Below, piece by piece: positions 1 to 64,000 of a stretch of 64,000 bases of DNA. The position numbers were made by a program, and so were the translations under genes. The notes beneath the pieces were generated by a model. The model did no database searches and was not told the DNA's origin. It was given only the letters and a program-made list of their open reading frames with translations. How positions within the stretch are numbered: the stretch's first letter is position 1; the number at the start of each line of letters is the position of its first letter. Source of the stretch: Stictocephala bisonia (lineage: Eukaryota; Arthropoda; Insecta; Hemiptera; Membracidae); contig JAQJVL010000124.1 of assembly GCA_035578905.1 (NCBI GenBank), positions 1,924,616 to 1,988,615 on the forward strand. Reading direction: 5' to 3'.

Positions 1-114
1 GACGTTTGAGAGTTTCGTAGATGATTTCATGGTAGATAGGTTCCCGTCATGTTGAAGAATAACTCACACTGCAGAGTTCAAAAGCTGCCGTGACATCGAG
101 TTTGTCCTGTATGT

Positions 115-730
115 CAGTTCGTATGTCAATCCGTATATCAGTACGTATGTAATTCCGTATGTCAGTCCGTATATCAGTCCGTATGTCAGTCCGTATATCA
201 GTCCGTATATCAGTCCGTATGTCAGTCCATATGTCAGTCCGTATATCAGTCCGTATGTCAGTCCATATGTAAGTCCGTATATCAGTCCGTATATCAGTCC
301 GGATATCAGTCCATATAGCATTCCGTATATCAGTCCGTATGTCAGTCCGTATATCAATCCGTATATCATTCCGTATGTCAGTCCGTATGTCAGTCCGTAT
401 ATCAGTCCGTTTGTCAGTCCGTATGTCAGTCCGGATATCAGTCCGTATGTCAGTCCGTATGTCAGTCCGTATGTCAGTCCGTATATCAGTCCGTATGTCA
501 GACCATATATCAGTCCGTATGTCAGTCCGTATATCAGTCCGTATATCATTCCGTATGTCAGTCCGTATGTCAGTCAGTGTGTCAGTCCGTATGTCAGTCC
601 GTATGTCAGTCCGTATGTCAGTCCTTATGTCAGTCCGTATATGAGTCCGTATGTCAGTCCGTATGTCAGTCCGTATATCAGTCCGTATGTCAGTCCGTAT
701 ATCAGTCCGTATATCATTCCGTATGTCACA
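115..730. repeat. 12-bp minisatellite, about 51 copies
   Basis: Unit CCGTATGTCAGT, with frequent G-to-A variants (CCGTATATCAGT) and rarer changes. Because 12 is a multiple of 3 and the unit has no stop in several frames, both strands show long spurious frames (SVRM/SVRI repeats on plus, YGLT/YGLI on minus). No start context or flanking coding sequence supports a protein. Confidence 0.95.
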
Positions 731-1690
731 GGATAAACAACCAAAGAATATACGTCTTTTGTTTTTTTACTTAAATACGGTGGAAACAATTTATTGTACA
801 GAATGGCTCAATAAATACACTACAAGATGACACAGTCGTTTCAATATCAATGTCAACAATTCAACAAAAATTATAGTGGCACAGCTGTAATGCAGTACAT
901 AGTGTGCAATTTATGTTTAGAGTAATTATGCAATTTATAACTAACTCATCTAAAAAATGTTGTATTAAAAGGGCCTAGAGTTTTTGATAGTTTTCACGGT
1001 ACGCGCTTTTTATTCTGTGGAAATAATGTTTAATACCAAAAGATTCGAAAAATATAATTTCATAACTTTTAGTATTTTCGAAATATTTTCATCACCATAT
1101 AAGATTTTTCAATGCTTTTTTTGATTTGACGGCTTCTTTATTGTGAACATGAATGAATAAACTATTTTGTTCCATGAAAATTATTTCTCGAGGTATTGCA
1201 GAAACTGGTTCCTTAGTAAATCGTAATTAGCGGCAATTACACACGATGATTATCAAAACCAACGATAAAAAAATAAATATATAATTCTCGTACATTTAGT
1301 TTGGATATATGTGTCCAGTGTTCATTAATATTCCACTGCAGTACATAGTTTATGCAGGGTTGCTGATATATTCAAGACATTAAAATGGTCAGTAGTTTTT
1401 GAAGAGTTTTTATACTTTTTCCAAAATTTGTTTTTCTAAAATTCAAAGCCTTCAATCTTTATACGTTCTGGAGTATATAGAACGAACTGTAATAATTGCA
1501 ATGTGTTTTACATAGGTATGACTGTACATTTCAACAAAATATATAAAAACCAAATCTGTCTTACCTGAAGTAAAATATACAAAACATATATTGAATTGTA
1601 ATTATAGTTTATATTTAATACACACATTTAGATATTCCCAAAGTTTGTCATAACGTTTGGTTATGAATGTATAGTTGTGTATTTTAAAGA
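731..1690. other. AT-rich sequence without recognised features
   Basis: No open frame, RNA gene or repeat I could recognise. Confidence 0.6.
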
Positions 1691-2000
1691 TTCGGGGACA
1701 AAGTGTTGATGAGATTGTGGGCGATATGTTCTATACTCGGTCCTCTTAATACAAATTGTTGTCAATGTTCAGATAATGAGTAGGGAAGATAACTGAGTGT
1801 CAGGCTTGTCAGTTAACTGAAAATCAGACCAACACAACATGGTTCGGATTCCCCGTAAAGCTGTAGGTCCCTAAGTTACCTTGGGACATTAATTGGGATA
1901 TTAATAAATAGCTCTTTCTGAGGAAAATTTAACCTTAGTTAGTAACTATGACTAAACTCGTTCATTTACACTCATCACACTCATATTCGACCATGATGAT
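1691..2000 (+). mobile_element. SINE-like family copy A
   Basis: Shares with the other copies: GGGGACAAAGTGTT at the start, ATAACTGAGTGTCAGGCTTG, the T-arm-like block ATGGTTCGGATTCC, AAAGCTGTAGGTCCCT, ATTAATAAATAGCTCTTTCT and the tail ACACTCATCACACTCATATTCG. The GGTTCGGATTCC block is a good B box. The head is partly truncated. Confidence 0.8.
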
Positions 2001-3986
2001 TGGCAACTTATGAATAAGTGATAAATAATTATGAAATAATAAATATGCGTTATGTATCGATCCATTGAAATGTATTTATTTCAACACATAACATGCTAAT
2101 AAAGAAACTAATTTATTTTCTATAAAAATGACATTAAAGCCAAGGTTAATGAAAGGCTTTCATTCATCATTAAACATAATATAATGATATTGATTACAGC
2201 ATCTCTTCACACAATTCTTTAAATATACAATTTCCAATATTTTTAGACAACAATAAGCTATATTTACTAAATCAACGTTACACGTTTCGATCAAATAAAA
2301 CGTTTTATATATCAGGTAGGAGATCTGGATCAGCCCAAAAGCAATTATTTTCAGCTGTTAAATGCCCACTGAAGAGAACTCTGTCTCTCCAATAAACTGC
2401 TGAAGTGGTCAGACCGATCGCTGGCTAAGCCTTTCTCAAGTATTGTTGTCATTAAAGCTTTTGGGCCGAGATTTAACGGGGTTTAAATTAGTATTCACAT
2501 CGGTTATTTAAAAAAATTATAAAAATAACATACATAACATTGTGATGTTTAAAAAAAGTTCTCGTTCTGTATTTAATTATTTGTTAGTAGGCCTAATTAA
2601 TACTAATGTATTAAAAATACTATAAATTATTAAAATAATACTAAATAAATTGATAAGACGTATAAGTTAGCACAAAACTTGATTTAAAGTATCGATTATA
2701 GGTTTTTTTAAATAATACCCTACATTGAAATAATTACTCTATGACTTATAGTGATGTTTTTATTTCTCTAACTTCCGAGGTCTCAAGGCTAATGTACCTT
2801 GCTAACATCTTCATATAAGAAACTAATGTAAAAGTTCGTTGTATTTGTTTTCAATTGTGGTTCATTTGTGTTAAGTGCTTAAAACCACAAATGACTTTGA
2901 TTTGACTTTAATCAAAGTTAAAAATTCATTAAAATTCAATTATTTATTCAAATAACAGTGTTAAAAATAATGCTACACAAAATCAAATATGTTTTAACAA
3001 AAACAAACGATTCCGGACATCCCACAGATCAGAATAATTTAACCTAATTTTATGGTTTCAAGACATATTTATGTTTTACCTGTCCATGCAAGAGATTAAT
3101 GTAGAAATTTTCATGGAATTAATGTTCAATTATAAAAATCAGGCATATTCTCCAGAGAATGTACTAATCTCTAAGGCTCAAACTCTAATCATCTCAAAAT
3201 AAAAATCAACCAATATATTTACTAAAAGTCAAAGTAATACACAATTAATTATAGTATCCACGATGGACAATTTGATTAAATTAGAAAATGCGAGTATATG
3301 TATGTATATGAGTATCTTTAATGTACTGATGACTTTTTTAAATTGGTTTAAGAAAGTATAGTAACAAGGTATATTAACAAATTCAATTGATATATTCTGA
3401 AGTTATATAAGGGGATGATAGATTATTTATCAATATGTTGTTGCGTAAAAAGAAAACTTGTTAAGTATTTTAAAGTATGTGAATTTCCTACATGTCCAAT
3501 AACCATTAAAATAATTTATATTTTATTCTCTTAGTACATTGCTCATTAGGTATAAATTCCGTGTGAAATAAAAATCTGTAGCCTGATTATGACAGTCGTA
3601 AATTTGAATCAGAATAAGAAATAGGTTTCGTGAGGAGAAACAACTTTTCATATGCAAGGTAAGATAATTTCTCAAGGACTTCTCCTATCTCACCCTTCTT
3701 TATTGTGGAAAAGTAGGATGAATCCTATTATATTAACATCAAGTTTTATATTTCCGGTTAAGTATAATTTAGCACCCTAATATTGAAACACTTCCGGTAA
3801 TAAAATACAGTCACTTTTCATGTTTTAGAACAATATTCTACTTTGAGATGACGATAAGATATTGGCTTAATTTGAAATGTTTTATGGAAGGGTAACTTCC
3901 AACGTAAAGTTCTGTTTACGTCTTTTAAAGTTTTGGTTATGTGCTTACAACAATAAAATATAACTAAGAATCTTACATAAGTGTGT
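2001..3986. other. AT-rich sequence without recognised features
   Basis: Long stretch of low-complexity AT-rich DNA; no coding or repeat feature could be supported. Confidence 0.6.
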
Positions 3987-4030
3987 GTTGGCAGAAGTGG
4001 CGCACAGCTGTAACCCTGCTAAACATAAAC
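3987..4030 (+). mobile_element. Solo head of the SINE-like family
   Basis: TTGGCAGAAGTGGCGCACAG followed by CTGTAACCCTGCTAAACAT matches the head of the copy at 10843 (GGCACTGGTGGCGCAG, GCTGTAACCCAGCTACAT) and then diverges. Confidence 0.5.
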
Positions 4031-4634
4031 CCAAAATAAATAGCGCGTAAGCGTGTAGTGTGACGGAGAATATCTCCTACATAGTTCCCCCCAGGGAAGC
4101 GTGCTGCAAAGTTCAGACTATACTATAAGTTAAACTATTAATATACACGAACTTGTAAAATTTAGCTCAAGTTCATGATTTACTCTAATTAAAAGCTGTA
4201 ATTTCTGTACTAAATTATTGGTACCTTTTCTTTTAAATGTGTTTTTACTCATTGTGTATTTGTCTCATAAATGATAGGCCTATAGGAAAGAAGTAATAGC
4301 CTATTAATATAATCTTTTGGATGCAACATAAATTAAACTAAACCAATGATTTTTGCTTAGTGTAAAATTCATAAAAAGATATTCTTTAATTTATAATTTT
4401 ACATTATTATTATTATTTGAATACGTGAATTACAATTTGTAATGTATTTAGTTTGCTAATTGCATCGAAACGTTAAATTGAAGCAATAATAATGTTTAAC
4501 AGCATAATAACACGCTTGAATGAAAATTCGTCGAATGCTGGCAAAGACTACATCATCAGGTGAAAGTGCGTGGTGGGAACCAAAAGCTATCGGGAATACG
4601 CTGTCCGCACGCCGTTTACCGTAGGTTTATGCAT

Positions 4635-4866
4635 GATTAGGGACGAAGTGTTGAGGAGATTGTAGGTAACACATGTTTTGGACAACTCTTCAACATGACG
4701 GCCACTCAATGGTTGCCATTGACGTCTAGAATGTGCATTTTAAGTGGTATTCAGGGCCGGTTGTTGTTTAGAGAAGAATACTGCGTATTAAGTATGCCGG
4801 TAAGCTAAAAATCAGACCAAATTACGTGGTTCAGATTCCACGTAAAGCTTTAGGTCCCTTTACTTT

Positions 4867-4934
<68 letters not shown>

Positions 4935-5050
4935 GACTATTGAAAAATGCCTCTATCTAGGACGTCAGTTATTAACAATGACTACACTCATACATTTGTA
5001 ACACTCATTCAACTCTCATATTCCCTCATAACTCTACGATCAGTAACTAA
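4635..5050 (+). mobile_element. SINE-like family copy B with internal (TA)n
   Basis: Contains GACGAAGTGTTGAGGAGATTG, ACGTGGTTCAGATTCCACGT (T-arm-like stem), AAAGCTTTAGGTCCCTTTA, and after a TA microsatellite (4870-4933) the tail ATGACTACACTCATACAT ... ACTCTACGATCAGT. The microsatellite replaces the segment that in other copies reads ATTGGGCTATTAATAAA. Confidence 0.8.
4870..4933. repeat. (TA)n microsatellite
   Basis: About 32 uninterrupted TA dinucleotides inside SINE-like copy B. Confidence 0.97.
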
Positions 5051-6463
5051 TAATTAATTATAATGAATGTGCAGATTTGATTTCTGACGTCTGTTAGTAG
5101 TGTAATTCTGCTAAAGCTCTAGTAAGTAGGCTTTGCGGTTATTTGCGGCGGCTACACAAAGCAAACAAGACAGCTGCGGTTTGATGCGGCTGGCGTCTAC
5201 CACAAACCTCAAAGACTCTGCTAAGCCAGCTCCAATCTCAGAACTGGCTATATATTTTTGCACTAGATTCTTAATTTTTATTTCAACAAATATTTGTCTT
5301 ATTGTTCTCTTTGTAAATGATCTATTAATCATTAAAACAATTAGAGATACACTTTTGTCTATAGATTTTTAACTTTTAAAACTACTATAATTTTGTATAT
5401 AATAGACTAAATCTTAATAGTTTAACTTTCTTTTAATAATATTAGAAAGACAACCCGTATTTTATGTTCCTAGTAAAAATGACGTTGACGGTCGTATCAT
5501 AAAAAATTTCACAAACTAAAAAAATTAAAACTTTATTATCATAAATATGATATTTTTCAAAATATACTTGGGTGAATATTTTAGGTTCAAAGTAAAAACT
5601 GAACTTTGGGTCTAAGGATGAGATAAAAATACAAAATATCGTAATTTTTAGGCTGTTCAAATTTGTTATATCAATTAAATTAAAACTTATCGCAATTTTC
5701 ACGTGTGTTGTGTCAAAATTGTGTAAATTTAAAATTGATATTACTATTTAATTTTTAATGTTATGTCGTTAATATCGTTGTTTCTGTTTTAAGCAAGAGA
5801 CCACACAGCAATTAGTTCAAATTCGAATCGAATTAAGGGACTTAAATGTAGAGGCCTAATGGAGGACATATCTCAGAGTCCCCAAGGAATTGAACTGTCT
5901 CCACTGCTATTTGTAGTGATCGATGACCGCTTAGATTTTCGAGAGGAATGATCAAGTGGGTTTTACTTCAACTAACTCGCTACGTGGGATACATTTTCAC
6001 AATCGCCACATTTTATCTCATAAAAAATAATATATTTTATATGAAATAAATGTGTTTACTACGCACAATTTTAACACTTAGGTTTGAAAAGTGAGTGTTC
6101 TGTGAAAGGGGAATAAAGACCACACAAATATATAACCTTTGAATAATTAATTTAGGTTATACTATAGGTATATTCAATGTCATAAAATCATATATAGTGA
6201 GCTATAGAATTTTTAAACATTACATAATGCCCCAATTATTTATTTTATTAACAAAATATTGATTATTTAATTAATAAACCTGATGTAAAAAAAACTTCAT
6301 TGATTAAAAAACTACAAAATTAAAAATTCTAGTGACTATCTTTGGATTTGCTGAGCCAATCTTTTAGTGGCAGTTATTATTATGAGGAAAATAATATTAT
6401 ATAACATGAATAGTAAAGAATTCTGAATTAAGTTGGACGTTACCGAAGCACTAAGCTATCTCC

Positions 6464-6832
6464 CTATTGTGGCATATTATTTGCACATTTACTGAGTCCC
6501 CCATTGATTACCTCCCCATTGATCGTGGTTTCGCGTGCCGGCCTGGCATAGATCAAGAGACACTCTTTGGAATAGCTGTTTAGGTACGTGCCATTGTCTG
6601 GTTTGAGAACGACGCGCTTAGGTTCAAATGTACCAAGAGCTAGTGGGTATGCCATTTTACTTATTCCAATTTGAATATTTTTATTTGCAATAGCTTTACA
6701 GAGAACATTTAGCAAACTTCTCAAAATTTTCAACTGAATTATATAGACATTTAATTTCACAAAGGAATATGTTACGTTAAAATGTCTCCAGCTACGAAGA
6801 GATAAGAAAGCTCTGTAAAGCTTAAGGGCCAA
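6464..6832 (-). other. Unrecognised 122-codon open frame
   Basis: The C-terminal half (from MAYPLALGTFEPKRVVLKPD to NGGLSKCANNMPQ) is GC-richer than its surroundings and could be an old coding fragment; the N-terminal half is AT-rich and ordinary. No domain recognised and no neighbouring exons or promoter identified. It may be part of a transposon I do not know. Confidence 0.2.
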
Positions 6833-7318
6833 GGAATGGGGTAAACATTCCGGAAACGTAAAAAATTATCTGGGATTCACCCTAATGTCTCTAAAAAAAT
6901 AAAATAAAATTCAATTACTACAGCGTTCTAAATCATACACATCACAGATGTTTATGTTTATAATGTTAATCGGTGTAAACATTGTAAGAGTGGCTTTGAA
7001 AACGTTTGATTTGTTTTCAACATCGTAAAAAAATTTTTGTTAATAAAAGCATTATGAAACAGTTGTTCTGTAAATATTGGTTTCTGTAAATGTTGAGATT
7101 TTATATTTTGTTAGGAATGGCATTTAAAATAACGCATCAAACTTATAAGAACAATGCTGATAGTATATTGACATTAAAATTAATAATGAAAACAAGACAC
7201 ACTTGTAAAAAAATTGTTTTTAAATAGTTCTACAGGTCAACTGACCTACTAATTTTCATATATCCACAAACTGAGGCCGAAAGCCGAGGTACTAGAACGG
7301 AGTGCCTGGGTGGGTTGG

Positions 7319-7333
7319 CACGCGAAGCGTGCA
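7319..7333. repeat. Short palindromic hairpin GCACGC-GAA-GCGTGC
   Basis: Perfect 6-bp stem with a 3-nt loop, preceded by GG. The identical core recurs at 38276-38290, and a related GC-rich hairpin is at 43366-43388. Confidence 0.6.
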
Positions 7334-7949
7334 GAGTTTGGATCTGTGTTTCCATAAACTGATTGTGAATACGGCTGGCTGTTTAGTAGCTAACATTTCT
7401 ATATTCTGTAGGTCTAAAGTTGAAATCCCCAACTGAACTGCTGATTATACAAATAAATACAATTTATACAAATATATTTGGGTCATCCTAACGTATAATT
7501 TGAAGAAAAAACTCACCTAACGTCAGCCACTGTCCCATCCCTGCTGTCTGACTGGCTATTTGTTCCTACTGTCATCTCAACTTGTTCTCTTTGGTCCTTT
7601 CCATAATTTTTGTGTCCACCTTGAGTTGTGTGACAGGACTGTCTGCCGACAGTACATGGAATTTAATCATCTGATTACCACAGCCTTTTTGATTACATCA
7701 GCGTTCGTTCAGATAATGTATCCGTTGTATTTTAAATCATCTGCTGCGTGTTGTATGGTTATTTCTGTACATGTTCACTCTGGTGGGGGATCGAGTAACT
7801 TACAGGCATAGGTAGTTATATCAAACACATATTATTTACCTTTGACTCTCAAATATTATATTATTTCTGTGCTCTTATTGCTTAAGTTCTGTCTGCTACT
7901 CTTTCATCGTAATTTACACTCAACAGACTCTTTTACTTACTAGTTCATA

Positions 7950-8590
7950 ATGACCTTTATCCCTGATAAAAGTACCTGTGTTATATGTAGAGGAAAGTTC
8001 TAGATAGCGATAAGGGCCTGCCATCTGACCATGAATTCAATAGATTGTCCCATGCCTCATGTGTTAACGTCACTGAGAATGACTTACCGGTGATAGCTGT
8101 CGCAAATTGCGTACAAGTAGACTGCTTTGTAGAAGCGCGACATCCCAGTTCTCAGCTAGCCTCTCAAATTGATGAAGTACCAAAAACACTACTCTGGCTT
8201 TTATCACTATCGATGTTTCCTCAATTAAAACTGATATTGCTACAATTAATTCCACCATTTCGTCTCTTGAACATCGTATTTCGGATGCTGAAAAGCGAAT
8301 GGGCTCAATTGAAAAAGAAGTCCTTCGATTAAATGACCCAGTACCGTCGAACCTGTCCTAGAATAAATGATCAATAGGACCCGTCGATCCTACAATGTAT
8401 TGGTTCATGGTGCTCCAGAGAGTAATAACAAATCTGTAACTTATAGAAGTAAATATGACAATGACTTGGTCTCTGGTATGATCAAACTGTTTCGTAGAGC
8501 TGGTGGGACTCACTATTTTTAGACATATTGCTTGGGCAGACCTAAGTCGTAAAGCCCCAGATGTTTTAAAATATTATTCAGGAACGTGGC
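7950..8590 (+). pseudogene. CR1/Jockey-type LINE ORF1 fragment (zinc finger, coiled coil, RRM)
   Basis: Decayed coding DNA read across frames. It starts MTFIPDKSTCVICRGKF (two Cys as in the PHD-like finger of CR1-type ORF1), then LSHASCVNVTENDLP. From about 8178 an uninterrupted frame gives TTLAFITIDVSSIKTDI and TISSLEHRISDAEKRMGSIE, a clear heptad coiled coil. Next comes RRSYNVLVHGAPESNN and KYDNDLVSGMIKLFRRAGG, the usual start of the ORF1 RRM, and LGRPKS near 8530. Several stops and frameshifts are present. It encodes the RNA-binding partner of a LINE, not a host gene. Confidence 0.7.
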
Positions 8591-8597
8591 TGATGTG

Positions 8598-8645
8598 CAC
8601 CCCACAGCCAGAAGACTTAGCCACTGTGCCACACACCGGCATTTA
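8598..8645 (-). mobile_element. tRNA-like SINE head fragment
   Basis: The minus strand reads CCGGTGTGTGGCACAGTGGC then TAAGTCTTCTGGCTGTGGGG, with an A-box-like TGGCACAGTGG. No B box follows, because the sequence changes to LINE ORF1 remnant. A truncated SINE is likely. Confidence 0.4.
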
Positions 8646-8659
8646 AGTCCTGTGGCGAG

Positions 8660-8816
8660 AACATTTGATTTAAATAGTTAAATAGGGTCGAAGACTCTAC
8701 GGTTGGTAGTGTAAATTAACCTGAGCATATTTTCAGTTTACACGAAGTTCGTAGAGTCAACGATCGGTAGAGTAAATGAACTAGTATATTTTACTTAACT
8801 AGTTATACAGGGTCGA
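8660..8816. repeat. Tandem/dispersed repeat, left of the LINE fragment
   Basis: Shares TTTGATTT-AA, ACAGGGTCG, AGACTCTACG and GTAGTGTAAA motifs with 9375-9565. The LINE fragment at 8817-9377 sits between the two halves. Confidence 0.6.
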
Positions 8817-9377
8817 GGGCAGACCACTATCAGGAAAGGCACTGAGGAACGTCTCGTTGGCCCAGAGCCGGCATGCGGGGTTGCTTATAGTCTTACATGG
8901 GTCGCCGACAAGTTCCAGGAGACCTGGGAGGCAACGCCAGGTAACAGGCAAGCCAAGGAGGTCCTGTTGGGGCGGTCGCACTTCAACATGGCTGAAGCTC
9001 TTTCTCTTGCAACTCATAACTCCGAAGGGTGGTTGGTTTTATAACTGTAAAATGGACGTTTCGGGCACATATTCCCAACCCCTTTGTCTTGTGTAGGAAA
9101 TGTGGGGAGGAGGAGGAGTCTGGACGGCACATCCTCTTTCACTGCCCGGCCCTAGCTAGGAAGTGGGCTCTTACCTTGAGCGGTGATTTAGAACGTGACC
9201 AAGGTGTAGCATAGGAAAGCCTAATCAAGGCAATCTCAAGGTTCTCTAAGGACCATGGATTGGATGAAGTTTGAAGTCCTGTAAAGAAGGGCGCACAATA
9301 AGCCTTTTTGGCTTAGGGGCCGTTACCAGTTTGAAGGCTGGCCCTCCAAATCGTAAAAAAATAAATAAAATAAACAG
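8817..9377 (+). mobile_element. R1/LOA-type LINE 3' fragment inside a tandem repeat
   Basis: The plus-strand frame reads RKGTEERLVGPEPACGVAYSL, then (after a shift near 9027) RVVGFITVKWTFRAHIPNPF and LCRKCGEEEESGRHILFHCPALARKW. This aligns with the RNase H spacer (GPEPACGV) and CCHC tail of the LINE at 21.6-25.9 kb, so it is a related family. The 3' UTR (with CTTTTTGGCTTAGGGGCCG) ends in an AAATAAAATAAA tail at about 9354-9377. Left and right flanks share ACAGGGTYG (8806-8814 and 9375-9383), a plausible short TSD. Confidence 0.8.
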
Positions 9378-9565
9378 GGTTGTAGTCTCTACGATTAGTA
9401 GTGTAAACGAACCGATTTATATTTACTCATTGAAATGTAGGTTTGTAAAGTCTACGATCGGTAGAGTAAACGTCTACGATCGGTAGAGTTGACAAACCAG
9501 CAGATTTGATTTAACTGGTTAAACAGGGTCGTAGACTCTACGATTAGTAGTGTAAACGAACCGGT
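9375..9565. repeat. Tandem/dispersed repeat, right of the LINE fragment
   Basis: ACAGGGTYGTAG followed by CTCTACGATTAGTAGTGTAA occurs twice (9375 and 9523), with CTACGATCGGTAGAGT twice in between. Nearly palindromic blocks suggest an element with inverted subrepeats. Confidence 0.65.
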
Positions 9566-10407
9566 ACCGAATATTATCTAAATATCAACGTATTATTTAA
9601 TTTATTTTACTACGCCAATAAAGAGAGGTTTTTACACTCTAAATAAAAAAATATATATTAAAGAAATACTACTACAATTCCTTTTATTACATTCATTTTC
9701 TTATGTCTTAAAACCATTTTATTATAAAAATAGTAGTCTGTAACCTGTACATCGATATTCTATAAATAATTCTATTATTATCAAACGGACTCCTGAGAGG
9801 ATTTATGTTTTTAAGAGAGTCTCATTACAGTATTACGAGATACAAGGTATTGGATTTTTATATTTTATTTCTTGTGTTTCTAGCGTGGGTTGATAATCTT
9901 CGAAATCCACGGCTTGAAGTTGTTAGTGTGTGGGTGGAGACGGTGACAACCCTCTCAAATAATTGGATAGGCCTTCAACGATTCTATTTATACAATACGT
10001 ATAAAGATGACAAGTTATTATCCTTAAAACATTATATTTTACGAAAGTTTCTTGATATTAACAATGTAGTTAATTCTACAGTTATTCATCTATAAAAAAG
10101 CATCTTAAATTTAATGAAACATAATAACATTTATGTTTAATTTATTATAAGTAAGAAGGAGAATATATATTTTATTTCTTTATTTACATACAAAGTACTA
10201 CTTCATTTCATAACCAGACTTCAATATTTTAACAACGATTAGTGAAATTTATATATAATATATTTTAAATTTTCTTAAAATATCAACGTACATAATTTTC
10301 TTTTTAACCTCAAACTTCATTTAGGCGAATCCTTTTTTTCAGTAAAATGATATTAATAAGTAAAATATTATACTTTTTGTACTATATTATACTAGAATTT
10401 TATATAG
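9566..10407. other. AT-rich, one unrecognised 96-codon frame
   Basis: An open frame at 9805-10095 (+) starts MFLRESHYSITRYK and has a hydrophobic stretch near residues 18-28. It matches nothing I know, codon use is as AT-rich as the surroundings, and it is probably fortuitous. Confidence 0.4.
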
Positions 10408-10670
10408 ATGGACTGCACTAGAGAAGTCAGGGTATCCATTTTGGGTAGAAGTCACGGTCCGGATGTTGTGTATGAAAGAAAACTGACTGCTGTGGTTGTC
10501 AGTTAAATGAAAACCTGACCAATTCTACGTGGTTTGGATTCCACGTAAAGCTGTTGTTTTATTATTTGCCCTGGCTAATGAACTATTAATAAATCGTCCT
10601 TTCCAAATAGTCATACTCTGTAAGTAACAATACTAGCCTACACAAGTCATCCTTAACTCATGTAATAATC
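10408..10670 (+). mobile_element. SINE-like family copy C
   Basis: Starts inside the family at CTGCACTAGAGAAGTCAGGG and has ACGTGGTTTGGATTCCACGT, AAAGCTGTTG, TATTAATAAATCGTCCTTTC and a diverged tail. Head missing. Confidence 0.75.
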
Positions 10671-10842
10671 AAAAATTGCCTTAAATAAGCATAAGGAGAG
10701 TCACCATCGAAAATCTGAATAATATTAATTATAGTAATATAATGCAAATGTATAAAAAAAAAGCTTTCTATAGTATATTTACACGAACCAAAATGGAAAT
10801 ATAATGTCCTCGGTTTAGAGTTAATTCTGAGATACAGCATAG

Positions 10843-11240
10843 TCGGCACTGGTGGCGCAGTGCTGTAACCCAGCTACATGGGGACAAAGTGTTTGGGAGA
10901 TTGTACGCGATATGCTGGATGCTCGGTCCTCTCAATACCGCTTAGTGGTTGCTATCGGCGTGGACACTACTAGAGAAGTCTGGGGTGTCCATGTTGGGTG
11001 GTGATCATTGTGCGGATGTTGTGTGGGGGAGATAACTGAGTATCAGGCTTGTCAATTAGCGAAAATCAGACTAGCACTACGTGGTTCGGATTCCACATAA
11101 AGCTGTAGGTCCCTTAGTTGCCCTGGTTGTTGGGCTATTAATAAATTGCCCTTTCTGAGTAACAGTTGAACTCAGATAGTAACCAGACTCATCCTACTTT
11201 CATATAACCATTCATATTCGCCTTAAAATACCAACAACGT
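10843..11240 (+). mobile_element. SINE-like family copy D (most complete)
   Basis: Begins GGCACTGGTGGCGCAGTGCT (A-box-like), then GGGGACAAAGTGTTTGGGAG, GACACTACTAGAGAAGTCTG, TGTCCATGTTGGGTGG, the T-arm-like block ACGTGGTTCGGATTCCAC (about 11078), AAAGCTGTAGGTCCCTTAG, and a tail with TTCATATTCGCC. The B box is about 220 nt from the head, far more than in a tRNA. The family may therefore be a composite SINE or a non-tRNA element that merely contains a T-arm-like stem. Confidence 0.82.
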
Positions 11241-11559
11241 TGTGTCGGCGTCTCATATGTAAGAATGTAAGAATATTTAGGGAGGAACTTGCTTTATATA
11301 TTTTTATATTGCGGAAATATTATCTTCATAATAGCCTTTCTATGATTATACTTCGGATTATCTTTAAAGGCATATTTTCACAGTGCTATCCAAGTGTAAA
11401 TCTTAGAAACTAAGTATTGCCTTAGCTGAACATTAGTAAAAAGGATTTACTTCGGTATTTTGTGAATATACGAGTTTAACCTCGTATTTCACAAGTTATA
11501 CTGTTAAAAAACTGTTTTATGCACTTACAAAGAGGAATTAATAAAATCATTCACTCATA

Positions 11560-12000
11560 ACTCACAAATGAACTCACTAACTTTAGCTAGAACCAGTTGT
11601 CCTCCCGTACCTACACTGAGCAAGGAAGGGGGGGTCAAGCCAACCTCAATAAGAGCCGGTATTGACAGAGCAGGAGTTTGCTGGGGAGGCAGATGTCAGA
11701 TAAAATTGTCCAATGAGATTGGCTCGGGAACCTACATTCTTCTCTGGACTGAAAGGCCCAGATGTTTCAAAGAACTGTCACTTTCGTTTGGAGTTTTCTT
11801 TATCTTTTTAAACAAGTAGAGGCCGATCTCCTTTTTAACCTTACTCTGCCAATTCGCTATAGAATGTCTGTAAGGGGAGACCAGTACAGTACAAGTTGAA
11901 TATTATTGTAGTGATCCAATCAAGGTCGAGATCCAAATTTGCGTTCTCTCTAACTCGGCATCAAATACCTGATGCCTTTAGACCGCTCGACCACTGGCCC
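11560..12000 (-). mobile_element. Possible tRNA-headed SINE, minus strand
   Basis: The minus strand from 12000 reads GGGCCAGTGGTCGAGCGGTC then TAAAGGCATCAGGTATTTGA, resembling the D-arm and anticodon arm of a Leu/Ser tRNA. A weak B-box-like block is near 11922-11934. The body continues to about 11560. The 83-codon plus-strand frame at 11568-11819 is antisense to this repeat and not a gene. Confidence 0.45.
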
Positions 12001-13599
12001 ATAAAATCTTATCATAGAAGGTTGCTATTAGGTTCATGATGGTTTGCTTGATTTAATGTTATAAAATAAAAGGTAATTATGCACTTTTAAGACACCTTGC
12101 CGATTTCTTGTTTAAAAAGTGGTGAAATATGATAAAATATGAAATATGGTGAAATATGATGGTGAAAAAATGTATAACTCCTGAGGAGGTTGATTTTAGC
12201 TGCGAAGACTCATTTTTTACTGAAAAGTCAAAAACAAGTTGTTTATGTGATAGCGAAAAAACAAATTTTTTTTAAATCGGAATTTTTCAACAAGTTTTTT
12301 CCTTTTGGTTATAATTAGGTTAATTTTAATTTAATTAAGGTTACTTGGTTTTTAATTCTAGACACGAATATTGAACTGCTTCTATAATAAAATTAGTTTT
12401 GTGGCCCGAAAAGTATACTTTTTACTTACCTAAATAAACATAACCTAACTTATCCTAATCGTCTATATATTAAAAAAATCGTGATTTGAGTTTAATTCGG
12501 ATGCCTGGCCTTCGGAAAGGCCTGTCGGCCGTCCCTCTGGCCGGAATGTATAAAAATTTGTTTTTGGTGGCAGTCAAAGCTCCTATTAACATCTCGTATA
12601 TGAACACCATTTTCCGAGATAACTCGAGAAATAATCATTGTAGACCAAAATAGTTTTCAAATTCGTGTAAGCACGAAAAAATACATCAATTGTTAAAAAA
12701 TAATGAAAAATCACGAAATACAACGGAGATAAATCGAAAAATAAAATTTAAAAATGTATAATTATAGATTTTTTGTATAAAACGTTATTTTTACAGAAAA
12801 AAAGTGTTTTATTATAAAATTCCCCAATGGTGATAAAAAAAGTCGAGATTGATGAAGCGTTTAGAAAGTAAATAAATACCAATTAAATTTTTTGTCTTAA
12901 AATCATTATTATTGAATTGTGAAATTATTATTAAAATTTGATGAACATGTGTCACTGAGTTAAAACTTTATAAACTGGTATTGGTCGTAACAAATAGCTT
13001 AAAAGTTCATATTTAAGCAATTAATAAATTGATAAGGTTTTTAATGGAACATTAAAGGAGTAAAACAGATATACAAAATTGGTCAAAATACCTCACAGGT
13101 GTAATACCAAACATCATTTTGGGAATTTATTATTAATACATTATTACACGATTCTATACGACCCATATCGTAACTATACTAATTTAAATCGACTTATACT
13201 TTAGAAAGAACCATTTTTTTACAGTCCAGGCAACGTTACGTACCTAAAAGGTTCTAGTGGAATCAGAACCCTGCTAAACGGTTGTTTTTTTGGCTAACTA
13301 TCAAATCTGATAACCCTGATTGTATAAGCCTACAATAGATATCTCTACTAACAAGTACATCTGTACCAGTAATTTGGTTAGTTAGTGAGGTCTGTCACTA
13401 GTGCTAGTTTAAACTGCATTGCATTTATATGGGACACACTAGCGCTCCGCTACTAGACCCCAAAACAGCTGATAATTTGAGTCACAAAATTGAACATTGG
13501 ATGAGAAAAATATATGTGTATATAAAATCAATACTGATACTCAGCTCTCTCCATCGAATAACACCTTGAACAAAAAAACAATAAGAGCCATTCACTCAT
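12001..13599. other. AT-rich repeat-like DNA with a GC-rich hairpin islet
   Basis: Mostly AT-rich. At about 12500-12545 a GC-rich islet (GGCCTTCGGAAAGGCC and GGCCG / CGGCC blocks) forms strong short hairpins. TAACTCCTGAGGAGG near 12176 looks like part of a dispersed element. No coding sequence seen. Confidence 0.45.
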
Positions 13600-13812
13600 T
13601 GCTTCTATGTCGATGGAAACCATTGAGTGGAAAGCATCTATCATCTTTACAACCATAGCTCCCAAGTTGTTTACCCTAGATATGAGACGTCGACTTAATC
13701 TTGTGAATATTAATTTTAAGGTGACTATGAATGATTACTTGAGTGTAGGATAAGTGTGGAGGACCTGTGCAGTCTGGTTACTAACTGAGATTGACTATTC
13801 CTGAGCTTGGTT
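13600..13812 (-). mobile_element. Degraded SINE-like family copy I
   Basis: The minus strand shows the family tail order, with matches such as GTTACTAACTGAGATTGACTATTCCT (plus strand) to the reverse complement of the tail, and CCATTCACTC / CAACCATTGAGTGG blocks. Strongly diverged. Confidence 0.35.
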
Positions 13813-13856
13813 ATGATATTAATAGAACTATTCTTAAATAAGTATAGATAGTCTTC

Positions 13857-13925
13857 AAATCAATCAAATCAAAATTCTTTATTGTAAAAGACAATATACA
13901 TTGTATTACAAGCGTCATTGATAGA
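13857..13925 (-). mobile_element. CR1-type LINE 3' end (solo)
   Basis: The minus strand reads an AT-rich end with TACAATGTATATTG and ACAATAAAG, followed by AATTTTGATTTGATTGATT repeats. The motif TTGTAATACAATGTAT resembles the 3' UTR of the LINE ending near 48650 (TTGCAATACAATGTAT...CAATAAAA). Only the extreme 3' end is retained. Confidence 0.5.
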
Positions 13926-14577
13926 ATTCATGAGGAGATTGGTTATAATGTACCTTGAAATTAAAACGATAAAGTAATTAATTAATTAGTATATGTGTTA
14001 TAGCGTTTAAATTTTTTTAAGTAGATTGAAAAGGTTTGCCTGATAAACATGATTTTAACTTGACTTACACGAATTTAACGAATAAATTCTAGACTATTTC
14101 GTTCAAAATAGATACTGCCAGTATTTTATTAAAACTTTAATTAGATTCATGTTCAATTATACAAATAAAGTATATGGCTTGAAACTAGACGTCTATGATT
14201 GAAATAGTTGTTTTGCTTTTTGTTTGCTTATAATAATGACCTACAGTATTGACAAGCATATTATTAAAAAATTAAAATTTTTTTTATTTTCAAAACCCAA
14301 ATAATGCGTTAAATGGAATAGAATAGCCACAGTTTTTTATTGAGCAAAAATTGGGACAAAATGTCCCTTTATCACGTTAAATATCTTAATAATAAACATG
14401 TCAAAATCTTTTTACTTATACGTACATATACTGGAGATTTGAAATAAAACTAAGCCCTATGAGTTTATCCTATAAAAAACTGAGATTAAACAATAAAAAC
14501 AATTCTGAAACATGAGAATAATGAAAAAAGAAAATATAAATAATTAAACAATTTTGTTAGTAGCTTTTAAGTTTTAT

Positions 14578-14609
14578 TTACACACACGCACACACGAGCA
14601 CACACGCAC

Positions 14610-14695
<86 letters not shown>

Positions 14696-14790
14696 GCGCG
14701 CGCGTCCACACGCACACGCACGCACGCACGCAGGCGCGCGCGCGCCCACGCACACATACACGTACAGTGTATGTATGTATATATATCCCG
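14578..14790. repeat. (CA)n / (CG)n / (TG)n compound microsatellite
   Basis: About 50 CA dinucleotides, then CGCGCGCGCG, GCACGCACGCACGC, GCGCGCGCGC and TATGTATGTATATATA. Alternating purine-pyrimidine over about 200 bp favours Z-DNA. Spurious His/Thr and Cys/Val frames on both strands. Confidence 0.95.
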
Positions 14791-16426
14791 TTAGAGGAAT
14801 AATACCAAACTAAGACCCAGAACCCATCGAATATGTTTATATATGATAAGTAAAATAGTATTTATATGTATGAAAATAAAAAAAACTGGTAATGGTACTA
14901 TGAATTGTTTTATTGGTAATAATAATAAAACGTTACATTTATGAAAAGGTAATTGTGTCTTAGATAGGATAGATAGATGATATAATTGTTGAATAAAGTA
15001 AATTTATAAATATATATAATAATTGTTATTACTGATTGATTACACAATGCTATTTGTGCGGGAATCAATCAATATGAAGTTCAGCTTCTCTCAAAGCTTG
15101 GTTTCATTTAATTTGTTATTTACTCATTTTCCTGAAATAAATTTGTCTGCTGAATAGAGTTAACAATAACGGAACATTATTTGTTAAAGTTTGATGCACC
15201 AATATAAATCCTTATTTATAAATATAGTCGTGTTTTAAAATGTAACAATTAAATGAGAGTATGCTACTAACTCCGCTAGCACTTCAGTAGTCAGATAACT
15301 AAAATATTTTGATGTCTCTGAAATATGTACAGAGTGTCTATTGTATCTAGAAATATCCAAATATATAGACCGCTTTGTGCCAAAGTAAATGTTTGAGCTG
15401 TCTCCCGTCTTCAGCTTGACAATGAAGTAAAAATTAAATGTTGGAACATCAAAAAATGTTTAATACTCAAAGTGCAGTATTTTCTGATAAAGCGATCTTT
15501 TTTAGATGTAGTTTGTGATATTCATTTCAGTAAACTATAACCATTAAAATGATGCCTTACAAGATATAGGCCTACATTAAGAATATACACGATATTCTCT
15601 ACATTACGTCCCTCTTTATTGTAAAATGACTAAAACTATGTTACAAAATGTAGGTACTCAATCATTATAATGATTGAGCTTAGAAGTTATATTTCGATTA
15701 ATAAAGAATGTATTTAAGTTTTCCAGAAATAATTGACACCCTGTTTTTATATAAATATTTTCTACACTAACAAGACCTACTACAGTCCTGGCCAATATAA
15801 TTGTATCCTTATTTATAAACCGGGTAGTGTCTCTAATTTTAGATGTCATTTTATCATTTTTGTCATAAATAAAGGAGTTTTGAAGGACGAGACTGCTGTT
15901 CAGCTACGTAACCTAATTGGCATTTCCATTCTACCTTACTGACTTCTTAGATATAATTAAAATGTTCTGTAAAGAAGTAAGAACATTTTCTCGTTAAAAG
16001 AACCACAAACTTTAGTTTTTCCATCCGTTTCCGTTACAATGACGTCAAACAGTAGTTCTATGAAGCACTCTGAAAACTGCACTCATAGTTAAGTGGAATC
16101 CCATTTTAGCACAGTGGTTTACCATACCTTTAAAAGCATTTGGTATGCATTATCTGCCTTGAAACACAGTTGGAAAAGGCATTCAAATTGTGTACTAAAA
16201 TTTAGATGTTTGATATTTGTACAGACGGCCAGAAGAAAATGAAATCCACTATAATTCCTACTAATTTATTATTAACTATTAATAATTATTTTGTATCAAG
16301 TGGACTGCATATGACTGGGTTTCTGAATATTTAGCTGGATTAATTTAACGTTAAAATGCAACGTAATAAATATAATTGAACGATTATAAATATAGGTTGT
16401 TCTATAAATTCAACTATGTTTTACAC
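14791..16426. other. AT-rich sequence without recognised genes
   Basis: Short overlapping frames on both strands at 15658-15942 have no recognisable homology. Nothing else supported. Confidence 0.55.
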
Positions 16427-16618
16427 TTTTTTATTTATTTATTTATTTTTTTTTTTACTTCACTCGCCAGTTCACGTGGGCTTAAAAGTTTATGCTTGCA
16501 AGCCTGTGCATAAATTTTATACAACGAGTGAAATACTGACTGTTGGCTCAGTGGGGATTCGAACCTTGGACCATGCCTTCCGAAGTCCGAAGCTTTAGCC
16601 ACTGAGCTACCACGCCGG
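16427..16618 (-). mobile_element. tRNA-headed SINE with poly(A)-type tail
   Basis: The minus strand starts CCGGCGTGGTAGCTCAGTGG (A box at 16599-16609) and has GGTTCGAATCC (B box at 16555-16565), about 45 nt apart as in a true tRNA. The 3' end is an A-rich tail (plus strand TTTTTTATTTATTTATTTAT at 16427-16457). Flanks match 13 of 16 bases (16411-16426 and 16619-16634), a decayed target-site duplication. The full element is about 190 bp. Confidence 0.83.
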
Positions 16619-16639
16619 CAACTATTTTGGACACAATTA

Positions 16640-18355
16640 AACTATCAGTTATAAAATAACATAAATTTAGGACATAATCGGATGATCAATTCCTTCTATG
16701 CAATCATAAAAATATTCATATTTTTCTGTTAGTTTTGATAGTTGAACGTTAGAGCTGAGAAATTGGAGATTTTTAAATATAATACATCAAATGCTCACTA
16801 CAAAATAAAGATAAATTCAATAAATGTTTCTAACCAATATTAATTATTTTGGATGGGAACATAAATATATATATATATGTGAAGTAATTTATCTTACGCT
16901 CGTAGTATTTCATTCAGCTTAAATGATTTTTTTCGCTGGAAGGAAAATAGTAATTGAACCTATCGACCTATCGAATTAATTTTTATTGAAATTATTTTTA
17001 TCTTTAATTTCTATACTCTTAATTTAAATGAAGAATTGAAAAATTTTAAATGTAAAAATCGTTAATAATTGCAAACAAGTTCTTTTTAGCAAGTTAATGT
17101 TAAGAAAAATGTAATATTTTTAATTTTTTTGTTTTTTTTTATTAGCTTGGAGGTATTATACATATATTTTTCAAATGATGGCATCACATTCCTCATTTAT
17201 TTTTTCCTATAACATCATGAAGAAACATTTTTTAAACGTGAGAACAACAAACACTTCTCAAGGGTTAAAAGGGAAGCGGATATTGGTGTTCGGGAATGTG
17301 AGAGTTAGATTGGATTTAGAACTTGGACTTGGAACTTTTCACTGTCTCTTTGATTGTACAGTTTTATACTTCTATTTCAACCAAAAATAAAGAGAGGAAA
17401 AGTAAAATATATAGAGAATGAAAGACTCGAATAATATTTTGGAATATAAGAAACATGTTTTATTGTAGAAACAGATATAAGATAGTTGAAGCTGATTATA
17501 AGTTACAAATAAAACAATTTTTCTTAGTCTACATTAAGAAAATGTAACATTCTTTTCAAATTCATCCAAACGTTTCAATTCTATTCTGAACGATATAGTT
17601 CTATATCATAATAGTAACTGTAAATATGTAAGACTTCATAATGGTTTACATCTATACAAATCTAAACAGTCTTGGATTAGCTGGAATATTTATTTTGACG
17701 ATAGATACACTCAGTAAGTTTTTCACAATTATCATAGTTAAGTCATCACTAAATACTCAATGTATTATTTTATCTTTTTTTTTGGATATCCATTGATTCC
17801 AATAAAGCTTTCCTAAGGTTTTTTTAGTTTTTTCACCAACACCCCAAAGTAACTAACATGACCAATAGGTACCGGTAACACAATAATTATAGATATTTGT
17901 ATACTTAGTTACATTTTTAATAATATCCACATTATGCTAAACGTTTGCCTTAATTAGAAAAGGAAATATAAAACAATATAAAATTTTTTAAGGGAAAAAA
18001 ATACTACAAAATGTAGCTTCCTTAACTTCTGGCACTCACGCAGTTTTGTTGTTAAAAGTTACTTGGCCATTAAAACTTGTCTTTAAAAGACAATAGTTTA
18101 AACTCTGCTTACACTTTGTTTTTTATACAACATAATTTAAATAAATTATTTCTTAGAAATATTCTCAAAGTACGTAAAACCATTTTTATTACAACTAACA
18201 ATATTCTTTCTTTTTATTTTGATTTGGTGACAAAAATAATATTTTAACGAGACTATTAGGTTTTAAATATCAATATAACAATCCCTCAAAACATTAATGA
18301 ATCTATACTTTTCAGACGTAGGTGGGCTAGGTGGGCTGTTAAATATGGAAGTAAC
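16640..18355. other. AT-rich sequence without recognised features
   Basis: Several A/T homopolymer runs. The 71-codon frame at 17175-17390 has no recognisable homology. Confidence 0.55.
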
Positions 18356-18359
18356 GTAA

Positions 18360-18860
18360 TGTAACCTGACCTGACCGGCTCTGACCAGACTGGACTGGTT
18401 TTGACCGGCTCTGACTGGAAACGACACAGGCTCTGACTGGATATGACCGTACATGGCCTGACCTGACCGACCCTGATCAGCCCGAACCGGACATGACCAG
18501 CCCTGACCAGAAACGACACAGGCTCTGACTGGAGATGACCGTACATGACCTGACCTGACCGACCATGACCAGCCTGGACCGGACATGACCAACCCTAACC
18601 GCACACGTTACAGGCTCTGACTGGAGATGACCGTACATGGCCTGACCTGACCGACCCTGACCAGCCTGGACCGGACATGACTAGCCCTGACCGAACACGA
18701 CACAGGCTCTGACTGGAGATGACCGTACATGACTTTACCTGACCGACCCTGACCAGCCTGGACCGGACATGACCAGCCCTGACCGGACACGACACAGGTT
18801 CTGACTGGAGATGACCGTACACTACATCTGACAGGCCTTGACCGGACAACCCGGTGTGTA
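18360..18860. repeat. 92-bp minisatellite, about 5 units
   Basis: CAGGCTCTGACTGG (or CAGGTTCTGACTGG) recurs at 18427, 18519, 18611, 18703 and 18795, exactly 92 bp apart. Each unit is itself built of about nine degenerate TGACCNGNCC blocks. Open frames of up to 113 codons (SGQGWSCPVRA...) come from the repeat. Confidence 0.93.
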
Positions 18861-19555
18861 TATAGGTTCTCTCAAACAGGTTAACTGATAAATATATGAA
18901 AAGTATGGATAACATTTAGTAGTTAAACCAAGCAGCATAAAACAGATTATGTAATGACAATCACTCAACATATATTCCACTAACGTGACAACCAATTTAT
19001 CTTATTTAACAGTTTATTCAAAATACTAAGCATCTGAGGATTAGTAAATTCTCAAATTTACATCTATATAAAATTCTGAACTCATTATTTCCACTGCCTT
19101 TAATTACTCCACTATCAGTATTAACTATATTATTTAAATATGTTCTAGTAAAATTATAATATTATGAACAACTTGGTCATTGTAAGGTAAAAAATACATG
19201 ACACTTGCTTTAAATGACATTGGCAATATTTAAACATATATTCTACTAGCTGTACCCACACGTTTCGCTGGTCATAATATTGAGTTTGATTATATAATGG
19301 AAATGTGCAGCAAGCTGTCAGTTTGAAGTCTTGCAATAAAAATATAAGTAAAACGTTCAATTAAGTCAAGAACACTACAAAATTAAGTAAATATTTTGTT
19401 TTTGAAAAACTATTATTTAATATAATATCCAATTTAGAACAGCTGATGTTATGTATAATTTACATTTTAATTTTAAAAGTTTAGCCTACCACAATTTTAT
19501 TCAATTTGGTTTTATTTAACTACTGTTTTTCAAATGATTTAATCAATTAATATAG
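18861..19555. other. AT-rich sequence without recognised features
   Basis: No gene or repeat recognised. Confidence 0.55.
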
Positions 19556-19779
19556 CTCCATAAGAATACCTCGGGAATTTTGGAGGCCAGTGGGACGGAC
19601 TTCTGAGGGCGGAGAGGAAAATCCTTTCTTAGTGAACCTCCAGAGGCCAAAATAGACCTATGTACAACATTTGAGGTCAATTGGACGTATAGCTTATGAG
19701 AAATAGTGTTAAGTGGTAAATGGCTTTATATATACATTTACAATTTACAATCCCGTACATTTACAATTTACATGAATTG

Positions 19780-20275
19780 TAAATTTTCCGATTAAAATCG
19801 ATTTGTTCTCTTATATAAAAAAGTTTCAAAGACTAGAGAAATCTGTAAGTCTACTTTTAGAGGGCACAATGTACTATATTTGACTCTAAATCAATTAAAT
19901 ATTGTTTTCTCGCTATGTTTAGCCATAACCTATGATATGGCTATGCATGCTTTATAACTAAATTGTTATTTTCAGATTTAAAATAGTTTGTTCTCCTAGA
20001 TAACAAAGTTTCATAGTCTAGAAAAATCTGTAAGTCTACTTTTAGAGGGTGCAAAAATTGCCCCTGAATTAGTGAAATATAGTGTTTCTAGCCATGTCCT
20101 ATGACCTGGCTATACATGTGTTCAGATTAAATTATATATTTTCCCATTGAATACAGTATGTTCTTCTAGATAACAAAGTTTCACAGTCTAGAAAAATCTT
20201 TAAGTCTACTCTTAGAGGGCATAATTTAACCAATTTGATTTTTACGCACAAATTGAAAATATAGCTCTACCTAAG
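19780..20275. repeat. Diverged tandem repeat, three units of about 155-185 bp
   Basis: Each unit has TTCTYCTAGATAACAAAGTT (first unit diverged), CAAAGTTTCA, GTCTAGAAAAATCTGTAAGT, CTACTTTTAGAGGG and a following ATGACCTGGCTATACATG block. The CTAC-TTAGAGGG motif falls at about 19852, 20037 and 20206. No coding potential. Confidence 0.75.
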
Positions 20276-21007
20276 GATGAAGGAGGTGAGATAGAGCAAA
20301 AGGTCATAGAGCCAAAGTTGTAGATCGTCTCAAATCAGACGCAGAAAATTGTGTTAGTTTTGCTGTAGAACCGTTCATTTCGCCGCTACAGTCCAATTAG
20401 AGAATCGCTGTTTTTGCCATTTAAAATTGTTTGCACTAAAAATGCTGCCATCTTCGATTTATTAACAATTTTTCAAAATCCCTTCTTATTGCACATCAAC
20501 AACATAAGACCTTTGACCCTACAAAATGTTAGCTTCGTAGGCTTAGCTCTTTTTTAATTACAGTGATGAGTGAATGGTATTTACCTTTTATAGGTACAGA
20601 AGATTTTGCATGAAACAGGGTCAGGTACATAGGATCGTATTTCATGCATATAGTATTGTGGCTTACGTTACAAGGTTACTCATGGTGTAGTGGTGAGAAC
20701 ACAGTTGTGACTAAAGGGTGCATTAACATTATTGACAGTCGAGAGAACATGTCGTGATGCAAGCAATGTTCTGGCATGTTACGACCGTCCTCTTTATGCC
20801 CCACTAACTCTTGCAGTTGGCAATAATGGACTTCATGATTACTATGACTTTGTCGGTAAACAATATATTACATATTTTGGTTTGACTAAATTTATGTTCC
20901 ACAATTAATTGTCATGTTTTAATTGAATTATCTCATTTGGTATTTATTTAAAGTTTCATACATATTTATGTACATTATTAAATATTTACACTCATTTATT
21001 TAGTAAA
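20276..21007. other. Repeat-like DNA of unknown type
   Basis: Contains GTTCATTTCGCCGCTACAGTCC and neighbouring moderately GC-rich blocks that look element-derived, but no family could be named. Confidence 0.35.
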
Positions 21008-21375
21008 GTTCTATGCTCAGGCCTCTTAATACAAACACGGCGATCTCTCAATGGTTGTCATCGATGTCGTCACAACTAGAGTAGTCTGGGGTGTCCATGT
21101 TGGGTGGTAGTCAAAGTTCAGATTTGTAGGAAAGAAAACTGAGTATCAAGCTTACCAGTTAGCTAAACTTCAGACCAATAGTATGTGTTTGGATTCCACG
21201 TAAAGGTTGTAGTGTTCTTTAGGTTCCCTAGCTATTGAGCTATTATTATTTAGCTCTTTCTGAGGAACAGTCAACCTGAGTAAGTACCAATGACTACACT
21301 CGTTCACTTACACTCATCACACTCATTCGCCCCTCATACTCACCCATATCTTTACGATCAGTGTCTTAAAATTAA
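21008..21375 (+). mobile_element. SINE-like family copy E
   Basis: TTCTATGCTCAGGCCTCTTA, CTAGAGTAGTCTGGGGTGTC, CATGTTGGGTGGTAGTCA, TGTGTTTGGATTCCACGT, AATGACTACACTCGTTCACT, TACACTCATCACACTCATTC and CTTTACGATCAGTGTCTTAA follow the family order. It lies about 180 bp from the LINE TSD. Confidence 0.82.
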
Positions 21376-21556
21376 TAGTAAACAATATAATATACAAAAA
21401 ATCAGTATAAAATTGAATAAATGAATTTAATTCCTTCAAAGAAACATAACAATTTGAACAGAGTAAAATGGAAATTGAGTAGCCACTGTTTCTAGTAATG
21501 TGGACACTAGGAAACACAAACTTAATTTGAAAAAACATTTAAAAGAACATTGAGTC

Positions 21557-21569
21557 TAGCTCGTTTGAT
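21557..21569. repeat. Target-site duplication, 3' side of the LINE
   Basis: TAGCTCGTTTGAT, identical to 25852-25864 at the other end, with different bases outside on both sides. Confidence 0.88.
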
Positions 21570-21664
21570 AGTTTTAGTTTTAGTTTTAGTTTAAAAGGGG
21601 ATATATAGTTGGTCCAGCCAACCCTTGCAACGAAGCCTAAGGCTTTTTGTGCCAATCCCGGTGC

Positions 21665-22680
21665 CTAATCGTCGTAAAGCTGGCTGCCCTTGACCAAGTC
21701 AAGGAGCTTCTTCGCTAGATTGGTAATTTCCAACTGTCCCAGAGGTGAGCCTTCAAAAAGTGCCCTTCTTCTGGCACCAAGAGCCTCACACTCCAGGACA
21801 ATGTGTTCTGCCGACTCTTCGTCCTCCCCACAGAGGCGACAGATGGGATCCTCCGCAAAGAGTCCTACCGTTCTTAAATGCCTCCGGAATTTTCCGTGGC
21901 CGGTGATGAGTCCCACCACCAGCCTAACGTGCGATTTGTTTAGTCCAAGAAGTGACTTTGTCAACTTCTGGGAGGGCTTCTTGACAAGAACCTTGCCGAG
22001 TCTTTGCCCTGGGAACCGCCGCCATCTTTCCAGATGTCTGGCGCTGACCCAGTTTTTAATTGCTGCTTTGGCAGCTGCAATCGAAACGCCGCAGGCCGGC
22101 TCAGGACCAGTGAAGGGCTTGAGAGCCCCCTCCCTAGCCAAGGCATCGGCCTGCTCGTTGCCTTCTAGTCCCCTATGTCCTGGGATCCATTCCAGCGAGA
22201 CCTGGTTTCTTGATCCCAGGATACTGAGGGTCTCCACGCATTCCCAGACTAGACCAGACGAGACCTTCCAGGAGTCCAGAGCCCCTAAGGCCGCTTGACT
22301 GTCTGAGAGGATGCGGATGTATTTCCCACAAACCCCTCTCTCGACCGCCTGGGCGGCACAATGAAGGATTGCGGTGACTTCAGCTTGGAAGACGGTGCCA
22401 TACGCTCCCAGGCTCACGCTAGCGTTGGTCCTAGGGTTGCCAGTATAGACGCCAAATCCAGCTCTGTTGCCCATTCTAGACCCGTCTGTGAACCACACAA
22501 CTCGGTCGTGAGAAGAAACCGGGCTACCAACACCGTCCCAGTACTCCCTCGACCTGAGGTCCACAGTATAGGGTCTAGCGAAAAAGAGCTTAGTCCCAAC
22601 AAAGTCAGACTTCATTGAGAGTATCTCGTCATTTACTAGATTGGTCACTGAGGAGTGACCTGTGCAGGACCCCTCCAGTG
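21665..22680 (-). pseudogene. LINE ORF2 part 5: RNase H domain and C-terminal CCHC-like motif
   Basis: RNase H type I signature residues are all visible: VVWFTDGSRM (Asp), FQAEVTAIL (Glu), ILSDSQAAL (Asp) and WIPGHRGLEGNEQADALA (His and final Asp). After a spacer with GPEPACGV, the tail has LVVGLITGHGKFRRHL and CRLCGEDEESAEHIVLEC, a Cys-Cys-His-Cys cluster common at the C-terminus of these elements. The domain removes the RNA strand during reverse transcription. It is the longest intact frame in the copy (stop at 21665-21667). The 3' UTR is only about 95 nt. Confidence 0.93.
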
Positions 22681-23028
22681 GCCAGTTAGCTGAAGCCTAT
22701 AAGCCGCCACCCGAGCCTCCCCAATAATGAAGAGATCAAGGGGTGGCAGGTTGAGAAGAACCTCCAGTGCAATAGAAGGGGTCGACCTAAAGGCCCCTGT
22801 CATGCACATGCAGGCAAGTCTTTGTAGGCTAGAAAGCCTACCCCGAACTGTTACCTGGTTGACCTTAGGCCACCAGATCAAAGCCCCGTAAGTAATTTGT
22901 GGTCTGATGACCGCTGTGTAAAGCCAGTGGCAGACATGGGGTGACAGGCCCCATGTAGAGCCCACACAGCGCCTAGTGGTCACAAAGGACCACTTAGCTC
23001 TGCGGATGACTTTATCAAGATGCAAGTT
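22680..23028 (-). pseudogene. LINE ORF2 part 4: thumb / connection region
   Basis: In frame with the RT core beyond the premature TGA. It reads HLDKVIRRAKWSF, TRRCVGSTWGLSPHVCHWLYTAVIRPQITYGALIWWPKV and LQRLACMCMTGAFRSTPSIALEVLLNLPPLDLFI, the hallmark thumb/connection sequence of R1/LOA/I elements (YTAVIRP..TYGALIWWP, then TGA.RSTP..ALE.LL.LPPLDL). The frame is lost around 22680, shortly after RLQLTGHW; sequence matching the expected GHSS motif continues one frame over and leads into the RNase H domain. Confidence 0.9.
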
Positions 23029-23650
23029 TCATGTCAGTTTCTGATCAAGGATTACTCCCAGATACTTAACCGACGATGAAACAGGCAGAGACACTCCACC
23101 AAGGGCCAGGCCTCTGAAGGAGCCCTGAACCCTTTTCCTGGTGAAGGGAACTATTACTGTCTTGGAAGGGTTTATTGCAAGCCCTTCTCGTACACACCAG
23201 GAGTTCACTGCTTCCAGACTGTCGTTCATGATGTCCGTAACAGTGCCCTGGTACTTGCCACGGACCAGTAGGACAAGATCGTCCGCATAGCCCTGTATGA
23301 AAATACCCTTATCCGTGAGGCTGACTAGGATATCATCCACCACCAGGTCCCACAGGAGGGGTGATAGAACTCCCCCCTGCGGGCATCCTCGGCTCGCAGA
23401 AATCTCCACCACCTCACTTAGAAGGGTTGATTGAATTCTTCTGCCCCGTAACATGTGGTCGACCCACCTACAGATGGTAGGCTCTACACCACGTTGTCCC
23501 AGCGCACGAATAATTGACTGATATGAGGTGTTGTTGAATGCCCCCTCAATATCCAAAAAGGCTCCTAGAGCAATTTCTTTGTTCTCCAGGGAATGTTCAA
23601 GGTGCCTGACCAAACAATGGAGGGCAGACTCACAAGACTTCCCCGGGAGA
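23029..23650 (-). pseudogene. LINE ORF2 part 3: reverse transcriptase catalytic core
   Basis: Contains ALGAFLDIEGAFNNTS (motif A with catalytic Asp), SRGCPQGGVLSPLLWDLV (motif B), GYADDLVLLV (motif C, the catalytic YADD box intact), the AINPSKT motif and VKYLGVILDQKLT (motif E region). The open frame ends with TGA at 23029-23031, exactly where R1-type elements have Trp after KLT. The next in-frame codons continue the protein, so this is a single nonsense substitution, not a natural end. Confidence 0.92.
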
Positions 23651-24543
23651 TACGCATGTTGATTTCGATGTAAAGGGAGTCTTTAAGCGCCCCTTCTCGA
23701 ATGTGAAATTCAACGAGTCTCTCCATGGTCTTCACCAGAAACGAGGAAAGACTAATTGGCTTAAAGGATTTGGCGTTTGTGTAGTCGCCACGACCCCGCT
23801 TAGGAATGAAGACTACTTTGCTAACCCTCCAAGACTGAGGAATATACCCGAGGGCAAGGCTCGCCCTGAAGATTTCGCAAAGTAGAAAGTGGAGGTTCGG
23901 TGGGCCCTTCTGCAACAATGCAGGAAAGACGCCATCGCCTCCTGGGGATTTAAATGGGCTGAACTTGTCGATTGCCCATTTAACTTTGGAAACGGTGACT
24001 ATACGTCTAGCTTGCCTCCAGTCCTCTCGAGTTGCCCTAGGTATAGGGCTAGTCTCTCGAGGGCCAGAGACTTCCAGAGCATCGTCAACGATATTCCCTG
24101 GGAAGTGACACTCCAGAAGGAGCTTGAGCGTTTCACCAGGTAAAGTTGTCAATTCCCCTGAGCTGGTTCTAAGACTGCCCATGGGGTTGATAGGTTCGCT
24201 AGCCAAGATTTTCTGGATTCTGGCTGCCTCTTTGATGGAGTCAATGCCCCTACAAAAGGTTTGCCATGAAGCCTTCTTGGCATCATGAATGGATGAATGA
24301 ATGGATGAATTGTAGTCGTTAAGAGCTAAACGATACTCTTCTCGACAATTGGTCACCTTAGAGCGATTAAAAAGCATTCTAACGCGCCTTTTCTTAGCTT
24401 CCAGGGATTTTGTCCACCACCCGATTTTTGGTCTAGGCGGTGTGTTTGAAATTGGACAGTTGTCATGGTAACTTTCGAGGATCGCATCCTGTAAACAGGA
24501 TGCCGCCTGCTCTAGTTCCACGACAGACCTTATTCGTACTCCA
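23650..24543 (-). pseudogene. LINE ORF2 part 2: linker and N-terminal reverse transcriptase
   Basis: After the poly-G frame change this frame reads VRIRSVVELEQAASCL, then a basic linker (WWTKSLEAKKRRVRMLFNR) typical of the region between endonuclease and RT. RT fingers follow: SPFKSPGGDGVFPALLQ (motif 1), PQSWRVSKVVFIPKRGRG (motif 2) and SFKPISLSSFLVKTMERLV (motif 2a). The frame is lost by a 1-nt shift near 23665, after EGALKDS; the expected RT sequence resumes in the next frame. Codon use is more GC-rich than the flanks, as in other R1-like elements. Confidence 0.88.
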
Positions 24544-24555
24544 CCCCCCCCCCCC

Positions 24556-25326
24556 GGGACCCAATCCCGCGATGGCCGAAAGTTCCGCAGCATAGGACTC
24601 CCAGTCCGTCCGCCTAGGATTTCGGTGAGGAGAGAAAAAGGCTGACATTTTAGCTTTGATATCAAAGCGAATGTACAGATGATCTGAAAGAGAAGGTTCG
24701 TCAGAGACCCGCCAGTTGTCAATGAGGCCTAGAGTGACCGCATTGCAAAGGGTCAGGTCTATGACTTCGGCTCTGACTCTATTCTTAAATGTGGGTTCAT
24801 TGCCCCGATTTAGTATGAATAAGTCATTGGATACGATGAAGTTTAATAGGTACTCACCCCTCCTGTTGGAGTCGGTTGATCCCCATGCTTCATGATGAGC
24901 ATTGGCGTCGCAGCTGACCAGAAGGTGCCGCCCCCCAATGGATTGTTTATCAACCAGGGCTTCGAGTTCCCTGGAAGGGGGTGGGTCCTGAGCATCATAG
25001 GGAAGGTACACAGAGCTGACGGTGAACTCCCCATGCCCTTCCTCCGTGCTCAGTGTCATTCTCACTGTCGTGATGTCCCTGGAACAGAAATCAAACAGGG
25101 GAAATACTTCCATACCATTACGTACCAAGATACATGTCCTAGCATTATTGGTGGAACAAGAGGAAATCATCTTACCTTTTGCATCGGCCAGTCCTGCGAT
25201 TCTGCCCTTGTGTAACCAAGGTTCCTGAATCAGGGCCAGGTCGATGTTATGTGCAGTCATGGACTGACAGAGGGCTGCCGAGGCAGCCTTACTGTGGTGC
25301 AGATTGGCTTGAATCACCCTTGGCAT
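24556..25326 (-). pseudogene. LINE ORF2 part 1: apurinic-like endonuclease (EEP fold)
   Basis: The frame starts MPRVIQANLHHSKAA, the usual N-terminus of R1/LOA-type ORF2, where the conserved Asn of the first endonuclease motif lies. Further motifs follow: LIQEPWL (catalytic Glu), the SVYLPYD strand, SCDANAHHEAWGS (Asp/Asn pair), EVIDLTLCN and the terminal SDHLYI motif with its catalytic Asp-His. This enzyme nicks target DNA to prime reverse transcription. All key residues I can place are present. The true frame runs into a 12-G tract (coding strand) at 24544-24555; reading continues in a different frame beyond it, so ORF2 is shifted in this copy or the homopolymer length is mis-assembled. Confidence 0.9.
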
Positions 25327-25350
25327 TGTCCCTAGCCAGCCAAGTTGGAG

Positions 25351-25581
25351 TTAGAATCGGAGAGAGACATGTCCCCCCCCCCCCGACGTTGATTTAGCCC
25401 GAGCAATGGAAAACAAGGGCTGGCCAGTGTGGCTGCCCTCTGCTCCCATGCTCGGTTCATTGCCTAAGGACTCAATGCGGTCCTTAGGAGAAGATTTTGT
25501 TGTTTTGGTTTTATCTGGGTCCATAGGATTCCCACGATTAGCTAGGGAAATAAATGGTCTAGCCCCGACAGAGCCCCGCAT
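25351..25581 (-). pseudogene. Short 5' open frame of the R1/LOA-like LINE (ORF1 remnant?)
   Basis: A 76-codon frame upstream of ORF2, rich in Lys, Ser and Gly (MDPDKTKTTKSSPKDRIES...), ending in a Gly run encoded by a second 12-C tract (25373-25384 on the plus strand). It could be the start of ORF1, but no coiled coil, RRM or CCHC zinc knuckle of a usual R1/I ORF1 is visible, and only about 525 nt separate the 5' TSD from the ORF2 start. Either ORF1 is internally deleted or this subfamily lacks a normal ORF1. Confidence 0.4.
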
Positions 25582-25851
25582 GCCAGGGTAAGCCTATTTG
25601 AAACTGGATTTTGGCAGGTGTCCAGAGTCCGCATGGTATAGACTGGTCTACCACCAGCCATTCAGCCCTCGGCCCACGCTGTTCCGCCTTGGCTTGGTTG
25701 GAAAGGTTAGGTAGGATAAGGAATTAATGGGATAGGAGTGCTCTCAGCATCGGGCTCACACTGAGAGCTATGGGAAGGTGTCCTACCCTCCTCCTCCTCA
25801 TCGGTTATGGAAAGATGAGACGCCGGGCTTGGGACCGGTATCGAGCGGAGT

Positions 25852-25864
25852 TAGCTCGTTTGAT
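25852..25864. repeat. Target-site duplication, 5' side of the LINE
   Basis: TAGCTCGTTTGAT, 13/13 identical to 21557-21569. It sets the 5' end of the element at 25851. Confidence 0.88.
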
Positions 25865-26149
25865 TGTTAAATAAATAATTGATTACAAAATGTTTGCATT
25901 CAATCTGATCACACATAGGTAAATTGTACTAAAAAGATGTGCCCACTGTTAAAGCTCATAAGTGTAAGCTTATGAATGTGTTCTCTTTGGTTTTGGTAGC
26001 CTAGGTGTTCATGGTGTTAAAATCTTGTAAAATAGCAAAAAACTGTCTGTGTTATAATACCTTAAATAATACGTGATACTAATGCTTTGAGTCGTAAAGC
26101 CATTCATTTAGTGAAAGAGAAGTATACAGGTAGCATTCATCTAGGTACA

Positions 26150-29100
26150 TTAAACAGAATAACAACGTGTAGTATGAAGGGTAGCAACATGCAGTAGACA
26201 GGAGAGCAACACGCTTTGGAAAGTTGTAAAAATGCCATGAGTACGATAGGAACATGCAGTGGACACGAGAGTAACGAGCATTGCGGAGGTTGTATAAACA
26301 TGCTATGAGTAAGACAACAACGTACAGTGGACACAAGAGTAACGAGCATTGCGGAGGTTGTATAAACATGCTATAAGCAGGACAACAACGTACAGTAGAC
26401 ACGAGAGTAACGAGCATTGCGGAGGTTGTATAAACATGCTATGAGTAGGACAACAACGTACAGTAGACACGAGAGTAACGAGCATTGCGGAGGTTGTATA
26501 AACATGCTATGAGTAGGACAACAACGTACAGTAGACACGAAAGTAACGAGCATTGCGGAGGTTGTATAAACATGCTATGAGTAGGACAACAACGTACAGT
26601 AGACACGAGAGTAACGAGCATTGGGGAGGTTGTATAAACATGCTATGAGTAGGACAACAACGTACAGTAGACACGAGAGTAACGAGCATTGCGGAGGTTG
26701 TATAAACATGCTATGAGTAGGACAACAACGTACAGTAGACACGAGAGTAACGAGCATTGCGGAGGTTGTATAAACATGCTATAAGCAAGACAACAACGTA
26801 CAGTAGACACGAGAGTAACGAGCATTGCGGAGGTTGTATAAACATGCTATAAGCAGGACAACAACGTACAGTAGACACGAGAGTAACGAGCATTGCGGAG
26901 GTTGTATAAACATGCTATGAGTAGGACAACAACGTACAGTAGACACGAGAGTAACGAGCATTGCGGAGGTTGTATAAACATGCTATGAGTAGGACAACAA
27001 CGTACAGTAGACACGAGAGTAACGAGCATTGCGGAGGTTGTATAAACATGCTATGAGCAGGACAACAACGTACAGTAGACACGAGAGTAACGAGCATTGC
27101 GGAGGTTGTATAAACATGCTATGAGTAGGACAACAACGTACAGTGGACACGAGAGTAACGAGCATTGCGGAGGTTTGTATAAATGNNNNNNNNNNNNNNN
27201 NNNNNNNNNNNNNNNNNNNNNNNNNNNNNNNNNNNNNNNNNNNNNNNNNNNNNNNNNNNNNNNNNNNNNNNNNNNNNNNNNNNNNNNNNNNNNNNNNNNN
27301 NNNNNNNNNNNNNNNNNNNNNNNNNNNNNNNNNNNNNNNNNNNNNNNNNNNNNNNNNNNNNNNNNNNNNNNNNNNNNNNNNNNNNNNNNNNNNNNNNNNN
27401 NNNNNNNNNNNNNNNNNNNNNNNNNNNNNNNNNNNNNNNNNNNNNNNNNNNNNNNNNNNNNNNNNNNNNNNNNNNNNNNNNNNNNNNNNNNNNNNNNNNN
27501 NNNNNNNNNNNNNNNNNNNNNNNNNNNNNNNNNNNNNNNNNNNNNNNNNNNNNNNNNNNNNNNNNNNNNNNNNNNNNNNNNNNNNNNNNNNNNNNNNNNN
27601 NNNNNNNNNNNNNNNNNNNNNNNNNNNNNNNNNNNNNNNNNNNNNNNNNNNNNNNNNNNNNNNNNNNNNNNNNNNNNNNNNNNNNNNNNNNNNNNNNNNN
27701 NNNNNNNNTTGCGGAGGTTGTATAAACATGCTATGAGTAGGACAACAACGTACAGTAGACACGAGAGTAACGAGCATTGCGGAGGTTGTATAAACATGCT
27801 ATGAGTAGGACAACAACGTACAGTGAACACGAGAGTAACGAGCATTGGGAAGGTTGTATAAACATGCTATGAGTAGGACAACAACGTACAGTGGACACGA
27901 GAGTAACGAGCACTAGGGAGGTTGTATAAACATGCTATGAGCAGGACAACAACGTACAGTGGACACGAGAGTAACGAGCATTGGGGAGGTTGTATAAACA
28001 TGCTATGAGCAGGACAACAACGTACCGTGGACACGAGAGTAACGAGCATTGGGGAGGTTGTATAAACATGCTATGAGCAGGACAACAACGTACAGTGGAC
28101 ACAAGAGTAACGAGCATTGGGGAGGTTGTATAAACATGCTATGAGCAGGAGAACAACGTACCGTGGACACGAGAGTAACGAGCATTGGGGAGGTTGTATA
28201 AACATGCTATGAGCAGGAGAACAACGTACCGTGGACACGAGAGTAACGAGCATTGGGGAGGTTGTATAAACATGCTATGAGCAGGACAACAACGTACAGT
28301 AGACACGAGAGTAACGAGCATTGCGGAGGTTGTATAAACATGCTATGAGTAGGACAACAACGTACAGTAGACACGAGAGTAACGAGCATTGCGGAGGTTG
28401 TATAAACATGCTATGAGTAGGACAACAACGTACAGTAGACACGAGAGTAACGAGCATTGCGGAGGTTGTATAAACATGCTATGAGCAGGACAACAACGTA
28501 CAGTAGACACGAGAGTAACGAGCATTGCGGAGGTTGTATAAACATGCTATGAGTAGGACAACAACGTACAGTGGACACAAGAGTAACGAGCATTGCGGAG
28601 GTTGTATAAACATGCTATAAGCAGGACAACAACGTACAGTGGACACAAGAGTAAAGAGCATTGGGGAGGTTGTATAAACATGCTATGAGCAGGACAACAA
28701 CGTACAGTGGACACAAGAGTAACGAGCATTGGGGAGGTTGTATAAACATGCTATGAGCAGGACAACAACGTACAGTAGACACGAGAGTAACGAGCACTGG
28801 GGAGGTTGTATAAACATGCTATGAGCAGGACAAAAACGTACAGTAGACACGAGAGTAACGAGCATTGCGGAGGTTGTATTAACATGCTATGAGCAGGACA
28901 ACAACGTACCGTGGACACGAGAAAAACGAGCATTGGGGAGGTTGTATAAACATGCTATGAGCAGGACAACAACGTACAGTGGACACAAGAGTAACGAGCA
29001 TTGGGGAGGTTGTATAAACATGCTATGAGTAGGACAACAACGTACAGTGGACACAAGAGTAACGAGCATTGGGGAGGTTGTATAAACATGCTATGAGTAG

Positions 29101-32062
29101 GACAACAACGTACAGTAGACACAAGAGTAACGAGCATTGGGGAGGTTGTATAAACATACTATGAGCAGGACAACAACGTACAGTGGACACAAGAGTAACG
29201 AGTATTGGGGAGGTTGTATAAACAAGCTATAAGCAGGACAACAACGTACAGTGGACACAAGAGTAACGAGCATTGGGGAGGTTGTATAAACATGCTATGA
29301 GCAGGACAACAACGTACAGTGGACACAAGAGTAACGAGCATTGCGGAGGTTGTATAAACATGCTATAAGCAGGACAACAACGTACAGTGGACACAAGAGT
29401 AACGAGCATTGGGGAGGTTGTGTAAACATGCTATGAGTAGGACAACAACGTACAGTGGACACAAGAGTAACGAGCATTGGGGAGGTTGTATAAACATACT
29501 ATGAGTAGGACAACAACGTACAGTGGACACAAGAGTAACGAGCATTGGGGAGGTTGTATAAACATGCTATGAGTAGGACAACAACGTACAGTGGACACAA
29601 GAGTAACGAGCATTGGGGAGGTTGTATAAACATGCTATGAGTAGGACAACAACGTACAGTGGACACAAGAGTAACGAGCATTGGGGAGGTTGTATAAACA
29701 TGCTATGAGCAGGACAACAACGTACAGTAGACACAAGAGTAACGAGCATTGGGGAGGTTGTATAAACATGCTATAAGCAGGACAACAACGTACAGTGGAC
29801 ACAAGAGTAACGAGCATTGGGGAGGTTGTATAAACATGCTATGAGCAGGACAACAACGTACAGTGGACACAAGAGTAACGAGCATTGGGGAGGTTGTATA
29901 AACATGCTATGAGTAGGACAACAACGTACAGTAGACACGAGAGTAACGAGCACTGGGGAGGTTGTATAAACATGCTATGAGCAGGACAACAACGTACCGT
30001 GGACACGAGAACAACGAGCATTGGGGAGGTTGTATAAACATGCTATGAACAGGACAACAACGTACAGTGGATACAAGAGTAACGAGCATTGGGGAGGTTG
30101 TATAAACATGCTATGAGCAGGACAACAACGTACCGTGGACACGAGAACAACGAGCATTGGGGAGGTTGTATAAACATGCTATGAGCAGGACAACAACGTA
30201 CAGTGAACACGAGAGTAACGAGCTTTGGGGAGGTTGTACAAACATGCTGTGAGCAACAAAAACGTGCCATGAACACGAGAGTAACGAGCATTGGGCAGGT
30301 TGTATAAACATGCTATGAGCAGGACAACAACGTACCGTGGACACGAGAGCAACGACCATTGGGGAGGTTGTATAAACATGCTTTGAGCAGGATAACAACG
30401 CACAATGGACACAAGCATTGGGGAGGTTGTATAAACATGCTATGAGCAAGACAAAAACGTACCGTGAACACGAGAGCAACGAGCATTGGGGAGGTTGTAC
30501 AAACATGCTATGAGCAGGACAACAACGTACAGTGGACACGAGAGTAACGAGCATTGGGGAGGTTGTATAAACATGCTATGAGCAGGACAAAAACGTACAG
30601 TGAACACGAGAGTAACGAGCATTGGGGAGGTTGTATAAACATGCTATGAGCAGGACAACAACGTACAGTGAACACGAGAGTAACGAGCATTGGAGAGGTT
30701 GTATAAACATGCTGTAAGCAGGACAACAACGTACAGTGGACACAAGAGTAACGAGCATTGGGGTGGTTGTATAAACATGCTATGAGTAGGACAACAACGT
30801 ACAGTAGACACGAGAGTAACGAGCATTGGGAAGGTTGTATAAACATGCTATAAGCAGGACAACAACGTACAGTGGACACGAGAACAACGAGCATTGGGGA
30901 GGTTGTATAAACATGCTATGAGCAGGACAAAAACGTACAGTGGACACAAGAGTAACGAGCATTGGGGAGGTTGTATAAACATGCTATGAGTAGGACAACA
31001 ACGTACAGTAGACACAAGAGTAACGAGCATTGGGGAGGTTGTATAAACATGCTATGAGTAGGACAACAACGTACAGTAGACACGAGAGTAACGAGCACTG
31101 GGGAGGTTGTATAAACATGCAATGAGCGGGACAACAACGTACAGTGGACACAAGAGTAACGAGCATTGGGGTGGTTGTATAAACATGCTATGAGTAGGAC
31201 AACAACGTACAGTAGACACGAGAGTAACGAGCATTGGGAAGGTTGTATAAACATACTATGAGTAGGACAACAACGTACAGTAGACACGAGAGTAACGAGC
31301 ACTGGGGAGGTTGTATAAACATGCTATGAGCAGGACAAAAACGTACAGTGAACACGAGAGTAACGAGCATTGGGGAGGTTGTATAAACATGCTATGAGCA
31401 GGACAACAACGTACAGTGGACACAAGAGTAACGAGCACTGGGGAGGTTGTATAAACATGCTATGAGCAGGACATTAACGTACAGTGGACACAAGAGTAAC
31501 GAGCATTGGGGAGGTTGTATAAACATGCTATGAGCAGGACAACAACGTACAGTGGACACAAGAGTAACGAGCATTGGGGAGGTTGTATAAACATGCTATG
31601 AGCAGGACAAAAACGTACAGTGGACACAAGAGTAACGAGCATTGGGGAGGTTGTATAAACATGCTATGAGTAGGACAACAACGTACAGTGAACACGAGAG
31701 TAACGAGCATTGGGGAGGTTGTATAAACATGCTATAAGCAGGACAACAACGTACAGTGGACACAAGAGTAACGAGCATTGGGGAGGTTGTATAAACATGC
31801 TATGAGTAGGACAACAACGTACAGTGAACACGAGAGTAACGAGCATTGGGGAGGTTGTATAAACATGCTATGAGTAGGACAACAACGTACAGTAGACACG
31901 AGAGTAACGAGCATTGGGAAGGTTGTATAAACATGCTATAAGCAGGACAACAACGTACAGTGGACACAAGAGTAACGAGCATTGGGGTGGTTGTATAAAC
32001 ATGCTATGAGTAGGACAACAACGTACAGTAGACACGAGAGTAACGAGCATTGGGAAGGTTGT
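26150..32062. repeat. 68-bp satellite array, about 86 units including an N gap
   Basis: A repeat unit of exactly 68 bp containing GTACAGTRGACACRAGAGTA, ACGAGCATTGSGGAGGTTGT and ATAAACATGCTATGAG. Degenerate units mark the left edge (26150-26280). Units to about 28560 mostly carry GCGGAGG and TAGACACGAG; later units mostly GGGGAGG and TGGACACAAG. Since 68 is not a multiple of 3 and each phase is open for about 60 codons on the minus strand, a ladder of spurious 60-codon frames appears. Confidence 0.97.
27186..27708. other. Assembly gap (523 Ns) inside the 68-bp satellite
   Basis: Both sides are the same satellite unit, so the gap is unresolved array; its true length is unknown. Confidence 0.99.
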
Positions 32063-33470
32063 ATAAATATACCATGATTAGGATTACAGCGTACTTTTTT
32101 AGGACGTTTTATAAACATGCCAAGAATATGAGTTCGACGTGCTATTTGGGGATATTTTATAAACATGCCACGAATATGAGTACGACGTGCTTTTTGGGGA
32201 CGTTTTATAAACATACCACGAATATGAGTACAACGTGCTTTTTGGTGACGTTTTATAAACATGCCACAAATATGAGTACGACATGCTTTTTGGTGACGTT
32301 TTATAAACATGCCATTAATATGAGTGCGACATGCTTTTTGGAGACGTTTTATAAACATACCAGGAATATGAGTACAACGTGATTTTTGGTGACGTTTTAT
32401 AAACATGCCACGAATATGAGTACGACGTGCTTTTTGGTGACGTTTTATAAACATGCCACAAATATGAGTATGACATGCTTTTTGGTGACGTTTTATAAAC
32501 ATGCCACGAATATGAGTACGACGTGCTTTTTGGTGACGTTTTATAAACGTTCCATGAATATGAGTGCAACCTGCTTTTTGGGGACATCTTATAAACATGC
32601 CACTAATTTGAGTACGACGTGCTTTTTGGCGACGTTTTATAAACATGCCACAAATATGAGTACGACACGCTTTTTGGTGACGTTTTAAAAACATGCCATT
32701 ATTATGAGTACGACATGCTTTTTGAGACGTTTTATAAACATGCCACGATTATGAGTACGACATGCTTTTTGGAGACGTTTTATAAACATGCCACGAATAT
32801 GAGTACGACGTGCTTTTTGGGGAAGTTTTATAAACATGCCACGAATATGAGTACAACGTGCTTTTTGGTGACGTTTTATAAACATGCCACGAATATGAGT
32901 ACGACGTGCTTTTTGGTGACGTTTTATAAACATGCCACGAATATGAGTACGACGTGCTTTTTGGTGACGTTTTATAAACATGCCACGAATATGAGTACAA
33001 CGTGCTTTTTGGTGACGTTTTATAAACATGCCACGAATATGAGTACAACGTGCTTTTTGGTGACGTTTTATAAACATGCCACGAATATGAGTACGACGTG
33101 CTTTTTGGTGAAGTTTTATAAACATGCCACGAATATGAGTACAACGTGCTTTTTGGTGACGTTTTATAAACATGCCACGAATATGAGTACAACGTGCTTT
33201 TTGGTGACGTTTTATAAACATGCCACGAATATGAGTACGACGTGCTTTTTGGTGACGTTTTATAAACGTACCATGAATATGAGTGCAACGTGCTTTTTGG
33301 TGACGTTTTATAAACGTACCATGAATATGAGTGCAACGTGCTTTTTGGGGACGTCTTATAAACATGCCACTAATAGAAGTACGACGTGCTTTTTGGGGAT
33401 GTTTTATAAACATGCCACTAATAGAAGTACGACGTGCTTTTGGGGGACGTTTTATAAACATATTATTATC
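32063..33470. repeat. 48-bp minisatellite array, about 29 units
   Basis: Units contain ACGTTTTATAAACATGCCAC, GAATATGAGTACGACGTG and CTTTTTGGTG. The period is a multiple of 3, so long fortuitous frames occur on both strands (FYKHATNMSTTCFLVT on plus, MFIKRHQKARRTHIRG on minus; up to 293 codons). It directly abuts the 68-bp satellite, and both share ATAAACATGC and an ACRACGT block. Confidence 0.95.
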
Positions 33471-33590
33471 AGGACAGCAACGTTCAGTGCATAGGAGAGC
33501 AACGTGATTCCAGGAGTATTGTATTAACATACCATGAGGAGGATAACAACAAACAGAGGAGATCAACGTGCAGTCAGCTTGACAGAAATC
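33471..33590. repeat. Degenerate 68-bp-like units at the right edge
   Basis: CAGGACAGCAACGTTCAGTG, GAGAGCAACGTG, TAACATACCATGAGGAGGAT and AACAAACAGAGG resemble the 68-bp unit more than the 48-bp unit. The 48-bp array is therefore bracketed by 68-bp-type sequence. Confidence 0.6.
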
Positions 33591-34094
33591 TGTGAGTAGA
33601 GTAGGAATATGAATATGATTCGTTGCAATTTTAGTGGTTGAAGAACCAGGGGTGAAGTGGTACGTGTTTAGATTATTATATTAACAGTGATAGGTGAATG
33701 AAGAAACAGTGCAAAAGGATCTGGAGGTAAAGGACCCATAGTGATATACGTGGTATACTGATAACAGATTAGGAGAAAAAAACCTGTCCTTCTTAAAAAA
33801 AAAAAAAAAAAAAAAAAAATTGAAACAAATTTATAACATCAAACTGTCTGGATAATACAAAAACAAACACCAATAAAAGCGTGATCTTTAGATTAGCTTG
33901 TTTTTAATAGTTGCTAGAATACTGAAAGGAAGTTTAGATGTAAAATAACTTTAAAGATCCAAGGCGAACAAATATAAATTAAGTAAACCTGTAAATATGA
34001 TACTGGTGCAAATAAAAATACACGTTTAATAAAAACTCAAATCAGCTGGGCAATAATATCGTCCACCTGATTGTTATGTAAATTTGCCGGTTTA
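33591..34094. other. Non-repetitive AT-rich DNA with a poly(A) run
   Basis: A run of about 25 A at 33795-33819 could be a retroposed poly(A) tail, but no source transcript was recognised upstream. Confidence 0.5.
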
Positions 34095-34270
34095 TCACAT
34101 CAGACGAGCAACAAGTAAGGTGCGGGGGTTGGGGGGCTCGGCGAGTTACATTGTAGGTGGATCAATGAAACCGAGCGTTCACGGAGGCGGCCGAGCTTTG
34201 CCGAACACCTGTTGATCCAGCAACAAGTTGGTCTTCCCTAACGGACTCCATGTTTGGTGCCTCGGGATAG
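34095..34270 (-). other. GC-rich, CpG-containing islet; possible first exon or promoter
   Basis: In AT-rich surroundings this stretch has GGTGCGGGGGTTGGGGGG, CGGAGGCGGCCGAGC and several CpGs. On the minus strand an ATG at 34249-34251 opens a 29-codon frame (MESVREDQLVAGSTGVRQSS...) ending at 34162. This could be a 5' UTR or first exon, or a transposon remnant. No splice partner identified. Confidence 0.3.
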
Positions 34271-34446
34271 CGTCACTTTTATAGCTGAAGAAAGAGGTTG
34301 AATAGTTTTATAAATGCTTTCAACTGTAATTCAATACAATATGCTGTATTAATATTTTAAACTGAAATATACTCACCGTGACAGCTCTCTACATTCTTGA
34401 GGTCATCCTACACGCTCATAGTCTCAACTTAACTTGAAACAACAAC

Positions 34447-34765
34447 CATGGAAGGGAAACCAGGCATGGACATAACTTGAATTTACCAGCTCACAGAACT
34501 GCACTATTTTCCAAAAATAAAAAAACCATCTTATGCTGGAGCTAAGCTGTTCAACGCTCTCCCAAACCAACTCAAGCAACTAGAGGAAAGCAAGTTGAAA
34601 AGAGGACTGCGCTGCTGGCTTATGGAGGAGTCAATTTACACCATTGGCGAGTTTCTGGAGAGGGCAATTGAACACTAAACCATCATTTTTTGGTTTTTTA
34701 TTTTATGTTGTATGACGCCTGTTCTAAACTTGATGTTTGTGAATAAATTGTTCTGTATTCTGTAT
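34447..34765 (+). pseudogene. CR1-type LINE C-terminus and 3' UTR fragment
   Basis: On the plus strand the frames read RHGHNLNLPAHRTALFSK and then, after a 1-nt shift near 34535, SYAGAKLFNALPNQLK, LKRGLRCWLMEESIYTIGEFLE and a TAA at 34676-34678. This matches the RT C-terminal signature (aGaKLyN.LP..., ..L....fYsi.EfL) of CR1/Jockey elements. The 3' UTR follows, with AATAAA near 34742 and TTCTGTA repeats. Heavily 5'-truncated. Confidence 0.75.
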
Positions 34766-34769
34766 TTAT

Positions 34770-36031
34770 AGCCCAGAAGTTAACAGAAAACTAAATATTA
34801 AAACATAATCATGTAGTAGGTAAATATTATACTTTTAAAACTCTCAACTTTCATTTCAGATTCAATTTTATGAAGGTGGTAGAGGTTAAACTTCGGCAAT
34901 TAAAAATGCAGTTTTTATCATACAATAAACATTAAAATACAAATTGAACAAAATCTATTGCAATATTATAATATGTGGCCTTACAACAAAAAACAGTTTA
35001 ATAAATAGTTATTTCTCGTGTAATTTAAACTTACATATCAACAAATCTCTCAGCTGTAAGAAAAATAACCCAGAAAATAGTTTCTAAAAACATAAAACAT
35101 CTAAAATCGTGGGGGTAGTCTAAATACGAGACACTTAGTTTTGTAAATACTTCTAACTATTCAATTCTTCTTCTTAAAGACCTGCACTCATAAAAAATCC
35201 ATAATTTTTTATAATTTGTTTACAAAATTCTCGAAGAATCAAGCAATTACAGTCCATTAATGAAACTATTACGATATAGTGCCGTTTATAAATTGAGAGA
35301 TGTACTGAGTGGTGGAAGTGAGATGGAGATTTACTTTTACCCCACTGTGTTATTCCATTTACAAATTTTCTTGAATCTTTGTGGACAGAAGGCCACATGC
35401 TAACAGCGCAGTAACAATCCCCACCCACTACATCATTAGCAGCAGTGACCATTGGTTGTTTTATTAACACTAATGAATCAAGCGCAGAACGATTAAATCA
35501 ATGTTTTGTGTATCATCAAAATAATAATAACTAAATAAATAATAGTAAATAGAAATTGAAACGTAAACTTGTACAGTTAAGGTTTTTTCTAACTAAACAC
35601 TGTTTTGGAAGTTGAAAAATTAGAGATGAAGTTAGGCACGCTCCTAATGGACGTCAGCTGAGCGGTGGAACGATTCCCTCAGCTGCTGAAACCCATATAT
35701 GCGCTAAATATAACATGGAGGTAACTTTCTATCCAGCCCAATTATAACAACTTTTTGTTATTTTCAATAATAGTTTACTCTGAAAAATTTACGTTTTAGC
35801 CGGGACACAAACAAGAAATATTATGAAATATCACGAACAAGTATCCATAAATAGACAGATTTTCACATAATATATTATTAGCAAGTGAATGCTACCATAA
35901 CAATGAGACAATTGTAATAGTGTGGTAAACTTCTTTTACGACAGCAACAATAGAATGATTGCTTTGTATTGTTGAACAGCTGATAGCAGTACAGTTGCTC
36001 CAACACGTTGTTGTATTGGTGTCAAATGATT
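34770..36031. other. AT-rich sequence with a short hairpin
   Basis: An 8-bp stem CAGCTGAG/CTCAGCTG lies at about 35655-35685. The 98-codon minus-strand frame at 35174-35470 has no recognisable homology. No other feature. Confidence 0.5.
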
Positions 36032-36992
36032 CACAACTTGACAATGTTACTGTAATATATGTGTCACTTATAAAATAAAATCGTTTCGTAATATAACAGT
36101 TCAACAATGGAATATGATTTGTTTGTCAATTTAAAGCGTTTTTAACGTTGGAAATTCAACAATGATGTATTTATCTACTTATGACTGTTTGTCATTTAAT
36201 GAGGCATTGTTATAAAGGGAATATTTAACACAATCGATTAGATTATTTACAATTATTAAACGACAGTTACATAATAATCTTATTCAACTACAAATTGTTA
36301 CTTTTGAAATTTCCTATCAATTTTTTTAATAATTATATCTAAGTCTATTAAGATCAAGTTTCAAATGCTTCATATAATTAGTTTTTTAGCCATTTCCAGC
36401 CAATGAGGTCACGTGATCATGGCCTATAAACTGAGTTGTTGAACACCATTTTTCATTCTTTTGTGAATCCCTCTGGTCTGAGGAGGGTGAGCGTGGTTTA
36501 CTGATATCGATCACCATAATATTCGTGCATTTTGTACTTGTAATATATTTGTGCATTTTGTGCTTATACTGTAATAAATTTGTGTTGTGTGACGTTTACT
36601 TGTACTGTATATGTTCCAACACGTACTATGCTAATTAAAAATCTAATTATATGAAGCATTTAAAACTCGATCTTAATAGAATTAGATATAATTATTGAAA
36701 CATTTTGATAGGAAATTTCAAAAGTAAAAATTGTAGTTGAATAAGACTATTATGTAACTTTCGTTTAATAATTGTAAACCATCTAATCGATTGTATTAAT
36801 TATTCCCATCATAACAATGCCTCATTAAATGACAAACAGTCATAAGTAGATAAATACATCATTGTTGTATTTTCAACCTGAAAAACGCTTTAAATTGACA
36901 AACAAATCATATTCCATTGTTGAACTATTATATTACGAAACGATTTTATTTTATAAGTGACACATATATTACAGTTACATTGTCAAGTTGTG
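36032..36992. mobile_element. Foldback element: 350-bp inverted arms around a 262-bp spacer
   Basis: 36032-36380 and 36643-36992 are reverse complements at roughly 90% identity by eye, over their full length. The spacer (36381-36642) holds CCTATAAACTGAGTTG (TATA-like), a hairpin CCCTC/GAGGG near 36471, repeated TTGTGCATTTTGT, and GTAATAAATTTGTGTTG. A block GTTGTGTGACRTTTACTTGT occurs at the spacer end (36583) and again just outside the right arm (36985). No transposase frame. Long-TIR MITE or foldback class. Confidence 0.88.
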
Positions 36993-38724
36993 TGACATTT
37001 ACTTGTACTGTTCATATAATCATAAACCACTTAAATGAGTTTGTTATCAGAATAACATGACATAAATTTAAAAGAAACCGTGTTTGTCTTTCTGTATAAA
37101 CATATTAACTTACAATAATTTCGTAAAAAAAACTATGTTTTAAGAAATAAATAGATTTTTTTTAGCTTTCAAAATAGTCCAATTGCATTTAGTATGATTA
37201 TATGAGCTTAAACCCTACCAACTAGTTGGGTTTTGAGTTTTTAAGTAGCCTTGGAGGCCTCCATTGTAATTAATATTCTTTAAAATTGTTTTTATTTTTA
37301 TATTTTACTATAGTAAGAATTAAACTGCGACCCGTTTAAAATGTTTAATAGTTTGGATAAGTTTTGGAAGTTAAAATTATGGCATTATTTTTTGTGGATG
37401 ATTGGGGATGTTTAAGTTAAAGTGTAGCAGTTTTATTTGTTGATACACATTGTGATTATACTTTATTTATAAAAATATAAAAACAAAAATATTTTAGGAA
37501 AATTATAATTTAACATATTTATGTTTATCAAAGTTTGAAGTTTGTGTAGAGTCAAATTGTGATTCACCTCCCCTAAACTATGGGTATTAGTAAATTAAGG
37601 CTGCTAGTAATAAATTCCTGTAACATACTTTGAATGTGTGTTAAAAGGTTGCCACTTTAATGGAAAGTTATCATATGTTACGGTCAATAACCTAAAGACA
37701 AAATTTAGACTCACACATTTTAAGGCAACATTTATTTTGAGCTGTACTTAAGAAAATACAGCAATATTCTGACCTAAGCTAATTTATTTTAAATAAACTT
37801 ACTTTCACAAAATTAAAAACACTATTTTTACAAGGAAGAGAAATTTAAATAATTTAGAAAGCAAAAAAAATCAGTATAGTTAATTACGTGTGCAAATCGG
37901 TTACCGCGAAAATGTTCAAGATAGGAAGTTGATAAGAGAGCTTGGTTGGTTTATGTTACAATTTAATCGCAAAGAACAACTGACGAGTTTTTATAACAAT
38001 ATAAAAATTACATAAACTACAGTTTACTACCCCTAAACATCGATTGATTTTCTATTTATATTTATTAAGTTGATGTTAGTGTAAAATTATCGTAATTTTT
38101 GTCTGTGTTTAAGACGATCTGATATATTTATATAATAAGAAACTGCTGTTGAACATAAAAAATACTAAATATTTGTTCTGTTGCTTTAAATAGTCCTCCT
38201 GCTATAATAAAGACACGAGTCATGTACCGAGGCAGAAGGCTGACTTGACAGGAGCACATCTTGTGGAAGGGATGGCACGCGAAGCGTGCAGGAGTGTCAC
38301 GAAGTTATTATTATTTACATATGGGCTTATTTAAATCATGAAGTATGATATTTTTATGAGTTAACCTTTCTTTTTCCTCACCTTTTAAAATTATTTTGAA
38401 ATAAGTTCTTTCTATTTCTTTTTGAAATGTCAGTTTGTGATATATCTATCACTACTTTAAAATCTTTTTTTAATCTCAAAATAACGACAATTAGGTGCCA
38501 TTACATTTTCATTACAAAACAGAGCCATTAGAATGAACGCATGTACTACTTTTACCTATCCCACCAATGAGTTGTGCGCTAACGGTCACTGGTCTATTGT
38601 AGAGTTCAACTAAACACTAATGTAATCATAACTGTGGGGTATTGTTAAATAACTAATTCGAATATAAAATCAGTCATATGTTCTAAACGAATTGAAGTAT
38701 ACAACTGTCCTAATTGTTTTAATA
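36993..38724. other. AT-rich sequence with one GC-rich hairpin
   Basis: At 38276-38290 the hairpin GCACGC-GAA-GCGTGC repeats that at 7319, in a patch starting GTACCGAGGCAGAAGGCTGA (about 38223). No genes seen. Confidence 0.5.
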
Positions 38725-39181
38725 TACAGGGTGAGGGGAAATGGAAACACTTTCAAAATGGTATTTTCCATAGATAATTTGATAATTTAAATTTGTTCAA
38801 TAATTGTGTTCCCTAAAGTATAATTTTATTTAGAATAATTTACTTAAAACCATTAGATAGCGGATAAATAATATCGTTCAAATTAGTTACTTTGAAATTC
38901 AAATGGTCGCTACTCTGGAAAGGATAAACCTTTCGAAATCCAGTTTGCGGCAATCAGTTTCCCTTGAATAGACCTTTCATTTGATACCAAACTAGACCTA
39001 GGCTTACGTTGAAGATTTTCGTTCAACTCCTCGTGGGCAGTCCCCCTGAAAAGATGAATTGTCGCTAATGGTGTCAAAAAGTAAGTTATTCGTAACCACG
39101 AGATCGTGTTCAAGATTTCAATTTTACAAGTGTAGTCATACAAACGTTGTGAAAGCGTTTCCATATTTTTTCCGTCCTGTA
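38725..39181. mobile_element. MITE with CAGG-type inverted ends and TA target duplication
   Basis: The left end reads TACAGGGTGAGGGGAAATGG then AAACACTTTCA; the right end in reverse complement reads TACAGGACGGAAAAAATATGG then AAACGCTTTCAC. Both are flanked by TA (38723-38724, 39182-39183). Length 457 bp. The 93-codon frame inside (38910-39191, -) runs off the end and shows no transposase motif. Tc1/mariner-like non-autonomous element by TSD. Confidence 0.7.
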
Positions 39182-39183
39182 TA

Positions 39184-39750
39184 TAATCCAAAAGTGATGT
39201 ACCACGTATAGCGAAATTTCCAGAACAACAGATCAGATTTTGATGAAATTTGGAGGGAAGTTAGCTTTTGTATCATATAGAATCTCTAAGGAATTATTTC
39301 TCAAATCCATTTCTAAAAGTTATACACAGCTCTCAACGTTCATTTTTTCCATTGGAATTAATTTAACGATTTATTTCAAACAAGTTAAAAAAAATATATA
39401 CAAAACGCAAAAGCTTACTAATTTGGGTTTCATCGTGAAGTGTTTAAGGTAATTTCTAATAACTCTGACATGATTGCACTACTTTGTATCCCCCTAAAGT
39501 AGACTCTACAAAACTTTGTACACTACAAAACTTGGTTGTCTAGGAGAACGGCAGCAGGCTGAGCTTTTATATCGATGAGTTGCTTTAGAAAGAACCATGA
39601 AGGGAAGGGTAAGTAGGCGTAGAGAACCACCCTGTAGTGAAGCTATCAAGATATAACATTGTAATCGTATCATTCGGGATTTTACTGTTATACTAACAAT
39701 AATCGCACCTACTCGGGGGCTAAGAGTTGTGGGGGGGGGGGGATTCTAGC
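39184..39750. other. Sequence without recognised genes; poly(G) run
   Basis: A run of about 13 G near 39731-39743. A 70-codon frame at 39240-39452 has no recognisable homology. Confidence 0.5.
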
Positions 39751-40075
39751 TGATAGGTTCTATGCTCAGTCTTCTTAGTTGACATGACGTCCGCTCAGTG
39801 GTTGCCATCGACGTGGACACTACTAGTGAAGTCTGGGATGTCCGTGTTGGGTAGGTGTCAAGGTTCTGATGTTGTGTAGTGAATATAATAGTATCAGGTT
39901 TTTCAATCCCCTAATAATCAGACCAATACCAAGTGTTTCGGAATCCAAATAAATCTGTAGGTCCCTTAGGTGCCCTTGCTATTGAGCTATTAATAAATAG
40001 CTATTTCTAAGGAACTTTTGACCTTAATTAGTAACAAAGACTACACTGATTCATATTTATTATTCATTATTAAGA
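39751..40075 (+). mobile_element. SINE-like family copy F
   Basis: GGTTCTATGCTCAGTCTTCT, GACACTACTAGTGAAGTCTG, CCGTGTTGGGTAGGTGTCA, AAGTGTTTCGGAATCCAAAT, CTGTAGGTCCCTTAGGTGCC and TTAATAAATAGCTATTTCT follow the family order. The tail is cut where the inverted copy G begins. Confidence 0.8.
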
Positions 40076-40320
40076 CGCCGATCGTCAAGATATGGGCGAA
40101 TATGAGGGGCGAATGAGTGTGGTGAGTGTACATGAATGAGTGTAGTCATTGTTACTAACTACGGTAGACTATTCATCAGAAAGGACTATTTATTAATAGC
40201 CCAATAGCCAGGACAACTATGGAACCTACAGTTGTACTTGGAATCCGAACCACGTAGTGTTCGTCTAATTTTCAGCTATCTGACAAGACTGATACTCAGT
40301 TCCCTTCCCTACACAAATAT
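40076..40320 (-). mobile_element. SINE-like family copy G (inverted)
   Basis: In reverse complement this reads the family 3' half: GGAATCCGAACCACGTAGTG is the antisense T-arm-like block, and ATGAATGAGTGTAGTCATTG with GCCGATCGTCAAGATATGGG is the antisense tail. It sits head-on to copy F. Confidence 0.8.
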
Positions 40321-40355
40321 ATAAATAAATATTACAAATATACACAGATATCATA

Positions 40356-40428
40356 TAAACTTATCACACTCGTTCACTCCTCAAATTCGCTCATAAAATC
40401 TACGATCACTGTCTTAAAAATTAATTAA
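40356..40428 (+). mobile_element. SINE-like family tail, forward
   Basis: CTTATCACACTCGTTCACTC, CTCAAATTCGCTCAT and TCTACGATCACTGTCTTAAA are the family 3' tail in forward orientation, probably the rest of copy F, split by insertion of copy G. Confidence 0.7.
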
Positions 40429-40679
40429 GATATATTAAGAATATTGATCATTAGAGGTAATTTTAACATGCTATGTATTAATAAGAGATTATATAATTTT
40501 TAACAATGAATTTATAGCTATTGAGACAGAATTGCTACTAAAAATACAAATAAATTAAAATATACTAAATATTATGAACCAATTAGTTTACTCATCGTTC
40601 TTTGAAATATTGTTAAGCGCGCAATACTTTATAGCATGGAGTTGTGAAGAGATTTAATATTGTATCTGTATTTATTTCA

Positions 40680-40920
40680 AATACCGTACAGCAGATATTC
40701 CTTGTATAAAAAGGGTTGTGGGTGCTCGCGAGTCGCTCATGTACCGTTATAGCCGGGCTGTAGGCGGAGCGCGTGCAGCCTGGCGGTCTATTTCTGAACC
40801 ATCAAGCCCTGTTTGCGTCAGCCAATTCTTTTATCTGCTTTCAACAGAATATCTCAAGTATAAGTTTTACAGGATATTTAATTGTTATACTATTTTTTAT
40901 GTAATTGTGTAAAAGAAGTA
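40680..40920 (+). promoter_or_regulatory. TATA-type promoter-like block with GC-rich leader
   Basis: GTATAAAAAGG (about 40703-40713) is a good TATA box, followed by a GC-rich leader with GGGTGCTCGCGAGTCGCTC and GTAGGCGGAGCGCGTGCAG, unusual in this AT-rich DNA. Upstream, TGTTAAGCGCGCAATACTTT (about 40612) could be the TG end of a solo LTR. No matching CA end or TSD could be fixed and no coding sequence follows. The 64-codon frame at 40718-40912 is unrecognised. Confidence 0.35.
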
Positions 40921-42224
40921 ACTTCTTGCTGGGAATAATGGCTATTTTGATTGATATAAAGTCTCATAGTGCAAGTTAGAAAGCTACCAAAACTTAGCTT
41001 ATTTTATTCTACGTAATTTCATATAACTTACATGTTTCTTTTGAATACTCTAAGAATTTTTTATAGCAGGTAGAATACAAAAATACACGAAATTTTAGCA
41101 CTTTTGGAGTAAAGATGAACTTTAAAAATTTCTATAACAAAAAATACTTAAGGTAAGTCAGTGAAACTTTAACCACATGTGAAGAAAGTTGTTGTTTATA
41201 GTCTGTCGAAAGTCTAGAAATGTTACTCTTTTACAAAATGTTCAGTTGTATTTTTTGTAAACCTTTGCAATCTTAAAAATGGATGATTATACAAACATCC
41301 AAAACAGTTAAAAAATACCTAACTGAAAAGTAAATTAAGATTATAAATACGATCTTACGATTTTATATCACATGATAATTTATAGTAATATGCCATCACT
41401 TCAACAGTTTAACAAACACTAGTATTAGTTTGTTTGCTTTAATAATGCTTTATGTTGCTAAATTTTAAAAAGTGCAGTATTTAATATTTCATGTAAATCA
41501 ATGATATTAATTTTATTGCAACTAGCTAAAGCCGGAACGATTCCCTGTGGCTTGGCCTGGTATTATCTATCAGACGTTATTTTATACCTTAGAAAAATAA
41601 AGGACCGTTTACTTGAATTTATCTTATATTAGGTAATTTACAGCGGTCTTCATAAATACACAATCATATGGTCACATTAATAAACCTACAGAATATGATT
41701 TGGATATAATATGCACATAAATCAGCTGGTTGCAGTAGCATCATTTAAGCACTGAAATTTATTTATTTTTTTAAATCCATAAACGTCGGGGAAAATAGAA
41801 ATACCCTGTTACCATTAACACTTTTAGGGACTAAATAGGCCTATATAAAACACTCTTGTATATAAATGCAATGTTGTGTTAACATTTCAAATCCTAGTCG
41901 TGAAACACCGACACAACTTTGTATGCACAAACAAACGGGAGTTTGATTTTTCTATTTATAGTCGATAGGTTACATAAAGAATTATAGGAAGCAAATAAAA
42001 ACGTTCTTTTACTAAATATAATACTAAATATATTTAGAACTATTTACTTTATAGAATGTTTTCCATAACACGTAATTTCAAATTACATTTAATTATCTTA
42101 TGCATGGATTAAGTAATCCGAATTAGATTATGGCAAAGTATATAAAGCACAAAAATAAGTTATAATTAATTCGTATTATTCATTTTTTTGTTTTAAATTT
42201 TCTTGTTTTTATTTATTATTTATT
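40921..42224. other. AT-rich sequence without recognised features
   Basis: No gene, RNA or repeat recognised. Confidence 0.6.
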
Positions 42225-42420
42225 AATTTTCTTTTTTGTGAGGTATGTGTGAGGTGTGAATGTGCGTGTGAGGATTGAATGTGCGTGTGTGGTTTGAATG
42301 TGCGTTGGTGGTATGATTGTGCGTGAGAGGATGTGTGTGTGTGTGTGCATGTGTTGTGTGTTTTGGTTGATGTGTGTGATATACTGTCACTGTGCTTGCG
42401 CCCATTATTTATGCTAGATG
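42225..42420. repeat. Degenerate GT-rich simple repeat
   Basis: GTGTGAGG and GAATGTGCGTGTG motifs recur irregularly, ending in a short (GT)n run near 42331-42346. The 60-codon minus-strand frame here (HTTHAHTHTHPLTH...) is an artefact of the repeat. Confidence 0.75.
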
Positions 42421-42891
42421 TGTGTGTATATGAAGGTTTATGTCAGATAGTGTATTTAATTTGTGTACTCTAAACGAGCATGTGTGCGAGGAGGAGTCGG
42501 GTGCTTCTTTCTTAGGCATGTGTGATCTTTCATGTAGGTGTGTATGCGTTAGTGTATGATGTGTAATGCTTTGTATATCAATATTGTGTAATTATGGGCG
42601 TGGGCAAGTGTCTGTACATGTGAAATGTGTCCAGGTTTTAGGTCAGGTTTTTATGGTAGTTGCTTAGCGGATTACAGTACCCTTTATTATGATTATTAGT
42701 TTTTATTTATTTTATTTTTATTTTATTTGCTGTGGCTTCTAATGTTACGAAATTCAGTTTATAAAAGTATCGCTTTGAAATTTTTTAATTTAAGTATAAT
42801 TGTTATGAAACATAAGTTTATTTATATACGTATTTATTTGTTTACATAATAGTAACATTTCTTTTTATTTTACGTCTGGCTGGTAGTGGCC

Positions 42892-42990
42892 GTTCCCCTC
42901 CCACAGGCATGTGCCCATGAGGGGAACTATTTCCACCGTTTATATGATCTTTACATTGTAATTATTGTTTTGTTGTGAATAAAATGCTTA
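42892..42990 (+). other. Hairpin plus AATAAA: putative retrotransposon 3' end
   Basis: A perfect 9-bp stem GTTCCCCTC (42892-42900) / GAGGGGAAC (42919-42927) has an inner GGCA-TG-TGCC hairpin in its loop. About 50 nt later comes GTGAATAAAATG, a polyadenylation-like signal. This layout suggests a LINE or other retroposed 3' UTR; no coding sequence was recognised upstream. Confidence 0.45.
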
Positions 42991-43140
42991 TCTATCCATC
43001 GATATATTTTGCATAGGATTTTATTTCCCAGTTCATATAGGCCTGAAAGCCCTTACAGAAGTTTTATGTATTGCAATAAGTCAGCAGAGTAAAGGCTCAC
43101 ATACTAAAGGTTCTCAGTTCAACCTCAATCAGAGCGATTT

Positions 43141-43270
43141 AACAATGTTAGAATGTGATCAGCTGATAACCATTGGCTGTTTATTTGTCATTGGGCCATT
43201 AATTAATGTCAATGGGTAAGGAATAGTCAGCCTTAGTTAGAAAACTAAATTTGCTCATACATACTCATTT
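43141..43270 (+). mobile_element. Degraded SINE-like family copy
   Basis: ATAACCATTGGCTG, TCATTGGGCCATTAATTAAT, GGAATAGTCAGCCTTAGTTA and CTCATACATACTCATTTC match the 3' half of the family. Confidence 0.45.
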
Positions 43271-43365
43271 CTGGATGACAAAATGACACAATTCGGTTAA
43301 AAGAACAATTTATGTGAAATTTGAACTACTTTCACTCTCCGGTGTCAATAGGGGAAAGTCGATAG

Positions 43366-43388
43366 GTGGCGTGCTAAAGGCACGCCAC
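43366..43388. repeat. GC-rich 9-bp-stem hairpin
   Basis: GTGGCGTGC (43366-43374) / GCACGCCAC (43380-43388) with a 5-nt loop TAAAG: a perfect stem in AT-rich DNA. Confidence 0.65.
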
Positions 43389-43967
43389 GGATGCCGTGAG
43401 ATTTTAATCTGCTATGCAATATATTATGGTCAGCACAGTCGAATGATTTAGATGAATCGTGAAACACAAGTAAGTTTGATTTAAATGATCTACACTTCCA
43501 CACCTATATCGTCTATTGTTGATTTTACCTTTCTGAGTTGCAAATTAGTTTCCAGAAGCGTAACAAATGTTGCTCAATCATTTTTCCACGTATTGATAAA
43601 TTGAGACAGTCATATAGTAATTAACTGAAGTAGGGTAATTTTATTTTATTTGTGTCATTATTACAATACAATTATCAGGAAATATTGAAAATTCCTGTTT
43701 AAAAAACAACTTCCAGAAAAAGTGAAGGCCATAGCCAAAGATACTTAATATTAGGGTTAATCTGGGGTCTGTGGAATAAATTGAGACTACACAAACTTAG
43801 GTCACTTCTAACCTTTATGATATCTAAAATATTCATCAGATATACCACTGTCTTTTGTATGTAATATACGTTAAGAATTCTCATGCTTACCAGTCATCTC
43901 TAACTGAAAGAATGACACGTACTTGATTATAAAACACACTTGTACTAGCAAAGAGTGTTTGGACATT

Positions 43968-44365
43968 TTACGTTAATTCAATACCACTACTGTTTCCATT
44001 GCTTCACTACCACTACTCTTTTTATCATAATTACGATTAGGTTAGGTTAGGTCATGTTAGGTTAGATGGCTACTAAAGTTGATCACAAACTGGTAAATCC
44101 TATGATTGCCTCACCGCCGGATGCGCTCTCCGTGTGTAAGTTCTTGGCAAGCGATATCGTTGATGATAAACTGGTACCTAAATCAATTGATGACTTACCG
44201 GCTAATGCACTCCCCGTGTGTAAGCTCATGGAAAGCAACAAGATAAGGCCAGCAATATCGGATTCCGAGCGTATAAGGAATACCAAAGTGGAAGTAAAAG
44301 TTATTGTGGAACAGTTTTTAGAGCAATAGTATAATTATCAAGTTGTAGTGAATTAAGGCAAAAGA
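43968..44365 (+). mobile_element. TIR element copy 1 (TTAATTCACTACCACTAC ends), with an ORF
   Basis: The left end has ACGTTAATTCAATACCACTAC and TTCACTACCACTACT; the right end has GTTGTAGTGAATTAAGG, their inverse. A tract of TTAGG pentamers (44038-44065) precedes an ATG. It is homologous to 47831-48193 and 56934-57322, which lie in the opposite orientation. A poly(T) run (about 44375-44391) follows. Confidence 0.75.
44066..44329 (+). CDS. 87-codon ORF of the TIR element, with internal duplication
   Basis: Starts MATKVDHKLVNPMIA directly after the TTAGG tract and ends VIVEQFLEQ. An 81-bp in-frame direct duplication (starting 44081 and 44162) repeats D.KLV....I...P.ALPVCK, present only once in the sister copies. 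The sister copies carry the same sequence with stops, for example the codon after ISDS/SDS. No domain recognised. Whether it is translated is unknown; it is open in only one of three copies, so either a relic or selectively kept. Confidence 0.35.
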   Translation: MATKVDHKLVNPMIASPPDALSVCKFLASDIVDDKLVPKSIDDLPANALPVCKLMESNKIRPAISDSERIRNTKVEVKVIVEQFLEQ

Positions 44366-44797
44366 TCCGAGTGTTTTTTTTTTTTTTTTTAATAAAGTCC
44401 CTCTTTAGAAAGAAGCATAATTATGTTAGTTAATATACCTGCCCAGTATAAATACAGAAATAATCTAACATTTAACTAGATACAACAAAATGACTGAAGA
44501 AAAATATTAATATTAAACTAACGCTTCTGCTTTAACTACGTTTCTTAAACATTTTTTAGGGGCTAGTCTCTTTACTGGAAACGTGATCCTAAGACTTAAA
44601 AATCTAAGGTATTTTAACATAAATTGATCAAACTCAAACTCTTTATTCAGCCAAATCAACAATACAATTGCATTAGCTAAGTCTTATGTCTATCAAAAAA
44701 GTGTACAAAATCAACTCTTATATATGGAAAATAAGAATTTAATACATGTAAATAGGAAACTCATTCACGATTTCCAACAAAGTAAAACACATCACAT

Positions 44798-45847
44798 CTA
44801 AATAGATAGATTTTTTCCATTATAAATTTTCGGACGCTGTAACAAGCAAGATTTATTAAGTGTTTTTTGATTTTTTTTTCTAAACTTAGTTAGGCTTGAT
44901 TCCAGCCTGAGTGAAAGTGGAAGATGGTTAAACAAATTAATGCCATTGTAACACAAGTTGTTTTTGTAAAAAGATGTTGAATGTTTAGGGATAGATAATT
45001 TGTTGAGATTACGTAAAGAATAGAGTGATTTTACTGAGAAGTTAAATTTGGAAAAGTTTTGTCTGACAAATGTTAATGTTTCAAGTATGGAAAAAATGAG
45101 TGTCAGTATTTGTGACTCGTGGAAAGTGTTTTTACAGGATTGCCGTTTATTAAGAGAAAAAACAGTTCTCACAGCCCATTTTTGAAGCCTAAACAAAGCC
45201 AAGGTGTGTTTATTTTCGTGACCCCAGATAGGGACAGCGTACGATAAGTGGGGGTATATGAGTCCATAATACGCTGTTAATAGAACCTCGCAGTTTACAA
45301 AGTTTTTTTGGCTTCGCAGAACAAATATTCCCGAGCTGAGCCTTCTAGAGACATGCTCAATATGGGTGCGAAAACTGAGTTTCTCACCCAACATCAGTCC
45401 CAAGAACTTTACACTGTCAGTTGGGAAAATCGTGGTTTCATCCAAGAGAAGGGGAACCCCGAGGTTAGATCTCTTCGACAGGGAAAATTTTATTAGTTGG
45501 GTTTTGTCGGAATTGATAGCAAGTAGGCTGTCATCAAACCACTGAATAAGCTTATTGGCCTCCATAAAGGCAACATGTTCCAAATCTTCAAAATTAGAGC
45601 TAGGTATAGAAAGGGAGGTATCGTCCGTAAATAGCGACAGTTTGGAATCCGAAGTCCATGAGGAAAGGATAAAAAGAAGAAATAGAGTAGGGCCCAGAAC
45701 AGAGCCCTGAGGCACTCCCCTTAAGATGGTAGCCTCTTCAGAGGTGTAGAAACGCACTTGCCCAGCATCATCCACTGCCTTAATCTCCACATATTGCCTT
45801 CTACCACGAAGGTATGAAGCAATCCAATCCAAAGCCACTCCACGCAC
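44798..45847 (-). pseudogene. CR1/Jockey-type RT core and thumb (349 codons open)
   Basis: This is the longest intact frame of the decayed LINE. It carries motif B (GVPQGSVLGPTLFLLF), motif C with both catalytic Asp residues but FTDD in place of YADD, motif D/E (INSDKTQLIKF, VKFLGLMLG) and the thumb (AYYGLIYPHLSYAVPIWG). It lacks motif A, which is just upstream in another frame, so it cannot encode an active enzyme alone. Confidence 0.85.
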
Positions 45848-45905
45848 CCCATACCACTAATCCTTTCCAATAATTAGCCATGTTCGACCAAGTCAAAGGC
45901 TTTAC

Positions 45906-46235
45906 TTAAATCGAAAAAAGCCCAGCTGAATGGTTCTTAGTGTCTAGCTGTTTTACTACATAATTGACGAGGTTAAACATGGCTGTTGTCGTGGTCTTAT
46001 TCTTTACAAATCCATGCTGGTTCTCATAAAGTATTTCATTTTGTTCCAAAAAGTCCCTTAACCTAATCAGCATGACTTTCTCAAATATTTTCGAAAAAGT
46101 GGATACCAGAGATATAGGCCTATAACTATTGCAGCTTCTTGAATTACCTTTCTTATAGACTGGTCTTATCTTTGAAACCCTTAAATTTGAAGGGAATATC
46201 CCATTTATAAATGACAAATTTATAAAGTGGCACAA
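45906..46235 (-). pseudogene. CR1/Jockey-type RT finger fragment
   Basis: 109 codons with the usual finger order: CHFINLSFINGIFPSNLRVSKIRPVYKKGN, NSYRPISLVSTFSKIFEKVM and FLEQNEILYENQHGFVKNKTTTTAMFNLV. The frame ends by frameshift in the run of Ts just before motif A. Same LINE copy as 44798-45847. Confidence 0.85.
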
Positions 46236-46264
46236 CGGTTTTAAAAGGTGTGATGATACTTTTT

Positions 46265-46367
46265 AAGCCTTAAGCCCATACGGAGGCCAGGGCGTATGGG
46301 CTTAAGGCAGAGCCCACTGACGAGACCTGTTGCCGGTCGAAACGCCGCGTGTTGTAGACTAAACATG
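46265..46367 (+). mobile_element. 103-bp ribozyme-bearing retroposed insertion
   Basis: This segment interrupts the minus-strand CR1-like LINE. It is bounded by 11-bp direct repeats (TGATACTTTTT at 46254-46264 and 46368-46378). On either side the LINE protein resumes (SPFLIKK before, LLKPLCHFINLSF after, one frame over), so it is a genuine insertion. It contains the hammerhead plus a perfect 16-bp inverted repeat (46267-46282 with 46293-46308), and ends GTTGTAGACTAAACATG. It may be a truncated piece of a Penelope-like element or an animal retrozyme; no reverse transcriptase is present. Confidence 0.75.
46291..46346 (+). ncRNA. Type III hammerhead ribozyme
   Basis: All conserved hammerhead elements occur in order. 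Stem III 5' strand GGCGT (46291-46295) is followed by the unpaired nucleotide A (46296), giving a GUA cleavage triplet. Stem I is a hairpin TGGGCT (46297-46302) / AGCCCA (46311-46316) with an 8-nt loop. The core box CTGACGA (46317-46323) fits CUGANGA. Stem II is GACC (46324-46327) / GGTC (46335-46338) with a 7-nt loop. The GAAA box (46339-46342) leads into stem III 3' strand CGCC (46343-46346), which with the last A of GAAA pairs fully with GGCGT. Hammerheads are known in Penelope-like elements and retrozymes of animals. Cleavage is predicted after 46296. Activity is untested, and an overlapping inverted repeat may compete. Confidence 0.85.
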
Positions 46368-46494
46368 TGATACTTTTTTATTAGAAAGGGAGATAATTCA
46401 TTAGTTCCGGCACACTTTTTGTTTGATGGTACGAATATATTATTATTTAATTTTATTAACTTGTAAAAATAAAGTTTGTTTGACGATATCATTT

Positions 46495-47039
46495 CTATAT
46501 CACTTCATTTTCCTAAATCTACGACAAAGATATTTGTTTCACAATCAACAAATTAAAAAAAAACATTACTTATTTACAATTACTGCCATAAACAATATTT
46601 TTTATTGATTTGAGAAAAATTTTAGTATGGACACTAGGGTATAAAACAAAATAATCGTATTTGTTTAGCTATATAAGGCACACAACAAGAACGTTAAAAC
46701 TTGAGATTCTAAAAGGGATAACTCCTGAGTCAGACCTTCCCAGAACCGTTACAATGCCCTTTCTCTGTAACCATTATACTTGAGCCTCTCCAAGCTCTAA
46801 TGAGCTGAGACGCCATCTTGTTACCCCTACCCCTTGCTAACAAACCAATAACGTAATATTAAGCCTCGAGTTACACTATGTGTAGGAGTAGAGAAAATTA
46901 GGGGACGTGTTTTACTAATGCTGCAAGTAAGTTTTGTATGGGTGTTAGTCGGAAATGTGCCCAATTAAGACACAGTTTCTCTCTCCTGATTAGATGAGAC
47001 CATTTTTGTTTTAGAGGCTCGTAGGACCACCGACTTAAA
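46495..47039. other. AT-rich sequence without recognised features
   Basis: No gene or repeat recognised. Confidence 0.5.
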
Positions 47040-47150
47040 GTGACTTTCAAATAACGGGAACGGCACAAAGGTAAAATCTATACACATCGGGAATAGAACC
47101 CGGCCCGGCTGCCATAATAAGTACCGCGTTAACTACGGCCGTTCAGGTCT
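47040..47150 (-). mobile_element. tRNA-headed SINE, minus strand
   Basis: The minus strand reads GAACGGCCGTAGTTAACGCG (A-box-like at 47124-47140), then GCCGGGCCGGGTTCTATTCC with the B box GGTTCTATTCC (47090-47100). Spacing is like a tRNA. Body extent uncertain. Confidence 0.65.
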
Positions 47151-47830
47151 GAAAAACGATATAATAATATAAGACATGTTAGGTTTTTGTTTTATGAGCA
47201 GGAGAAAGCGGTGGAATCATTTTATATCGCAATAATTTTTTATTTAGGCAAATATGTTTTGGGATTACATCACTGATAAACAAAATTATTTGTTTCCTAA
47301 GTCAAGAATGAAACTTGAGTGGATGGGTTATAACAGGCTTGGATTTTATTTTTATTAAATATTAACCTTAGATAATGTAAATTTAGATTGTAATGAAGGT
47401 TTGTCTGTATTATGTTGAAACATTTTTCTTGAATTTTCTTAAAATTTCTAGAAGATTGAAAACAGTTGTTAGCAATACAAACAATTTAATATTTAAAACA
47501 ATTGTCGTAAGCATATCAGAAGCATTGTATGATTGTCTTTCACAAAAAACATTAGAAATGTAAAATCATGTATATGTAAATGTCTTTTCCACAATTTGAA
47601 TGTTGAGATAAAAATGCACTCTCCTATCTTTACCTTGTACTGCAGAGAGCGAAACATATATTTCTAGGGTTATCTCCTTTTAGAAACAACATTTTATTCA
47701 TTATATTATTAAAAAATAATTAAAAGAACTATTTTGAAAATCATAAACGTTGTAATTATACTCTTTTTTGACTAAAAAAAAAAACATATAATATACATAC
47801 AGTATTGCTATACGTTATTAAAAAAATAAG
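47151..47830. other. AT-rich sequence without recognised features
   Basis: No gene or repeat recognised. Confidence 0.55.
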
Positions 47831-48193
47831 GGTCTTTTCCGCTAATTCACTACCACTACCTGTTTTCCCCCGTTAATTCGCTACCACTTGATAAATATTC
47901 TATTGCTATAAAATATGTTATCCACCCATTTTTACGTCCACTGTGGTATTCCTTATCCGCTAAGAATCCGATACTGTTGGCCTTATATTATCGCTTTCCA
48001 TGAACACACACATGGAGAGCGCATTCGGCAGTAAGTCAATCATTGGATTTACCAATTTGGATTAACTTAAGTAGCCACCTAACCTAACCTAACCGTAATT
48101 GCGATCAAAAAAGTAGTGGTAGTGAAACAATGATACAAAGTAGTGGTGGTAAAGTAACGGAAAAGTAGTGATAGTAAATTAACGGAAAAGGTC
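47831..48193 (-). mobile_element. TIR element copy 2
   Basis: Ends GGTCTTTTCCGCTAATTCAC and GTAAATTAACGGAAAAGGTC are inverted repeats, continuing as ACTACCACTAC / GTAGTGATAGT. The 3' end has three tandem GTAGTGGTAGT-type subrepeats. CCTAACCTAACCTAACC (about 48077-48093) is the telomere-like tract. The ORF of copy 1 is recognisable in reverse but interrupted. Confidence 0.78.
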
Positions 48194-48635
48194 GAAAATA
48201 ATGCTAATGAAACTTTTGTCTGAATAAAATTTAAACTTTTGAACCTAGGAAGGAATTATTATAATGACCAACATAGTCATCATTGCAAGGCAAATGTTAG
48301 AAATAAGAAAATTAACGCCACACTCGGAGCTCAGTTATTACATAAACGTTATCAAAGTGTCACATCAATATTGATATGGGAAACCAGTGATTGCCGATTG
48401 GAGTAATCTATTCAGATCTAATTATTGTTGTGTAATACAGTTTGTGACATATCGCGAAATTATTATATATGTGATAACAACAAAGCTCTGTCTAGTAAAA
48501 TATTGTGTATAAATAAAAAATATATTTGTTTTAGTAAAATGTACAAAACATAACAATAAAACAATCATCTTTACTATCATTAACATGAAGTTAAATGTTA
48601 AGTGAGGTAAATTATTTTGTTTACAATTACTAATT
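48194..48635. other. AT-rich sequence without recognised features
   Basis: No gene or repeat recognised. Confidence 0.5.
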
Positions 48636-48838
48636 AATAGAAATAGAAATATTTTATTGCGTAGTTACAAAATACATTGTATTGCAATCAACAATAGAAA
48701 TTGAGCTGCTGAATTAAATATCTAAAGTTTTGTCCATTCATGCTACATCGAAATAACATACATACATACAATTGAACAAGCTTTCCGATTCTCATTTATT
48801 ATAAATTTTCCCACGCTAGCCTCTCTGTCGGTCAGCCA

Positions 48839-49523
48839 ATTATAAGGTCTCCCAACTATGTGCCATGAACTCGTCTGTACTGTAAACTGCTTTTGAAATC
48901 AATGAAGTTTTCAGACGAGCTTTAAATGCCTTGGGCATTGCGGCACTTTTAATCGAATTTGGTAACTGTTAACAAACTGAACTCCTGCCTGTGAAGGCAA
49001 TCGTTCGTAAGCTACCGTCCTTTGACTGCCAGTACGGTAGTTTTCCCTACCTCTAGTGTCGTACGAGTGTATTTCGCTACCTCTTACGGGTTCGCATTTT
49101 GACATGAAAAACATTAATGTTTCCAAAATGTAGAGGCAGGGAAGCGTCAACAGTTTGAGATTTTTTAATGCTGGACTGCACGACTCTCTCCATTGCAGTT
49201 CTGCAATTATTCGGACCTCTATTTTCTGCAAGGTGAACATTCTATAAAAGTGAGTGCTTGCACAACCTCCCCATAAGACTAATCCGTAGCAAAGGTGTGG
49301 GTATATTATTCCATAATACGCCATCATCAGTACCTGAGTTGGGCAGTATTTGGACAGCTGTCACAAAACGTAAATTCCTGAAGACAGCTTTGAGCAGACA
49401 TTGTCGACGTTGATTTTCCATGTCAACCCTCGATCGAGGTGTAATTTCAAGGAATTTAGTCGACAGCCCTTCTATGACCTCGGTTTCGTCTAACATGACA
49501 GTTTGACTCAGTGCTGTGTCCAT
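48839..49523 (-). pseudogene. LINE thumb and C-terminus, frameshifted
   Basis: Two overlapping frames (49242-49523 and 48911-49327), then a third to 48839, together give the expected order TVMLDETEV, KFLEITPRSRVDMENQRR, AYYGIIYPHLCYGLVLWG, FTLQKIEVRII and a final FK.RLK..L.SK..YS.DEF motif. Shifts occur near 49320 and 48920. Confidence 0.78.
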
Positions 49524-49540
49524 TTGTCGTAGGCAGAATT

Positions 49541-50032
49541 TTATGAAAGTTGATTTTGTTGGATTAGTTTAAAATTGAGCTCATTGAAATGTTGGATAGA
49601 ATTATTTAACTCAGTGAAAGCCATGATTTCCAGTTCATTCTTTGATTCCGCACTGAAACAGAGAGTCGTATCATCTGCGTACTGGATGAGTTGTCCTTGT
49701 TGTAGCGATGAGCCAACATCATTAACATACAACAAAAAGAGCAATGGACTGAGAATGGAACCTTGAGGGACTCCATATCTCATACACACCTTCCTCGATT
49801 GCATGTCCGAAATTTTGACGAATTGTTTTCTATTACTGAGATACGACTTGATCCAACTAAGTGGTACTCCTCGTATCTCGTAGTGTTCTAGTTTGTAAAA
49901 CAGGGTGTTATGATCAACACAGTCAAAGGCTTTTGGTAAGTCAAGAAACACACTTAGTGTGTCTTTTTGACTTTCAATTCCCTGCAATATCTTGTCAACT
50001 AAACGCACCACTACGTCTACTGTTGACTTCAC
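49541..50032 (-). pseudogene. LINE RT catalytic core with intact YADD
   Basis: 163 codons: LSVFLDLPKAFDCVDHNTL (motif A Asp), YGVPQGSILSPLLFLLYVND (motif B), LIQYADDTTLCFSA (motif C) and LNFKLIQQNQLS, after which the expected N..KT motif is reached in a shifted frame. The premature end near 49541 marks a frameshift. Confidence 0.87.
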
Positions 50033-50033
50033 A

Positions 50034-50720
50034 CTAATTATTAGATAGTAAATCGTGTATCTCCAAAAATTTGACTATTCGAGTGAGAAACATCTTTTCA
50101 AAGACCTTGCTAAAAACGGGCAAAATCGAAATTGGGCGATAGTTTTCAATGGAAAATAGGTCACCTTTTTTGAAAATGGGTATGACTTTGGCCAATTTTA
50201 GAGAGAAGGGGAAGGTTACAGAGCAAAACGAGAGGTTAATCAAATGTTTAAGTGGCTTCAACAGATGCTTTGACCATTGTTTTAAAAGCCATGTTGACAC
50301 ATGATTTATGTGACTCGAATTTTTTTTTGAAGGAAAGTCTCTCATCACTCTGGCAATTTCTTCCTTTGTGACTAGAGTCAGAGCCATGGAGTTCACAGGT
50401 CTCCGCGCTAAAGATGGTAACGGCTGAGTCAGACGTGGACTGAGTCCTTGGTCAGTACCAACCGAGGTAAAGAATTTGTTGAACTCTTCAGTGACTCTAG
50501 TAGAGTCACTAACTCGTTCATCTCCAATATTTATCTCAATTTGTTTGTCTGTGCGTACTTGTTTGTTATTTATTATGGCCCATGTAGTTTTGGTTACGTT
50601 TTTTGACGTGAGCAGTGCTTTTGTGGCGTCACATGCTTTGGCAGATCTAATCAAATTTCTGTAAATTCTTTTGTAATTTCGAAAGAACTGTTTGAATTCT
50701 TCATTTATTGAGAGTTTCAT
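50034..50720 (-). pseudogene. LINE linker and RT finger part
   Basis: 228 codons beginning KLSINEEFKQFFRNYKRIYR, the basic linker typical of CR1/Jockey ORF2, and ending in the RT fingers (PFSLKLAKVIPIFKKGD, ENYRPISILPVFSKVFEKMF). It stops at a TAA (50034-50036) just before the continuing frame at 50032. Confidence 0.85.
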
Positions 50721-50925
50721 AATTTCGGAGTAAAATAGTAATTTTTCTCTCTAAATTAAGATGCCTTTGGTGACCCATGTGCATTTTTGCTTTCTTGGTT
50801 TAACTTGAGTTTTATTCAATGGACAGCTCACGTTCAGGTTAAAGTTGAAAATTTCTTCGAAAGATTTGAATTGAAGTTCTACGGGATCCTTAAAAAGTTC
50901 CAAGTCTCTTGTGCAAGCAAAGAGT

Positions 50926-51339
50926 TTAGAAGTAAAATGTGTGTGGGCCTCGTGTTTCTGGTTGGTTTTTTGGTGATTGGATCCCGTAATGGTTCTTGAC
51001 CATTGATAAGGCCTGTTGACCATAATGGTCTGATATAGCCGTGTTGATCACGAACACCATACAGTCAGTAATGTTTGTAACAACGTTGTCAATAGCTGTC
51101 GTAGAGGTGCTGGTTACTCTCTTCGGCTCGTCTACCGACCAGACAAGCCCGAAGGACCTCAGCAAATCAGCAAGTCGTTCTGTCATGGGGGATTTGACAT
51201 CTAAAGCGTCTATGTTAAAATCCCCCATAACCACAAACTGTTTGTCTCTTTTCGTCATATTGTTCAGAAAAAGTTCAAATTCAGTAAAGAATTGTTCTTC
51301 ATCTCCGTTTGGGGACCTATACAGTCCAATGATTTGCAT
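50926..51339 (-). pseudogene. LINE endonuclease C-terminal part
   Basis: The 137-codon frame includes IGLYRSPNGDEEQFFTEF, VVMGDFNIDALD (Asp/Asn catalytic pair), TAIDNVVTN and AISDHYGQ (SDH motif). The N-terminal endonuclease motifs with the first Asn and Glu are missing or out of frame upstream, so the domain is incomplete. Confidence 0.82.
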
Positions 51340-51566
51340 TGGAATGTTGTTAGTATCAATGTTTACCCCTGAAACTTCAAAGTCTTTGGCAGTTGAATCA
51401 TTGATTACTAAAGGGGTAAATGAAAATTATTCAGAACAAAAATTGCTACACCTCCGCTTTTGGCTAGGGTGCGACAGTAGAAATTTAATATGGCTTAAAA
51501 TATAAATTATTTAAATTAATATTTTTAAATAATTAAAAAAATATGTGATTAACAAATAACATGACA

Positions 51567-51965
51567 TTCGGCACTAGTGGCGCATCCAGCTATTTGGGGA
51601 CACAGAGTTATGGACATTGTAGGCGATCCTTTTAATACCAACACGGGATTCGCTCAATGGTTGCCATCGATTTGGACACTGCTAGAGAAGTCTGGGGTGT
51701 CCGTGTTGGGTGGGAGTCAGGGTATTTTGTCTGAGAATAGTACTATCTGGATGGTTAGTTATCTGAAAATCAGACCAATAATATGTGGTTCGGATTCCAC
51801 GTAAAGCTGTAGTCTCTTACTCTCCCTGACTATTGGGCTATTAATTAATGGCTTTTTGTAAGTAACAGTGAACCTTAGGTAGTAACAATGACTACACTCG
51901 TCCATGCACTTACTTGCACCTCATATTCGCCCATATCGCTATGATCGGTGGCTTTATAATGCATA
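51567..51965 (+). mobile_element. SINE-like family copy H
   Basis: Head TCGGCACTAGTGGCGCATCC, then TTGGGGACACAGAGTTATGG, GACACTGCTAGAGAAGTCTG, CCGTGTTGGGTGGGAGTCAG, ATGTGGTTCGGATTCCACGT, AAAGCTGTAG and the tail with CTCATATTCGCCCATATCGC. Nearly full length. Confidence 0.83.
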
Positions 51966-52384
51966 TTGAATAATATTGCTATTGGTTTATAGTATTACAC
52001 TTGATAAGAGTAATAACTTATATTTGAGTTTTTCGCTAAAATGTACATTGAAATCTTACTATCTCTTATTTGAAATTTATGCTCATTTAAGTTCACTAGT
52101 CAGTTTTTATTTATATGTGTGACAGACACAATCATACATGAAAGGACATCCATCATACATGAAAGGTCATCAGGATATAATTTTATTACGTCCGAAAATT
52201 CATACTAACAATTAATCGAATTTCAGCGTGTTTATGGCGTTGTTCTATTGTTGCTATAATTAATATTTGTTTTTCCTTCATTCAGATTCACCTTCTTACC
52301 TTATCATGGAAATGAGTTTTAATTACCCAATTATATTTATTAATGCCAATGTACATCGTTTCCGTCTTCAACAGTGCCATTCAT
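51966..52384. other. AT-rich sequence without recognised features
   Basis: A short direct duplication of CATACATGAAAGGACATC / CATACATGAAAGGTCATC near 52132-52170; nothing else. Confidence 0.5.
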
Positions 52385-52832
52385 ATCTGTACCCATACAC
52401 GTACATTGACAGTGACCCACCCGCCCATCCTTACACGTACATTGGCAGTGACCCACCCGCCCACCCATACACGTACATTGACAGTGACCCACCCGCCCAC
52501 CCATACACGTACATTGGCAGTGAACCACCCGCCCACCTATACACGTACATTGACAGTGACCCACCCGCCCACCCATATACGTACATTGGCACTGATCCAC
52601 CCGCCCACCCATACACGTACATTGGCACTGATCCACCCGCCCACCCATACACGTACATTGCCACTGATCCACCCGCCCACCCATAAACGTACATTGCCAC
52701 TGATCCACCCGCCCACCCATACACGTACATTGGCAGTGACCCACCCGCCCACCCATACACGTACATTAACATTGACCCACCCGCCCACCCATACACGTAC
52801 ACTGACAGTGACCCACCCGCCCACGCATAACG
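52385..52832. repeat. 36-bp minisatellite array 1, about 12 units
   Basis: Units contain CCATACACGTACATTGRCAG and TGACCCACCCGCCCAC. Variation is mostly in the GGCAGTGAC/GACAGTGAC/GCCACTGAT block. The period is divisible by 3, giving open frames on both strands (THTRTLTVTHPP; VYGWAGGSVPMY) that are not supported as genes. Confidence 0.95.
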
Positions 52833-53379
52833 TACATTGGCAGTCACCTTATAGTCTACAAGAATCATAATTATATTAGGTATAATAATAAATATTTAAC
52901 AATTTTTGCCACCCACAATATTTTATTACATTATGTATTATGCAGTTTCAGTAAATGTTGTAATCCAACAGTGATTGATGATAACGAAGTGCCATTAAGT
53001 TGATACGTGCAATTTTAAACACTGTCAGTTAACTGACAAATGCCAATACTAAATAAACATTGATACTAGTAAATTTGTATGGTAGTTAGTAATAATTGTT
53101 ATATTTTTATGGATTCCTGTTACTTGAATATATTTCAACATAGATTATGATTGATAGATTGGTGTAGTGTAATAACCTTATACTACAGTATAACATTAAT
53201 AATTATCATTGTTTTATTTATAAATTAGAATACAAACCAGTGAAACTCTATAATATTATTACAATTAATTTTAAATGTTGAATGAGGCAGTTAGTAACTC
53301 CTGAACACGACACCGAGTTTGTAAAACACTTCAAGCGTTGGACATTTTAAAAAGATGTACCACTCATGAACTATCAAAA
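52833..53379. other. AT-rich spacer between the two 36-bp arrays
   Basis: No gene or repeat recognised. Confidence 0.5.
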
Positions 53380-53382
53380 AGG

Positions 53383-53990
53383 CAACAGTGGTATTGACTC
53401 ACCAACCTACCCATACATGTACAGTGGTATTGACTTACCAACCTACCCATACATGTACAGTGGTATTGACTTACCAACCTACCCATACATGTACAGTGGT
53501 ATTGACTCACCAACCTACCCATACATGTACAGTGGTATTGACTTACCAACCTACCCATACATGTACAGTGGTATTGACTTACCAACCTACCCATACATGT
53601 ACAGTGGTATTGACTTACCAACCTACCCATACATGTACAGTGGTATTGACTTACCAACCTACCCATACATGTACAGTGGTATTGACTTACCAACCTACCC
53701 ATACATGTACAGTGGTATTGACTTACCAACCTACCCAAACATGTACAGTGGTATTGACTTACCAATCTACCCATACATGTACAGTGGTATTGACTTACCA
53801 ACCTACCCATACATGTACAGTGGTATTGACTCACCAACCTACCCATACATGTACAGTGGTATTGACTTACCAACCTACCCATACATGTACAGTGGTATTG
53901 ACTTACCAACCTACCCATACATGTACAGTGGTATTGACTCACCAACCTACCCATACATGTACAGTGGTATTAACCATCTACCTAACCACC
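53383..53990. repeat. 36-bp minisatellite array 2, about 17 units
   Basis: Units contain GGTATTGACTYACCAACCTA and CCCATACATGTACAGT and are very homogeneous. The unit aligns to array 1 with the same length and about 10 differences. An open frame from 53366 to 54217 (+, 283 codons, SGIDLPTYPYMY repeats) runs about 75 codons past the array but no gene is supported. Confidence 0.95.
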
Positions 53991-54223
53991 CATACATGAT
54001 CATTGGTCATGTCAAGATATCTGCGTTTGTTTCACGTCACGTTTACTTCGTTTGTTGGTTGGTAGGTGGGCTTGTCTTCGAGACCCCTCCGTTAGGTCTC
54101 ATTACTATGGTAAAGGTGACAAACATCAACAAAGTACTTCATGGAAGAAACTATCAAACAACAGTTGTTAGATTTTATGATCTTAGACCCAATGAGTTTT
54201 ATTATTCTCAAACTTAAAACCTT

Positions 54224-55515
54224 TCCATAAAGACTCAACTAGTGCGAACAAATGTGTGGTGAAGTACGTTGTGTGGCCAGAAGACTAAGGTAGTAAATAG
54301 AGGTGTGGAGATGTACGTTGTGTGGCCAAGAAGACTCAAGTAGTGAATAGAGGTCTGGTGAAGTACGTTGTGTGACCAAGAAAACTCAGTTAGTAAGAGA
54401 AGAGGTTCCGAAGTTCGTTGTTTAGTGAAGGAGACTCAGCTAGTGAGAACAAAGTTGTGGTGAAATACGTTGAGTGGCCAAGGAGACTCAGCTAGTGAGA
54501 ACAGATGTGTGGTGAAATACGTTGTATGACCAAGGAGACTTAGGTAGTGAGAACAGTGGTGTTGTGAAGTACGTTGTGTGGCCAAGGAGACTCAGGAAGT
54601 GAATTGATGTGGTGAAGTACGTTGTATGACCAAGGAAACTCAGTTAGTAAGAGAAGAGGTTCCGAAGTTCGTTGTTTGTGAAGGAGAATCAGCTAGTGAG
54701 AACGAAGGTGTGGTGAAGTACGTTGTGTGGCCAAAGAGATTCAGGTAGTGAATAGATGTGGTGAAGTACGTTGTATGACCAAGGAGACTTAGGTAGTGAG
54801 AACAGAGGTGTGGTGAAGTACGTTGTGTGGCCAAGGAGACTCAGCTAGTGAGAACAGATGTGTGGTGAAATACGTTGTATGACCAAGGAGACTTAGGTAG
54901 TGAGAACAGAGGTGTGGAGATGTACGTTGTTTGGCCAAGGAGGCTCAAGTAGTGAATAGAGGTGTGGTGAAGTACGTTGTATGACCAAGGAAACTCAGTT
55001 AGTAAGAGAAGAGGTTCCGAAGTTCGTTGTTTAGTGAAGGAGAATCAGCTAGTGAGAACGAAGGTGTGGTGAAGTACGTTGTGTGGCCAAGGAGACTTAG
55101 GTAGTGAGAACAGTGGTGTTGTGAAGTACGTTGTGGCCAAGGAGACTCAGGTAGTGAATAGATGTGGTGAAGTACGTTGTATGACCAAGGAGACTTACGT
55201 AGTGAGAACAGAGGTGTGGTGAAGTACGTTGTGTGGCCAATGAAACTCAGCTAGTGAGAACAGTGGTGTGATGAAGTACGTTGTGTGGCCAAGGAGACTT
55301 AGGTAGTGAGAACAGAGGTGTAATGAAGTACGTTGTGTGGCCAAGGAGACTCAGGTAGTGAATAGAGGTGTGGTTAAGAACGTTGTATGACCAAGGAGAC
55401 TCAGTTAGTAAGAGAAGAGGTTCCGAACTTAGTTGTTTAGCGAAGGAGACTCGACTAATGAGAATAGAGGTGTGGTGAAGTTTGTTGTGTGGCTAACTCA
55501 GGGAGCTGATTTCCT
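54224..55515 (+). repeat. Minisatellite of about 51 bp, forward orientation
   Basis: Units contain GTGGTGAAGTACGTTGTGTG, GCCAAGGAGACTCAG and TAGTGAGAACAGAG, with an alternative unit type (AAGAGGTTCCGAAGTTCGTT) at about 54401, 54656, 55010 and 55417. The last unit runs into TGGCTAACTCAGGGAGCTGA at 55490-55509. Confidence 0.93.
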
Positions 55516-56933
55516 GGATAAAGTAACTTACCGTACTTTGTTTTTCACTCCCCTAGAAGTCTCTTAACGACCTACAAAAGGAAATCGCTTAACAAACCAG
55601 TTCTGTTAACACCGAGAAGTTTATTTGACCTTGTAAACTAGGGTAAACAAATAATTAAGTTTCTTTAACGAGCCATACTTTACTGACTGCTTACTTGTTC
55701 CGTTGTCACAACTTTAAATTAGGTTTCATAGTTTAGTTCCTGGAGCGTGTCCATACATTTAGCTTTAATGTGATTCAAATGTTTTTCAAAGCGAAAAGTT
55801 GCTTTAAGTGGCAAATAATCATGGGTGTGGAAAATTGCATATTGCGACATTTTGTATCAAGATTCAGAGGAACAACTTATTTGAACTACAGGAAATGATT
55901 CGTTACTCCATAATATTTAAGGTTCGAACTGAATATTCAAATTCAAACAGATTTAAAAGAAGATTATTCTGGAAATCTAATATGTATGAAACAACAAAAT
56001 ATTTTACGCACTTTATATTTTTCAGTTTTGTATAGGTTGTTAAACCGAATTAAAAACACACAACTTTAATTAAGTTTAGTTCTTGGAGCGGTCGTTGAAT
56101 TAGCTATAAACGAAAAGTAGCTTTATTGGCAAATAATTATAGGTGTGCAAAATTACATATTGCATACTTTTACTGTCAATATTTAGAGGAAAACCTTATT
56201 TGAATTACAGGAAAAGAATTGTTACTCCATAATATATGAGATTTTAACTGAAAATTTAACTTAAAATAATTTAAAAAAATATTATAATAGAAAATAAATT
56301 AAGTATTTATAAAATAACAATAATATATTATATGCACGTTGTTTTTTAGTTTTGAGCAAGATGTTAGAAATCAAAATTGACGAAGGTATAGTAACCGGCT
56401 ATGGAAACAGAAACAGTGCAGAGAAAAAAGTAACAGAGTTCGCGTTGTTTTATAGCCACAGTGAATAGATTACAAATAATGCACATCTTTATAAATATGT
56501 AATAATAATTACTATGTTTATCCTAGAATATTTTGGGATAATAAGGGTGGAAATAACAAGGTGCTGACTCATTCATCAGCTTGGCCAACTGTAGAAATAA
56601 CTACTTGATAAACATTTAGCGCACTATTTGATGCAACCTCTGTTTCTTCCTTCTCTATGACACAACATTCAGTACACTATTGGATGTGACCTCTGATTCC
56701 TCATCTGTGGGAACAGACAGAAATTCAAACAGTTGGCCTCCAACAAGCTAGACTGATGAACTACATCACAAAATCTAACTATTCAAGCCTGCAAACGTAA
56801 TGTTAAAAAAAATGTCAAACTATATCTTAATAATTTTAAAATTTTTCGACCTAATTGGATCATGCTAATTGGAGTCAAAGTTGGGGAGTTTGTAGACTAT
56901 AGGTTTTGTACGTGAGAGGGTCGGATCTTTTGT
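55516..56933. other. AT-rich DNA with a diverged tandem duplication
   Basis: About 55708-56035 and 56059-56330 share, in order, TAGTTC-TGGAGCG, TTAGCTWTAA, GCGAAAAGTTGCTTTAAGTG / ACGAAAAGTAGCTTTATTGG, GGCAAATAATYATRGGTGTG and ACAGGAAA with TTACTCCATAATAT. The 75-codon frame at 55808-56035 lies in the first copy and is broken in the second. No protein recognised. Confidence 0.65.
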
Positions 56934-57322
56934 GTTAATTCACTTGCACTACTTTTTTGTTTCTGTTAATTCACTACCGTTTGATAAATATTCTATTGCT
57001 CTAAACACTGTTCCCCAATCGTTTTTACGTCCACTGTGGTATTTCTCATCCGCTAGGAATCCCATGTCTCTGGCCTTATGTTATCGCTTTCCAAGAACTT
57101 ACACATAGAGAGTGTATCCTGCAGTAAGTCAATCATAGGATTTACCAGTTTGTGATCAACTTTAGTCTGACTCTTTTTATCACGGTTAGATTAGGGTAAG
57201 TCACGTTAGATTAGGTGGCTATAAACTAACGTCTTAACCTAACCTAACCGTAATTGTGATAAAAAGAATAGTGGTAGTGATGTAACGGAAAAGTAGTGGT
57301 AGTGAATTAACGGAAAGAGTTC
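56934..57322 (-). mobile_element. TIR element copy 3
   Basis: GATCTTTTGTGTTAATTCAC at the left and GTAGTGAATTAACGGAAAGAG at the right are inverted ends. It has CTTAACCTAACCTAACCG, and in reverse orientation a KLVNPMI..ALSVCKF-type coding remnant with stops. Homologous to copies 1 and 2. Confidence 0.77.
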
Positions 57323-57602
57323 GGGGGGTCGTTTTGCCACACGAAATACGCTAAAAATATGGGTTTTAATTTCAAGGATTTGGTCCATAATAACAATAGT
57401 ATCGCTAAACTTAAATTTTATTTTTAATACTACTATGTTTTTATTGCATACATCACAATCCACAAAATAGTATCGCAATCTTCTCAAGTAAATATAATTT
57501 AAGTGTTGTCACCCATTCCATTACAATTTGCCCTTTCAAACATTCACTTTTATTCACACGTATATTTCCCCATTAATTCACTTACTATACCTCCTCAAAT
57601 TC

Positions 57603-57857
57603 TTATATTACCATTTTAATATTCAGTGGCTCCCCAATAAAATGTAAATACTCGTTTATGTTACAAAATTCTAGTTGGGTCAAAAATTTTTTAAGACGGT
57701 TCTTAAACGTCTTAAACGGTGTTTTAACATTTTTAGTAAATTCTGGTGGACTGTTAATTATGCGAACACCCACCAGGCAATCAGCTCTCTGAGCTAGCCA
57801 TACAACGAACTTTATCACACCTCTGTTCCTACTAGCTGACTCTCCTTGGTTACACAA
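57603..57857 (-). pseudogene. CR1-type LINE C-terminal fragment at the edge of a minisatellite
   Basis: The minus-strand frame (84 codons) includes VGVRIINSPPEFTKNVK, FKTFKNRLKKFLTQ and FCNINEYLHFIG, the RT C-terminal pattern (G.kiyN.LP..ik, FK..LK.fL, FY.i.Eyl) of CR1-like elements. Its N-terminal codons (GESASRNRGVIKFVVWLAQRADCLVG) merge directly with the 50-bp repeat array at 57.8-60.2 kb, which seems to be amplified from this same sequence. Confidence 0.7.
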
Positions 57858-60245
57858 CGAACTTCACCCCACCTCTATTCACTAGCTGAGTCTTATTGGT
57901 AACACAACGAACTTCACCACACCTCTATTCACTAGCTGAGTCTTATTGGTTACACAACGAACTTCACCACACCTCTATTCACTAGCTGAGTCTTATTGGT
58001 CACACAATGAACTTCACCACACCTCTATTCACTAGCTGAGTCTTATTGGTAACACAACGAACATCACCCCACATCTATTCACTAGCTGAGTCTTATTGGT
58101 AACACAACGAACTTCACCCCACATCTATTCACTAGCTGAGTCTTATTGGTAACACAACGAACTTCACCCCACATCTATTCACTAGCTGAGTCTTATTGGT
58201 AACACAACGAACTTCACCCCACATCTATTCACTAGCTGAGTCTTATTGGTCACACAACGAACTTCACCCCACATCTATTCACTAGCTGAGTCTTATTGGT
58301 AACACAACGAACTTCACCCCACATCTATTCACTAGCTGAGTCTTATTGGTAACACAACGAACTTCACCCCACATCTATTCACTAGCTGAGTCTTATTGGT
58401 AACACAACGAACTTCACCCCACATCTATTCACTAGCTGAGTCTTATTGGTCACACAACGAACTTCACCCCACATCTATTCACTAGCTGAGTCTTATTGGT
58501 CACACAACGAACTTCACCCCACATCTATTCACTAGCTGAGTCTTATTGGTAACACAACGAACTTCACCCCACATCTATTCACTAGCTGAGTCCTATTGGT
58601 AACACAACGAACTTCACCCCACATCTATTCACTAGCTGAGTCTTATTGGTAACACAACGAACTTCACCCCACATCTATTCACTAGCTGAGTCTTATTGGT
58701 TACACAACGAACTTCACCACACCTCTATTCACTAGCTGAGTCTTATTGGTTACACAACGAACTTCACCACACCTCTATTCACTAGCTGAGTCTTATTGGT
58801 CACACAACGAACTTCACCCCACATCTATTCAATAGCTGACTCTTATTGGTAACACAAAGAACTTCATAACACCTCTATTCATTACTTGGCTCTTATTGGT
58901 TACACAACGAACTTCATCACACCTCCATTCATTACCTGGGTCTTATTGGTTACACAACGAACTTCATCACACCTCTATTCATTAGCTGAGTCTTATGGTT
59001 ACCAACGACCTTCACCCCACCTCTATTCATTACCTGGGTCTTATTGGTTACACAAAGAATTTCATCACACCTCTATTCATTACCTGGGTCTTATTGGTTA
59101 CACAACGAACTTAATCACAACTCTATTCATTAGCTGAGTCTTATGGTTACCAACGAACTTCACCCCACCTCTATACATTACCTGGGTCTTATTGGTTACA
59201 CAACGAACTTCACCACACCTATATTCATTACCTGGGTCTTATTGGTTACACAACGAACTTCACCCCAACTCTATTCATTACCTGGGTCTTATTGGTTACA
59301 CAACAAACTTCCCCACACCTATATTCATTACCTGGGTCTTTTTGGTTACACAACGAACTTCACCACACCTCTTTTCAATACCTGGATTTTATTGGTTACA
59401 CAACGAACGTCAACACACCTCTTTTCATTAGCTCAATCTCCTTAGTCACACAAAACAAACTTCATCACACCTCTATTCACTAGCTGGGTCTCCTTGGTCA
59501 CACAACGAACTTCACCCCACCTCTATTCACTAGCTGACTCTTATTACTTACACAACGAACTTCACCAAACCTCTATTCATTAGCTGAGTCTTATTGGTTA
59601 CACAACGAACATGAACACACCCCTTTTCATTACCTGGGTCTTATTGGTTACACAACGAACTTCAACACACCTTTTTTCATTAGCTCAATCTCCTAAGTTC
59701 CACAAAACGAACTTCATCAAACCTCAATTCACTAGCTGGGTCTCCTGGGTCACACAACGAACTTTCCCACACCTCTATTCACTAGCTGGGTCTCCTTGGT
59801 TACACAATGAACTTCACCACACCTCTATTCATTACCTGACTCTTATTGATTACACAACGAACTTCACCACACCTCTTTTCATTAGCTCAATCTCCTTAGT
59901 CAAATAGAACGAACTTCATCACACCTCTTTTCACTAGCTGGGTCTCCTTGGTCACACAACGAACTTCACCCCACCTCTATTCACTAGCTGGGTCTCCTTG
60001 GTAGCACAACGAACTTCACCACACCTCTATTCATTAGCTCAATCTCCTTAGTCACACAAAACGAACTTCATCACACCTCTATTCACTAGCTGAGTATTAT
60101 TGGTTACACAACGAACTTCATCACACCTCTATTCACTAACTGGGTCTCCTTGGTCAAACAACAAACTTCACCACACCTCTTTTCATTAGCTGAGTCTTAT
60201 TGGTTACACAACGAACTTCATCACACCTCTTTTCATTAGCTGAGT
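57790..60245 (-). repeat. 50-bp minisatellite, about 49 units, inverted relative to the 54.2-55.5 kb array
   Basis: Plus-strand units contain ACACAACGAACTTCACCCC, ACATCTATTCACTAGCTGAG and TCTTATTGGT. The block 58027-58800 is nearly identical unit to unit with an exact 50-bp period; units beyond 58850 are more diverged. The reverse complement of a unit aligns with the forward array (GACTCAGCTAGTGAATAGA, GGTGAAGTTCGTTGTGT). Open frames of up to 100 codons are artefacts. Confidence 0.95.
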
Positions 60246-60699
60246 CTATAAGTTTTTTAAACATCATAAAAAATGACAAAAGTGTCAGTAAGTCTAGGTT
60301 ATTATTTGAAGAGGATTTTTAACTTTTGGAGTACTAAGAAAAGGAGAGTGGAAAATACGTTATCACCATTAAGGTTTACCTAATATATCATAAAGTAATT
60401 GGATGATGTAAAAATTAACCAATGAATAATATACGTACAAAAATTATAAAAAAATTAATTAGAAGTATCAACGAAAACATACAATAGACTCGTCACATAC
60501 CTCTAAATGGTATTGGCTACAAAATGTAAACAACTACATACAAACCTGAAAATTTAAAAATTAAAACTGCTTTATTTTATGAACTGAAATAATAAAACCA
60601 GTCACATATCAAACAAAATAGAGCATAACAGAGATTATATCAAATTAAAAATATTCACCGAAGTATCTTATGGGTTTAAAAACACAGTTAATTTTATCT
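60246..60699. other. AT-rich sequence upstream of the SCYL2 exon
   Basis: No gene recognised; probably intron. Confidence 0.5.
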
Positions 60700-60806
60700 T
60701 CACTCAAAACGTGGGTCACATTCAACAAGTGAAGTACAATCCACAGCTCAGTGGGGGATCGACCCGGTAGTCCGTATCTGTGACCACTGAGCCATCAAGC
60801 TGACAA
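60700..60806 (-). mobile_element. tRNA-headed SINE, minus strand
   Basis: The minus strand reads AGCTTGATGGCTCAGTGGTC (A box at 60784-60794), then CTACCGGGTCGATCCCCC (B box GGGTCGATCCC at 60755-60765). It lies about 200 bp upstream of the SCYL2 exon in antisense orientation. Confidence 0.7.
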
Positions 60807-60999
60807 CAGTTTGGATTGGACTACTGAGGTTTTAGAATACAAAGGAACGTTTCTGTAGCACTTTGCAAAACGTAAATATTTCTCATTGAATTCCAAATGA
60901 AGAATTTGATTTTAGTGTTTATTTTATGAGCTATTAAAATCGTATTTTAAGCTGTACAAAAATCCAACATGCTATAAGTTGTTAATCGTTCTGTTCCAG

Positions 61000-61356
61000 G
61001 AAGTGTCTGTGTTCGTGTTTGAGAAACGATGTGCGGAGAAGCTACACAAGCCGAAGCGGAAGGAGACGGTGACCGAGTTGCTGCGCGGGGCCGTACGTCA
61101 GCTGGAGAGGTTCCGCCACCCTAAGATCCTCCAAGTCCACCACCCTACTGAAGAGTGTGGCGACACCCTTGCCTTCGCCTCGGAGCCTGTGCTTGCCAGC
61201 CTGGCTAACATTTTGGCGTACCAGGAACCAGGGGGAGGGGGTGTGGGTCCACCAGCCACCGGTGCCTCTCAACCCCCACCTCAGAACACCCCCAGACCAC
61301 CGCATGCCAGAGAATACCACTTCCTTGACATCGAGCTTAAATATGGTATTCTCCAG
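61000..61356 (+). CDS. SCYL2: SCYL2 internal exon (SCY1-like pseudokinase 2)
   Basis: This 357-nt exon is flanked by an AG acceptor after a pyrimidine-rich tract (ctgttccag, ending 60999) and a GT donor (gtaat, from 61357). It encodes 119 residues, phase 0 at both ends. Beginning EVSVFVFEK and including RFRHPKILQVHHP, LAFASEPVLASLANIL and LDIELKYGILQ, it matches the N-lobe of the SCYL2 pseudokinase as I know it from vertebrates (VFVF, LRHPRLLTVQHPLEE, FCTEPVFASLANVL, ETKYGLLQ). SCYL2 family proteins bind clathrin and AP complexes and act in endosome/Golgi trafficking; the kinase fold is thought to have little or no activity. A Gly/Pro-rich insert of about 25 residues (about residues 76-102) replaces a short linker in the vertebrate protein. 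The exon is much more GC-rich than its surroundings, as expected for real coding sequence. Neighbouring exons were not found. Confidence 0.88.
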
Positions 61357-64000
61357 GTAATATTCATGTCTTGTTGCTTGGAAGTACAATATTTGTTTTC
61401 ATGTGTGTTTAGCGTAATGTATTTGTTTAACCAGAATATTCCTACAGTAAATTATAAACTTGTTTTCTTTTTACTTTGAAAGAAAAAATTATTATTTCAA
61501 ATTCAAAACTATACTCGTATTGATGTATGTAGGTTTGCGATGCTAATTATCGAGTTTATTACATGTTTTTCTACATAATTTATTAGTAGTATAGCTCATT
61601 GTATAGAGTAATAATAATATAACATATTATCACAAGTAGCTATAATTAGTCCTTTTGAGGATTAATTTGTAATTAGGTAAATTGTCAATCAGGTATCTAA
61701 CCAGTTTCTGGACGCTTCGCCGATCTTGACATTTTTATCACCAGTAGGATTTATATAAAAAAAAAAAAAAAAATTAAAAATCTAAATTTGTAAAATATAA
61801 TTTTTTTTACATATCCATCCATTATTTTTTATAGTTTGTACTAATTGTGTGTAATTTTAATGCTGAACAAGAATTTTAAAACTATTACGTTAAGAAAGCG
61901 TTTTGGCCATGACCTTTTTGAAAGGGCAAAAAATACTAATTGTACTATGAAAAATAGTAAAATAAAAGTATTATAGCATTATTTTAAAGACTAGGGGACA
62001 CACCTGCATGCTACGAGTACCAACCCTGTCACTCGCTGCGCTCATGAGGGAAGCTAGGCCTGCGGCCTCGCTTGGGAACTCTAGCTTTAGCCCCTTTATG
62101 GAACTCCGCCTGCAGCCTCACCAAGACACTCTGCTACAGTCCTATTTGTGAATATAGATTTAGGAGATAAATACCTATAGTTTGATACCCCACTTGGGCA
62201 TTTTATTTTAGAATTACCCTTTTTTGGTTTTCGGAGATTTTTTTTTTTTTTTTTTTGAGCATATACCCTTTATTATTTTCCCTATCCAAATGTGAAGGTA
62301 TATTTAAATTTAAGAGATAAATACCTTTAATTTGATACCCCACTTGAGTAGATAACATCATGATTAAAAAATTTTACGTATTCAATAATGTCAGTTTTTA
62401 AGCTGATATTTTATACCGATACCCAACATTTTAAAGTTTTTAAACTGAATTTCGTATATAAGGTGCACGTTTGTTACCCGTGTAGAACAGTGAAAGTTTG
62501 ACAATTTTAATCAAGCTTTTGCTCAAGTTAGGTCAAAAAAACTATTATTTAATGAGACGTTCATGTTATTCGTATGGGGAAATTTTCAACCCCCAAAACA
62601 GCTCTTATTTAATGGAAAATTGAAATTTTTGAATTTTTCTGGGGTTTAAATGGTTAGATCTACCTTCAATCCAAATTTCAAATTTTTCCGACATCCCGAA
62701 GTGGGTAAAACATTTATGTCAGTGAGAGTAAGTGATCCCAATCCAGCTATATATGTATATGGAGATTGCCAAGAAGTATTTCCAGAAAGAATAATATCAA
62801 TATTTACGCTAAACAATAAAAGATTGGAATAAGTTTGGTTTTTAAATAGAAAATTATTCCCTCTACAACATTATTTTATAGTAATTTGTATTATACTCTT
62901 AAAAACTAGTTATGTGGCTGATAACTAGTTTTTTAAATCAACAATGACCCAGATGCAAATATATTAATTTTATACTAGAATGCATATCGTCATTAGTAAC
63001 AGTCCACATACAGTCTTCATATAGTCCGATTAGAGAATTGTTTTAATTACTGTGTAGAGATTTAAATGTACACGTATAATCAAATGTCCTATATTTCAAT
63101 TTCCTATGTCGTTTCATATTAGTTGTTTGTCAATTTATTCAATTCGCTCTACATTAGTAACATGACGTATTTTAATGATAGTTTGTTAATTATGAATATA
63201 TATACAGTTGATTAATGTGTACACAATATAATAAGTAGATATTTAAAAGTTTCATCTTTCTCTAAAATATTTTACTATGTTAAAAACGTACCTAAGTTAA
63301 ACGTGACAGAATGGCCAATGTGCTTGTATTACACTACGCAGTAGTTGATGATGCACTTTCATGACTGTTTTGAAAATATAATTTTAGAGTAATTTCATAG
63401 AATTTAAAACAGCTGTCCTTTGATGGCTAACTTTTTTTAGAAGTATTAATTAAAGCAAAATTCTGATTACGTCATCCAAAGACAAGGACCTCTAGACCTA
63501 ACAATGATTCCAGCTTCAGCACAACACTCTACACTTCAGTTTCATAAACTAACACATTTCAATGCATTATTCTCTTGCTTTTATGATTTTCATAAAAAAA
63601 GATATTGTAATATAATAGCAGCGGTATTTTCCTCACTTTAAATAACGTATTGGATTCAATAAAATAAACAAGTAAACTCCTGATATTGAATAACGTTTAC
63701 TTTAACAAAGTTTCTTTGGCTCACATTATAAATGTATTATTTTGTAATTTATTTCTTGTTAATTGATCTTTCACGAATATTACAATATACAGTAGTATTG
63801 GGAAAAGCAAAAGGTTGTGTAATGGGCAGTGTCGGCCACGGAACGCACTTCCTGTAACTCCAGAACGGATAGACGAACACGACTTATATTACGCATGGCA
63901 AGGACACTGGAATAGGCAGGAGTTTAAAATCTAAACCAGTTTACTCTATTTAAAATAAAATATTGACTGACAGTGCAACCGTAGCTGGCATGTCCCAACG
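61357..64000 (+). other. Putative SCYL2 intron downstream of the exon
   Basis: AT-rich sequence with no further SCYL2-like coding exon seen. It holds poly(A) at about 61759-61774, poly(T) near 62240-62256, a GC-richer patch at about 62000-62150, and a direct repeat of about 40 bp (about 62161-62203 and 62312-62350, sharing GAGATAAATACCT and TTTGATACCCCACTTG). A 60-codon open frame at 62650-62832 resembles no protein I know and is probably repeat-derived. Assignment as intron is inference from the donor at 61357. Confidence 0.5.

Follow-up and report, generated by a model that had tools for sequence, protein, structure and literature searches.

The 103-bp insert at positions 46265-46367 of the window (the whole 64,000-nucleotide stretch of Stictocephala bisonia DNA analyzed here) is probably a heavily truncated copy of a non-autonomous type III retrozyme that was written into the genome by the reverse transcriptase and endonuclease of a Penelope-like element (PLE). 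The mobilizing PLE enzyme would be a putative helper; the PLE families examined here appear to be of type I and have no sequence in common with this family. The Penelope insertion marks found on 17 of 17 two-arm copies suggest the machinery by which ribozyme-bearing parasites may be moved in animals, and the question of the helper is therefore testable with one protein and one RNA. The family places in a defined animal retroelement a type III hammerhead, a motif that published work reports from plants and viroids, from bacteria and delta-like agents, and from a small number of insect loci. Searches of the open-access literature turned up no element that combines Penelope insertion anatomy with a hammerhead of this type.

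Hammerhead motif and its 103-bp insertion

Direct reading of the sequence agreed with the original prediction of a complete type III hammerhead, with all 15 stem pairs standard and the core intact, and the CUGACGA and GAAA boxes and the GUA triplet ending at 46296 were all present as claimed. A type I reading of the motif was rejected, no stem I pairing being seen by eye. The four-pair kissing contact between loops I and II (GGCA/UGCC) is a feature that had not been predicted. Features of the region are as follows.

44798-46423, minus: interrupted LINE copy (reverse transcriptase) holding the insert; P0004 homology around the insert
46254-46264, unstranded: left target-site duplication TGATACTTTTT; exact 11-nt direct repeat
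46265-46367, plus: 103-bp insert interrupting the reverse-transcriptase ORF of an old LINE, with homology to LINEs on each side
46265-46282, minus: left "arm", a short piece of the ribozyme region in inverted orientation; 46267-46282 is fully complementary to 46293-46308
46282-46367, plus: 5'-truncated right arm, the last ~86 nt of the family element, ending at 3' end site 1 with no tail
46291-46346, plus: type III hammerhead ribozyme; Rfam match, descriptor simulation, stem pairing, conservation among copies
46291-46295 with 46342-46346, plus: stem III, GGCGU/ACGCC; standard pairs
46296-46297, plus: predicted scissile bond between GUA and U; motif position, and arm 5' ends in L025 and L035 at most 1 nt away
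46297-46316, plus: stem-loop I, 6 bp UGGGCU/AGCCCA (46297-46302 with 46311-46316), 8-nt loop UAAGGCAG
46306-46334, plus: predicted kissing contact between GGCA of loop I (46306-46309) and UGCC of loop II (46331-46334); sequence
46324-46338, plus: stem-loop II, 4 bp GACC/GGUC (46324-46327 with 46335-46338), 7-nt loop UGUUGCC
46368-46378, unstranded: right target-site duplication; exact 11-nt direct repeat

The covariance-model check that accompanied the original prediction succeeded in part. An RF00008 match was found at 46289-46348 with 36.0 bits and an E-value of 2.5e-6 (331 bases searched), but this is below the Rfam gathering score of 48.5, which is a curation threshold and not a structural feature. 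Because of this difference a gathering-level scan of the whole window listed zero hammerheads, and the best RF00008 score listed genome-wide was 38.2 bits (best 68 of 175091 candidates). A looser descriptor, with stems of at least 4/3/4 pairs and G-U allowed, was applied to both strands of the window, which it matched once, and to one strand of 1500 simulated sequences (63,477 bases each), which together also gave a single match; a 3/3/3 version gave 13 matches in the same 1500 sequences.

The claimed target-site duplication was verified as an exact 11-bp repeat on either side of the insert. The reverse-transcriptase homology of the interrupted LINE copy resumes beyond the insert, relative P0004 matching 46423-46376 and 46259-45915. 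When the flanks were joined, none of 120 relatives gave a single alignment across the insertion site, owing to a frame difference between the two sides at the A-run. The GC content of the insert is 57.3%, versus 35.4% and 31.9% in the 2-kb flanks, and 3.0% of 103-bp segments in the window are as GC-rich.

A perfect 16-bp inverted repeat, formed by 46267-46282 and 46293-46308 and absent from the original prediction, overlaps the ribozyme and covers the cleavage strand. The predicted fold of the 103-nt insert favors this hairpin at -39.3 versus -31.5 kcal/mol for the hammerhead, the kissing pair not being counted, and all 15 hammerhead pairs appeared in the predicted fold only from starts at or beyond 46286 (starts 46265-46291 tried). 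The competing hairpin is thus ~8 kcal/mol more stable, and the window copy may therefore not self-cleave from the left end of the insert; a copy transcribed from that end would probably misfold and be an inefficient ribozyme.

The best named relatives of two LINEs in the window are hemipteran (leafhopper; mirid, kissing bug), followed by beetles, ants, and others, and an early guess at a mollusc host was given up on this evidence. A GC-rich LINE at 21665-25350 (minus strand) contains endonuclease-like, reverse transcriptase, and RNase H pieces in overlapping frames, with domains assigned partly by eye. Long minisatellite arrays lie at 26185-33461, 52391-55493, and 57802-60247, with periods of 68, 48, 36, and 50-52 bp, and one array is broken by a run of N.

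A repeat family with an 857-nt unit

The genome (1.68 Gb, 11,105 contigs) was searched with window positions 46251-46380, and other copies were found as anticipated, with at least 43 matches at E<=0.001 (best 40 of 82 candidates). The proposal that the 103-bp stretch is itself the unit did not hold: among the matches listed, all 42 others start at or beyond 46282 and none covers 46251-46281, the left 31 query bases. The insert is the truncated end of a longer repeat family with a unit of 857 nt, measured from cleavage site to cleavage site in L025, and full arms bear a second hammerhead at their 5' end. Arms reach up to ~935 bp, and many copies are head-to-head, with the minus arm on the left, the plus arm on the right, and the ribozymes outermost. 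Few copies are long: a 240-bp stretch taken from the 5' portion of the unit, used as a query, yielded 20 matches with 17 of 17 candidates scored. The loci read comprise the places of all listed matches, plus L053-L055, which were found through the 5' part of the unit; the resulting copy catalogue is an incomplete one from a single genome, picked by similarity to the window stretch and one unit.

The L025 unit (positions 2142-2998 of the locus) has a GC content of 52.6% and a predicted folding energy of -366.2 kcal/mol, versus -290.6 +/- 10.9 for 20 shuffles (z -6.95). No stop-to-stop ORF of at least 100 aa was present in L012, the longest ORF in L025, of 147 aa, does not keep that length in the other arm, and no ORF with reverse transcriptase and GIY-YIG was detected in the units read. 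The genomic copies, with no long shared ORF, accordingly support the earlier view of a non-autonomous, protein-less family in a retroposed insertion. The family has several properties of a retrozyme, being noncoding, with hammerheads at the unit ends and a highly structured RNA. No tandem arrays beyond one unit plus second hammerhead were seen in the loci read.

Conservation of the ribozyme was assessed in an alignment of 37 units (29 distinct sequences). Standard pairs made up 97.3% of 546 pair cells, falling to 26-46% when partners were slid out of register, and on sequence evidence the kissing loop GGCA/UGCC is paired in 29 of 29 distinct sequences. The expected compensatory stem changes were present as two-sided changes in two pairs and five cells: stem I changed from UA to AU in four sequences, and the first pair of stem II, which occurs as GC, GU, or AU, changed on both sides from GC to AU in one. 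Covariation across these sequences is present yet modest, since 162 of 500 shuffles matched the number of two-sided pairs, though only 2 of 500 matched the number of two-sided cells. The hammerhead was more conserved than the remainder of the unit in 42 of 45 comparisons among ten arms, pairs that are not independent, and in 27 of 28 in an earlier comparison with looser ends. Furthermore, 28 of 36 near-complete motifs (the window and 28 loci) were fully paired and 8 had one or two unpaired positions, a count that requires an exact core and near-complete stems and so places more decayed copies outside it. A chance look-alike in unrelated DNA would be in keeping with a score under the Rfam gathering level; against it stand the simulations, this conservation, the kissing loop, and the pair counts, which render coincidence a virtually negligible explanation.

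Several features of the insert, namely its type III hammerhead, its GC-richness, a rod-like inverted repeat, and one open frame per strand, are those expected if part of a viroid-like or deltavirus-like circular RNA (e.g. of zeta or epsilon type) had been copied into the genome. Published work describes such agents and, in the genomes of termites and flies, isolated type III hammerheads (PMC7936874, PMC11721086). A viroid-like origin had been entertained from the window alone and was dropped once the genome search showed a family. Such an origin is at odds with a family of many copies whose unit and manner of insertion are consistent, a peptide search with both open frames returned no matches, and the inverted arms are explained by insertion, making it very unlikely. 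Searches of viral contigs, genome contigs, and phages likewise returned no matches, and plasmids gave only two chance matches of 25 and 23 bases. Beyond hammerheads, Rfam searches of six loci returned only one mir-1397 match, located over a junction palindrome; on the minus strand of L034 one hammerhead scored better as type I. No tRNA was found in the four loci examined.

L017 and L023 were considered as an autonomous version of the element and rejected, both adjoining a LINE ORF1-like zinc-knuckle gene identified by eye. A type III unit adjoins a LINE ORF1-like zinc-knuckle gene also in L029 (2742-6256) and L030 (2525-5148), which have ~2.6 kb in common at 96%, and this is perhaps a LINE copy carrying the insert along. 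L053 and L054 are older relatives (~65-70% identity) in which the hammerheads are decayed and the form with two arms and one tail is kept.

Two-arm insertions and the origin of arm ends

Seventeen two-arm elements have both outer ends in the 3' region (L009, L010, L012 twice, L013, L014, L019, L022, L024, L025, L031, L033-L035, and L053-L055), representing 16 independent cases because the two L012 elements are one duplication. A target duplication of 8-15 bp is present in 17/17 and is 11-13 bp long in 15/17. There are two types of outer end, one at CAT/ACA, ~20 nt beyond the hammerhead, and one lying another 32-35 nt out, near CTTAACGT. In 17/17 elements exactly one arm is tailed, with a 3' tail of ~32-35 nt; the tail call in L054 is only just over the score threshold. 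The copies thus show the Penelope type of insertion, with head-to-head arms in one duplication and a tail on one arm. Since this insertion mode occurs in copies without an ORF for reverse transcriptase and GIY-YIG, the family is described as moved by a PLE rather than as being one.

Other copies depart from the two-arm form. L016 is a simple one-arm, 5'-truncated insertion with a duplication, and at its left element end GGGGGCCAGGG/GGGAAAGTG-like pieces recur ahead of the unit, as slippage or jumping by the reverse transcriptase would produce. The left arm of L011, as in the window copy, begins inside the unit. Duplications were doubtful at L020 and L021 and were not found at L015, L017, L018, L023, L026, or L028. 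Sixteen bases of the right flank of L012 recur at L012:1223-1238, ~110 bp to the left of the 11-bp duplication.

Target duplications, 5' truncation, and the LINEs in the window are also compatible with a LINE-mobilised SINE, in which L1- or CR1-like target-primed reverse transcription would generate inverted pieces through twin priming or through snap-back of the cDNA. The window duplication contains a T-run, which would fit an L1-like nick if the RNA were read on the minus strand. However, no poly(A) or simple-repeat 3' tail was present at the ends read, and the two 3' ends lie ~32-35 nt apart, one per arm in 17/17, with 3' ends outward, whereas the outer ends would be identical if one cDNA had snapped back on itself. 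LINE mobilization is for these reasons considered unlikely. Snap-back as the source of the inverted arms was rejected for the family, since outer ends differ by the tail in 17/17, and it may have produced the 18-nt stub seen in the window copy.

The inner ends bear on the template. L025 consists of two full arms head-to-head around 56 bp of AT-rich DNA foreign to the unit. Its plus (right) arm starts exactly at the first base past the predicted scissile bond, and its minus (left) arm and the plus (right) arm of L035 start at most 1 nt from this bond; the L035 junction may alternatively be read as a 2-nt deletion. The other inner ends located in the hammerhead fall 7-20 nt past the bond, at +8 in L012 (two copies, one duplication), +7 in L055, +12 in L015, and +8 and +20 in the two arms of L031. 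None of the six full-unit arms that reach the 5' hammerhead (two each in L025 and L012, and one each in L015 and L031) extends more than 1 nt 5' of the bond. The three arm starts within 1 nt of the bond suggest cleavage in vivo and provide a genomic hint that the ribozyme may be used. The simplest reading of the inner ends suggests that the template would be a linear RNA cut by its upstream hammerhead.

Long inverted repeats and duplications of 8-15 bp would also be seen in a foldback or MITE-like DNA transposon with a hammerhead in its terminal inverted repeats by chance. This origin is extremely unlikely, as the outer ends of the arms differ by the tail, three inner ends are at the RNA cleavage site, and the duplication is intact even where one arm is reduced to a stub of 18 nt (window) or is absent (L016). 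A Helitron hairpin was likewise set aside, the target duplication arguing against it.

Under mobilization by a PLE, a tandem or dimeric unit RNA would self-cleave at its upstream hammerhead, leaving a 5' end equivalent to U46297. The PLE protein would then begin reverse transcription at one of two sites, ~20 and ~55 nt past the downstream hammerhead, and both cut target strands would be extended, one arm per start site, giving head-to-head arms with the duplication outside. In the window copy, truncation would have left ~86 nt of one arm and, of the other, an inverted stub of 18 nt. A bolder proposal, which is tentative and judged more doubtful than probable, is that the family represents an animal retrozyme of the plant or viroid type, a type III hammerhead RNA of ~857 nt that would be cut to unit length, perhaps made circular and amplified at the RNA level, and that would parasitise in trans a Penelope reverse transcriptase with which it has no recognisable sequence in common, with its arms arising from two start sites. 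If this is true, two start sites on two target strands would make the puzzling Penelope tail an integration rule.

Penelope-type elements and known retrozymes

Endonuclease-bearing Penelope elements are described as having inverted pLTRs, 9-10-bp target duplications, a 31-bp tail on one pLTR, and junction palindromes, and Penelope apparently mobilises other sequences in trans via pLTRs (PMC3846280). The Penelope protein of the green anole is reported to use two neighboring internal reverse transcription start sites, matching the tail, and to cleave and extend both target strands; the study found no RNA ends at the hammerhead cleavage site (PMC11167929). By these accounts, Penelope-like elements and the present family have in common head-to-head arms, duplications of ~9-13 bp, a 30-40-nt tail on one arm, junction palindromes, and a hammerhead located close to where the terminal repeat ends on its 3' side (PMC3846280, PMC11167929). 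In contrast, Penelope-like hammerheads are described as minimal type I, whereas the family carries type III and has no sequence similarity to the PLEs of this genome that were examined.

Metazoan retrozymes are described as carrying type I hammerheads and measuring ~150-450 nt, the hammerheads of Penelope are described as minimal type I, and a PLE has been proposed as the retrozyme helper without a sequence signature (PMC7229834, PMC7761336, PMC11722881). One review states that animal retrozyme repeats contain no motif revealing an autonomous element (PMC7761336). The family resembles metazoan non-LTR retrozymes in being non-autonomous and noncoding, with a hammerhead and a highly self-paired RNA (PMC7229834, PMC7761336), and in having target duplications longer than 4 bp and co-existing PLEs. 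It differs from them in its type III hammerhead, 857-nt length, GC content of 52.6%, and head-to-head PLE-style insertions, the metazoan elements being described as type I tandem repeats of ~150-450 bp with GC below 50%.

The plant LTR retrozymes share with the family a type III hammerhead with a 6-bp stem I, a 6-8-nt loop, and a 4-bp stem II (PMC7229834, PMC7936874, PMC11722881), as well as two hammerheads ~600-1000 bp apart and GC-richness (above 55% in plants, 52.6% in the family). By the same accounts, target duplications are 4 bp in the plant elements versus 8-15 bp in the family, and loop II usually has 4 nt in plants versus 7 nt with a kissing pair here. Type III hammerheads have also been described as isolated motifs in the genomes of termites, with similar ones in flies (PMC7936874). 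HDV-like agents and these isolated insect copies have in common with the family type III architecture, an insect genome, and a paired contact between loops I and II, but the HDV-like type described there has a 5-bp stem I, an internal loop, an extra hairpin, and a 6-bp stem II, from which the family differs (PMC7936874).

Within the genome itself, a search for GIY-YIG yielded at least 150 matches, all over the cut-off (best 150 of 4772 candidates), several of them within open 803-aa frames in tandem arrays. A first Pfam scan of two of the 803-aa frames listed RVT_1 and nothing else at E<=0.01. Scanned by itself, the C-terminal piece from one of these frames matched GIY-YIG at 2.9e-7, a match missed by the whole-protein scan at 0.01. 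The ends of Penelope copies scatter into two loose clusters, one 86-109 nt and the other 125-149 nt beyond the box. These are based on 10 rows, with the locus end truncating an eleventh. One head-to-head PLE pair was examined (L049) and has one tailed and one shorter arm and an 11-bp duplication. A hammerhead-like box, minimal type I by eye, lies beside 14 of the 15 GIY-YIG loci read, and Rfam found no hammerhead at E<=1 in four of these Penelope loci, so that the type I label rests on reading by eye. Sequence common to the family and the 15 GIY-YIG loci was limited to short matches with E-values of 0.015 or worse.

Penelope-type tandem arrays with a period of ~2.64 kb and open 803-aa frames were observed at L050-L052 (G000:C1027, C2596, and C2384), and the repeats of L051 are 99.8% identical and therefore probably recent. 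Three further kinds of hammerhead-like box were observed near GIY-YIG (L039/L043, L042, and L044/L046/L048; Rfam found none in L039, L042, and L046), suggesting that several Penelope lineages may live in this genome. A strong self-complementary stretch at L046:1222-1323 gave sub-threshold microRNA-family matches on both strands.
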